A DNA stretch of 34,806 bases, taken from the IMG/VR virus record IMGVR_UViG_3300042507_004361, positions 1 through 34,806 of that record; one strand, written 5' to 3'. This document shows positions 1 to 34,806 of the stretch, in pieces. Under the pieces are notes generated by a model. That model had not been told where the DNA came from. It saw only the letters and a program-made list of their open reading frames with translations, and did not search any database. The translations under genes and the position numbers were made by a program. Numbering within the stretch: the first letter of the stretch is position 1; each line of letters opens with the position of its first letter. Source of the DNA: a virus.

Positions 1-78
1 ATCGCAATGGTGCGGTTAACTAAGGAGGAACGACAATGAAAGATAACAACAGAAACGCCCTTCGCGCTGTACTAAAAC
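1..78. repeat. Left copy of the terminal redundancy
   Basis: These 78 bases recur at 34729-34806 with one difference, T68 versus A34796. The repeat carries the ribosome-binding site and first codons of the gene at 36. A short exact overlap at both ends of a contig is the usual sign of a circular or circularly permuted genome, so the unit length would be 34728 bp. The mismatch falls on the third base of an Ala codon (GCT/GCA). Confidence 0.9.
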
Positions 79-347
79 CCTCAGCCTATCCAATGGTGTT
101 GCTGACTCCGTTTGCCTGTTATTGCTCAAGCTGTACAGCAAACCATATTTACGAGCTGATTAATGATCTCCGGCATGGTTACGCTGATAACTATTCGGCG
201 TTCTGTACTGCTAACACTGATCACCCGATTACCTGTGAAGTCTGTAACGAGCGAGTGAGCTGGCTGGATGACCTGAGCATGGATGCAGACGAGGCAGAGA
301 TGCTTGAAGCTAGTGACAGCCTATACTGCTCAGACTCTGACTTGTAA
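36..347 (+). CDS. Small Cys-rich hypothetical protein
   Basis: A 103-residue protein of unknown function. It is preceded by a strong AAGGAGG ribosome-binding site, which fixes the start. Cysteines come in CxC/CxxC-like groups (CYCSSC near residue 30 and CEVC near residue 68), so a small zinc-binding fold is possible. The C-terminal third is acidic. It is the first gene after the operator/promoter element at 34666-34694 once the genome is closed into a circle, so it is probably an early, regulated gene. A partial second copy of its 5' end lies at the right edge of the window. No family was recognised. Confidence 0.75.
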   Translation: MKDNNRNALRAVLKPSAYPMVLLTPFACYCSSCTANHIYELINDLRHGYADNYSAFCTANTDHPITCEVCNERVSWLDDLSMDADEAEMLEASDSLYCSDSDL

Positions 348-374
348 ACGAAAGAAACAACTGGAGAAAATTAA

Positions 375-617
375 ATGGATCAGCATTGGCAAACGAAAGA
401 TTATAGGTTTTTTTTGAAAGAAAATAACAACGGCTATTGGTTTGCAAAGTTAGAAATATATTCACACCAGTTCGATTATTGGACAGAGATCACTATCAGA
501 AATAGACCATTCAAAACCAAACAGGCTGCCACCAATTTTGTAAACATATTTTCAGCAGGGTTCGCATATCGCCACAATGTCCAGTGGAATTATGACATAA
601 CCGGCAAGGCAGCTTGA
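375..617 (+). CDS. Hypothetical protein, paralogue of the product at 1450
   Basis: An 80-residue protein rich in aromatic residues, with a CTGGAG ribosome-binding site about 8 bases before the ATG. It shares a sparse pattern with the protein at 1450-1707: an aromatic run, a YW pair, an I-x-IR motif, then PFKT and an Ala/Phe-rich helix. The two are probably distant paralogues of a small alpha/beta early protein of unknown function. The gene follows the one at 36 and is probably co-transcribed with it. No known domain was recognised. Confidence 0.7.
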   Translation: MDQHWQTKDYRFFLKENNNGYWFAKLEIYSHQFDYWTEITIRNRPFKTKQAATNFVNIFSAGFAYRHNVQWNYDITGKAA

Positions 618-621
618 AACC

Positions 622-658
622 AAAAGCCCCTAGGATGCTCACCACTGCATTCTAGGGG
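622..658 (-). terminator. Hairpin terminator downstream of the replication gene
   Basis: Arms 627-638 (CCCCTAGGATGC) and 647-658 (GCATTCTAGGGG) form a 12-bp stem with one G-T pair. Read on the minus strand it is followed by UUUU, so it best terminates the leftward gene ending at 720. It may also stop rightward transcripts from 36-617, but no U tract follows on that strand. Confidence 0.55.
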
Positions 659-719
659 TTAACCCTACCCTACCCATAGCCTAGCCAGTTATCTCTCAAC
701 CTAGGCCATCCTAGAGCCT

Positions 720-1253
720 CTAATCAACCTTTCGCCTCACCATGACTTGCCGACTTTCATCCCACTGCATAACAAAAGCAGATTGATCAGAGTTTTGAGA
801 ATTGTTTTGTAATGGCTTAGGCCGCGCGGCGGTCTGGTATTGTTCTATTGGTAGATCTTCTATTGGTAGATCTTTTATTGGTAGCGGATCAATCTGATCC
901 CATTCACCGGGATCAATCTGATCCCTATCGCGGATCAATTTGATCCCATTCCCGATCAATTTGATCCCATTTATTGGGATCGTTTTGATCCCATTGGTAG
1001 TCAAAACCCGGCCCCGGCCCCGGTCGGTCTGCTTCAGGAACCCGAGCTTGATCAATTTTTGGATGTATCGTTTTGTACTCGGCTCGGAGAGTCGCAGCTC
1101 TTTAGCTATGTGGGGGATACTGGCAAAGCAGGGTTTTTTGTTTTTTTCAAACCTTGCCACATATTGATAGATCAAAGCCTCAAGGTGGTTTAATCCCAGG
1201 TCTACGAGCGCAAAGTCTACTATGCCAAGCCGGTGTTTTTTGGTATTGTGCAT
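720..1253 (-). CDS. Winged-helix replication-initiator-like protein
   Basis: A 177-residue protein using the ATG at 1253, preceded by AAAGGAAC. Longer readings to 1349 would run through a terminator hairpin and a likely promoter, so they are rejected. Residues about 18-85 look like a winged helix: an IYQYVARF helix, SIPHIAKELRLSEPSTKRYIQKL as the recognition region, then LGFLKQTDRGRGR as the wing. This resembles the DNA-binding N-termini of phage replication initiators (helix-turn-helix_36 type). Residues about 87-138 are repetitive (NGIKLI, DQIDP, LPIKD/LPIED) because the DNA there is an iteron array. The arrangement recalls phage lambda O, whose origin lies inside its own gene. A transcriptional regulator is the main alternative. 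It is the only leftward gene in the early region. Confidence 0.65.
   Translation of the reverse strand: MHNTKKHRLGIVDFALVDLGLNHLEALIYQYVARFEKNKKPCFASIPHIAKELRLSEPSTKRYIQKLIKLGFLKQTDRGRGRVLTTNGIKTIPINGIKLIGNGIKLIRDRDQIDPGEWDQIDPLPIKDLPIEDLPIEQYQTAARPKPLQNNSQNSDQSAFVMQWDESRQVMVRRKVD
844..888. repeat. Three 15-bp direct repeats
   Basis: TCTATTGGTAGATCT occurs at 844-858 and 859-873, and a diverged third copy (TTTATTGGTAGCGGA) at 874-888. They encode the LPI(K/E)D repeats of the initiator-like protein and run directly into the iteron array. They may be part of the replication origin. Confidence 0.75.
886..992. repeat. Five palindromic iterons, candidate replication origin
   Basis: Five copies of a 16-bp unit close to GGATCAATYTGATCCC start at 886, 910, 932, 953 and 977 (spacing 24, 22, 21 and 24 bp, about two helical turns). 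Each unit is an imperfect palindrome with GATC at both ends. The array lies inside the coding sequence of the winged-helix protein. Regular spacing on one helical face inside an initiator gene is the layout of iteron-type phage origins. Ten GATC sites in about 105 bp could also make it responsive to Dam methylation. Origin function is inferred. Confidence 0.7.
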
Positions 1254-1268
1254 GCTGTTCCTTTTGTT

Positions 1269-1307
1269 AAACCACCCTTTACTTTGACCGGTAGGGGTGG
1301 TTTTTTT
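1269..1307 (+). terminator. Rightward intrinsic terminator in the rep leader
   Basis: AAACCACCC (1269-1277) pairs with GGGTGGTTT (1295-1303), and seven T residues run from 1301 to 1307. On the plus strand this is a canonical rho-independent terminator that would isolate the operon starting near 1450 from upstream transcription. On the minus strand the same stem forms in the untranslated leader of the initiator gene, just ahead of its ribosome-binding site. Confidence 0.75.
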
Positions 1308-1320
1308 GTTATCTCCGGCA

Positions 1321-1349
1321 GTTATAGCCGCGCCACAATCTCCCCTCAA
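1321..1349 (-). promoter_or_regulatory. Candidate sigma70 promoter for the initiator gene
   Basis: On the minus strand TTGAGG (1344-1349) is followed after 17 bp by TATAAC (1321-1326). This would start transcription about 60 bp upstream of the ATG at 1253. The match to sigma70 consensus is good, but it was assigned by eye only. Confidence 0.5.
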
Positions 1350-1376
1350 GATATTTTTCCTTTTGTGCGAAACTTT

Positions 1377-1414
1377 ACTTTACACAGTAGCGCCCTACTG
1401 GTACTGTATACAGC
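1377..1414 (+). promoter_or_regulatory. Candidate promoter with two operator-like palindromes
   Basis: TTTACA (1379-1384), 17 bp, then TACTGT (1402-1407) form a plausible promoter for the operon starting at 1450. The -35 lies in ACTTTACACAGT (1377-1388, 10/12 match to ACTGTATACAGT). The -10 lies in ACTGTATACAGC (1403-1414, 11/12). A repressor bound to either palindrome would block RNA polymerase. Confidence 0.55.
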
Positions 1415-1449
1415 AAGGGCAATGAAGCCCAAACAACTTAGGACAAACG

Positions 1450-1707
1450 ATGGAAGCACAGACAACAGACACCGAACGGGATCAAATATTATCCCGGGCC
1501 GATTTTGTAGACCCGTCTTGGGTAATGCCAAACCAAGCCTATTATATCAGCAAAAACGGGCTTGGCTCTTACTGGCCCAAGTACATTGTGAAAGCTACAT
1601 GTGGCGGATGGTGCCCAATCATTATCAGGGATTCAAACCCGTTCAAGACATTAGCCGGAGCCGTCAAGTTTATTGAGAAGTGCCGCAATCGTTATATAGG
1701 AGCGTAA
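1450..1707 (+). CDS. Hypothetical protein, paralogue of the product at 375
   Basis: An 85-residue protein; TTAGGAC lies 5-6 bases before the ATG. The C-terminal 50 residues contain a YW pair, IIIRDSNPFKT and a helix (LAGAVKFIEKC), matching the pattern of the protein at 375-617. No function is known. It is the first gene after the operator-covered promoter at 1377-1414 and its stop codon lies 2 bp before the secreted-protein gene at 1710, so it heads the envelope operon. Confidence 0.7.
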   Translation: MEAQTTDTERDQILSRADFVDPSWVMPNQAYYISKNGLGSYWPKYIVKATCGGWCPIIIRDSNPFKTLAGAVKFIEKCRNRYIGA

Positions 1708-1709
1708 CC

Positions 1710-2018
1710 ATGAAACATCTCATTTTTGCACTAGCATTTATCCCAACCGCGGCAGTGGCTCAGTATGTGCCCTACAATGCCCCACCGCCGCCAATCCAGC
1801 CGGGGATACCCTATGGGGTACCCCTGCAGCCAATCGCGCCACTACAGCCACCACCGAACCCCTACGGGACCGGTTACAGCATTGTGACGCGACAGGAGTA
1901 CAACAGAGATATGACCGACTCAGAGACAGTCACATCTATTCGGCCCAATGATGCTTGGGGCAACCCCATCAAACCACTGCAAGAAATCCTTGAGGATGCT
2001 GCTAACGGCTACGATTAA
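1710..2018 (+). CDS. Secreted proline-rich protein
   Basis: A 102-residue protein. The ATG at 1710 is chosen over an in-frame ATG at 1680 because AGGAG precedes it and because it places a clean Sec signal at the N-terminus (MKHLIFALAFIPTAAVA, probable cleavage before Gln). The mature part begins with about 35 residues rich in Pro, Tyr and Gln (PPPP, LQPIAP, PPPNPYG), followed by a short acidic tail. A periplasmic or envelope location is expected. The domain was not recognised. It precedes a lipoprotein, a membrane protein and a lytic transglycosylase in the same operon. Confidence 0.7.
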   Translation: MKHLIFALAFIPTAAVAQYVPYNAPPPPIQPGIPYGVPLQPIAPLQPPPNPYGTGYSIVTRQEYNRDMTDSETVTSIRPNDAWGNPIKPLQEILEDAANGYD

Positions 2019-2037
2019 CCAACAAACGGAGGAAACA

Positions 2038-2232
2038 ATGGAAACTATATCGACCTGGCTATATTTGACCGCTGTCGGCGCTGTTATGGCGCTGACTGGT
2101 TGCACGGGCATGGAAATCGGCGGGAAGTTCTGGATCTCTCGTGTAGACGAGCGCCAAGAATCCCAACGAACCCACAACGTGCCTTTGAAGTGCTACCTTT
2201 GGACCGACTGCACACAACCAACGGAGAAATAA
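2038..2232 (+). CDS. Small lipoprotein
   Basis: A 64-residue protein starting at the ATG preceded by GGAGG. The hydrophobic N-terminus ends in the lipobox LTGC near residue 22, so it should be lipidated and anchored in the host envelope. The rest is short and hydrophilic, with two more cysteines. In a phage, a small lipoprotein next to a membrane protein and a muralytic enzyme could be an outer-membrane spanin or a superinfection-exclusion factor. The sequence does not decide between them. Confidence 0.7.
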   Translation: METISTWLYLTAVGAVMALTGCTGMEIGGKFWISRVDERQESQRTHNVPLKCYLWTDCTQPTEK

Positions 2233-2234
2233 TC

Positions 2235-2399
2235 ATGCAACAGATTAAAAACCTATTATTCACCCCGACTGGGCTCGCTGTCACCGTGTTGCACGTTGCT
2301 TTTTTTGTGGGCGTGATCACCTGCATTGTTGGCGTTAGAGTTTACGTGCTAGGCGATGACCCTGCTATGGCTGTTCGCTCAACCATGGGGAAGCGGTGA
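2235..2399 (+). CDS. Small inner-membrane protein
   Basis: A 54-residue protein starting at ATG 2235, 2 bp after the lipoprotein stop and preceded by GGAG. A single hydrophobic span covers about residues 13-38 (LAVTVLHVAFFVGVITCIVGV), followed by a short tail. Its end overlaps the GTG start of the transglycosylase gene by 4 bp, so the two are translationally coupled. A holin or inner-membrane partner role is plausible by position only. Confidence 0.6.
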   Translation: MQQIKNLLFTPTGLAVTVLHVAFFVGVITCIVGVRVYVLGDDPAMAVRSTMGKR

Positions 2400-2887
2400 A
2401 CCAGGACGATCAAAAGGGCTGCGGCTGGTTATGCGCGGCCCTTGTCGTAGCTGCGTTCTACTGCTCTTTGCCCGAGACCCTTGTCTATCATGGGGGCCGG
2501 TTGTTTCGGCTCCCTGTGACAGCTTCCAGAGGGCTTCTTGAGGCTGAGGTTGAGCGAGCCGCTGACGCATACGGGCTATCCCGCAAGGTGATGAAAGCTC
2601 TTGTCCGTGTTGAGAGTGCCTATAACCCGGAGGCAGTTTCTCCGGTCGGTGCTCGCGGCATAGCTCAAATCATGCCGTTCAACGCTCGGCGCTGTGGGCT
2701 ACCTGACGCCGATCACCTCTGGGACGCAACCTATAATCTACGCTGTGGGGCTAAAATCCTACGCGAGGAATTAGACCTGCATGGCGACCTAAAGCGTGCT
2801 CTTACGGTTTACAACTGCGGCAGAGTAAAATGTGCCGAGGGTCAAAGATACGCGCAAAAAGTGATTGCTCTCAGTACTGTATACTGA
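2396..2887 (+). CDS. Membrane-anchored SLT lytic transglycosylase
   Basis: A 163-residue protein with a GTG start overlapping the previous stop. Residues about 10-25 form a signal anchor. Residues about 52-160 are a lysozyme-like SLT domain: catalytic Glu73 in RVESAYNP, GARGIAQIMP as the substrate-groove motif, then ALTVYNCG. These enzymes cleave the MurNAc-GlcNAc bond of peptidoglycan to form 1,6-anhydro ends. With the secreted protein, lipoprotein and small membrane protein upstream it forms an envelope cassette on the early strand. It may serve lysis or local wall opening; the late strand has a separate set of lysis-like genes. An operator-covered promoter starts inside its 3' end. Confidence 0.85.
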   Translation: MNQDDQKGCGWLCAALVVAAFYCSLPETLVYHGGRLFRLPVTASRGLLEAEVERAADAYGLSRKVMKALVRVESAYNPEAVSPVGARGIAQIMPFNARRCGLPDADHLWDATYNLRCGAKILREELDLHGDLKRALTVYNCGRVKCAEGQRYAQKVIALSTVY

Positions 2888-2912
2888 TACTGTCAACAGC
2901 ACTGGAAACAGT
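2865..2912 (+). promoter_or_regulatory. Candidate recombination-operon promoter with three tandem operators
   Basis: TTGCTC (2865-2870), 17 bp, then TACTGT (2888-2893) precede the gene at 2936. Three sites related to ACTGTATACAGT are stacked head to tail at 2876-2887, 2889-2900 and 2901-2912 (9/12, 9/12 and 10/12 matches), covering the -10 and start region. Tandem sites one helical turn apart suggest cooperative repression. Confidence 0.55.
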
Positions 2913-2935
2913 AACAACAACAACAAAGGAACAAT

Positions 2936-3169
2936 ATGGAAATGCAACTAAAAGAAGTGGATTGGCCGCATTACACCTTCGAGATTAACGGGAAAGAGGT
3001 GGTGATAAAGGCAAGTTATAGCGGGGAAGGGCACTTGCTATTCACCCCGGAGATGGGCTGGGCAAAACTAGAGAAACTATCTCAGGCACCAGCAGAAACG
3101 GTGCTCGAAAGCATAGATGATCTAATCTACAACGCCGATCCAGAGAGGTTCAATGTCGAACAACTTTAA
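2936..3169 (+). CDS. Hypothetical protein, first gene of the recombination operon
   Basis: A 77-residue acidic protein with AAAGGA before its ATG. The pattern is a small beta-rich N-terminus (HYTFEINGKEVVIKASY) and a C-terminal helix. The family was not recognised. It directly follows the triple-operator promoter and overlaps the next gene by 17 bp, so it is transcribed with the single-strand annealing protein. Confidence 0.65.
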   Translation: MEMQLKEVDWPHYTFEINGKEVVIKASYSGEGHLLFTPEMGWAKLEKLSQAPAETVLESIDDLIYNADPERFNVEQL

Positions 3170-3401
3170 GGTCACGATAGAGGATTTTGACGGGCATTCT
3201 GGGTATCTAGTCGTAGACGATGAACAGACAAATTATCACGACAAAATGCACTTTTGCCTTCCCAGAGAAGACGATATTTGGGACGGAGTTGGATGGTACG
3301 AGTATTACCCACCTAGTGACCAATATCTAAAGCGGATATTTGGCGAAAACGCTGAAGACAAGTTGATTGAACTAATTAAAAAGACAGGACAAGATGAGTA
3401 A
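3153..3401 (+). CDS. Hypothetical acidic protein
   Basis: An 82-residue acidic, aromatic protein of unknown function. It overlaps both the preceding gene (17 bp) and the Bet/RecT gene (8 bp), which implies coupled translation and a role in the same early process. No domain was recognised. Confidence 0.65.
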   Translation: MSNNFKVTIEDFDGHSGYLVVDDEQTNYHDKMHFCLPREDDIWDGVGWYEYYPPSDQYLKRIFGENAEDKLIELIKKTGQDE

Positions 3402-4230
3402 AGAACTAATAACAACCAACAACTTAGAAATGCTTAGCACGCTACGCAATACAGTAGCGCCAGGGCTTACCGATGCAGAATTTATGCTATTTGCAGAAAT
3501 GTGTCGGGCAACTGGACTAAACCCAGCCACAAAGGAGATTTGGGCAATTAAGGCCGGTGGTCGCTTGCAGCTTATGACCGGCATTAATGGGTTCCTCAAG
3601 ATTGCTAATAGTCATCCAGCTTATGACGGAATGGAGGTGGATTTTGAGTGGGATGGGAAAAGCCTGGTATCTGCGACAGTAAAAGTCTATCGCAAGGACC
3701 GACGTTTCCCCTCTGTAGCAACGGCATATATGGCTGAATACAAGAAGGAAACTCCTATATGGAGGACGATGCCTAGTGTGATGCTGGCGAAGTGCGCGAA
3801 GTCACTAGCCATACGCGAGGCATTCATAAACGAGCTTGGTGGGCTCTATACAGCCGAGGAAATGCCCCAAGAGTATGGCGCGGCACGAGTTGACACCAAC
3901 ACAGGCGAAGTCATCACGGCCAAGGCATACAAGGCTGAGAAAAAGGCAGTAGAGGCGCAAGCAAAGGCCGATTTTCATGCCGACCAACTGCCAGACTGGG
4001 ACGCGGAAGTAGTTCAAGCAGAGGCGAAGCCAGAGCCCGTACAGAGCAGAGCACAGCCTACGTTCTACGACGTGTCTAAGCTGGATGAGAAAGGCCGCGT
4101 AGCCGCTGAAAAGTATCTTTCAGACTGTGAAGCCAAAGAAATGACTGCGGGAATATGGCGAGCACCCATCAGACTGCAAAAACTAACTCAGTGCATTACA
4201 GAGGATCGGAGCGATGCTGGTAACATATAA
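3394..4230 (+). CDS. bet: Bet/RecT-type single-strand annealing protein
   Basis: A 278-residue protein. The N-terminal 160 residues carry the Bet/RecT pattern: LTDAEFMLFAEMCRATGLNP followed by KEIWAIK, GGRLQLMTGINGFLKIA, then a beta region (MEVDFEW, ATVKVYRKD) and MLAKCAKSLAIREAF before GGLYTAEEM. Such proteins bind and anneal complementary single strands during phage recombination. The C-terminal third (about 170-278) is charged and less conserved. No RecE or lambda-exonuclease partner is visible, but a PDDEXK protein lies at 7570. The gene overlaps the one before it and sits in an operon with two small PC4-like paralogues. Confidence 0.9.
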   Translation: MSKELITTNNLEMLSTLRNTVAPGLTDAEFMLFAEMCRATGLNPATKEIWAIKAGGRLQLMTGINGFLKIANSHPAYDGMEVDFEWDGKSLVSATVKVYRKDRRFPSVATAYMAEYKKETPIWRTMPSVMLAKCAKSLAIREAFINELGGLYTAEEMPQEYGAARVDTNTGEVITAKAYKAEKKAVEAQAKADFHADQLPDWDAEVVQAEAKPEPVQSRAQPTFYDVSKLDEKGRVAAEKYLSDCEAKEMTAGIWRAPIRLQKLTQCITEDRSDAGNI

Positions 4231-4274
4231 GCGTAAAAAATTGAGACTCAAAGGAAGAGCAGAAGGGGTAGTAA

Positions 4275-4451
4275 ATGAAAACAAAACGCAGAGACGATAC
4301 ACCAAGGCCGGGGTTTCGCCGATGGACGGTGATCGCCGACGTGGAATTGGTGAACTATTTGAAGCAATACGCCAAGACAAACAAAGTGTATTTAGCGGAT
4401 GTGGTAGATGAGCTACTCAAAGACTGGAAAAAGCGACATGGAAAAGTATAA
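4275..4451 (+). CDS. Small basic protein, possible ribbon-helix-helix
   Basis: A 58-residue protein beginning at ATG 4275 with GGGG upstream. After a basic N-terminus (MKTKRRDDTPRPGFRRW) comes a strand and two helices (VELVNYLKQYAKTNKVYLADVVDELLKDW), which fits a ribbon-helix-helix DNA-binding fold. It overlaps the next gene by 14 bp. A competing frame (4214-4411) covers part of it but has no recognisable fold, so this frame is preferred. Confidence 0.6.
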   Translation: MKTKRRDDTPRPGFRRWTVIADVELVNYLKQYAKTNKVYLADVVDELLKDWKKRHGKV

Positions 4452-4575
4452 GGCTGCACTGCAGCGCATAATCGACTCATTTGCGTCAGATGAAAAGCTA
4501 TCCGAGTTTGAGCGAGGGCAAATTGATGCTCTGCGGTGGGCGATGGATGTGCTGGAAATGACAACGAAGGAATAA
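4438..4575 (+). CDS. Small helical hypothetical protein
   Basis: A 45-residue acidic, helical protein (MEKYKAALQRIIDSFASDEK, then a second helix with ALRWAMDVLEM). The ATG lies inside the 3' end of the preceding small gene, a common arrangement for coupled early phage genes. It is too short for a family assignment. Confidence 0.5.
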   Translation: MEKYKAALQRIIDSFASDEKLSEFERGQIDALRWAMDVLEMTTKE

Positions 4576-4613
4576 AAAACCCCCCTGGTGCAGTTTACGG
4601 CTACACCAGGGGG
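4574..4613 (-). terminator. Leftward intrinsic terminator inside the early operon
   Basis: CCCCCTGGTG (4581-4590) and CACCAGGGGG (4604-4613) form a perfect 10-bp stem. On the minus strand it is followed by six T residues (complement of 4574-4579); no T run follows on the plus strand. It should therefore terminate leftward transcription, although its neighbours are rightward genes. It may stop late transcripts running antisense into the early region. Confidence 0.7.
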
Positions 4614-4669
4614 TAACTAGGAGGGCCAATGGACTGGCCTTACAAATACCTTATCAAACAGGAGTTGGT

Positions 4670-4954
4670 ATGGGAACAAGAATCGGGGCGTTCAAAAGCA
4701 AAAGCGCTCAGTTAGTAATCTGGCAAAATAGCCAGGGCATTAGTTTTGAGTTCGGAAAGCACTACAAAGATAAGCACACCGGCGAATGGAAAAAAACCGA
4801 TAAACTTTACGCAGATGAGTTGCCTCAGATAGCGGATATGTTTAAGCGCGCAGCTATCTGGACGGAGAACCGCGCCAACATGGAAAAGTCGGTGCAGGAC
4901 GCAACGCGAGCTTCAGAAATAGTTAAAACAGTGGTTAGTAAAATAAAGGAGTAA
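4670..4954 (+). CDS. PC4-like single-strand-binding candidate, copy 1
   Basis: A 94-residue protein related to its neighbour at 4956. Shared signature: an LVIW/LAIW strand, then HYKDKHTGEWKKTDKLYADELPQ leading into a long helix. This strand order, the YKDK-x-TGEWK turn and the terminal helix resemble small PC4/YdbC-like nucleic-acid-binding proteins often found near phage recombinases. It lies downstream of Bet/RecT, so single-stranded DNA binding is a reasonable inference but is not shown directly. Confidence 0.6.
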   Translation: MGTRIGAFKSKSAQLVIWQNSQGISFEFGKHYKDKHTGEWKKTDKLYADELPQIADMFKRAAIWTENRANMEKSVQDATRASEIVKTVVSKIKE

Positions 4955-4955
4955 C

Positions 4956-5246
4956 ATGCCGCCAGTTAAAACATTCAAGGAAAAGGGACTGCAGCTTGCA
5001 ATATGGGAAAGCCGAAACGGAGGCTACTCGTACACCATCAGCAAGCGCTACAAGGATAAACAAACCGGCGAGTGGAAAGATTCTAAGTGCCTCTACAAAG
5101 ATGACATGGAAGCACTGCAGCTCATGGTACAATCGGCCATAAGCTACAGCCACGACCGAGCAGAACACGAACACGAGGGCATACCAAGTGGGCAAGGCAA
5201 GCAAGGCGCGGAGGTAATGTACGAGGACGATTTAATACCATTTTAA
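4956..5246 (+). CDS. PC4-like single-strand-binding candidate, copy 2
   Basis: A 96-residue tandem paralogue of the preceding product: LQLAIWE, YSYTISKRYKDKQTGEWK and a helix near residues 50-68. A hydrophilic tail ends in YEDDLIPF. An acidic, Phe-ended tail of this kind is reminiscent of the C-terminal partner-binding tail of bacterial SSB proteins, which copy 1 lacks. The start lies one base after the previous stop, so expression is coupled. Function is inferred. Confidence 0.65.
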   Translation: MPPVKTFKEKGLQLAIWESRNGGYSYTISKRYKDKQTGEWKDSKCLYKDDMEALQLMVQSAISYSHDRAEHEHEGIPSGQGKQGAEVMYEDDLIPF

Positions 5247-5255
5247 GGAGATACC

Positions 5256-5399
5256 ATGCCACTAACAAAGAAGGGTTTGAAAATACGCGCAGCAATGGAG
5301 AAGCACTACGGCAAAGAGAAAGGCGAAGAAGTGTTTTATGCCAGTGAGAACAAGGGAATAATTAAAGGCGTTAAGAAGAAAACAAGCAAGAAAAAGTAA
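5256..5399 (+). CDS. Small basic MPLTKKG-type phage protein
   Basis: A 47-residue, Lys-rich protein with AAGGAG before the ATG. It has the pattern of a small protein that recurs in phage genomes: MPLTKKG, then AMEKHYGKEKGEEVFYASENKG, then GVKKK. Function is unknown; the charge suggests nucleic-acid contact. It ends the recombination group, with a short GC hairpin (5407-5429) after it. Confidence 0.65.
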   Translation: MPLTKKGLKIRAAMEKHYGKEKGEEVFYASENKGIIKGVKKKTSKKK

Positions 5400-5443
5400 C
5401 AGCAACGGGCCGTGTCACATGATGCGGCCTGACTAGGAGGAAA

Positions 5444-5680
5444 ATGGAAGAGAAAGACAAATACGGCTGGCGATTACTACTTGGCATGGTTTTGCACAAG
5501 TACAGGCAGGATAATCCATGGGACAAAGGAAGCGACGAGCATTTATCAACAGAGCTATTAGAAGGCTTATACGAGCAAGGTGTGGTTGAAAAGGATGGCG
5601 ATGCTTATGTCCTGCCACCAATGGGAAAAGAGTTTATCCGACACTTAGAAAATAAGTGCAAAGAGTGGGAAGGTGAATGA
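5444..5680 (+). CDS. Hypothetical protein
   Basis: A 78-residue protein preceded by a strong AGGAGG site. It is acidic and helical, with DEHLSTELLEGLYEQGVVEKDGDAYVLPPMGKEF resembling a small winged-helix-like core, though this is not certain. It overlaps the next gene by 4 bp (ATGA). No known family was recognised. Confidence 0.65.
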   Translation: MEEKDKYGWRLLLGMVLHKYRQDNPWDKGSDEHLSTELLEGLYEQGVVEKDGDAYVLPPMGKEFIRHLENKCKEWEGE

Positions 5681-5931
5681 AAACACCAAATGAATTGGCA
5701 GAAGAACATGCTGCGCAGTACTCGGATCCAATTAACAAATGTGTTGCACTCAGCAGTTTTGTTGTTGGCTACGAAGCTGGACGCGCATTAACAGAGCAAG
5801 AGATTGCTGACATTTTAACTGACCTTCGTAAAAGGGAAGAAGAAGACCGCAACAAATTGCCAGCGCATCAAGAGCAAAGACACGCTCGGATTTGGGAGAA
5901 AATAAAAATTAAAATGATAGGAGTGGTCTAA
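5677..5931 (+). CDS. MKTPEELA-module protein 1
   Basis: An 84-residue protein that opens with MKTPNELAEEHA and continues to a FVVGYEAGRA segment, a module shared by four successive genes. The rest is charged and helical. The stop overlaps the next ATG (TAATG). Function is unknown. Confidence 0.7.
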   Translation: MKTPNELAEEHAAQYSDPINKCVALSSFVVGYEAGRALTEQEIADILTDLRKREEEDRNKLPAHQEQRHARIWEKIKIKMIGVV

Positions 5932-6188
5932 TGAAAACACCTGAAGAGTTGGCAATAGAAAAGTTCGATGAATTAGAAGCTCTTATTTTTGAGGCAGCAA
6001 AACGTCATGCCAATGGCTGGCGAGGATGTTGTTTTGCGCTTGGCGCTAGAATAGGAATAGAGGCAGTAACGTCAGCTTTCTTAGAAGGTGTAGATTACGG
6101 ACTGAATTTGAAGGGCGAACCAAAAACTTCACTTTCAGAAGCACTAGCTAAAGCCATTGAAGAGGCAAAAGATGAACAAGACACCTGA
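5931..6188 (+). CDS. MKTPEELA-module protein 2
   Basis: An 85-residue protein starting MKTPEELAIEKFDE. The middle (CCFALGARIGIEAVTSAFLEGVDYG) corresponds to the AGY/AFLxG segment of its neighbours. GGAGTGG precedes the start. It overlaps the next gene by 17 bp. Function is unknown. Confidence 0.7.
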   Translation: MKTPEELAIEKFDELEALIFEAAKRHANGWRGCCFALGARIGIEAVTSAFLEGVDYGLNLKGEPKTSLSEALAKAIEEAKDEQDT

Positions 6189-6393
6189 GCAACTGGCGGT
6201 AGAATGGCACAAAGCGATAATGGCTACTGGTAGAGATCCAGATGGCGCAGATGGTTACGTTGCTGGATACAACGCAGCTATGGCGCAACTACATCCAATG
6301 AAAGAGCAGATACGGGTTATGCGTAAGTTTGTAGCGCAATTAAATGCCGTAAACGATGCGATGCAAGATGAAATGCAGCACTGGGGCTACTAA
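6172..6393 (+). CDS. MKTPEELA-module protein 3
   Basis: A 73-residue protein starting MNKTPEQLAVEWHKA at 6172, chosen over an ATG at 6157 because the shared module then sits at the N-terminus. GYVAGYNAAMAQL follows, then a helical tail. It is the third consecutive member of the series, with a one-base gap to the fourth. Function is unknown. Confidence 0.7.
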   Translation: MNKTPEQLAVEWHKAIMATGRDPDGADGYVAGYNAAMAQLHPMKEQIRVMRKFVAQLNAVNDAMQDEMQHWGY

Positions 6394-6394
6394 C

Positions 6395-6961
6395 ATGAAA
6401 ACACCTGAACAACTAGCAGAGGAATACGCCACGCCACGGTTTGAGACGTATGATGAGACTAAAGGGTACCAGAAGGCTCAGCGTAATGCGTTCTTAGCTG
6501 GCTACCAAGCCGCAAAGGAACACGCACACGCAGCATTGGAAGAGGCTGAGGCTAGGATACAGGAGTTGCGTGACCAGCTAATGGAAGAGTCTGGCGGTAG
6601 GTTAAGGCTATTTAAGGATGAGGCTGATGCAAAGGCAGCGTATCAAGAAGCATGGGAAGACGCAGATACCTGCGAGCATATTCTCGACATGGAGAAAATG
6701 GTGGATGTCAGTAGTTCAGCAACGCTTAACAACTGGATCTCGGTGAAGGATCGGTTGCCGGAGATTCCAGAAAATGACTACAGCAATCGGGTTCTATTGC
6801 TCAGAGCGGATGGATTCATAATAATTGCCAGAATAGAAAAATGTGTTCGATTTGTACGGCCTCTTCAGCAAGCCTTGATTGTCGAAACTGACAACGGCGA
6901 TCCGATTGAAGAGTTCACCCACTGGATGCCGTTACCTGAGCCGCCGAAGGAAGAAGGATGA
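6395..6961 (+). CDS. MKTPEELA-module fused to a DUF551-like domain
   Basis: A 188-residue protein. Residues 1-50 repeat the module of its three upstream neighbours (MKTPEQLAEEYA, then AFLAGYQAAKE). A coiled-coil-like helix follows (about 48-70). Residues about 108-188 match the DUF551 pattern: NNWISVKDRLPE, a strand with VLLLRADGFIIIARI, and FTHWMPLPEPP at the C-terminus. DUF551 is common in early regions of phages and prophages and has no established biochemical role. The ATG at 6395 is preferred over 6356 because it begins the module. Confidence 0.8.
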   Translation: MKTPEQLAEEYATPRFETYDETKGYQKAQRNAFLAGYQAAKEHAHAALEEAEARIQELRDQLMEESGGRLRLFKDEADAKAAYQEAWEDADTCEHILDMEKMVDVSSSATLNNWISVKDRLPEIPENDYSNRVLLLRADGFIIIARIEKCVRFVRPLQQALIVETDNGDPIEEFTHWMPLPEPPKEEG

Positions 6962-7563
6962 ACGCAGACGTGCCGCCACTTAAAATTTGGATTAACGGTA
7001 GTCACTTAGGATTGGAACCAGGCTATGAGCATGGGTATGTATTTGCAGTTCAGAGCTTCAAAAACAGAGCACTACAATTTCACGTTATGTTGGAAAGTGG
7101 TGCTCATTTTCGGCACGTTCCTTTGCATTGGTTGCTTCATCAGCCAATTCCTTTGAACATACAAACTCTCGAACTGCCACTGTTGCAACTTTGGGACTGC
7201 GAAAGCTACAAGCCCGTTGTAACCGTATTTTCCTTTTTGAAAGGCTATCAATGCGATTGCATTTTGAAAGATAAAAAGCGAATAGCCGGAACCTATTGGT
7301 GCACAGTTGATTGGCTACCGGATTCGGACGCAGAAGCAACTTTATTGCTGCAGCCAGACCAAAACAAATGCGCTCACTTAATACTACTGGAAAATGGTCA
7401 AATTGCCGCGCTACCTACAAACCGAGTGTTATGGAAAGATGCGTTTTTCATTGGTAATGACCCAGACGCAGACAAAAAAGGGTACAAAACTGTTGATCAA
7501 ATATTTGAAGCAGAGGATTGCAATAAGTGGTCAGTAGCCAAAACAACGACAACCTTTTATTGA
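6958..7563 (+). CDS. Hypothetical protein
   Basis: A 201-residue protein starting in an ATGA overlap with the preceding DUF551 gene. It is rich in His, Trp and Leu and probably beta-rich, with no membrane span or signal peptide. The Cys residues (CESYKP, CDCIL, CTVDW, CAHLI, EDCNK) are spread out and form no obvious metal site. No family was recognised. Position suggests an accessory early function. Confidence 0.6.
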   Translation: MNADVPPLKIWINGSHLGLEPGYEHGYVFAVQSFKNRALQFHVMLESGAHFRHVPLHWLLHQPIPLNIQTLELPLLQLWDCESYKPVVTVFSFLKGYQCDCILKDKKRIAGTYWCTVDWLPDSDAEATLLLQPDQNKCAHLILLENGQIAALPTNRVLWKDAFFIGNDPDADKKGYKTVDQIFEAEDCNKWSVAKTTTTFY

Positions 7564-7569
7564 GCAATT

Positions 7570-7878
7570 ATGGTAAACAGCAGAGCAAAAGGCGCGAGGG
7601 CAGAACGTGAACTAGCTAACCGGCTAAAAGAGTTTGGCTACGAAGCACACCGAACTCAGCAGTTCTGCGGGAAGGCTGGCAACTCGGATGTTGAGTGCAA
7701 GGAGTTGGTAAACTACCACATCGAGTGTAAGATGGTTGAGGCATTAAACATAGACAAGGCTATGGACCAAGCTACCCGCGATTGTGGGGAACGCACTCCG
7801 ATAGTCGTGCACCGCAAAAAACAGCGTCCCTGGCTAGTTACTATGTTTTTAGAAGACTGGCTAAAGCTACAGAAATGA
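7570..7878 (+). CDS. PDDEXK nuclease, Holliday-junction-resolvase-like
   Basis: A 102-residue protein with the core of small archaeal-Hjc-like or phage PDDEXK nucleases: KGARAERELANRLKEFGYEAHRT at the N-terminus (Glu12), Asp40 in GNSDVEC, and the E-x-K pair Glu52/Lys54 in HIECKM, followed by a helix with AMDQA. These enzymes cut branched or other structured DNA in a metal-dependent way. Here it could resolve recombination intermediates made with the Bet/RecT protein or trim concatemers before packaging. The ribosome-binding site is weak. The next gene starts in its ATGA overlap. Confidence 0.75.
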   Translation: MVNSRAKGARAERELANRLKEFGYEAHRTQQFCGKAGNSDVECKELVNYHIECKMVEALNIDKAMDQATRDCGERTPIVVHRKKQRPWLVTMFLEDWLKLQK

Positions 7879-8192
7879 AAATTGACTTATCCGGTATTGC
7901 TGACGTCGATAAGATAGCTATGCCGGAAACAGTCCTCTGGCTGGCCGTTATTGAAAGGGCCATGCTGGATGCCGTCTATCCCAAGCGAGACTTAGGCGTA
8001 GCTTTTCGACGCGACTTACACGACTTCTTCTACAACGAAGTGCCCAGGCCACATAACCTTGTGTATATCTGCAACACACTCTTTGACATACCAGACGCAC
8101 ACGTTATGGTGCGCCATCGGCTGGAAGCCATGCTCGACAATCCAGATGACCCTGAGTTTATCCGTAGCAAACGCTACAAGGGCTACTATTAG
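7875..8192 (+). CDS. Hypothetical phage protein
   Basis: A 105-residue protein starting at ATG 7875 within the ATGA overlap with the nuclease gene. It has a pattern seen in small uncharacterised phage proteins: LWLAVIERAMLDAVYP, then DLHDFFYN, VYICNTLFDIPDAHVMVRHRLEAM. No function is established. It is the last rightward gene; its stop overlaps the end of the converging holin-like gene by 4 bp. Confidence 0.65.
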   Translation: MKIDLSGIADVDKIAMPETVLWLAVIERAMLDAVYPKRDLGVAFRRDLHDFFYNEVPRPHNLVYICNTLFDIPDAHVMVRHRLEAMLDNPDDPEFIRSKRYKGYY

Positions 8193-8374
8193 CGCTTCTT
8201 CTTCTTGTCGACTACGGACCAAGCCTGACTTGCACCGTATAGTACAGCGCCAGCTACAACCGGCTCTGCAGCCTTAATTAGCCCGTCTGCTTGCTCCTCA
8301 GTCACTCCAATAGTCAAAAGACTACCAGCAGCCAGGGTCAACAAGTGCCTAACAATGGAGAGTAATATCGGCAT
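8189..8374 (-). CDS. Holin-like small membrane protein
   Basis: A 61-residue protein with GAGG before its ATG. The pattern RHLLTLAAGSLLTIGV - TEEQADGLIKAAEP - VVAGAVLYGASQAWSVV - DKKKKR resembles the Pam3-gp28-type putative phage holins: two hydrophobic helices separated by a short polar turn and a Lys-rich cytoplasmic tail. Holins form membrane lesions that time lysis. It is the last late gene and overlaps the 3' end of the Cys-rich gene by 37 bp. Assignment is by topology and pattern. Confidence 0.65.
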   Translation of the reverse strand: MPILLSIVRHLLTLAAGSLLTIGVTEEQADGLIKAAEPVVAGAVLYGASQAWSVVDKKKKR

Positions 8375-9153
8375 AAAATACCTCGAACTCGCTTAAATGG
8401 ATTATCCTTAAACGCACAATCCCGCTTTCTTGGGTCAATGAACGCACCAGAAATACAGTTCATCCAGGTTTCCCAATAATAGGTTAGGTCACAATGTTTG
8501 TAGTGTTCAACCCATTTCTTGACGTTTATCACCCGACCATCTACCCCGTCCAGGTCAACTATACACGGCTTGTGTATAACAGGATTTGGTCCATGCTTTT
8601 CGCAGACTGCTCCCCTGATACATTTTCTGCCGTAAGGATTATCCACAGGGACACAATAAGGCAGAGCAACAGATACAGAACGCAAGAGTAATCTTCGAGC
8701 AGTTTCATTCAAATCACACTCCAGACACGGCGAAACGTAACACGTCATCGCTCCTTTAGCTGATTCCAACCTCTTTTTCGCCCTCGCTAATACCGCTTCA
8801 AACCTGCGCACCACCCTACCGTTCCACCGCTTCACATCGCGGTTAGCCTTGGCAATCGTATAGCCCCAGAACGGCTCATAACGGCCACAGCGCCCATTTC
8901 TCAAGCAAGGCCCATTCATAAGGTGGACCCGTACAATCTTGTCTCTCGGGTCAGCTAAGAGCCTGTCAGCGCACTTACAATCGTCGGCAAATGTAGCCTC
9001 CAGCCAGCCTGTTACTATCGTTTTCTGCTTGCGCCATGTCTGCATCATGCGCTTACAGTCCCAGGTCTCTGCACACATACCCAGGTAACTCATGCCCTGC
9101 CCATGAGCCGTACCGCAAACTAGCCATGCACACACGGCCAGTAACAACCTCAT
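8338..9153 (-). CDS. Secreted cysteine-rich protein
   Basis: A 271-residue protein with a Sec signal (MRLLLAVCAWLVCGTAHG) and 18 further cysteines in the mature part, an even number that suggests extensive disulfides after export. Notable segments are TFADDCKCADRLL, RVHLMNGPCLRNGRCGRYEPFWGY and CYVSPCLECDLNETARRL. The alternation of strands and helices would fit an enzymatic fold such as a glycoside hydrolase, but no catalytic motif was recognised. It sits between a coiled-coil membrane protein and the holin-like gene, so a lysis or envelope role is likely. Confidence 0.65.
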   Translation of the reverse strand: MRLLLAVCAWLVCGTAHGQGMSYLGMCAETWDCKRMMQTWRKQKTIVTGWLEATFADDCKCADRLLADPRDKIVRVHLMNGPCLRNGRCGRYEPFWGYTIAKANRDVKRWNGRVVRRFEAVLARAKKRLESAKGAMTCYVSPCLECDLNETARRLLLRSVSVALPYCVPVDNPYGRKCIRGAVCEKHGPNPVIHKPCIVDLDGVDGRVINVKKWVEHYKHCDLTYYWETWMNCISGAFIDPRKRDCAFKDNPFKRVRGILCRYYSPLLGTC

Positions 9154-9392
9154 CTATCCAATACTCGGTCTAGCTTCTTTTCAATTCGGTCCAGCCTGTC
9201 CTTAATGCCGTTTACCTCGTTCTGAAGCACCTGCACCTGAGCCGTCAGTTGATACTTGGTCTGCTCCAAGTCATGTAGCGAGCCTTTAAGGTTTCGATAA
9301 TCGAGGCCCACAATGCTAACAACCACGCCAATGACGGCTTTAATGGCTAAGTCTATCCAATACCGCAACTCAGTGACTTCGCCAGTTGTCAT
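9150..9392 (-). CDS. Membrane-anchored coiled-coil protein
   Basis: An 80-residue protein. One transmembrane span (about residues 12-30, LAIKAVIGVVVSIVGL) is followed by a long heptad-rich coiled coil (about 36-79, LHDLEQTKYQLTAQVQVLQ and IKDRLDRIEKKLDRVL). Anchor plus coiled coil is the layout of inner-membrane spanins and of some holin accessory proteins. It overlaps both neighbours by 4 bp. With the DUF5675 protein, Cys-rich protein and holin-like protein it makes up the late lysis group. Confidence 0.65.
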   Translation of the reverse strand: MTTGEVTELRYWIDLAIKAVIGVVVSIVGLDYRNLKGSLHDLEQTKYQLTAQVQVLQNEVNGIKDRLDRIEKKLDRVLDR

Positions 9393-9778
9393 CGTACCTC
9401 CAAATCAGCCGTATCAATTCCGTTCATCAACTGCATAAATGAACTCATCGCTGAACGACTAGCTACAATGATGGCTTTGGGTCCAATCAGCCCATAAGAC
9501 GTCCCAAGCAAAATACATCCATGAGTATCAGCATCGCTATTGCCAGCATGAATAAGTATGTCGCTTCGCCCTGGTACATCTTGCACCTTGTAGCAGTCTC
9601 CAAACCTAGGTGACTTGTGCTTAACTAGCTTGTAATGCCCGCTTGGTATGCACGACACCATGCGTTCATTGTTGCGCCACTTGTCCTCAAGCGTAACACA
9701 AATCGGACGGCCATCGACCGTAAGGACGCCAAATGTAGCATCCTGGTACTCGCTGATTCGTGTTACCTTGAGTTTCAT
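9389..9778 (-). CDS. DUF5675 family protein, possible wall-active enzyme
   Basis: A 129-residue protein with the DUF5675 signature: RISEYQDATFGVLTVDGRPICVTLEDKW, IPSGHYK, then IHAGNSDADTHGCILLG (His77, Asn80, His86, Cys88). The HxGN...HGC arrangement resembles the active-site neighbourhood of YkuD-type L,D-transpeptidase folds, and members often occupy the endolysin position in phages. Catalysis is not established. It follows the S74 tail spike with a 4-bp overlap and lies upstream of the coiled-coil membrane protein. Confidence 0.75.
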   Translation of the reverse strand: MKLKVTRISEYQDATFGVLTVDGRPICVTLEDKWRNNERMVSCIPSGHYKLVKHKSPRFGDCYKVQDVPGRSDILIHAGNSDADTHGCILLGTSYGLIGPKAIIVASRSAMSSFMQLMNGIDTADLEVR

Positions 9779-10932
9779 GCTTCCAGCGCCTCAATGCGGG
9801 CTTCAAGTGACTCAATTTTAGCGCACAATTCTTGAATTGATTTAACAACTGGAGGAACCAGTTGAGAAAAATCCACACCCCATACCTGCTCTATGTTTTC
9901 TCCGCTGTCACCTACAGTCACGGCTTGCGGCGCAACATTAACAAGCTCTTGGGCAATTGCACCAAAGGTCATATGATTGCCGGTTTCTTTCCAATCAAAA
10001 CTACGAATTTGAATAGCATTAATTACTGGCAAAGCACTTGGCGCATTCGTAATGTTTGTTTTTAATCGCTCATCCGAACTTGTATTGTATGCCACTACGT
10101 TAGAAGCGCGATTGTATGTAATAGAACCACGAGCGGCTGGCGTCGCTTCAGTTACAAATACACAAAAACTATTATTTGAAGTTGTTGCGTTATTCCAAAA
10201 ACTTGAAACAAATGTTCCCGCACCATTTGTTTGCTTCAAACAACTGGTTATTGCAGTAGGCGTCGATTCAACATTCAGAGTGCCATCGAAATAACTGCCT
10301 GATGTTGAGTTTCTAATAAAAACTCTTCCGAAAGTATCCCAGCGCAATCGTTCCGTAAGCGTCGAGTCAGTGTCATTGGCACGACTATATACAACTAAAT
10401 CTCCAGTTGAATTATTTGTACCACTTACAGCTAATGCTTTAATAGCGGCAAAATAACTTTGGGACCAACTCCCATATCCAGCACCAAATTCAATTTGTCC
10501 ACCATCTTGCGAGGAACCGCCTAGTGCCGAAACTCGAATAGAAGCTGCCTTGTTGCCAGCATCGCTCGGAGCACCAGTTTGTCCTGTGCCAACAACTGTC
10601 AATCGATTTGTTACCGATGTTGTTCCCAGCCCAAACCGTTGATTTGCTGTATCCAAATAAACTGGATAACCATCACGCACCTGACCATAGCGCATACCAT
10701 CGGTGTCGGCAGTTCCAGCCGCCATGCTTACTACCTTATTACCACCGGCATTAAGGTTTCCAGTCATGGCATTGCTGCCATCCTTGTTTAAGCACTGGTT
10801 GATACCCGTAGCAAAGTCATTGTCTTGTGTATCATGACGGCCAGCTTCAATGCCTATGCCAAGACTTGCATCGCCAGTCCATCCACCTGTACCAGCATTT
10901 CCCTTCGTATAACTTCCCGCTGCCCAAGGCAT
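9775..10932 (-). CDS. Tail spike/fibre with S74 chaperone domain
   Basis: A 385-residue protein. The N-terminal half is Gly/Ser/Thr-rich beta structure (NAMTGNLNAGGNKVVSMAAGTADTDG is typical of fibre shafts). Residues about 280-385 form a peptidase_S74 intramolecular chaperone: SSDERLK with Ser286 and Lys291 as the self-cleaving dyad, then FDWKETGNHMTFGAIAQEL, the SQLVPP segment and a C-terminal coiled coil (IQELCAKIESLEARIEALEA). The domain trimerises the spike and then cuts itself off. This is probably the receptor-binding or host-range protein. It precedes the lysis genes. Confidence 0.88.
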   Translation of the reverse strand: MPWAAGSYTKGNAGTGGWTGDASLGIGIEAGRHDTQDNDFATGINQCLNKDGSNAMTGNLNAGGNKVVSMAAGTADTDGMRYGQVRDGYPVYLDTANQRFGLGTTSVTNRLTVVGTGQTGAPSDAGNKAASIRVSALGGSSQDGGQIEFGAGYGSWSQSYFAAIKALAVSGTNNSTGDLVVYSRANDTDSTLTERLRWDTFGRVFIRNSTSGSYFDGTLNVESTPTAITSCLKQTNGAGTFVSSFWNNATTSNNSFCVFVTEATPAARGSITYNRASNVVAYNTSSDERLKTNITNAPSALPVINAIQIRSFDWKETGNHMTFGAIAQELVNVAPQAVTVGDSGENIEQVWGVDFSQLVPPVVKSIQELCAKIESLEARIEALEA

Positions 10933-10942
10933 AGTCTCTCCT

Positions 10943-13006
10943 TTATGCGTTGTAGTAATTCATTACTTTTTGAACATACGTTTTTGTTTCTGTCGGAACC
11001 AATCTCAGTATGTTTCGTGTTGTAACTGGCACCTCTTCAGACTCCAATTTTTTAATGATGTTACGGATTCGCTGTGGTCCTGCATTGTATGCAGCTAAAG
11101 CAAGTCGCATATCACCAAAATCTTCAAGCTGTTTTGCAAGGTACTTGCTGCCACCTTCTACGTTCTGTTGCGGGTCAAATGGGTCGCTCACTCCCATGTC
11201 TTTGGCTGTCCCAGGCATAAGTTGCATTAAGCCTTTTGCGCCTTTGCGACTAACAGCGTTGGGATTGCCAGAAGACTCTTGTTGAATTACCGCTTTCACC
11301 AGCTTCGGTTCTGCAAACTCATCTCCGACAGGTATGCTGATGTTTTGCTTGCCTACTTGCATTGATTTTTGGGCTGGTGCAGATTCGCCTCGTAACGTCT
11401 CTATTTCTCTTGTAACAGCTTCAATCTGAGCATCTATATCTATTTCAGGAAGTGCGGCAGCAGGTTGTGACGCTGCGGGCAATCCTTGTTGCGAAGCAGC
11501 CACAGCTCCACGAGTTGCCAACTGCTCTAAATCTAGCGACGGTTGCAATTCCCCTGATAAACTACCAGCCTGGCGTAGTCCTCTGCCAATTAAGTTTTGT
11601 CCAGTTTTAGTGCTTGCTAATCCAAGCCCCAAAGCTAGTGCGCTCCCTAGCCCTGTGCTACCAGTTAATACAGCAGCGCCAGGCAAGCCTAAACCACCAG
11701 TAGTATAAAGCAGCATACGTCTAGCATCTGCCATACTTAACGGCTTTTCAGCAGCTTTTTTAGCTCGCTCCAATATAGGTTTAGCTACAACTAAATCTTG
11801 TTTTTGTTTATTAAGCTGTTTTACTTCTGGTGCATATTGTTCAATATGTTCTTTAATGTCTCGATAAAAAGCTCGCCAAAAACCAGGGTTTGCCTGTGGC
11901 CCTTGTTTGTATTTTTCGCCAAATACTTTGCGTTGTTTATTCAAAACATCAAGCGATAATTTTGATCGCTTTATTTGTTCTGCTTGCCAATCCTCTAATG
12001 CTTTTCGCATAGTTGGCGATTCAGATTTTGATAGAGGAGTCCCAAACTCATCGTAAAGAGTTGGAACTTGAGGTTCTATAAATTTTGATTCATTTTTAAC
12101 GGCAGTCTTGAACTTTTCAATGATACTTTTGTAATCGTCAATATTAGTAATATCGACTTTACTTTCTTCAAGATATTTTTCAGCATTTCTAAATGATGGC
12201 ATTGTGATTTTTGTATCACTTGCATCAACTGCTTTTAATGCGCTTTGTATTTGCTTTTCAATTTGAGCAGTAGCTTCTTCCGCATTACTTAACAATGCTT
12301 CTGGGTTTCGGTTTTGTCCAAGTACATTATTTTTAATTAAGTTATTAAAACTTTTTGTTACCTGTGTTGTAGGTAGGTTTTCTGGCAAATCCAGCCCTGC
12401 TTCTGTTTTTAATATCGCATTTTTTGCCGCAGTTAAATCTGCTTTACGAATGCCCATTGTTCCACGCTGCAAACTTAATCCAGCATCTTCTAGCGAAGGT
12501 GCGATAGCTGATGCAGCTTTAGCAGCACCGCTAACAGCAGCAGGAGCGGCTAATGCTCCTACCAATCCCGCGTATTGAGATTCAGGCGCAATCGCTTGCC
12601 CCGCTTCACTACCGAGGTATGCCGCTAATCCTGTACCAGCTTGGCCCAACAACTTAGCCTTAGATAACGGCGATGGAGTAAGAAAACTTACCAATTCTTG
12701 CACTTCCGTCTCGGGCCTAACGCCAAGAATAGGTGCTGCAGCTTCCGCTCCTGCGCTCAGTAACTTGCTTGCTCCAAAAGTTTCTACAGGAGCGCCGGCA
12801 TATTCCAAACCCTTTACTACGGGATATGACAATACATCTACTAACCCTGCGCCAGCCCTAGCAATACCGGTTGGTACATCAAAAGCAAATTGACGCAATC
12901 CATAACCACTAGGCTCTGGTGATTCAGGTACAGAAGCAGTCAATGCAGCTTGCTCTTTAGCTATCTCGGCTTCCAATGCTGCTATCTGTGCGTCTATTGG
13001 GTCCAT
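10943..13006 (-). CDS. Internal virion protein with C-terminal SLT transglycosylase
   Basis: A 687-residue protein (ATG 13006 overlapping the upstream stop as TGATG; a GTG three codons earlier is possible). The N-terminal part has Ala/Gly-rich hydrophobic stretches (about 60-175) and another near 430-480, separated by a charged helical region. The C-terminal 115 residues are an SLT domain: catalytic Glu578 in QQESSGNP, then GAKGLMQLMPGTA and LAAYNAGP. Large virion proteins combining membrane-active segments with a transglycosylase are DNA-ejection proteins that open the wall and build a conduit. It lies next to another candidate ejection protein. Confidence 0.88.
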   Translation of the reverse strand: MDPIDAQIAALEAEIAKEQAALTASVPESPEPSGYGLRQFAFDVPTGIARAGAGLVDVLSYPVVKGLEYAGAPVETFGASKLLSAGAEAAAPILGVRPETEVQELVSFLTPSPLSKAKLLGQAGTGLAAYLGSEAGQAIAPESQYAGLVGALAAPAAVSGAAKAASAIAPSLEDAGLSLQRGTMGIRKADLTAAKNAILKTEAGLDLPENLPTTQVTKSFNNLIKNNVLGQNRNPEALLSNAEEATAQIEKQIQSALKAVDASDTKITMPSFRNAEKYLEESKVDITNIDDYKSIIEKFKTAVKNESKFIEPQVPTLYDEFGTPLSKSESPTMRKALEDWQAEQIKRSKLSLDVLNKQRKVFGEKYKQGPQANPGFWRAFYRDIKEHIEQYAPEVKQLNKQKQDLVVAKPILERAKKAAEKPLSMADARRMLLYTTGGLGLPGAAVLTGSTGLGSALALGLGLASTKTGQNLIGRGLRQAGSLSGELQPSLDLEQLATRGAVAASQQGLPAASQPAAALPEIDIDAQIEAVTREIETLRGESAPAQKSMQVGKQNISIPVGDEFAEPKLVKAVIQQESSGNPNAVSRKGAKGLMQLMPGTAKDMGVSDPFDPQQNVEGGSKYLAKQLEDFGDMRLALAAYNAGPQRIRNIIKKLESEEVPVTTRNILRLVPTETKTYVQKVMNYYNA

Positions 13007-14301
13007 CACTTACCTGCTGATGCTCTCATGCGTTTCAATTCTGCTAACTGAGCTTGTAACTGTTCGAGTTTTTGCATTTTATTAGACGCAGAAACGGCAC
13101 TAGCACCAGCCATGCCACCTTGTTCAGCCATCCAAGACTGCCAATCTTGCCGTTGTGGATTGTAAACTCCCGCAGGAAATACTTGTTCGCTTTTGTATTG
13201 TCTCCAAGCAGCATCAGCTCCAACCGAACTACCCTTGCTCTGAACGTAGCTTTCTAAAAAGTCAGCATAGTCTTGTTCTATTTTGCCTATTGTTTCCATT
13301 CCAGCAATAAGTCGAGCGTTTTCTGTTGGAGTGTTTGAAGAACTTGGGCCAGCTCCCATGAGCAATTTAGTTTCAAAGTCTGATACAGCGCCTGGCGAAC
13401 GCAGCATTTGCACCATTCGAGGCCGTACGCTATCAAGAATAGTTTGATAGTCTCTTTGTTGTTGTTCGGAAGGACTCACAACAGCAAGAGCTTTTGAAGC
13501 TAACTCTCTCGGTGCACCTAGCAATCCGCCAGTCATGCCAGCGCCTTCCATTCCAGCCCTAGCCGTAGCGGCAATTTCCTCTAAATTTACGCCTCTTGAT
13601 CGTGATGCTTCTATTTTCTTTTGAGCTTCTTTCGTTGCTGTTGTATCAGGTTTGAGGTTCTTTTCAGCGTATTCTGAAGCTTGTCCCGGAGTCATGCCAA
13701 GCGTAATGCCACGAGCAATTAAAGCATCTCGCTTAGTTTGCATTTCCGTAGCTCCGGGCATTGGTGCCATCTCCGCGCCAGCAGTACTAACAGAACCACC
13801 GGGAACTAATGCTTCGAGAAGTTTTCGTTTTGCATCTGCTTCTCTTCTAGTTTTTGCTTGTGCCACTTGTTCAGCTAACGGGCTTATTTCAAACCCTGCT
13901 GCGGTGGTTAAATCAGCTAATTTCTCAGCTTGCTTGATTTTCCTTGTCGCCTCCTGCTGCATCAATGCAGTAGCCAAATTGGAAAGACGGCTTTGATAGC
14001 CTACGTCACCTACGCCACGAATAAAGTCAGTTCGTTCTTGTGGAGTTGCAAGGGTCTGCATTTGATTGGCAAGGCTATTTACCTCAAGCGTATCCCGCGC
14101 AGCTTGCTGACGTGCCTGATAGCCCAAAAGCGATTGCAGCAGAATAGAGCCAAGGCCAACGCCTACAGCACGACCTGTAGAAGTATACGGCGTTATCAAC
14201 TGAGGCGTCATGGTGTTGAGGCTAGTCTGTGCTATGCCAAAACCCGTGTCGGCAGGAGTGTAGTTTAGTCCTGTAAGTGCGTCAGTTAATAAGTCTGCCA
14301 T
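13006..14301 (-). CDS. Internal virion / DNA-ejection protein
   Basis: A 431-residue protein, mostly helical and rich in Ala, Gln and Met, with coiled-coil stretches (about 95-160 and at the C-terminus, KLEQLQAQLAELKRMRAS). No catalytic motif is visible. Its place between the Gln-rich protein and the SLT ejection protein matches the gp7/gp20/gp16-type cluster of P22-like phages, so a role in forming the ejection channel is inferred. Confidence 0.7.
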   Translation of the reverse strand: MADLLTDALTGLNYTPADTGFGIAQTSLNTMTPQLITPYTSTGRAVGVGLGSILLQSLLGYQARQQAARDTLEVNSLANQMQTLATPQERTDFIRGVGDVGYQSRLSNLATALMQQEATRKIKQAEKLADLTTAAGFEISPLAEQVAQAKTRREADAKRKLLEALVPGGSVSTAGAEMAPMPGATEMQTKRDALIARGITLGMTPGQASEYAEKNLKPDTTATKEAQKKIEASRSRGVNLEEIAATARAGMEGAGMTGGLLGAPRELASKALAVVSPSEQQQRDYQTILDSVRPRMVQMLRSPGAVSDFETKLLMGAGPSSSNTPTENARLIAGMETIGKIEQDYADFLESYVQSKGSSVGADAAWRQYKSEQVFPAGVYNPQRQDWQSWMAEQGGMAGASAVSASNKMQKLEQLQAQLAELKRMRASAGK

Positions 14302-14302
14302 A

Positions 14303-15211
14303 TTACCTCTGTCTACCTATTTGAGAACCAACGGCAGCCGTAGCGCCCTGAATGAATGATGCCGTCGGATTTGGCGATGCTCCTTGTGGTCCATAACCGG
14401 AACCAATTTGTTGATCATAGAACGCATCCATTGGGTCAACTGGAGCAGCCCCGCCACCAGAACCACGCATACGAGCTATCCGCTCCTGGGCAGCAAGATT
14501 TCGTTGTTGTTGTGCTCGCTCAAAGGCTTGCTGTTGAGTCAACTGTTGCTGCTGGTAGTAGTTCTGTGAGCCTAGTGTGTATGGTTGCTGGAGATATTCA
14601 TACTGCGCGTATGGTGCCATTCCAGTCTGGTATGCCTGTAAGTAATACTGCTGCTGAGCAGCTAACGCATCCTTTTCTGCTGCGCTCATAGCTTCTTGTC
14701 GCGCTAGGTCTTGACGCTGTGTGTTGGCCTTCATAAGTGCCTGAGCAGCAGGACCATTTGGGTCTAAGCCTCGCTCTGCAATACTCTGTTGTGTGGCAAC
14801 GTCCTGCCGAGCAAACTCCTCTGCGTTGCGCCGATTAAAGGTTTCCATGAGGTTTTCACGCTGACGCTCCATCTCTTGCCCAAAGTACGGACTGTACTGC
14901 TGCTGCATTTGATAAGGGTCACTGGTCATGTAGCGATTTGCAAGCTGCTGGTAAGCGGAAAAACCTCCTTGCATACCTTGCTGCGCCATTTGCTCGGGCG
15001 TTAATTGAGCCTGCCCCTGCTGTTGTGCAGGGTTTGTAGAGCGGTACTGTTGAACAAGCCCTTCAAGCCTTTTGATTTCTGGGTCATTTGGTCGAACACG
15101 TTTAAGGTATGCGATGCGCTGTTCGCGTCGAGCAGTTGCGGCCTCATCCATTGGGACCGCCTTTTTATTAGCTGGTGGGTCTTTTTTTAATGCAGTTTTA
15201 CGTTGTGCCAT
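14303..15211 (-). CDS. Gln-rich internal virion protein
   Basis: A 302-residue protein with a basic N-terminus (MAQRKTALKKDPPANKKAVP) and an extremely Gln/Tyr/Ala-rich body (QYYLQAYQTG, YYQQQQLTQQQ). A Gly-rich C-terminus follows. The composition suggests a disordered or coiled-coil structural protein ejected with the DNA. It is the first of three consecutive candidate ejection proteins after the tail nozzle. Confidence 0.65.
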   Translation of the reverse strand: MAQRKTALKKDPPANKKAVPMDEAATARREQRIAYLKRVRPNDPEIKRLEGLVQQYRSTNPAQQQGQAQLTPEQMAQQGMQGGFSAYQQLANRYMTSDPYQMQQQYSPYFGQEMERQRENLMETFNRRNAEEFARQDVATQQSIAERGLDPNGPAAQALMKANTQRQDLARQEAMSAAEKDALAAQQQYYLQAYQTGMAPYAQYEYLQQPYTLGSQNYYQQQQLTQQQAFERAQQQRNLAAQERIARMRGSGGGAAPVDPMDAFYDQQIGSGYGPQGASPNPTASFIQGATAAVGSQIGRQR

Positions 15212-15213
15212 AA

Positions 15214-16806
15214 TTATACCTGTCCACCCATATCGTAACGTACTTCAAAACCAAGTATTTGCATGGTCGTGTTTTTTAGGGAACCACCAAAACGAATTGC
15301 TGCGCAGTGTCCCTGGCCTTTTACAGCAAATCTATCAAACACATACTCTACTTCGGATGACCAAGGGAGAGGCGTTACTGCTGGTACTGGCGTAAATGGC
15401 GCTATTGGCAACGTAGTTCCTGGCGCAACTCCCCAAGGGCTACCCCACGGCGTAAATACTCCAGCGGGAGAACTGATTGCAGTCACGGTAGTTTGTCGTT
15501 TGAAGTCCGTGTCAAGTCCTACATTGAACGATACCCCGCGCTTAACCTTGACTATAGGGCGTATGTCCTTAAACGCCTTGTAGTTCGCCCTGGAGCCATA
15601 GAAGCTAAATGCCAGCCTAGCAGCATAAGTAATAGCTTGAGCTTCGGTTGCAGTAGTGGCATCAGCTTGGCCAGTTTCGCCCTGCCAAATAATGCCAGTA
15701 GCAGAGGCATAAAATGGGAGTCGATTAAACAGGCAGGAGCTTAAACAATGCTCTGGGTTAAATAGCTGAAATTGAGTCCAGGCTTTTCGGTCAATCGAAT
15801 AAACCAAGAAAGTACATCGAGTACCGGTTTGAGGTAAGGTGATATACACCCTTCGACCTTGCGGCCAAAAAAACCCATGCCATTGATGATCAAACGCAAT
15901 TTGACTAGCGGTTTCGCTAATTAACGGATTGATATTTTTGCTTACAATATCAAGCGCCGACTCTGGGTCAGCCTGAAACAAGCCAGATAACGGGACAATT
16001 CCCTGCTCAGTAATTACCCAAACATCATTGTTTACTCGGACAAACGCACGACGACCAAGCGGCTTTCCAATGTAATAGCGGGCTACCAAGCCCCAAGACG
16101 TAGGGTCGCCAGCGTAAGAACCGCTATAAAAAACAATCTCACCTTCTGAACTGCACGCCCAAAACAAGTCTTGGACGCTCATGCTGGTGTTATTGCTGTA
16201 ACTGCCAATGGCTACTACATAGCCACCTTTGGTCATAACGTAGCTGAGGTCAAAGCTGGTAAGTGCAGGTGTGCCGCCCGTTCCAGTTACCTGCAGACCG
16301 CCATACCAAATCCGACTTGAAGCATTTTCAATAAAGTACAACCGCTCTTTGTGAGCATGTACTCCTACCATTGAAGTTAAAGCCAAGCCCGTAAATGTAA
16401 GGTCGCTTGTCGTGGCTGCACTACCGTTCCAATAGCGAGCTTTGTCTACGCCATTACAAAGGTAAATCCTATTGTTGTAGGTTGTCGACTGCCACTCTCC
16501 GCTAGTGACCGTGGACCCAGTAATGGTGGAGACGACACCTGCAGTATCAATTCCGTAAATTGTCGTGTCATTTGATGCAACAAGTTTAGTAGTTGCATTG
16601 GCTAAATTGATGGCTTCTACAAACTTGATTGGCGTTGCTGAACCCGTGTCTGCAAACTGCTCATAGCCAAGGCGAACCGTTGACACATTAGCGCCTGGAA
16701 ATATGTTTACCAGTTCCAATGCTGCAGCAGGGTCCATATTGTCTATGGGGCTAACTAGGTCTAGCCCCATATACGGTCCCGGCATGGTCATGCCCTGAAA
16801 TGCCAT
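15214..16806 (-). CDS. Tail nozzle / gp10-like stabilisation protein
   Basis: A 530-residue protein with the beta-propeller-like repeats of podovirus tail nozzle (P22 gp10 / packaged-DNA stabilisation) proteins. It begins with PIDNMDPAAALELVNIFPGANVSTVRLGYEQFA, followed by blade-like segments (NRIYLCNGVDKARYWNG, HKERLYFIENASSRIWYGG, VWVITEQGIVPLSGL). This protein forms the distal tube through which DNA leaves. It follows the adaptor and the SPGVY-motif proteins in the leftward order, consistent with podovirus neck assembly. Confidence 0.8.
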   Translation of the reverse strand: MAFQGMTMPGPYMGLDLVSPIDNMDPAAALELVNIFPGANVSTVRLGYEQFADTGSATPIKFVEAINLANATTKLVASNDTTIYGIDTAGVVSTITGSTVTSGEWQSTTYNNRIYLCNGVDKARYWNGSAATTSDLTFTGLALTSMVGVHAHKERLYFIENASSRIWYGGLQVTGTGGTPALTSFDLSYVMTKGGYVVAIGSYSNNTSMSVQDLFWACSSEGEIVFYSGSYAGDPTSWGLVARYYIGKPLGRRAFVRVNNDVWVITEQGIVPLSGLFQADPESALDIVSKNINPLISETASQIAFDHQWHGFFWPQGRRVYITLPQTGTRCTFLVYSIDRKAWTQFQLFNPEHCLSSCLFNRLPFYASATGIIWQGETGQADATTATEAQAITYAARLAFSFYGSRANYKAFKDIRPIVKVKRGVSFNVGLDTDFKRQTTVTAISSPAGVFTPWGSPWGVAPGTTLPIAPFTPVPAVTPLPWSSEVEYVFDRFAVKGQGHCAAIRFGGSLKNTTMQILGFEVRYDMGGQV

Positions 16807-16815
16807 TTGCTTGCC

Positions 16816-17391
16816 TTAGTAGCGTCGTCGTTGAGGTTGCGGAACTCCCATTGTAGGAGCCCCATATTGTCTCTGCATTTGCTGCATGGCCTGTTCACGA
16901 GTGCCATATACACCTGGCGACAATCTATATCGGCCCTGATTGTTAGCCGATTGTCCTAAAAATTGTTCCATGTTGCCTTGTTCCATGCGCATACCTGGCT
17001 GCGGTTGCACGGCATACCCTGGGTCAATATCAGCGCGGCTGCCACCCATGCTTAAACCTTGAGCAGCTAACTGGGCTCCATATCCACCTGCCTGTTGATT
17101 ACGAGCCGCCTCTACTGCATCAGCAAACGACATGCCTGGCTGCACCGCATTTTGATACATAGGCATACTTGCGTTTGGCATAGCGCCTTGAGCAGCCTGT
17201 TGTAGACTGCCCATATTGTTGACAGGAGCAGGGCCACGATTGCCGTACTGAGGCTGCTGTGGTCTCGGTAGTGCTCTGCCCTTTTGTGTCATCAACTGGC
17301 CTTTTTCGCCGCGATATACACCAGGAGAAAGCCGAGTCATCTTAGGTTCACGAGCAAGTGCGCCTTTCAGCATTTTACCTTTTTCAGCCAT
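16816..17391 (-). CDS. Structural protein with two RLSPGVY motifs
   Basis: A 191-residue protein rich in Gln, Gly, Met and Pro, probably disordered. It carries RLSPGVYRGEKGQ near residue 20 and RLSPGVYGTREQ near residue 155; a third version (RVSPGMYMNDKG) ends the neighbouring protein at 17393. The motif may be a short docking peptide in the virion. No enzymatic domain is visible. Its place between adaptor and nozzle suggests a minor virion component. Confidence 0.6.
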   Translation of the reverse strand: MAEKGKMLKGALAREPKMTRLSPGVYRGEKGQLMTQKGRALPRPQQPQYGNRGPAPVNNMGSLQQAAQGAMPNASMPMYQNAVQPGMSFADAVEAARNQQAGGYGAQLAAQGLSMGGSRADIDPGYAVQPQPGMRMEQGNMEQFLGQSANNQGRYRLSPGVYGTREQAMQQMQRQYGAPTMGVPQPQRRRY

Positions 17392-17392
17392 A

Positions 17393-18556
17393 TTATTTCT
17401 CCTTCTTGGATTTAGTAGCCTCGTAATTCTTTCTAAGCGCCTCTTTAACCGTCTTAGCTGGCCCTACAATGCCCTTATCGTTCATATACATACCAGGCGA
17501 TACCCGAACAACTTCACCCCTTGGCGGTCGTGCTACAGGCTTTGGTGGCGCTTGGATACCCATACCAGCTTGCTTTGCAAAAGTTGACTTGCCCAACATA
17601 GTTTCAATGTTAGCCATTACATCGGCTTCATTTTGAGCGTTACTTGTTACTGCATTAACCAACATGCCGGTGTACTGCTCAGGACGAATCCCTGCCTTTT
17701 CTGCATCTGGCCCATAAATGTTGCGAATCATTGGGTCAATTTTATCGGTCGCTAACTTTGCCAATGGATTGCTAAAATCCACGTCCCAAGCGTTGCGTTT
17801 TGAACCATCCGTGTTTTCGTATTTTGTTTTGCCATCAAGTCCAATGTTAAACTTGGAGCCATCGGCTAGCGTAACCATGTATTTATCGTCAGCTACCCCC
17901 GATTCTTTCAAACTTCCTCGAAAATCGTCGCGTAGAAGTTGAGCATCTGATTTACCTGATGTCATTCGGCGACCGATAGAAGGCTTTCCAAGCCACCGCG
18001 AAACCAAATTTGGCCCTACTCCGGCAACGGCGTTTACGCCCATATTTGCCCAATCCTGCTTGTTGCCTCTGCCGCGTACAATATCTTTCATGCCGCTTTC
18101 CCAAGTTTCGGAAAGACCGGCAATTACTGCTGCCACTGGCAAAGCAACGCTAGCAACACTACTGCCTGTGGTTGCAGCGCCAGCTCCACTTGCACCAGCA
18201 CCGGCACCGCTTGCTGCGCCTCCAGTAGCTGCTGATGTGCCTGCTGCTTGGCTAATTGCACCCCCTACGGTTGAGCCTAAACCTGAGCCAAACGGAGTTG
18301 CTGCTGCTGGTGCTCCACTTGCAAATAAACTAGGAATATATTGCGCTGCTATAGTTCCACCAACAATGCCTCCAGCTTGTGCCAGATTTGCGTTCTCGGC
18401 TTCTGCCTGCTGACGCTGCGCTCTTTCATCTGGAGTAGTAGGTGGTCCAAACCGTTGTTCAACAAGCTGTGTAGCCTGAGCACCTGGCATACGCTGCGCT
18501 CTTAGCCAACGGTAGTAAGCAATAGGGTCTTTTTGTGTGATTGCTGGCTCTTGCAT
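17393..18556 (-). CDS. Ala/Gly-rich virion protein with SPGMY motif
   Basis: About 387 residues. The ATG at 18556 overlaps the adaptor stop (TAATG); a GTG at 18565 is an alternative. Residues about 60-155 are Ala/Gly/Thr-rich and hydrophobic (GGIVGGTIAAQYIPSLF, then a Gly-Ala-Ser run and VALPVAAVIAGL), like membrane-active segments of ejection proteins. A globular middle with DGSKFNIGLDG follows, then RVSPGMYMNDKG near the C-terminus and a Lys-rich end. It is probably an internal or neck-associated virion protein. Confidence 0.6.
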   Translation of the reverse strand: MQEPAITQKDPIAYYRWLRAQRMPGAQATQLVEQRFGPPTTPDERAQRQQAEAENANLAQAGGIVGGTIAAQYIPSLFASGAPAAATPFGSGLGSTVGGAISQAAGTSAATGGAASGAGAGASGAGAATTGSSVASVALPVAAVIAGLSETWESGMKDIVRGRGNKQDWANMGVNAVAGVGPNLVSRWLGKPSIGRRMTSGKSDAQLLRDDFRGSLKESGVADDKYMVTLADGSKFNIGLDGKTKYENTDGSKRNAWDVDFSNPLAKLATDKIDPMIRNIYGPDAEKAGIRPEQYTGMLVNAVTSNAQNEADVMANIETMLGKSTFAKQAGMGIQAPPKPVARPPRGEVVRVSPGMYMNDKGIVGPAKTVKEALRKNYEATKSKKEK

Positions 18557-19419
18557 TATATCCACGTCCCAAACATAGCTACGCCATTTCTTGCATACTG
18601 AAGTGGTCTAGTGCTTCCACCAGCCCAAATCACCTTTCCTGAAATTGTTCTACCAAACTCTTCATGTAACTGTTGCTGGAATACCGGGCGAATACTGTCA
18701 AGCCCGTGAATCTCTGCAAACCGTTCCAGAATACCCTGCTCTAACAACTTCTCTTGAAATATGCTGGTGTCCGTATCCGCACGAAACTCATTGTACGGAC
18801 CGTTGTAATAGGCCCAAGTAACACCACCATCCGATACTGAACCGCTTGTATGCGTTGGTGCTGTTGATCCAGTCGTTCCACCGGCTGTAGTTTGGTAATA
18901 GTTGCCGTTGTAAAAACAGTACGAATTAGCGGCAAAAGAAGTAGAAGCCACCCAAGTTTTAGGAACTACCGATCTATCGGCTATGTACTCAAAAATGAGT
19001 ATATCGCCGTTGTTGTTTGCGCCAGGCGTAGGATTGATCAACAACTCAGTGTTACTTAATCCGCGTATCTGAAACCGCTGGTAAATTGTCGGCTCTAATC
19101 CAAAGCCTCGAATCTCGCCATACTCTTGCTCGCTCATTGGCCCCAAAACACGCCAGCGAGTGCTTTGGTTCCAGAACGTTTCGTATTGATAGCGAGAAAA
19201 AGCCGCTGGTAGCGCGTACGTCGATTGGCCAGCTACCAGCGTAATTGAGCCCGAAGCGTAACATTTAGGCCACGGATACGCTTCAAATATGTCACGGTTA
19301 ATGCGTTGCGCGATAGCAAGTAGCTGCTTAGTTGTCGTCTCGTTGGATGAGAAGATGTTGGACTCAACAGTGTAGCCAGCTTCATTTGCAACGTTTTGTA
19401 TAACCGTGGCTATGCTCAT
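18556..19419 (-). CDS. Head-tail adaptor (gp4-like) with inserted beta module
   Basis: A 287-residue protein. The N-terminus (VIQNVANEAGYTV, then LLAIAQRINRDIFEAYPWP, then a strand-rich region with TYALPAAFSRY) matches P22 gp4-like tail accessory/adaptor proteins that bind below the portal. Residues about 153-206 (TWVASTSFAANSYCFYNGNYY...GVTWAYY) look like an inserted carbohydrate-binding-type beta module, common as a decoration in phage tail proteins. The C-terminal helix is adaptor-like again. Fit with the portal and nozzle supports the role. Confidence 0.75.
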   Translation of the reverse strand: MSIATVIQNVANEAGYTVESNIFSSNETTTKQLLAIAQRINRDIFEAYPWPKCYASGSITLVAGQSTYALPAAFSRYQYETFWNQSTRWRVLGPMSEQEYGEIRGFGLEPTIYQRFQIRGLSNTELLINPTPGANNNGDILIFEYIADRSVVPKTWVASTSFAANSYCFYNGNYYQTTAGGTTGSTAPTHTSGSVSDGGVTWAYYNGPYNEFRADTDTSIFQEKLLEQGILERFAEIHGLDSIRPVFQQQLHEEFGRTISGKVIWAGGSTRPLQYARNGVAMFGTWI

Positions 19420-20087
19420 ACTTTTCTGGGTCGCCCTCGTCGTTTTGGTTCGTCGGATGCCTCTTCAACATCGTCGTATGACTCTTCTTCTTCAACCATT
19501 TGTCGTCGATAGCCGCGAAGGTCAGTGCCTTCGTTAGCCTCAACTCGCTGAATCATAAGCTCTAGCTTTTCCTCAAGCGCTTTTTGTCGAGCCTCTGACT
19601 TCTCCAAAAGCTGTCGTAGCTTTACTACCTCGCTCTGGTCTGTCTGTGACGCTGCTACCCACTCCTGAGCCAACTTAACAAACTTGCTAAGGGGTCCGAG
19701 CTTTCGCTTAATCTCATCATGAGTCTCAGCCAACTGCTCTACAGTACGGAAGCCAAGATACTGAAGTTCCCGCATAGCGGTTCCAGTCATTGACGGCCAC
19801 TCTTGTAGCGGCATACCGCTAGTAATTGGCTCGCCACCAGCCTGGAATCGCTTGTACTCCTCTGGGTACTCCTGTATGTCTTGAGGCTCAATCTTGCGTA
19901 CAGTCTCATCGCCACCAGGGAACTGAATGGAAATTGAAGGTATCTCGTCAAATATGGGACGGCCTTCACGCAGAGACTTTTCCTCGTTTTCATTGTAGGC
20001 AAAAAAGAACTTGATGTTGGCCCCACGGTAACGCTTTTGTGGCGCACCGTTAGTCATCATCGGATGTTGCCATTGCAGATTTGGCAT
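19416..20087 (-). CDS. Conserved virion-region protein with AT-hook-like tail
   Basis: A 223-residue protein with TAGGAGA before the ATG. The N-terminal half contains RYRGANIKFFFAYNENEEKSLREGRPIFDEIPSISIQFPGGDE. A short helical repeat follows (MRELQYLGFRTVEQLAE, reminiscent of helix-hairpin-helix/SAP elements), then a coiled coil (about 150-190). The last residues, PKRRGRPRKV, contain an AT-hook-like RGRP core after an acidic stretch. DNA contact inside the capsid or during packaging is possible. Overall function is unknown. Confidence 0.6.
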   Translation of the reverse strand: MPNLQWQHPMMTNGAPQKRYRGANIKFFFAYNENEEKSLREGRPIFDEIPSISIQFPGGDETVRKIEPQDIQEYPEEYKRFQAGGEPITSGMPLQEWPSMTGTAMRELQYLGFRTVEQLAETHDEIKRKLGPLSKFVKLAQEWVAASQTDQSEVVKLRQLLEKSEARQKALEEKLELMIQRVEANEGTDLRGYRRQMVEEEESYDDVEEASDEPKRRGRPRKV

Positions 20088-20102
20088 AATTCATTCTCCT
20101 AA

Positions 20103-20120
20103 ATAGGCATAATTGCCTAT
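20103..20120 (-). other. Intergenic RNA hairpin
   Basis: ATAGGCA (20103-20109) and TGCCTAT (20114-20120) form a 7-bp stem with a 4-base loop, located just upstream of the ribosome-binding site of the gene starting at 20087. Only three U follow on the minus strand, so RNA processing or weak termination is more likely than full termination. Confidence 0.45.
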
Positions 20121-20133
20121 CTAGCATATAACA

Positions 20134-20448
20134 TTACGCTTCAATCACTACCAACGTGTTAATAGGGCTACCGCTTGTCTGGTACGCTGTAATCGCTCCA
20201 GAAGGTACAAACCCTTCTGTGAACCGAATTACGTTGCTACCTGCGCTGCTTGGCAACACATAACACTTGTTAGTTGATGTTGGCGTAATGCCGGTTAATG
20301 TCTCGCCATTCAATCCAATAGCTATGTTTGCTGCGCTATTGTTTTGAATAATAAGGCACTTACGAAACCCGTTGGCAGCCAAAATAGTAGTGCTTGTAGC
20401 TGTATTTACCGTCGGCGTAGTAGTTGCTGCGTTGCCAGATTGATTCAT
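20134..20448 (-). CDS. Small beta-rich structural protein
   Basis: A 104-residue protein rich in Thr, Ala and Asn, with alternating strands (CLIIQNNSAANIAIGLNG, KCYVLPSSAGSNVIRF, INTLVVIEA) and no signal peptide. The pattern fits small virion decoration or head-completion proteins. It lies between two intrinsic hairpins in the capsid region. Function is inferred from position. Confidence 0.6.
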   Translation of the reverse strand: MNQSGNAATTTPTVNTATSTTILAANGFRKCLIIQNNSAANIAIGLNGETLTGITPTSTNKCYVLPSSAGSNVIRFTEGFVPSGAITAYQTSGSPINTLVVIEA

Positions 20449-20457
20449 AAATCATCC

Positions 20458-20482
20458 AAAAAAAGGGGGGATTGCTCCCCCC
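20458..20482 (-). terminator. G6/C6 intrinsic terminator
   Basis: On the minus strand GGGGGG, a 6-base loop, CCCCCC (20465-20482) and then seven T (20458-20464) follow the stop of the gene at 20489. This is a textbook rho-independent terminator that should reduce transcription beyond the capsid genes. Confidence 0.8.
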
Positions 20483-20488
20483 ATAGCA

Positions 20489-20809
20489 TCAAGTTGCCTT
20501 AGTGAACTTCAGGTAAAAGAAAGACGTACCATTTGATACAACTACAAAGCAGTTAGTATCAGCATCGTTATCCTTCACAATACCTACAAATCCAGTTCCT
20601 ACAGTAGCTGGAGCACCGAACGAAGTGGTTAGCTCTGCTGCTGTTGGAGTAGTGTCATTGACGTTATTGATTGCCATTTTAGTACGAACGCCACCGGCTG
20701 TAGCTACTACAGCGTTAGTGCTCGTTACAGTTGTAAAAGTTCCGTCAGAAACCTCTACAGCCTGCTCGGGTGGCATACCCAAGCCGATAAGATTGGTTAA
20801 ACTTGGCAT
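20489..20809 (-). CDS. Small structural protein
   Basis: A 106-residue protein beginning MPSLTNLIGLGMPPEQA at 20809; GAGAGGA precedes it, so a longer start at 20821 is less likely. An N-terminal helical segment is followed by a beta-rich Thr/Ala/Val domain (TTVTSTNAVVATAGGVRT, GTGFVGIVKDNDADTNCFVVVSNG). It is bounded on both sides by strong terminators. Decoration or another minor head component is likely by position. Confidence 0.6.
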   Translation of the reverse strand: MPSLTNLIGLGMPPEQAVEVSDGTFTTVTSTNAVVATAGGVRTKMAINNVNDTTPTAAELTTSFGAPATVGTGFVGIVKDNDADTNCFVVVSNGTSFFYLKFTKAT

Positions 20810-20819
20810 AATTCCTCTC

Positions 20820-20844
20820 AAAAAGGGGGGCTGTTACGCCCCCC
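20820..20844 (-). terminator. G6/C6 intrinsic terminator after the decoration gene
   Basis: On the minus strand GGGGGG, an 8-base loop, CCCCCC (20825-20844) and then five T (20820-20824) lie just past the stop at 20851. It is nearly the same element as at 20458-20482. Confidence 0.8.
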
Positions 20845-20850
20845 AGTTTA

Positions 20851-21336
20851 TTAGTTCACCTTGAGGTGCGCTACAGAGCCAAGCTCTACAGCAGCAGCAG
20901 GTGTGGTCGATGCAAGTCCAACAACGTAAGAAATCTTAGTTGTTGTTGCTGTACCAGCGACTCCAGCAGTAGCTGTAGTTTGAAGGTTAGCTTTAGCAGT
21001 ATAGCCAGCGACTACCTTGCCCTTAATTCCTGATCCAACTCCACCGCCATTAAGCCCACCAACCCATACCCAAAGGTATTCATTGTCAGCAGCAGCTACC
21101 TGAGCTACGCCAACAAGAAGCCCCTGAGAACCAGCATTTGTAGTAGTAAGCATAGCAACCTGGCCGTCCTGCTCAATCTTAACAAATGCGTACTGGTCGA
21201 TTGCCCCATCAGCCTGAACAAACACGAACTCGCCAACTGGCAAGCTACCTACAGTTCGCAAAGCGGCTGGAAGAGGTGCATCTACACCAGTCCAAGTTTT
21301 AAGGTAATTTACTCCAAACGATCCTACCTGTGACAT
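20851..21336 (-). CDS. Capsid decoration-like protein
   Basis: A 161-residue beta-rich protein with a GGAGG site. It opens MSQVGSFGVNYLKTWTG and continues with segments such as GEFVFVQADGAIDQYAFVKIEQDGQ and EYLWVWVGG. This resembles head-decoration proteins encoded immediately after the major capsid gene. It has no own promoter and is followed by a terminator, so it is probably made at high level together with the capsid protein. Confidence 0.65.
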   Translation of the reverse strand: MSQVGSFGVNYLKTWTGVDAPLPAALRTVGSLPVGEFVFVQADGAIDQYAFVKIEQDGQVAMLTTTNAGSQGLLVGVAQVAAADNEYLWVWVGGLNGGGVGSGIKGKVVAGYTAKANLQTTATAGVAGTATTTKISYVVGLASTTPAAAVELGSVAHLKVN

Positions 21337-21352
21337 ACTCTATTCCTCCGAA

Positions 21353-22309
21353 TTAAGCGTAAATTACACCCTGGAGAACCGGAGCAGAGCAGCAGAGGTT
21401 TCCTTCAACGATAATAACCGTGAAGAAAGCATCCTGGTCAACTGGTCGGTCCATAGTTGGCGTAAGTGGCTTGAAGTCAGCTCCACGAACAAGGTCGATT
21501 GTCCAATAGTTAGTATTGAGCAATCGGCACGAGTTAGTTTCGAGAACTGCAGAACCGTATCCACCATCGAATACAAACTCGCAACCATCGTAGCTGAGCT
21601 TGCGAAATCCAGCCTTAGCTTCCTTAGTGGGGAGCTGAATACGCTGAATTGCAGTCAGGGATGAGTGCAGGTACTTCCATGCAGTGCGGTCCATGATTCC
21701 AAGGTCAGGCTGCTCATCGCCACGAGTCAATCGGCTGATTGCATCGGTGATATTCTCCTGAATGTTGGAAGCAGAAAGAGTTACGTTGATTGCAAGGTTA
21801 CGAGCAAACGCGTTGCTTGTACGATCAATCTTTCCGTAACTTCCAGACGAAGGTGAAGTCGAAACAGCCTTCTTCAACCCGTCAAACTCCATACCGCCAA
21901 ACGCAGTTCCATCTCCACGAAGGGAAGCGGAATACACGTTCTTGAGTCGGCTAACAGCAGCCTCAACCTTGCTCTCAGCAAGATCAAGAAGCTGTGCCTC
22001 ATCGCGGTTAGCTCGTCGCTCACGGCCACTCATCGCTACAGGCTCATAGAGCTGCTTAATGCCAAACTGAAATGCAGTCAGGTCATCAATTGATGAAAGG
22101 TCAAAAGACTGGTAGCCAGAGTAAAAACCTCCAACTGGCACGTCATTGTACATGACGGGCTTTCGAAGCTCATAACCACCAGAAATACGCTTAATTCGTC
22201 CAGCATCCTGCAAAGCAGCCGAGAACGGGTGATGCGCGGTTACAACATCCGCGATATCGTCCGACTGATCAAAGAGGGTTGCTACGAGTGCCTCTTCTAA
22301 ATTAGCCAT
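21353..22309 (-). CDS. Major capsid protein
   Basis: A 318-residue protein, typical in size for an HK97-fold capsid subunit. A helical N-terminus is followed by a loop (YELRKPVMYNDVPVGGFYSGYQSFDLSSIDDLTAFQFGIKQLYEPVAMSGRE). Later come a spine-helix-like segment (AQLLDLAESKVEAAVSRLKNVYSASLRGDG) and a C-terminal region with PDLGIMDRTAWKYLHSSL and FFTVIIVEGNLCCSAP. It follows the scaffold gene and precedes the decoration gene, the standard order. The ribosome-binding site is overlapped by a hairpin at 22314-22338. Confidence 0.88.
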   Translation of the reverse strand: MANLEEALVATLFDQSDDIADVVTAHHPFSAALQDAGRIKRISGGYELRKPVMYNDVPVGGFYSGYQSFDLSSIDDLTAFQFGIKQLYEPVAMSGRERRANRDEAQLLDLAESKVEAAVSRLKNVYSASLRGDGTAFGGMEFDGLKKAVSTSPSSGSYGKIDRTSNAFARNLAINVTLSASNIQENITDAISRLTRGDEQPDLGIMDRTAWKYLHSSLTAIQRIQLPTKEAKAGFRKLSYDGCEFVFDGGYGSAVLETNSCRLLNTNYWTIDLVRGADFKPLTPTMDRPVDQDAFFTVIIVEGNLCCSAPVLQGVIYA

Positions 22310-22313
22310 TTTA

Positions 22314-22338
22314 TTATCCCTTATACGTTATGGGATAA
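22314..22338 (-). promoter_or_regulatory. Hairpin overlapping the capsid ribosome-binding site
   Basis: TTATCCC and GGGATAA (22314-22320 and 22332-22338) form a 7-bp stem with an 11-base loop. On the minus strand the downstream arm contains AGGGA, the likely Shine-Dalgarno of the capsid gene at 22309. It could tune capsid translation or be an RNA processing site. Confidence 0.45.
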
Positions 22339-22346
22339 CTTTACGG

Positions 22347-23378
22347 CTATTCTCCGTGGAAACGCCGCTTCAGGTTATCCCTAAATGTTTGTGCGTGTAC
22401 CCTGGGAGTTCCGCTGCCAGCAGAGCCAGATATTGATTTTGCAGCTTGTTTTGCCTTTTGAGCTACTGCTTGCTGCTGTTGGATAACCGGCCCTGTGGTC
22501 ATCTTTTGCATGATGCCGGAGAAGGTCGGGTTACCATTAACGACATAGTTGTATGCAGTTTCAAGGACCTCTTCAGCGCTAGAATACCTGCCGGTTGCGT
22601 TAAGAGCTTGAACTACTGGAGCCATTTCAGCCTCTAACTGCGAAGCTGTTTCCGGGTCCTTAAACAACGGTTTGCCGTTCATAAACAATTCTACGACACG
22701 CTGGTTGTATAGCTCAAGAGCCTTTTTCTCCTGCTCTTGGGCAATCGACTCGTACTTCTCTGCCGCGATACGCTCTGCCTCTTCCCTTGTAAGGTAATTT
22801 GTTGGCTGCTCGTATTGCTGTGCTGGCTGGTCCAAAAGCTGGTTTATATCTACGCCGTAGGACTGCAACCACTCCATAGCGGTGCCGATAGGATCATTCT
22901 TCATAGCTCTATCCCAGGCTATGGACCGCCTAGCAATATCGCTTACACTAATACCCTCCTTGGCATAGTCGTCTTCGTACTGTTTAATTACGTCATAGAC
23001 TGACTGATTATGCTTATGCAGTTGGTTTACTTCCTGCATCTTTCGGTCATATTGCATACGAGTCTCGTATGCGCGTCGGTTGAGGTATTGTTGTAAAACA
23101 TGGGCGTTTTGAGCCGACGGATTAAGAAAAGCCTCCTTTTCCGATGCGTTCATATCGCTTGGCGGTACGAGCAACGGGCGCTCTGGCTGTGGCGCTTGCT
23201 GTTCAACCGGCGTACTTTGTTCTACTTCGCCACTGGTTTCTTGCTTGGAAACTTCCTCTTTTTCCTCTTGGCGGTCGCTATTCAACTGTTGTTTTAGACT
23301 TTCTCTAATAGATAAGGTTGCTGGCTCACGTTGAACTACTACCTCAGTGGATTCTGCTGCCTGGTTATTATCTTCCAT
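22347..23378 (-). CDS. Scaffolding protein
   Basis: A 343-residue, highly charged and helical protein with Gln/Glu-rich stretches (RQEEKEEVSKQETSGEVEQS), a central coiled-coil region (about 95-230) and a basic C-terminus (FRDNLKRRFHGE), the usual capsid-binding end of scaffolds. It directly precedes the major capsid gene. Scaffolds drive procapsid assembly and then leave. No protease gene is seen, so P22-like scaffold exit is more likely than proteolysis. Confidence 0.8.
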   Translation of the reverse strand: MEDNNQAAESTEVVVQREPATLSIRESLKQQLNSDRQEEKEEVSKQETSGEVEQSTPVEQQAPQPERPLLVPPSDMNASEKEAFLNPSAQNAHVLQQYLNRRAYETRMQYDRKMQEVNQLHKHNQSVYDVIKQYEDDYAKEGISVSDIARRSIAWDRAMKNDPIGTAMEWLQSYGVDINQLLDQPAQQYEQPTNYLTREEAERIAAEKYESIAQEQEKKALELYNQRVVELFMNGKPLFKDPETASQLEAEMAPVVQALNATGRYSSAEEVLETAYNYVVNGNPTFSGIMQKMTTGPVIQQQQAVAQKAKQAAKSISGSAGSGTPRVHAQTFRDNLKRRFHGE

Positions 23379-23694
23379 TTCTATACCTATCTATTACTTG
23401 GTTATGGATTTGTTTGACTAAACGCCGCTCTGCTTGTTTCGCCTCTTTTTCCGGCGAGTAGCCTCGGTCGTACGCATCGCCAATCTCGATTGCTCCTGCC
23501 GCCTTGTAAGCCGCTCGTAGCTTCGATTTGCTTGTGTATACCTCTTTTGGATTAAGTGGGTTTTTGGTGGGAGCCATTTCGTCCTGTATGAACAAGTCAC
23601 GAGCATTTGATACAACCCGCTTGGCTACTTGTTCTATTGGCACAACCTTTTGTTTAACTGGACACCATTGAAACAACCTATATTTTTCACTCAT
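23368..23694 (-). CDS. Conserved phage head-region protein
   Basis: A 108-residue protein with a pattern familiar from small proteins encoded near podovirus scaffolds: LFIQDEMAPTKNPLNPKEVYTSKSKLRAAYKAAGAIEIGDAYDRGYSPEKE. The role is unknown; the conserved FIQDEM-PTK segment is diagnostic. It overlaps the scaffold gene by 11 bp and the upstream gene by 4 bp, so it is translated with the head genes. Confidence 0.7.
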   Translation of the reverse strand: MSEKYRLFQWCPVKQKVVPIEQVAKRVVSNARDLFIQDEMAPTKNPLNPKEVYTSKSKLRAAYKAAGAIEIGDAYDRGYSPEKEAKQAERRLVKQIHNQVIDRYRNGR

Positions 23695-24188
23695 TCATCC
23701 TCCATCGTTGTTAGCAAAAATAGGATTTTCATTCGTTTACGATTACGCTGCTTGCGTTGTTCTTCGGCAATTTCTGCCTGTCGAATTGCAGCAACATACG
23801 CTCTTTGCTCTGCCATTAACGCTTGCTGCTTGGCTTCTTCTGCCGCCTTGTACTCCGCAATTTTTGCGTAGTATTCGGCAACAACTGCATCAACTTGAGC
23901 TTTGATTTCCTCAGTGTATTCAAATTGAGGACTGACGTTTAATGCTTCATTTGCAACGGCCTCAACCGCTGCTTCAACAGTAGCGCCTTCATTTAGTTGA
24001 CGCTCAAGGAGTGCTTTGAGATTAAGCTCTTTACGCTTCCTGCGCTTTGCTTTGGGTAGTTTGCCTTGTAGAAGCTGTGCAGCTAACTCTATTTCCCAAT
24101 CCGCTTCAGACTTACGACGACGAAAACCATCAGGGTCAAGTATTTGAACCTGTAATAAACTTTGTCGTGGATTGAGGAATATTAGCAT
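23691..24188 (-). CDS. Helical hypothetical protein
   Basis: A 165-residue protein with a basic patch (KLPKAKRRKRKELN) and a long Ala/Glu/Gln-rich helix (about 100-150). The N-terminus is short and hydrophobic (MLIFLNPRQSLLQVQIL) but is followed by charged residues, so a signal peptide is unlikely. Stop and start overlap with both neighbours indicate coupled translation. Function is unknown. Confidence 0.6.
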   Translation of the reverse strand: MLIFLNPRQSLLQVQILDPDGFRRRKSEADWEIELAAQLLQGKLPKAKRRKRKELNLKALLERQLNEGATVEAAVEAVANEALNVSPQFEYTEEIKAQVDAVVAEYYAKIAEYKAAEEAKQQALMAEQRAYVAAIRQAEIAEEQRKQRNRKRMKILFLLTTMEDE

Positions 24189-24475
24189 TAGGCATCTACA
24201 ATTTCAGCAACTACCGTATGTGTATCCATGTATTGAGCTTGAATTGCTTTTACCTGCTCCTCACCGGCCAAACCGTAGTAAACGCTTAAAGCGTTAGTAA
24301 TCATAGTTTGGAACATAGCAGCAACGGCTGCTGTGCAAACTTGTTTAAGCAGGTAATCACCAGCGGTGACATTTGGGAACTCAGTTTCTGAATACCCATG
24401 TACCTTTGCGATAACTTCCAAATACGGTTCAAAGCCTTCGGGCAACGGCAATTCAAATACAATTCGTGCTTTCAT
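24188..24475 (-). CDS. Hypothetical protein
   Basis: A 95-residue alpha/beta protein (KARIVFELPLPEGFEPYLEVIAKVHGY, then AAVAAMFQTMITNALSVYYGLAGEEQVKAI). The family was not recognised. It lies between the thioredoxin-like gene and the helical protein with one- to four-base overlaps. Confidence 0.6.
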   Translation of the reverse strand: MKARIVFELPLPEGFEPYLEVIAKVHGYSETEFPNVTAGDYLLKQVCTAAVAAMFQTMITNALSVYYGLAGEEQVKAIQAQYMDTHTVVAEIVDA

Positions 24476-24975
24476 CGTGTTAGCTCCGCAATACCTTTGT
24501 TAATCTCAGCGAGTTTGTTACCCATTAACTCCATGTTGTAGGTAAGCTCTCCGCGCTGCGCAAAAAGGTTAATAAGTTTTTGCTTTTTGTCATTTGCTAC
24601 TTTTTCTTCCTGCTGAATCTTGCTTGGAATTACCTCGCCAGTAGCAAGCCAATGTGCGAGTGAATCAGAATAAAGCATTCCAAAATGACGGTATTTAAGC
24701 TCACCACGTTCAAATACAAACAACGCCGGAACGGAGTCTTTGACCACATCGGACTTATCCATTTTCATCCAAGTGCGTTTGAACTCGGATGGTTTAGGAG
24801 TCTTGTCCATCGGATGTGACACCTCCAATGCTCCACAATCGAAAGCTGATAAATCTACCTTTGCTAAATGATCATTCAACCTGTCGCAGTAAGGACAATT
24901 TTTTGCCCACACTTTAACTAAAACAAGTTCGTTTTTAATAAACTCTTTTGCGGTCTCTTCCGTTAATTGCAACAT
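24472..24975 (-). CDS. Thioredoxin-like protein with CPYC active site
   Basis: A 167-residue protein. Residues 1-105 fit a thioredoxin fold: strand VLVKVWAK, active site Cys27-Pro-Tyr-Cys30 at the start of a helix, and SVPALFVF with the cis-proline at Pro83. CPYC is the motif of glutaredoxins, but the WAKNCPYC context is more thioredoxin-like. A C-terminal coiled-coil extension (about 125-165) is not part of the family core. Its gene lies 12 bp downstream of one for a fibre with 34 cysteines, so disulfide exchange during virion maturation is a reasonable inference. There is no signal peptide, so it would act in the cytoplasm. Confidence 0.8.
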   Translation of the reverse strand: MLQLTEETAKEFIKNELVLVKVWAKNCPYCDRLNDHLAKVDLSAFDCGALEVSHPMDKTPKPSEFKRTWMKMDKSDVVKDSVPALFVFERGELKYRHFGMLYSDSLAHWLATGEVIPSKIQQEEKVANDKKQKLINLFAQRGELTYNMELMGNKLAEINKGIAELTR

Positions 24976-24987
24976 TCATTCTCCAAG

Positions 24988-26967
24988 TTATTTACCAAAT
25001 ACATACCAGTTTTGACTAAGAACATAGGCACCAGAGCATCCTGAGTAATAGGTTGCTGCTTCGCAAGTTGTTTGATCCCCGTAACCAGAACACGACGGAT
25101 CTCCTTCGCAAAGGCTATCAATGCTGTTCCAAGTGCAGTTTGAGTAACTTTGTGTGCATCCTGATGTTGTTCCGCACGTCGCTTCATTCAAGCCGGAGCA
25201 TGATTCAACTCGGCGAAATGGACTTATGTGCACCCAATCTTTGAAATTACTCAGCGTGTACGAAGTCGTGTGATTTATTTGCTGAGTGCCGTAGGGGACA
25301 ATAATCACATCATTATTTGCAGAACTTGCATTATAGACCCAATAGTCTCTGTCAGGACAGGTGTTCATGTCTGGCAGTGTTAATGTAATAGCGGTTTGCC
25401 AAGTGCATCCAGGCTCGGCGTTGCAATTTGTTGAATCATCAATGCCGCCACACGCTGCCGTTCCGCTGCATGACGCGCCGTAAGTGCCGGTACAGTTGCC
25501 AGTCGCATACGTTCCTGTACACGAATACGAATCGTAAGTTCCAGAACAACTAACGTACCAAGACCCACCAGTGCAAGCGCCAGTGCCGCTATCATAGGTA
25601 CAATAACTACCACCATTTGCTGCATTACAAGCTGTGCCGTCACCGCCACCATCGCTGTAATTAGAACAATCATCAAAGTTTTGCGTACATCCGCTAGTAG
25701 ACCCACACGCTGTTTCATCCAGGCTAGAACAGTCTTGCGGCGTGTTAGTCCAAGAACAGCCAGTGTAGCTTTCGCAGGTTCCTTGATCGCCAAAAGCTGA
25801 GCACGATGCCTGCTCCCAAGTACAGCCAGTTTGCCCTTCGCATCCACTTTGGTCGCCATTGAAAGTGCTGCATGAATAACCTGCAAACCACGAGCATCCA
25901 CCGTGAGCATCACGAGCAAGACAATCGGTTTCGTTTGTGTATGAAGAACAAGCGTTTGTAGGAACTCCACTACAAACAGCGGTCGCTGGATCTGCAATCC
26001 ATTCTGTTGCGGTGTTATCAAGAGTCTGATTAGCTGTAACGTACTTTACTCGAAGTGCTGTACCACCTGAACTTACTAGCGTACTTGTAGGAGCTGATGT
26101 ACCACCTGCATATACACCCTGTTGAAAACCGCCATAGCCGTAATGCGCGAATGCTGCTTGTACGTTGTAACTGATGAGTGTATTGGTAGGTTGGTAGTAA
26201 ACTGCTTGACCGTTCCCACCGCTGATCCAAGTGGAAACCTCACCACTTGAGTTGACTCCTATATGTCCTTTGTTAACTCCCCCAAATCTAAAATCCAGCC
26301 ATGTGTAAGATCCACTGTTGTCAAACAGGGCGTGACGTGTGGTCCCTGGTTGCCCGTTCGATTTACCAGACGCTGCAATCGTAAGCACACCGCTAAATGC
26401 TGTGCCCTCAATGAGCATATTGCCCGATTGAACGTTGCCGCCAGTCAACAGTTTTGCAGATACGTTATCAATCGTTAATCGTGCTGTGTTACTTGGAGTA
26501 AATACCAATCCAGCAGAAGTGTTTGCGCATACAATTCGATAAGAATATGTTCCGGCGGTTGTTAGTGTAGCAAGCGTATTCCCAGCAAAAGTTACCACCA
26601 CGGAACCAGCGGTAAAGTTTGAGATAGTAAACGATACGTCAAATCGTTCACCTAGGTTAAGCGTGGGAGTTTGATTTAGCGTTGCAGTCCCATTTGACGT
26701 TTTTGATACAGAGTTGCTGCTGTATGCCCATCCAGCTCCAACATTCCATCCGGTTGCGCTTCCTGTAAACGATCCGTTTGTAATGCGCTCTGATGCACCC
26801 GATGCCACTGAAAGTGTGTCAGTAGAATCATTAAAATTAAAGTTTTGTGTATCTTGCGCAATTTGACCAGCCGCTCCACCAAACGTAACTCCGCCAGTTG
26901 TAAGAACTGGAACACCATCAACAGTCCAATCTAAATTACCTGTGAACGGATTAAAAACGTAAGGCAT
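24988..26967 (-). CDS. Cysteine-rich tail fibre
   Basis: A 659-residue protein. The N-terminus (MPYVFNPFTGNLDW) is typical of podovirus fibre anchors. Residues about 60-174 resemble a carbohydrate-binding jelly roll (ITNGSFTGSATGWNVGAGW, ending TIDNVSAKLL). A beta-rich shaft follows. Residues 332-646 hold 33 cysteines in degenerate repeats of about 22-24 residues (CSxxxDQxxCExxxGCxW), plus CTGTYATGNC-type units. The repeats recall small disulfide-knot or PSI-like modules of surface proteins, but the family was not identified. It is probably a receptor-binding fibre whose folding depends on disulfides. The next gene encodes a CPYC thioredoxin-like protein. Confidence 0.78.
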   Translation of the reverse strand: MPYVFNPFTGNLDWTVDGVPVLTTGGVTFGGAAGQIAQDTQNFNFNDSTDTLSVASGASERITNGSFTGSATGWNVGAGWAYSSNSVSKTSNGTATLNQTPTLNLGERFDVSFTISNFTAGSVVVTFAGNTLATLTTAGTYSYRIVCANTSAGLVFTPSNTARLTIDNVSAKLLTGGNVQSGNMLIEGTAFSGVLTIAASGKSNGQPGTTRHALFDNSGSYTWLDFRFGGVNKGHIGVNSSGEVSTWISGGNGQAVYYQPTNTLISYNVQAAFAHYGYGGFQQGVYAGGTSAPTSTLVSSGGTALRVKYVTANQTLDNTATEWIADPATAVCSGVPTNACSSYTNETDCLARDAHGGCSWFAGYSCSTFNGDQSGCEGQTGCTWEQASCSAFGDQGTCESYTGCSWTNTPQDCSSLDETACGSTSGCTQNFDDCSNYSDGGGDGTACNAANGGSYCTYDSGTGACTGGSWYVSCSGTYDSYSCTGTYATGNCTGTYGASCSGTAACGGIDDSTNCNAEPGCTWQTAITLTLPDMNTCPDRDYWVYNASSANNDVIIVPYGTQQINHTTSYTLSNFKDWVHISPFRRVESCSGLNEATCGTTSGCTQSYSNCTWNSIDSLCEGDPSCSGYGDQTTCEAATYYSGCSGAYVLSQNWYVFGK

Positions 26968-27215
26968 TACGATCTCACAACAGAGGTAAGTGTTGAACCA
27001 CTATATCCTAAAGTTAAAGTTGCAACCGTCACACTCGCTAGTTTGTAGGTAACACCAGTAAGGTTTGTTCCAGTGTATGAAAGTACAATTTCATCATGAG
27101 GCTGATTTACAAGCCCCTGTACCATTTCCTGATACACGTTACCATTCCGAGTAACAGTTGCAACGGGAATGTCGGGATTGACGCTTGCAGCGGAATTGGA
27201 AACTACTGTACTCAT
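26967..27215 (-). CDS. Small beta-rich tail-region protein
   Basis: An 82-residue protein, mostly short strands (VYQEMVQGLVNQPHDEIVLSYTG, YKLASVTVATLTLGYSG). Size, composition and position between portal and fibre suggest a small tail or fibre-base component. It overlaps the portal gene by 4 bp and the fibre gene by one base. Confidence 0.55.
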   Translation of the reverse strand: MSTVVSNSAASVNPDIPVATVTRNGNVYQEMVQGLVNQPHDEIVLSYTGTNLTGVTYKLASVTVATLTLGYSGSTLTSVVRS

Positions 27216-29830
27216 TCTTCAGTATCCTCAATCTCAATGCCTACGGGATTACCAGCTTCATCGCTAATTATCTTACCACGACGCTTCTTAGGCTTGCTTG
27301 GCTTTTCTTTTTCAATAACCATAGGCTTATCAGTTGTTACCATGATAGCGCCTTGTGGCTGTCGTTGAAGCGTTTCCATGCTTAGACGAATCCGCTCAAT
27401 AGACTGCTCGGATGCCAAACGTCGTTCCTCCATGAGCTTTTCAGCTTCGGATAGTTTAATGCGCATCTGCTCCAAATCCAGTTTTTGAATTTCAAGGATA
27501 TGCTGCATCTGGCTGCTTTCTTGCTTAATAAGTGCTTTGTCGGCTTCAGTTTGAGCGCCGGTCTGCACTTTTAGCATATCAACTTCAACGGCTGATTGTT
27601 TAACTTGCACTTCTTGCTGTTGAATAGCAATTTGCTGCATAGCCATATATTCGGAGGACTGCTGCTTTTGAATTGCAAGTTGAGCCTCCAACTGGTCGCG
27701 TTGAGCTTTGAGTTGTTGGTTTTGCACTTCAATTTGATTTTTAACCTGTCGGTCTTGTGCTTCCATTTGAGCAGTTTGAAGCCGAGCTTGTGCCTCAATC
27801 TGAGCAATCTGTAAGCGTCCCTGAACTTCGAGCATCGTGGGGTCTGGTGGAGGAGGTTGTTTAGCAGCCTCTTCCTTGGCTCGTGCGATTTCGCCAATTT
27901 GCTTGAGGGCTTTTGTAAAAATGCCATCTAGCTCCTTGCCGCCTTTGAACCGCCGAATCATGTTTTGGAAAAGGCTAATGCTAAACTCTGCAAGTGGTGG
28001 GTATTGATCAACAAGACCTCGCATTTGGTCAAAAAACGCACCAGCGGTTTGTATAAGTGCTGTGCCTTCTTGTTGTTGTTGCTGTTGATCAATAGCAACC
28101 ATTGAATCGGAAGCGATTTGTATGCGGTAGCAGCGCTTTTTGCTATCGCGCAGAATCTCAATAATTTCTGCCTCAACTCTTTCGATTTCAGCTTCAGGAT
28201 TGCCAGGCATTTGTGCTTCCATGCCTTCTGGCATTTCTGGCATACCCTCTGGCTCCTCGACCGGCTCACCACCGAACGGCATTTCTGGCTGTGGTGCTTC
28301 CATGCCCATTGGCTGTGGCATTGGTGCTGGCGGTTGTGATGGGAGTGTTTCTGCAATAAGCCTGTCGGCGTCTGCTACATCAAGAATTGTCTCTTCGTCG
28401 AACTGCTCGGCGATGATTGTACCCAGGTGCATAATTGCATCCGAGACAAACTTGGTGAATTGATTCTGTCGAACAATTAATCCCATTGACGACCATTGGT
28501 TTTCCAACCTATTGGCCGTAGCTGACTTGTACTGCTCTGATGTGCCTCGAAGTAGGTCAGATACCTTTAAGGTTTCATAAAGCTGCTGTAGCGCATTCTG
28601 GCGGTTCTGCTGAAGGATATTGAGTACGTTTGCAAATTGCTCAACCGGAGCAAACTCAATAGACCCTTGTAGTCCACCTCGGCCACGGTTAGACGGCCAG
28701 TTGTCGACCGGCAAGCCTTTCAAGTCATCCTCAAACAACTGTTGGAGCGTAAGCCCCATAGCTGAGTCAAAAACGAAGTTAGCTCGAACTGCCTGTGTCA
28801 TGGCATGGATTCGAGTAGTTAGTCGCTCAACCTCAAGGATTTGATCCTTAACGTGTGTGTAGTCTGAAACTGGAATTACGGAGTCTGGGTCAGTAGATTG
28901 ACGAATTACGCTGCATGGATAAAACCGCTCAAACTTAATTGGCGGTTCCGACTCCTCAATGATAATTTTTTCGTAGTTAGCTTGAAGCCAATAGACCTTG
29001 TTTGTTGCTTCGCACCAGATTTCCCAAACCTCCGCCTTACCTTCGAGTTTTTCGTTTTTCTGGGTTACATCGCGGCGAGATAGCTCAGGAAAACTGTCGT
29101 AGTGCAGCTTGTCTGCTATTTCCAATCCGAATCGTTCTTCCACCTGGTAACGGTCAAGAAACGCTCGCTTGGCTTGCCATTCAATTTCGCTTTCGTTGCG
29201 AGCATCCGAACAGCGATAGTCGTTATACTGAACAACTTCAAGTACGGCTTTTTCGTCGACCTTTTGTTCAACCTCAACCGATACTAGCAGAATGTTGCCA
29301 CCGGCTTCCTTTGCATTAGTAATGTCGCCGTCAAACGGCTGGCCGTCGGCGGTAAACATTGAGCCTGACGGGTCACGGATAATAGCTATCTCTTGGAACA
29401 CCTTTTCGAACTTAGGCACATACCGCGCCCATAGTACGGCTTGACCTGTTAAGAGAAACTGAAGTGCTGCGTTGTAGCCTACTTTGTCAAAATCAAAGTG
29501 AGTGTCCATCGAGTACTGAGTGTTTCGCTCAATGACGACACTGCCTAATTCGTAGGGGATTCCACCAGCTCGCTTGCGCAGGTTTACTTCTGCTTTCGGT
29601 GTTGAACTATAAAACGCTGGTAGAAGTGTATTGACGCAGTACCACCATACGTTCAAACGGCGTTGTGCATCTTTCAAACTCTCAATTTGTTTTAGTGCAT
29701 TGTAAACGCGAATGGATTCTTCGGCTGCACGAACAAACTTTTCGTGTCGTTTTTCGGCTTCAAGGATTTGTGTTTTCCACCAGCGAGGCGAGTACTTTTT
29801 AACGGAATTAGCTGGCAATTTTATTTTCAT
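27212..29830 (-). CDS. Portal protein (P22-like) with long coiled-coil C-terminus
   Basis: An 872-residue protein. Residues about 1-490 are the P22-type portal core, with an N-terminal helix bundle (WWKTQILEAEKRHEKFVRAAEES), VWWYCVNTLLPAFYSSTPKAEV and the clip/stem region near YTHVKDQILEVERLTTRIHAM. Residues 498-545 are a Met/Pro/Glu-rich linker. A second domain follows, with a six-Gln tract at 582-587. A Gln-rich coiled coil (about 665-820) ends in a basic tail. The long helical C-terminus fits a portal barrel extending into the capsid. The dodecameric ring is the DNA entry channel and binds TerL, whose gene overlaps by 4 bp. Confidence 0.9.
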   Translation of the reverse strand: MKIKLPANSVKKYSPRWWKTQILEAEKRHEKFVRAAEESIRVYNALKQIESLKDAQRRLNVWWYCVNTLLPAFYSSTPKAEVNLRKRAGGIPYELGSVVIERNTQYSMDTHFDFDKVGYNAALQFLLTGQAVLWARYVPKFEKVFQEIAIIRDPSGSMFTADGQPFDGDITNAKEAGGNILLVSVEVEQKVDEKAVLEVVQYNDYRCSDARNESEIEWQAKRAFLDRYQVEERFGLEIADKLHYDSFPELSRRDVTQKNEKLEGKAEVWEIWCEATNKVYWLQANYEKIIIEESEPPIKFERFYPCSVIRQSTDPDSVIPVSDYTHVKDQILEVERLTTRIHAMTQAVRANFVFDSAMGLTLQQLFEDDLKGLPVDNWPSNRGRGGLQGSIEFAPVEQFANVLNILQQNRQNALQQLYETLKVSDLLRGTSEQYKSATANRLENQWSSMGLIVRQNQFTKFVSDAIMHLGTIIAEQFDEETILDVADADRLIAETLPSQPPAPMPQPMGMEAPQPEMPFGGEPVEEPEGMPEMPEGMEAQMPGNPEAEIERVEAEIIEILRDSKKRCYRIQIASDSMVAIDQQQQQQEGTALIQTAGAFFDQMRGLVDQYPPLAEFSISLFQNMIRRFKGGKELDGIFTKALKQIGEIARAKEEAAKQPPPPDPTMLEVQGRLQIAQIEAQARLQTAQMEAQDRQVKNQIEVQNQQLKAQRDQLEAQLAIQKQQSSEYMAMQQIAIQQQEVQVKQSAVEVDMLKVQTGAQTEADKALIKQESSQMQHILEIQKLDLEQMRIKLSEAEKLMEERRLASEQSIERIRLSMETLQRQPQGAIMVTTDKPMVIEKEKPSKPKKRRGKIISDEAGNPVGIEIEDTEE

Positions 29831-32268
29831 ATCTGGGTACGCGCCTGTCGTGCTCTCATTTTAGCAATATAGCTTTGAAGTTTAACTAACCCCTTACCAA
29901 CTACATCTTGCGGTTGTTCCCATTTGGAATCAATCAACCGAGCTTTGCAGAGGTAGCGTAAAGCGTCTACGGCATGGTCGTTGCCGGTAGTGTCTAAGTC
30001 CTCTGGTGAGCGTTTGTCTATCGTCATGGATGGTAAAGTTTCCAATAGGTATGGGCAACTAGCAAAGATGTACAGTAACGGCGGGTTGGACACTAGCCGT
30101 TGTCGGATCTGAGCCCAGCCTGATATGCGGTCATTATCGGCTGCACGAAACGCAGGGTGTTTGTATTTGGAGAATACGGCAGTAAATTGGTCGTTAATGC
30201 TTGGTCCACCTTCATGACTGAAAATGGATGGGTCAGCTACTGCTATTGCATTTTCTCCCACGGAAACTGAGGCAATTCGGTTAGCTTGTTCGACGTTATC
30301 AACTCCTTTTCCCCACATTTCCCGATAGATAACAATAGCTCCTTTTGGATACGGTACCTCGTTACCTCGGTCATCACGTCCAGAACTAACAGCGCCCCAG
30401 ACGGCAGCAAAAGGACTCCGATAACCCCAATCATACCCCAAATAACGGGGCCAATGCTTTGGTATGTTGAAAGGAGCAACAATATGTTTAGAACTAAACT
30501 CTGGAAAATAACTGCCTTCATGTATTTCAAAGTCTCCTTCAAGCCATGCTCGCACCAGTTCTGGTGAACCTACCATGTGCAATCGGTTGATGTATTCTGG
30601 ATCTCTGGCAAGTAAGATTTGGTTGTCAGTTACGCGGCTAGGTATGTAAATGTAGTCAAATCCGGCTCCATTAGGTAAATCCTTCCGCAAAACCTTCATG
30701 CCTTTTGGGGCCGGTTTTATGAACAGTTCTTTGAGCCAGCTATGCCCTATACCACCAGGGTTGAAGGTAAGGATGATTTGGCCGCCTCCCTTGCCTCGTA
30801 GCGCTCCAAATAGCTTCCAGATACAGCTTGGGTCATGGTAGTTACCAGCCTCCTCTATGGCGCAATCTGAGTTCTTGTTGATGAGGCCGCAATCTGATAT
30901 GTAGTGATTAGCTTCTTCAACAGTTAAATCGGTAACTAATTGCTTACCAACGTATGTCATTACCATCTTTCCAAAAACAACATCCTCAGCGAGATAAAAC
31001 GCCTTGCCGCTATAAGGATGCACCCACCACTCTAAGTGCTCAGGGCTATGTTTTTGAATGGTGCCCGACTCATCCCCGTTCAATGTATGGGACAATTCAG
31101 CAACACCGTCTTGTAATGGAAGTTTACCTTGGCCGTTTTCTACAGCCTGGGGAGAATGTTCATCACATAAACCACGACAAAACTGACAATCGCATTGAGA
31201 ATTTGCAATTGTTTGCTTCGTGGTCGGAACATTTGAAGGAGCATCACAAAGCGTGGAGAGCGAACCCAGAACTGGTTGAAAAAGTGCGTCAAGCTGCTCA
31301 AAACCCTGCTGTATCTTTTGCTTCATTAGGCATGAGTCCGACGACTGTTCGCAAGATTTGCCAGGAGCATGACATTCAGTGGAAGCGGCGTGGGAACAAC
31401 GTGCGAGCTTACGAGCTAACCGAACAGTCGGTGCGTGAAGCGTTACAGGGACGGACAACGAATCAAGCTGCTGCGTATTTAGGGTGTCATCCAATGACTC
31501 TGTACAATAAGTTTTCTTATCTTCTTTCCAAGAGAACCAAGCCTGGTGCTTTAGACCCCTATATGCGGGAAATATACGATCTACGTTACAAGCAGATAGT
31601 GCCCATTGCAGAGATTGCTGGTCGATATGGCGTTTCTGAGACGTGTGTTGCAAGGAGTTTGCAGAGATGGAAGAAACTCCGTGTGCCGTCAAAACAGGGT
31701 GCCAAATGGGATTTCTCTGCGCCCCCACCACGTTGCCGTCCTGGTCCAAAACCTGGCTCTCGACGCAAGGGGCTAAGTAAGGCGTAGTAAGATTTTTGAC
31801 TTTTCGTGGCCCTAATAAGGTTGCCACCATATCGCCTATTTGAATAGCTTCTATCGGCTTAAACGAGCCGTCTGCCATTCTGATACGAGTACCGACAGCT
31901 ACGCATAAATTCTGGCCCTGGTATTTTTCAGCATCAGAATCATTAGCTAGCGGTCTGAAGCGAAGTCTGCCCCCGTTTACAAAAGTGAACTGTTTTTTCT
32001 GATCCTGCCAGTGCGCTTTTAGGGGTAGGTAAATCTGCTTGGCTCGCTCAATCAGGTCGTCTGCTTGAGGTAATTCTTTACGGAAAAATATGGCATTAAA
32101 GTGAGGTCCAAGTTGCTCTTGTTTAACGGCAAACTTGCCTAACACCCCATCAGTTTTGCCACCACCACGAGCACCACCATAGCCGATTAAGGTTATTGGA
32201 CACGCTACTAAAGCCTCCTGAGGGCCGATCTGAGGGCACCATACAACATTATAGTCAATGTTTTCCAT
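29827..32268 (-). CDS. terL: Terminase large subunit interrupted by an intein
   Basis: An 813-residue precursor. The exteins (1-121 and 467-813) join to a normal 468-residue TerL. Walker A is GYGGARGGGKTD (29-40). Walker B is CAIEEAG (469-475), right after the splice point. The coupling region is LTFNPGG. The nuclease acidic residues are Asp613 in GYDWGY, Asp679 in ADPS and Asp764/Asp768 in NDHAVDAL. TerL pumps DNA into the procapsid through the portal and cuts concatemers. Residues 122-466 are an intein (C122 to N466, followed by Ser467). The start codon has no strong Shine-Dalgarno and lies 3 bp after an HNH gene, so it probably relies on coupling. Most of the intein is read antisense to another gene. 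Confidence 0.93.
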   Translation of the reverse strand: MENIDYNVVWCPQIGPQEALVACPITLIGYGGARGGGKTDGVLGKFAVKQEQLGPHFNAIFFRKELPQADDLIERAKQIYLPLKAHWQDQKKQFTFVNGGRLRFRPLANDSDAEKYQGQNLCVAVGTRIRMADGSFKPIEAIQIGDMVATLLGPRKVKNLTTPYLAPCVESQVLDQDGNVVGAQRNPIWHPVLTAHGVSSISANSLQHTSQKRHIDQQSLQWALSACNVDRIFPAYRGLKHQAWFSWKEDKKTYCTESLDDTLNTQQLDSLSVPVTLHAPTVRLARKLARCSHAASTECHAPGKSCEQSSDSCLMKQKIQQGFEQLDALFQPVLGSLSTLCDAPSNVPTTKQTIANSQCDCQFCRGLCDEHSPQAVENGQGKLPLQDGVAELSHTLNGDESGTIQKHSPEHLEWWVHPYSGKAFYLAEDVVFGKMVMTYVGKQLVTDLTVEEANHYISDCGLINKNSDCAIEEAGNYHDPSCIWKLFGALRGKGGGQIILTFNPGGIGHSWLKELFIKPAPKGMKVLRKDLPNGAGFDYIYIPSRVTDNQILLARDPEYINRLHMVGSPELVRAWLEGDFEIHEGSYFPEFSSKHIVAPFNIPKHWPRYLGYDWGYRSPFAAVWGAVSSGRDDRGNEVPYPKGAIVIYREMWGKGVDNVEQANRIASVSVGENAIAVADPSIFSHEGGPSINDQFTAVFSKYKHPAFRAADNDRISGWAQIRQRLVSNPPLLYIFASCPYLLETLPSMTIDKRSPEDLDTTGNDHAVDALRYLCKARLIDSKWEQPQDVVGKGLVKLQSYIAKMRARQARTQI
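30871..31905 (-). other. Intein in TerL (345 residues, 122-466 of the precursor)
   Basis: The N-terminal splicing block starts at Cys122 (CVAVGTRIRMADGSFKPIEAIQIGD). Block B contains NPIWHPVLTAHG with His190, although the usual Thr three residues earlier is Pro. Blocks F/G are LVTDLTVEEANHYISDCGLINKN, ending in Asn466 before Ser467. The penultimate residue is Lys instead of His, a variation I recall from other inteins. Removing it restores YQGQNL-SDCAIEEAG, a continuous TerL Walker B region. Only about 120 residues at the two ends look like Hint; the remaining 220 or so have no recognisable domain in this frame and lie opposite the HNH gene. Splicing is inferred from motifs. Confidence 0.85.
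30954..31787 (+). CDS. HNH homing-endonuclease-like gene, antisense inside the intein
   Basis: A 277-residue protein on the strand opposite TerL, wholly inside the intein. Residues about 31-99 are an HNH_3-type domain: GYVFEWCPTHPRS, HRLVMEVYLGRFLQPGENVHHINHDKTDNRIENLQL (His51, His70-His71, Asn79, Asn83), then SEHLKEHH. Residues about 118-240 contain three helix-turn-helix-like units (SFASLGMSPTTVRKIC; TTNQAAAYLGCHPMTLYNKF; PIAEIAGRYGVSETCVARSL), as in modular phage HNH endonucleases. The last 25 residues are Pro/Arg/Lys-rich and lie opposite intein block B. There is no visible Shine-Dalgarno before ATG 30954. It probably cuts DNA of intein-free or related phages and so spreads the element. 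Confidence 0.9.
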   Translation: MSLPSFQKQHPQRDKTPCRYKDAPTTLSAQGYVFEWCPTHPRSMYGTIQQHRLVMEVYLGRFLQPGENVHHINHDKTDNRIENLQLFASWSEHLKEHHKAWRANPELVEKVRQAAQNPAVSFASLGMSPTTVRKICQEHDIQWKRRGNNVRAYELTEQSVREALQGRTTNQAAAYLGCHPMTLYNKFSYLLSKRTKPGALDPYMREIYDLRYKQIVPIAEIAGRYGVSETCVARSLQRWKKLRVPSKQGAKWDFSAPPPRCRPGPKPGSRRKGLSKA

Positions 32269-32271
32269 TGG

Positions 32272-32811
32272 TTATGTCACTATTTTCCACTTTTTGCCAG
32301 TAACTATATTGTGAATATGCTTGCTATCTACGCCGTATTTTGCACCCAAACTGCGGGTGGTATGTCCACCTTCGGCGTACAATTTTCTAATTTCCAAAAC
32401 CTGCTCTGGTTTTAATTTAGCATTTTTATGTTTCGACCCGAACCAAGTACGTCCTTTTAATGCCATATCACGCATATTGTCTTGATGTGTTCCAAGAAAC
32501 AAATGTTCAGGATTTACACACTGCGGATTATCGCACTTATGAAGAACGTGTTTGTCACCAATAGGTCCTTTGCAAAACTCATACATAAGCCGATGCACTT
32601 TATACTGTTTGCGATTGTCTCGATTGCCTTTTTCACGCACGTTAATGGTGCCGTACCCGTTTTTACGGCCTAAACCGCCTGTCCAGTAATGGCAATCACT
32701 AAATGGAATTTGAATAATGTAACGATGGAGTCGATTAAGAATGTGCTGCTGTGTGTAACCCAATATCATGTGGCCCACTATGACAGGCCCTGCAATGGTT
32801 GCCAGGCCCAT
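32272..32811 (-). CDS. HNH endonuclease with C-terminal helix-turn-helix
   Basis: A 179-residue protein with GAGCAGG before its ATG. The HNH_3-like core is CHYWTGGLGRKNGYGTI, then VHRLMYEFCKGPI, then VLHKCDNPQCVNPEHLFLGTHQDN (His91, Cys93, Cys98, Asn100). Residues about 132-176 (LKPEQVLEIRKLYAEGGHTTRSLGAKYGVDSKHIHNIV) are a helix-turn-helix typical of free-standing phage homing endonucleases. The stop lies 3 bp before the TerL ATG, so it splits a zinc-ribbon gene from terL. It is of a different subtype from the antisense HNH inside the intein. A packaging-associated HNH function is also possible. Confidence 0.88.
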   Translation of the reverse strand: MGLATIAGPVIVGHMILGYTQQHILNRLHRYIIQIPFSDCHYWTGGLGRKNGYGTINVREKGNRDNRKQYKVHRLMYEFCKGPIGDKHVLHKCDNPQCVNPEHLFLGTHQDNMRDMALKGRTWFGSKHKNAKLKPEQVLEIRKLYAEGGHTTRSLGAKYGVDSKHIHNIVTGKKWKIVT

Positions 32812-32835
32812 ACAACCTGCTCATCAGCGTTATAC

Positions 32836-33063
32836 TCACTCACCAGGCCAACTCCCGCCACTGATCATAACGAGATTGCCGGTGTAAATACGCTCTACAT
32901 TACAACTAGGGTTTTGACAGACAAAATACGGCCCACTACAGCCAGCAAACAAACTTACATAAGGCTCATCATCTTGGCCTACTTTTACCGTACTAACATG
33001 GCTGCAAACAGGGCAGCGCTTACTGTTTTCTTCCTCCGGCTTTTCCCTATGCTCTATTCCCAT
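32836..33063 (-). CDS. Zinc-ribbon protein
   Basis: A 75-residue protein with two metal-binding pairs, RCPVCSH (near 17) and CQNPSC (near 50), the arrangement of a small zinc ribbon. It overlaps the upstream zinc-finger gene by 10 bp. Small zinc proteins between TerS and TerL occur in several phage lineages; the role is unknown. Confidence 0.7.
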   Translation of the reverse strand: MGIEHREKPEEENSKRCPVCSHVSTVKVGQDDEPYVSLFAGCSGPYFVCQNPSCNVERIYTGNLVMISGGSWPGE

Positions 33064-33266
33064 ACCCTCCTATAGTCCTCCTCGTTAGCCTTAACCTTAC
33101 TGGCCTGTAGGTACTCCCTACACCGCTTCGAACCACAATTAAACCTAGTCTTGTTGGTAACTATTACTCCAACATAGCCACAATAGTTGCAGCGATAATA
33201 CCTAATCCTCTCCGTTGCCGGTAAGGTATTTTTGAACAAACTCTTCCTTCGTGAGCGGCTTGGCAC
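33054..33266 (-). CDS. Small zinc-finger protein overlapping terS
   Basis: About 70 residues. The GTG at 33266 has AAGGAG 8 bases upstream; GTG 33275 and TTG 33239 (with AAGGA upstream) are alternatives. A basic N-terminus is followed by RCNYCGYVGV and FNCGSKRCREYL, a CxxC...CxxxxC zinc ribbon. Up to 74 bp overlap the 3' end of terS in another frame. Function is unknown; nucleic-acid binding is plausible. Confidence 0.6.
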   Translation of the reverse strand: MPSRSRRKSLFKNTLPATERIRYYRCNYCGYVGVIVTNKTRFNCGSKRCREYLQASKVKANEEDYRRVWE

Positions 33267-33669
33267 TAACCACACTCCTTATCTCACCCGTTATCTCAAG
33301 CGTTTGCTGCTCACTCCAGCCTAATTTTGTCTTCAACAAATGAAGCAACACAGGCGTATTCCCATTCATAGCCTCAGCTATTGCTACGCTTGCTAGCCCC
33401 TTCTGCATCTCGCTCTGACCCTCCAGAAACGCCTCAGAATAGTATTTATCCAGCAGGTAAGGGGTAATCCTAGCCGCTAACGCAGCGCTGCTCTTGGACA
33501 GTCCTAGCCGCCCCAAATCGCGTATCTGTAACGCTAACTGCTCATCCCGCTGGTGCTCCCTAGTCTGCGGCACCTCCCGCATAATCGGAGGCAATACCTC
33601 AATTTCCGGCTCCAAATTTTTGGCCAACTCAGCCTCACCAACTTCCTGTTTCAAATCATCACCGCTCAT
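33202..33669 (-). CDS. terS: Terminase small subunit
   Basis: A 155-residue acidic-then-helical protein. Residues about 40-75 (REHQRDEQLALQIRDLGRLGLSKSSAALAARITPYLLDKYY) look like the helix-turn-helix DNA-recognition domain. Then comes a helical oligomerisation segment (QSEMQKGLASVAIAEAMNGNTPVLLHLLKTKLGWSEQQ), common in podovirus TerS proteins. TerS recognises the packaging site and stimulates TerL. It is the first gene of the late operon, behind a candidate promoter at 33721-33749. Confidence 0.8.
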   Translation of the reverse strand: MSGDDLKQEVGEAELAKNLEPEIEVLPPIMREVPQTREHQRDEQLALQIRDLGRLGLSKSSAALAARITPYLLDKYYSEAFLEGQSEMQKGLASVAIAEAMNGNTPVLLHLLKTKLGWSEQQTLEITGEIRSVVSAKPLTKEEFVQKYLTGNGED

Positions 33670-33720
33670 AAAAACTTAGCCCCACTAGGTAAAACATAGT
33701 TTGAACTTATATACCGGAAT

Positions 33721-33749
33721 TTTATATGGGTAGTGAGATATAGAAGTAA
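33721..33749 (-). promoter_or_regulatory. Candidate late promoter
   Basis: On the minus strand TTACTT (33744-33749), 17 bp, then TATAAA (33721-33726) precede terS by about 50 bp. The -10 is strong and the -35 weak, as for activator-dependent or late promoters. The 221-bp gap 33670-33890 is otherwise AT-rich, with three GGAATC copies near 33800-33840. Confidence 0.4.
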
Positions 33750-33890
33750 CCGGTACCCCCTCAGTTTTCGAATTGGTTTTGATTTTGGAAACTGTAGGTG
33801 TGGAATCCACATGCAACCCCTTGGAATCATTATGGAATCTTATTTTATTAGAAATAGAAAACTAGTTAGGTAACCCCATAGCATAGGTAA

Positions 33891-34160
33891 CTACGCGATA
33901 TCATTGAGTAACTGCATAAACTCCTCGCTTGTCATCCCGCTTAATTGGTACAGCACTACAATCTCGCAAGGGTGGTAGGTGCGCTTGGTGCGCTCTCTGT
34001 ACCGTAACGCTTCATATTTGAGCTTGAGGACCTTCGCCAGCTGCATTCTATTTAATCCCAACCGCTTGCGTATCGCTTGGTACAGGTTTGCTCTCGCTTG
34101 AGGTATAGCGTGATAGTGACCTACTTTGATTCTACCGTTGAGCTTCGGTAATTGGTTCAT
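33891..34160 (-). CDS. XRE-type helix-turn-helix regulator
   Basis: An 89-residue protein (ATG 34160; a GTG at 34172 is an alternative). Residues about 25-70 form a lambda-repressor-like helix-turn-helix: LYQAIRKRLGLNRMQLAKVLKLKYEALRYRERTKR, followed by EIVVLYQLSGMTSEEFMQLL. It is small, with no cleavable C-terminal domain, so it is Cro- or C-like rather than a full CI. It is divergent from the early operon and adjacent to the palindromic sites at 34189-34284, so it is the leading candidate for the protein that binds them. Confidence 0.75.
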   Translation of the reverse strand: MNQLPKLNGRIKVGHYHAIPQARANLYQAIRKRLGLNRMQLAKVLKLKYEALRYRERTKRTYHPCEIVVLYQLSGMTSEEFMQLLNDIA

Positions 34161-34188
34161 ATTAGCCAACACAATCCCAAGCTACGCT

Positions 34189-34305
34189 ACTGTTGCCAGT
34201 AATAGCAACAAGAATTGCTAACTTGGTGATTACTGGTAATGCTTAAAATATCTCTGTGTTTATTTCGCTTCTACTGTTTACAGTACTGCATCTTGTATGT
34301 ATGTT
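34189..34305 (+). promoter_or_regulatory. Early control region: operators and candidate promoter
   Basis: ACTGTTTACAGT (34273-34284, 11/12 to ACTGTATACAGT) overlaps the -35 TTTACA (34277-34282); after 17 bp comes TATGTT (34300-34305). A weaker site ACTGTTGCCAGT lies at 34189-34200. Inverted repeats GTTGC...GCAAC (34192-34209) and CCAGTAAT...ATTACTGG add symmetry. The region separates the divergent XRE gene from the rightward early genes. Confidence 0.55.
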
Positions 34306-34355
34306 CGAACTGCGGGGTAAAAATCCGCATAACTTAACTAGCGAGGGTACAGTAA

Positions 34356-34448
34356 ATGACTAGCAACGAAACGAGACTGATGACAGCGGTAGTGTGGTTT
34401 GCAGTGTTGGTTCTATTAGTGTCAATGCTGGCCCCGGTAATCAAATAG
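34356..34448 (+). CDS. Very small membrane peptide
   Basis: A 30-residue peptide. The ATG at 34356 follows GAGGG. A single hydrophobic span (AVVWFAVLVLLVSMLAPVI) with a polar N-terminus makes it a typical small phage membrane peptide. It is the first gene after the control-region promoter. Function is unknown. Confidence 0.5.
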   Translation: MTSNETRLMTAVVWFAVLVLLVSMLAPVIK

Positions 34449-34456
34449 AAAAAACC

Positions 34457-34669
34457 ATGGAACAGACAGAGCAAGTAAAGGTAGCTATTGAGGTTGTAAG
34501 CGAACTGGCAATGGTGATTAGGGATGCTAAGCGAATACCCTCCGGTCATCTATATGCTCATCTTATGGGCGTTTTGAGTCTCGATAAATATGAGATGATC
34601 ATTGGCTTAGTAAAAAAGACTGGCTTGGTCATCCAGGACGGAGACGAGCTGGTATGGGTAGGGGATTGA
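34457..34669 (+). CDS. Small conserved phage protein
   Basis: A 70-residue protein starting at ATG 34457. The pattern VKVAIEVVSELAMVIRDAKRIPSGHLYAHLMGVLSLDKYEMIIGLVKKTGLVIQDGDELVWVG is familiar from small uncharacterised phage proteins and looks like a compact winged-helix-like fold. The ribosome-binding site is weak. The stop lies at the -35 of the next promoter element. Confidence 0.65.
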   Translation: MEQTEQVKVAIEVVSELAMVIRDAKRIPSGHLYAHLMGVLSLDKYEMIIGLVKKTGLVIQDGDELVWVGD

Positions 34670-34694
34670 TCGGCTAGCTATAACTGTATACAGT
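34666..34694 (+). promoter_or_regulatory. Candidate promoter with perfect ACTGTATACAGT operator
   Basis: TTGATC (34666-34671), 17 bp, then TACAGT (34689-34694). The perfect 12-bp palindrome ACTGTATACAGT (34683-34694) covers the -10. It would drive the gene at 36 across the circular junction. Confidence 0.55.
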
Positions 34695-34728
34695 AACGAT
34701 TACAGGGTACTTCTCGGAGTGCCCAATA

Positions 34729-34806
34729 ATCGCAATGGTGCGGTTAACTAAGGAGGAACGACAATGAAAGATAACAACAGAAACGCCCTTCGCGCAGTAC
34801 TAAAAC
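34729..34806. repeat. Right copy of the terminal redundancy
   Basis: Repeats bases 1-78 with one substitution (A34796 for T68). It shows that the two ends of the window join. Confidence 0.9.
34764..34806 (+). CDS. Partial second copy of the gene at 36
   Basis: The first 14 codons of the gene at 36, cut off by the end of the window. It is the redundant end of a circular genome, not a separate gene. Confidence 0.85.
   Translation, partial: MKDNNRNALRAVLK

Follow-up and report, generated by a model that had tools for sequence, protein, structure and literature searches.

Ea22 of phage lambda is described as a tetrameric protein made of an N-terminal part, a coiled coil and an exchangeable C-terminal domain (PMC10834534). 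Ea22 variants are also encoded in the exo-xis region of Stx phages, where one of them ends in a DUF551 domain and the genes are described as mosaic (PMC10834534, PMC8614690). Tetramer formation, early expression and a pro-lysogenic effect are among the features expected of the Ea22 family. The DUF551 domain is likewise found in proteins of phages and prophages such as YfdS, which has been linked to oxidative-stress tolerance (PMC4776307). For mosaic phage genomes in general, junctions are reported to carry a short common boundary sequence, and recombinase-assisted exchange has been proposed (PMC3029335, PMC2327257). Such boundary sequences were put forward for genome modules and are described as unidentifiable at most boundaries (PMC3029335).

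In this work we analyze the uncultivated virus record IMGVR_UViG_3300042507_004361, whose 34,806 bases constitute the window. Four small genes on its + strand (A to D), located between recT and a resolvase-like nuclease gene (Table 1), belong to a large family of mosaic genes carried by uncultivated tailed phages. Interchangeable pieces meet at a few short, nearly invariant DNA stretches in this family, and each phage carries its own combination. Conserved regions also flank exchangeable parts in type I restriction specificity subunits and in polymorphic toxins, enabling new in-frame combinations by recombination; the likeness of the A–D family to these systems is one of analogy, and our Pfam scans detected no restriction or toxin domain.

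The comparison with Ea22 reveals an architectural likeness only, which concerns gene D alone: its product is predicted to combine a short N-terminal part, a long coiled coil and a folded C-terminal domain, and the array, like ea22, lies close to a single-strand annealing gene. Unlike in the Ea22 layout, genes A to C lack a C-terminal domain, the N-terminal module is a different one, several short paralogues are arrayed, combinations are far more numerous and the joints are conserved in DNA. The Ead/Ea22 family (profile name from PMC10834534) was not listed for A–D by hmmscan against Pfam at E up to 1, and no tyrosine integrase was matched in the window. Gene D shares with YfdS and similar proteins a DUF551 domain scoring over the Pfam cut-off, which sets it apart from A, B and C. 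Unlike the boundary sequences proposed for genome modules, the joints described here lie inside coding genes, are repeated several times in a genome and preserve the reading frame. Boundary sequences are visible here in many copies, within genes and with a codon-level signature that separates DNA-level from protein-level conservation, which makes the boundary-sequence hypothesis directly testable.

The gene array and its relatives

The original prediction proposed that four consecutive genes share one N-terminal module, followed in most of them by a second conserved segment, and that the last is fused to a DUF551 domain. All four open reading frames (ORFs) were confirmed in place on the + strand. 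A six-frame scan of the window with the pattern K[TS]Pxx[LIVM] matched six places: the four gene starts, where block 1 (the first conserved segment) lies, and two others that are not ORF starts. Block 2 is present in A (SFVVGYEAG), C (GYVAGYNAA) and D (AFLAGYQAA) and absent from B. The AFLEGV stretch of B comes about 40 residues past block 1 and belongs to the body of the protein; in the closest relative (locus L024) the homologue of this body has no KTP start. When residues 1–60 are aligned, no more than 1 of 500 shuffles reaches the score of any pair among A–D. Past residue 12 a signal persists, at a shuffle frequency below about 5 %, only for C/D (4/500 shuffles reach the score) and A/D (26/500), the corresponding counts being 43 for A/B, 60 for B/D, 61 for A/C and 449 for B/C. 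The notion of a common module extending beyond its first residues holds for A, C and D, gene B being alike in the first residues only. Between copies in the array, DNA is alike in two short blocks and unrelated in between.

Table 1. Features of the gene array and of the neighboring recombination genes; coordinates refer to the window
Feature	Coordinates	Strand	Description and evidence
recT, single-strand annealing protein	3394..4230	+	Candidate recombinase; PF03837 2.5e-30, phrog_252 3.8e-41
Gene A	5677..5931	+	84 aa: block 1, V segment, block 2, tail LTEQEIADILTDLRKREEE...; ORF, module HMM 4e-09
Gene A block 1 (MKTPNELAEE)	5677..5706	+	Alignment; direct repeat with 5931 and 6395
Gene A block 2 (FVVGYEAG)	5758..5781	+	Alignment, module HMM
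Gene B	5931..6188	+	85 aa: block 1 (5931–5960) on an otherwise different protein
Gene C	6172..6393	+	73 aa: block 1 (6172–6204), V, block 2 (6256–6279, YVAGYNAA), tail
Gene D	6395..6961	+	188 aa: block 1, V, block 2, long helix, CEHILDMEKMV segment, DUF551
Gene D joint 1 (MKTPEQLAEE)	6395..6424	+	Homology to L015 starts here; DNA upstream unalignable
Gene D variable segment V	6425..6490	+	DNA 88% identical to L015; tails differ
Gene D joint 2 (FLAGYQAA; core GCTGGCTAC)	6491..6514	+	Synonymous sites near-fixed; homology to L015 ends within
Gene D predicted long helix and CEHILDMEKMVDV segment	6515..6709	+	Model helix (residues 20–90) begins upstream; both reused in other genes
Gene D DUF551 domain	6734..6949	+	PF04448; short isolated DNA matches at either end
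DUF551 entry motif (WISVKDRLPE)	6734..6763	+	
DUF551 exit motif (THWMPLPEPP)	6917..6946	+	
PDDEXK / Holliday-junction-resolvase-like nuclease	7570..7878	+	Downstream of array; PF24608 2.2e-07, phrog_244 1.3e-19

The fusion of gene D to DUF551 is supported by a PF04448 match of 45 bits (cut-off 22) over residues 114–185, and no such domain was matched in A, B or C by Pfam at E 1. DUF551 aside, searches of Pfam and NCBIfam gave no match over cut-off for the four proteins (sub-threshold matches only in NCBIfam), and PHROGs matches below E 0.01 exist for D alone, confined to its C-terminal half. Homologues of the gene A tail occur in L036 and L079, on different V segments (V being the segment between the blocks), and those of the gene B body in L024, L031, L036, L071 and L098. 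The start of gene B (~5930–5954) yields isolated, mostly exact blastn matches of 23–28 nt at roughly 25 loci among the matches listed, some of them duplicates of one contig. Genes B and C overlap by 17 nt, with block 1 of gene C encoding, in another frame, the end of B (DEQDT-stop). The tail search detected no homologue of the gene C tail in any other locus fetched. Two adjacent genes upstream of the array (4670–4954 and 4956–5246, + strand) appear to be paralogues of each other (KSKSAQLVIWQ / KEKGLQLAIWES) and match no family over cut-off, and the strong 13-pair hairpin at 4581–4613, after which the − strand has a T-run, is terminator-like. Promoters were predicted no more often than in shuffled sequences.

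Relatives were collected by protein searches with gene D and RecT and with a degenerate DNA pattern unconstrained at synonymous positions, yielding 119 virus loci, or 66 clusters after merging loci with a common exact 200-mer. Two loci that have an exact 200-mer in common, L074 and L079, come from records seemingly of different groups. A module profile (E up to 0.01) identified 170 distinct genes in 84 loci once 48 DNA-identical genes had been removed; a few of these matches are probably false, such as the 554- and 650-aa proteins of L102 and L096. Excluding 42 genes in which the pattern did not find both blocks and collapsing 3 at 95% identity left 125 non-redundant two-block genes from 61 phage clusters. 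Of 32 records searched in full, 31 contain at least one module match, with a maximum of six and four in the window (gene B contributing block 1 only); these records were picked from loci obtained mostly with module-derived queries, so the figures do not measure prevalence.

In isolated phages, neither tblastn with the 62 N-terminal residues of gene D (even at E 10) nor a near-identity search with 25 kb returned a match, and low-complexity filtering may hide short matches. In bacterial genomes, the module alignment produced 115 pattern stretches of which tblastn confirmed none, a negative that is weak because the module is short, and the full-length alignment produced 45 loci, nearly all over the DUF551 part only. 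Judged by titles and abstract openings, the literature searches returned no paper describing the module. The family is real, large and, within the searches made, undescribed. The profile search of phages also bears out the expected picture of a reusable module with interchangeable C-termini, widespread among related phages. The family amounts to a natural collection in which N-terminal segments set in one frame are joined to different tails, suited to asking what small phage accessory proteins bind, and DUF551 gains many natural fusion partners.

Mosaic structure and codon-level conservation of the joints

The 125 genes comprise 72 types of V segment (10–35 residues, median 21; Chao1 estimate ~174 types) and 72 types of tail. 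Gene pairs with the same V share their tail in 17 of 132 cases, where random pairing expects 4.9 (sd 2.5), and in 14 of 125 when the pair comes from different phage clusters; the excess over random indicates that V and tail are not fully free of each other. The V type YIRYDNESAYWTKHA, with its close forms, is found in eight genes with eight different tails. The 115 pairs with the same V and different tails have a mean DNA identity of 0.83 in block 1, 0.78 in V and 0.80 in block 2, and of 0.46 both upstream and in the tail; in 400 sampled unrelated pairs the means are 0.75 for block 1, 0.43 for V, 0.72 for block 2, 0.45 upstream and 0.46 in the tail. DNA homology between genes of the former kind opens with the start codon or with block 1 and ends inside block 2 or close to it.

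Individual comparisons reveal the same boundaries. Gene D can be aligned with a gene of L015 from the start codon through block 2 and not beyond, and L088 and L106 are near-identical up to block 2 and different after it, as in a tail swap. The V segment of L087 has 96–98% DNA identity with those of L061, L065 and L118, which we do not count as sharing across phage groups, and L121 carries a DUF551 domain 89% identical to that of gene D on an unrelated N-terminus. The alignment of the window with L024 (90.6% over 2,047 nt) breaks inside block 1 of gene C and resumes at block 2 of gene D, and L024 has a single gene in this place; the extra DNA of the window lies between these two points. Isolated matches to the 66 clusters, none longer than 70 nt, occupy 125 locus-bins across the window, and 93 of these bins lie within 5600–7000. 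Short homology is therefore found here at the junctions of otherwise unrelated modules, as expected of boundary sequences.

Codon usage in the blocks is the strongest feature of the family. The Thr of KTP is encoded by ACA in 122 of 123 cases and the Ala of FLAGY by GCT in 109 of 110; the block 1 Pro is CCT in 96/117 and the block 2 Gly is GGC in 96/121. Taking one gene per V type, ACA is found in 70/70 and GCT in 61/62. Elsewhere in the same loci, ACA encodes 0.48 of 145 near-start Thr residues and GCT 0.45 of 583 Ala residues preceding Gly. As a control we scored 318 conserved four-fold sites in the remaining genes of these phages; their median is 0.52, with 11 of them at 0.9 or above and not one at 0.97. 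Scoring left out five of the 19 control genes, which had fewer than 8 sequences, and covered two more (8 and 13 sequences) that do not count among the 318; in one of these, tail9775, 1 of 12 sites is at 0.97 or more. Fixation is uneven within the blocks, the Phe codon being TTC or TTT at about 50:50 and Ala-7 near random beside a GCT at 99%; simple homogenization does not predict this and is not a sufficient explanation by itself. Values are also raised at some codons of the DUF551 entry (87 distinct contexts) and exit (55), of the HAHAALEEAEA linker (22) and of CEHILDMEKMV (16). Homology breaks at or near the blocks, and block DNA is conserved beyond what the protein needs.

The upstream stop codon overlaps the start by 4 nt in 52 of the 125 genes and by 1 nt in 8, and lies deeper in block 1 in 38; 20 genes show no overlap and 7 have no clear upstream ORF. 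Because the upstream stop is often located within it, block 1 doubles as a stop/start junction. CCT before GA provides TGA in another frame, which supplies a reason for CCT and not for ACA. The V segments are under purifying selection (approximate pN/pS 0.23, 119 pairs) and hence constitute working protein sequence. Tyrosine integrases are present in 5 of the 32 records (L007, L078, L079, L087 and L093), none with RecT over cut-off and all with a terminase large subunit that is distant (35–52% identical) or undetected; the same module and joints are present in them.

Origin of the mosaic and alternative explanations

Each gene is assembled from block 1 (the start codon and KTPEELAEE), a V segment, block 2 (FLAGYQAA) and a tail; in many genes, though not in all, this tail is a coiled-coil helix with DUF551. 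The blocks likely act as short homology joints at which copies in co-infecting phages, or neighboring copies, recombine in frame with the help of phage annealing proteins (RecT or ERF). The products, less certainly, may be small accessory proteins acting like lambda Ea22, with a two-helix hairpin presenting V, a helix mediating oligomerization and an exchangeable tail carrying the effector part, so that each phage would hold its own set of host- or rival-directed adaptors. Ea22 being the closest described architecture, we infer oligomeric adaptors with exchangeable ends from the comparison. We assign a probability of roughly 0.6 to this explanation taken as a whole. As to mechanism, recombination at the joints is probably carried out by RecT/ERF-type annealing proteins, and most weight is given to short-homology exchange combined with selection; the joints may be simply the places at which in-frame recombinants survive, or may be maintained for recombination. 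RecT is found over cut-off in 22 of the 32 records. A search of the 10 that remain detected ERF in 2 and Rad52 in none; 8 records have neither RecT over cut-off nor ERF, and many of the 32 are fragments. Red-type annealing is reported to recombine diverged sequences efficiently (PMC2327257). A diversity-generating retroelement was rejected on account of the reverse transcriptase (PF00078), found in 0/32 records, and a DNA-invertase cassette on account of inverted repeats, of which 5400–7000 contains none of 14 nt or more.

The original prediction interpreted the array as a tandem duplication followed by the acquisition of new C-termini. The swappable ends are borne out, but they point to mosaic assembly rather than to duplication with divergence in place, which is contradicted for A–D and quite improbable as a general account. 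The genes do lie head to tail, and one clear case of recent duplication of the module within an array is provided by two neighbors in L005 that are 100% identical in block 1, V and block 2 and differ in their tails. A single ORF of L049 (10492–11088) likewise contains two tandem modules, which meet in an HAHAALEEAEA region and look like a fossil of module joining. Against this, the V segments of neighbors are unrelated while the V segments and tails of the array recur in other phages in other combinations, as the gene D segment does in L015; block DNA is conserved around an intervening segment that is at background (0.43), and gene B has block 1 only. The varied combinations of V and tail, together with the near-fixed synonymous sites, indicate mosaic genes with conserved intragenic joints and not plain tandem duplicates. 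The blocks could instead be conserved for protein structure and translation alone, through start-codon context and codon choice, with ordinary phage recombination and joints that have no special role. Their residues are predicted to lie on a helical hairpin, the start regions of other genes also prefer ACA, and non-uniform codon fixation resembles selection on particular bases. We nonetheless regard this as unlikely, given that block 2 is intragenic yet as strongly fixed as block 1, that elsewhere GCT encodes only 0.45 of the Ala residues preceding Gly, that no control site is fixed to the same degree and that homologous runs stop at the blocks.

A dedicated sequence-specific system that recognizes ACACCTGA and GCTGGCTAC to exchange cassettes would account for core bases that are near-invariant at both sites flanking V, for the 76 occurrences of GCTGGCTAC in non-redundant sequences (72 in the FxAGY frame, where chance expects 5.1) and for the recurrence of the same codons in the loci of integrase-bearing records (ACA in 9/10 and GCT in 8/9 readable genes). 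Yet no dedicated recombinase, no inverted repeats at the sites and, in the 32 records, no reverse transcriptase were found; neither core is enriched outside these genes, and the other joints (DUF551 entry and exit, CEHIL) differ in sequence, leaving such a system a slim chance. An RNA-level element, either a conserved structure or the target of a regulator at each mRNA start, would agree with the synonymous conservation and the start-codon position, but it appears highly improbable, as the consensus structure has at most 3 pairs, none supported by covariation, and six modules fold no better than their shuffles (z −0.83 to 0.90). A bolder possibility extends short-homology exchange into a combinatorial diversification locus, in which selection would maintain the cores ACACCTGA and GCTGGCTAC and both DUF551 end motifs as in-frame joints, and a pool of V segments and tails would be continually re-assorted across phage groups into new host- or competitor-directed adaptors; we consider it doubtful.

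Predicted protein structure and other genes of the window

The module is modeled with good confidence as two helices (pLDDT 90), block 1 opening the first and block 2 sitting in the second, which in gene D continues to residue 90. In the complete model of gene D (helices 4–12 and 20–90, beta strands within 132–179; mean pLDDT 79, pTM 0.42), a helical hairpin and a long helix precede the beta domain of DUF551. The products had been envisaged as host-interaction proteins whose shared N-terminus could bind one common partner. Such a partner is possible; the invariant block residues map to the two predicted hairpin helices, so a structural role would explain them at least as well. DUF551 proteins head the structure matches in BFVD, and those of the long helix are unrelated coiled coils. 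The DUF551 part (residues ~116–186) matches Sm and Hfq chains with Z of 4.0–5.0, values that can mean a common arrangement only (rmsd 1.9–3.8, 49–60 residues), and we treat this weak likeness in the model as a lead only. Among solved structures, sequence searches gave three matches, the best at E 0.45 and none credible. No Pfam or PHROGs family was matched in more than one of 67 representative modules scanned singly (E 0.1), and five tail peptides and three whole genes had no Pfam match over cut-off.

Other genes of the window present additional features. Relatives conserve a cysteine-rich protein of 271 aa with a signal-like start (8338–9153, − strand; 35 sequences) that has no Pfam or PHROGs match. 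The terminase large subunit gene (29827–32268, − strand) contains an intein-like insert with weak, below cut-off Hint matches at residues 122–160, and an ORF encoding HNH plus HTH lies antisense within it (30954–31787, + strand). In relatives with terminases up to 99% identical, the frames measure mostly about 470–495 aa and in a few cases 600–830 aa, a variation that suggests that some relatives carry the insert and others lack it. The gene adjoining that of the terminase (32272–32811, − strand; PF13392, 8.5e-13) encodes a second HNH endonuclease. Lastly, a 659-aa protein (24988–26967, − strand) carries many short cysteine-rich repeats in its second half.

Follow-up and report, generated by a model that had tools for sequence, protein, structure and literature searches.

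Which protein would read the short palindromes that mark the early promoters of this uncultivated aquatic phage, and to what effect? Close to them lies the gene of an XRE-family HTH protein (33891–34172, minus strand), which heads the leftward late operon and which the first-pass annotation had put forward as their repressor. We have analysed the whole stretch of 34,806 nucleotides (the window) together with related viral records, and propose that the palindromes are probably operators of a phage-encoded early repressor, for which the likeliest candidate is a 58-aa ribbon-helix-helix (RHH) protein that would shut off the early genes, its own included.

Results

Early region of the phage

The window carries a 78-bp repeat at its ends (1–78 and 34729–34806, one mismatch), the junction of a circular-type contig. 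The contig is therefore circular or permuted, and the palindromes belong to one early region, which spans the junction and has its limits at 34188 and 2913. Genes in and beside this region encode a 70-aa protein (34457–34669, plus strand), an HTH_36 replication-initiator-like protein (rep; 720–1289, minus strand), an SLT-type lytic transglycosylase (2396–2887, plus strand), a RecT/Bet-like single-strand annealing protein (3394–4230, plus strand) and the RHH protein (4275–4451, plus strand). Many of the small early proteins matched no family; the 70-aa protein, considered as a winged-helix repressor, was dropped for the same reason. Within the coding sequence of rep there are GGGATCAAnnTGATCCC-type repeats (880–1010), other rep genes have internal repeats of their own (TGTTCAAAATG, ATTTTGGCCG), and this arrangement resembles the lambda O-type origin within a gene.

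The absence of a visible integrase, remarked on in the first-pass annotation, was borne out: neither tyrosine integrase (PF00589) nor serine recombinase (PF00239) was found in any of 12 records, namely the phage and 11 relatives, in a search with positive controls. At the late end, an insert of some 345 aa in terL (29827–32268) is Hint/intein-like, with weak Hom_end_hint and Vint matches, and is missing from the 99% identical terL of relative L061. Between terS and terL lies a free-standing HNH-like gene (32272–32811) with homologues in G016, G024 and Pseudanabaena phage Pam5.

The palindrome and its frequency

All eight sites of the 12-bp palindrome listed in the first-pass annotation are present, with mismatches to the 12-mer as follows: 34683 (0), 34273 (1), 34189 (3), 1377 (2), 1403 (1), 2876 (2), 2889 (3) and 2901 (2). 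The true length of the motif is nonetheless 14 bp, not 12, and this matters to the genome-wide scan that had been suggested as a check: the 12-mer with up to three mismatches gave 19 matches against a shuffle mean of 13.6, and 7 of 100 shuffles reached 19, which is not clearly above chance, whereas the 14-bp form TACTGTNTACAGTA with up to two mismatches stood far above its null. It occurs at seven places (1376, 1402, 2888, 2900, 34188, 34272 and 34682), with 13 strand-wise matches versus one for the reversed pattern. The 300 palindromes of the same letters averaged 0.13 matches, 0.01 of them intergenic, a null that could be up to 3-fold higher, as it was run with one centre variant and the observed count with three. 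All seven places are in intergenic or gene-end DNA (3.9% of the window), as had been claimed for the early sites, and shuffled palindromes gave 0 or 1 intergenic match. In an unrestricted de novo dyad search TACTGTNTACAGTA was also among the top dyads of the window; run over whole genomes, that search yielded mainly coding-sequence noise and was abandoned.

Sites on the early promoters

Operator 1, TACTGTTTACAGTA (34272–34285), sits on the first rightward early promoter and provides with its own TTTACA (34277–34282) the putative −35 box, followed after 17 bp by the −10 box TATGTT (34300–34305); its counterpart aligns upstream of the XRE homologues in relatives. A hairpin at 34310–34330 (plus strand) would form the 5′ end of the first early transcript, and in the first leader of many relatives it is replaced by a GGGAATAATCCC-type hairpin; in three of the four early leaders, indeed, a hairpin is predicted near the start. 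On the other side of operator 1, the weaker operator TACTGTTGCCAGTA (34188–34201) falls between the −35 and −10 boxes of a putative XRE/late promoter that points leftward (TTGCTA-18-TAGCTT on the reverse strand, 34208–34179), and its ACAGT half is retained at the same position in several relatives.

Operator AACTGTATACAGTA (34682–34695) covers a −10 box, TACAGT (34689–34694), with TTGATC (34666–34671) as the −35 box, and the circular type of the contig places it upstream of gene 36–347, across the junction. The rightward promoter before gene 1450–1707, divergent from rep, is covered twice: TACTTTACACAGTA (1376–1389) contains its −35 box TTTACA (1379–1384) and TACTGTATACAGCA (1402–1415) its −10 box TACTGT (1402–1407), a pairing found in the same place in five relatives. 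Furthermore, three adjacent operators (2875, 2888 and 2900; 2875–2913) with centres 13 and 12 bp apart span the stop codon of the transglycosylase gene, whose 3′ end they overlap, and lie on the predicted promoter of the recT-RHH operon, TTGCTC(2865)-17-TACTGT(2888), with a counterpart in most relatives of the same operator class. Neighbouring operators are often 11–13 bp apart, or 23–24 bp, about one or two helical turns.

Read by eye, all four rightward clusters agree with the earlier claim of −35/−10 pairs at a 17-bp spacing (34277/34300, 34666/34689, 1379/1402 and 2865/2888), and this geometry recurs in relatives. In a test confined to the early orientation the 17-bp signal was mild (9 of 27 relatives; further peaks stood at 10 and 15 bp); the same test with both strands pooled was uninformative. 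The early promoters are thus likely rather than proven, given this mild signal among the 27 relatives and a moderate agreement with the sigma-70 consensus.

Conservation in related viruses

Relatives of the XRE gene were found in IMG/VR contigs, with none in INPHARED and none among GTDB genomes, and a prophage/host search returned only two 48%-identical TerL proteins, in metagenome-assembled gammaproteobacterial bins. Most XRE homologues have an operator about 100–200 bp upstream, even at low XRE identity. When a matrix built solely from these XRE-upstream sites was used to scan the full records, 13 of 17 further sites outside the XRE region of five relatives fell in two syntenic spots, upstream of rep and at the SLT end/start of the recT operon, which amount to 1.6% of the sequence (p ~1e-20). 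A pair 25–36 bp apart lies upstream of rep in G003, G012, G013, G015 and G019, and four of these have strong sites also at the SLT end before recT, which matches the window. The supposition of the first-pass annotation that a single operator family serves four or more early promoters is thereby upheld, with sites overlapping the −35 box, the spacer or the −10 box and recurring in the same places in relatives. As read from these genomes, the family marks a conserved predicted regulon on the early promoters of many uncultivated phages, a large group with no detectable integrase.

The DNA upstream of XRE holds other words in some relatives. In L022, L050 and L108, CTATGTNTACATAG palindromes stand in place of ACTGTNTACAGT. 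L016, L006, L110 and L066 share a conserved element, GATATCAG(G/C)TAGTTAG, about 20 bp upstream of TTGC-N17/18-TACYCT; this may be a late promoter accompanied by a binding site for an activator or for XRE. L040/L079 and L055 have GACTATAGTC / GACTATACTC words, which we take to resemble the C-box of controller proteins and which are possibly the XRE protein's own site in that clade.

A small RHH protein encoded after recT

The RHH gene, which is absent from the first-pass annotation and surfaced in a search for early genes shared among relatives, directly follows recT, and it likewise has recT as its neighbour in the 15 relatives that yielded it. It lies in the operon headed by the promoter-like pair on which the 2875–2913 sites are placed. 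Profile comparison matched the protein to SvtR (2kel, E=8.6e-7), ORF56 (E=6.9e-5), ParG (4.6e-4) and also CopG, and PHROGs gave a weak Arc-like match. The monomer model (pLDDT 87) has an N-terminal extended stretch and two helices, so that profile and model agree on a strand-helix-helix fold; Foldseek paired it with StnY, CopG and Arc at probabilities of about 0.9–1.0 and E-values of just 0.04–0.3, weak because the protein is short. In 16 RHH homologues R16 and T18, of an R-x-T-like N-terminal strand, are nearly invariant, as expected of polar residues that face the DNA. These strand residues are common to different operator classes, and the changes of specificity are not explained residue by residue.

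Which protein follows the operator class

An operator class was assigned to each of 80 recT loci from what sites lie at its SLT end and ahead of rep, and we asked, for 28 dereplicated loci with RHH, RecT and XRE all present, whether the nearest neighbour of each protein had the same operator class. With phylogeny uncorrected, it did so in 27/28 cases for RecT, 26/28 for RHH and 21/28 for XRE. RecT thus predicts the class as well as RHH does; the two are neighbours, and linkage and shared ancestry are inseparable here. We read the result as evidence for a recT-linked binder, and RHH alone has a recognised DNA-binding fold there. A GTGTGCACAC-like site is present at the SLT end in all five loci of the clade with RYTLYI-type RHH proteins, and an SLT-end site of the GTGTGCACAC kind in none of the 12 of the KRHTIFI clade. 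The recognition helices of XRE vary widely among phages with the same operator, and XRE similarity reaches 0.85 across differing operator classes. G018 and G020 have common promoter sequences, operators and RHH with different XRE proteins, and L009 and L025 have a common operator region, again with different XRE proteins. No protein was found to be confined to operator-carrying genomes.

Discussion

Being placed on nearly all early promoters, and in the same places in related viruses, TACTGTNTACAGTA is almost certainly, as far as comparison of genomes can tell, the landing site of a repressor. The position of the sites on the −35 box, the spacer, the −10 box or the start suggests how it would act: a bound dimer would cover these elements and block RNA polymerase. 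The RHH protein would be made from the recT operon and, from the row of sites on the promoter of that operon, we infer that it would first turn down its own synthesis and, later in infection, silence the remaining early promoters, in the manner of a Cro- or Arc-like early shut-off. The weaker site in the leftward XRE/late promoter might be occupied only at high repressor levels. A spacing of 11–13 bp fits RHH dimers in a row, and cooperative RHH arrays have been described (PMC5569661). Among the roles that the first-pass annotation had considered, timing control during lytic growth is favoured over immunity because the 12 records lack tyrosine integrase and serine recombinase; a plasmid-like state may still be kept in mind.

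The neighbouring XRE protein could itself be the repressor, binding the 14-bp palindromes as a lambda/434-type HTH dimer, repressing its own gene and the early genes and so forming a divergent early/late switch. A dyad of this size is typical of HTH operators; XRE homologues match HTH_3, HTH_31 and Xre-like-HTH, and the XRE model has an HTH fold like those of C.Esp1396I and the 434/P22 repressors, nearest to controller proteins. In most relatives an XRE homologue precedes terL by a few kb at most, and the operator ahead of it in most of them would also suit XRE autoregulation. Against this, the same operator occurs with very different XRE helices and similar XRE proteins with different operators, the operator class follows the recT-linked region better than XRE, and sites 11–13 bp apart would crowd HTH dimers side by side, where RHH dimers suit better; we hence consider the XRE protein, the original candidate, unlikely to be the binder. 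Another early protein linked to recT is a quite improbable substitute for RHH: the class goes just as well with the recT region as a whole and many small early proteins are without a family match, but the early region yielded no further recT-linked protein whose DNA-binding fold could be recognised. Rep, too, is unlikely, its expected targets being the phage-specific repeats inside the rep genes.

That a host transcription factor, for example one of GntR type whose box is TGTATACA-like, occupies the sites and couples early transcription to the state of the host is improbable as well. Palindromes of the TGTATACA type do appear in a paper on a GntR-family host regulator (PMC7797058), but here almost all early promoters carry sites, the recT operon promoter among them, and in G016 the variants, ATTGTNTACAAT-like at all three places, change together at the three promoters, as expected of a phage-encoded partner. 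The simplest reading, in which the palindromes are mere promoter words, conserved −35 and −10 boxes with no separate regulator, is hardly credible; the sites do contain such hexamers, but their symmetry is kept outside the hexamers, some fall within spacers or beyond the start, and both halves change together in one clade.

With RHH as the preferred repressor, a broader and more tentative proposal, which we would sooner doubt than assert, is that this large, undescribed group of integrase-less phages, known from environmental metagenomes, uses recT-linked RHH proteins for early shut-off, of the specificities CTGTNNACAG, ATTGTNNACAAT and GTGTGCACAC, with recT-RHH and its operators exchangeable as a set and independent of XRE. 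If so, the phages would form immunity-like groups that repress one another's early genes in co-infection. The analysis offers in any case a regulatory map (operators, promoters and a candidate repressor) for a phage group whose XRE protein has no relatives in the phage and bacterial genome collections searched, and it illustrates that operator variants among metagenomic relatives can pinpoint a likely repressor where the nearest HTH gene misleads.

Among known systems, the LexA SOS box (CTGT-N8-ACAG) has the same CTGT...ACAG half-sites, but the spacer here is of 2 bases, not 8, by which identity with it is ruled out. The recognition of GTATAC by CcdA-like proteins is a parallel to which we give no weight. 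The lambda/434 Cro-CI switch is alike in its divergent promoters, its palindromic operators of 14–17 bp over −35 and −10 boxes, and its groups of sites of graded strength; here, an HTH protein is present, but operator identity does not follow XRE identity, the integrase of a lysogeny module was not found, and the tandem spacing is too short. P22 Arc is the phage prototype of RHH repressors. With Arc and CopG the present system has in common a small RHH protein, short symmetric sites close together and a proposed repression of promoters, and it differs from them in its linkage to recT, the lack of a detectable integrase, another operator sequence, the several early promoters and weak sequence similarity. 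Viral RHH self-repressors are already established, and our search of the literature for this exact operator motif returned no paper. Such viral regulators, SvtR and AvtR, are repressors of their own genes and of a small number of other promoters, and both spread along the DNA (PMC5569661). SvtR of the archaeal virus SIRV1, the best sequence-profile match of the phage RHH protein, differs in its archaeal promoters, its longer and degenerate inverted repeat and its target of best affinity, a structural gene, and is alike as a virus-encoded RHH regulator whose own promoter is under its repression and which has a small number of other binding sites in the viral genome (PMC5569661), the kind of role proposed for the phage protein.
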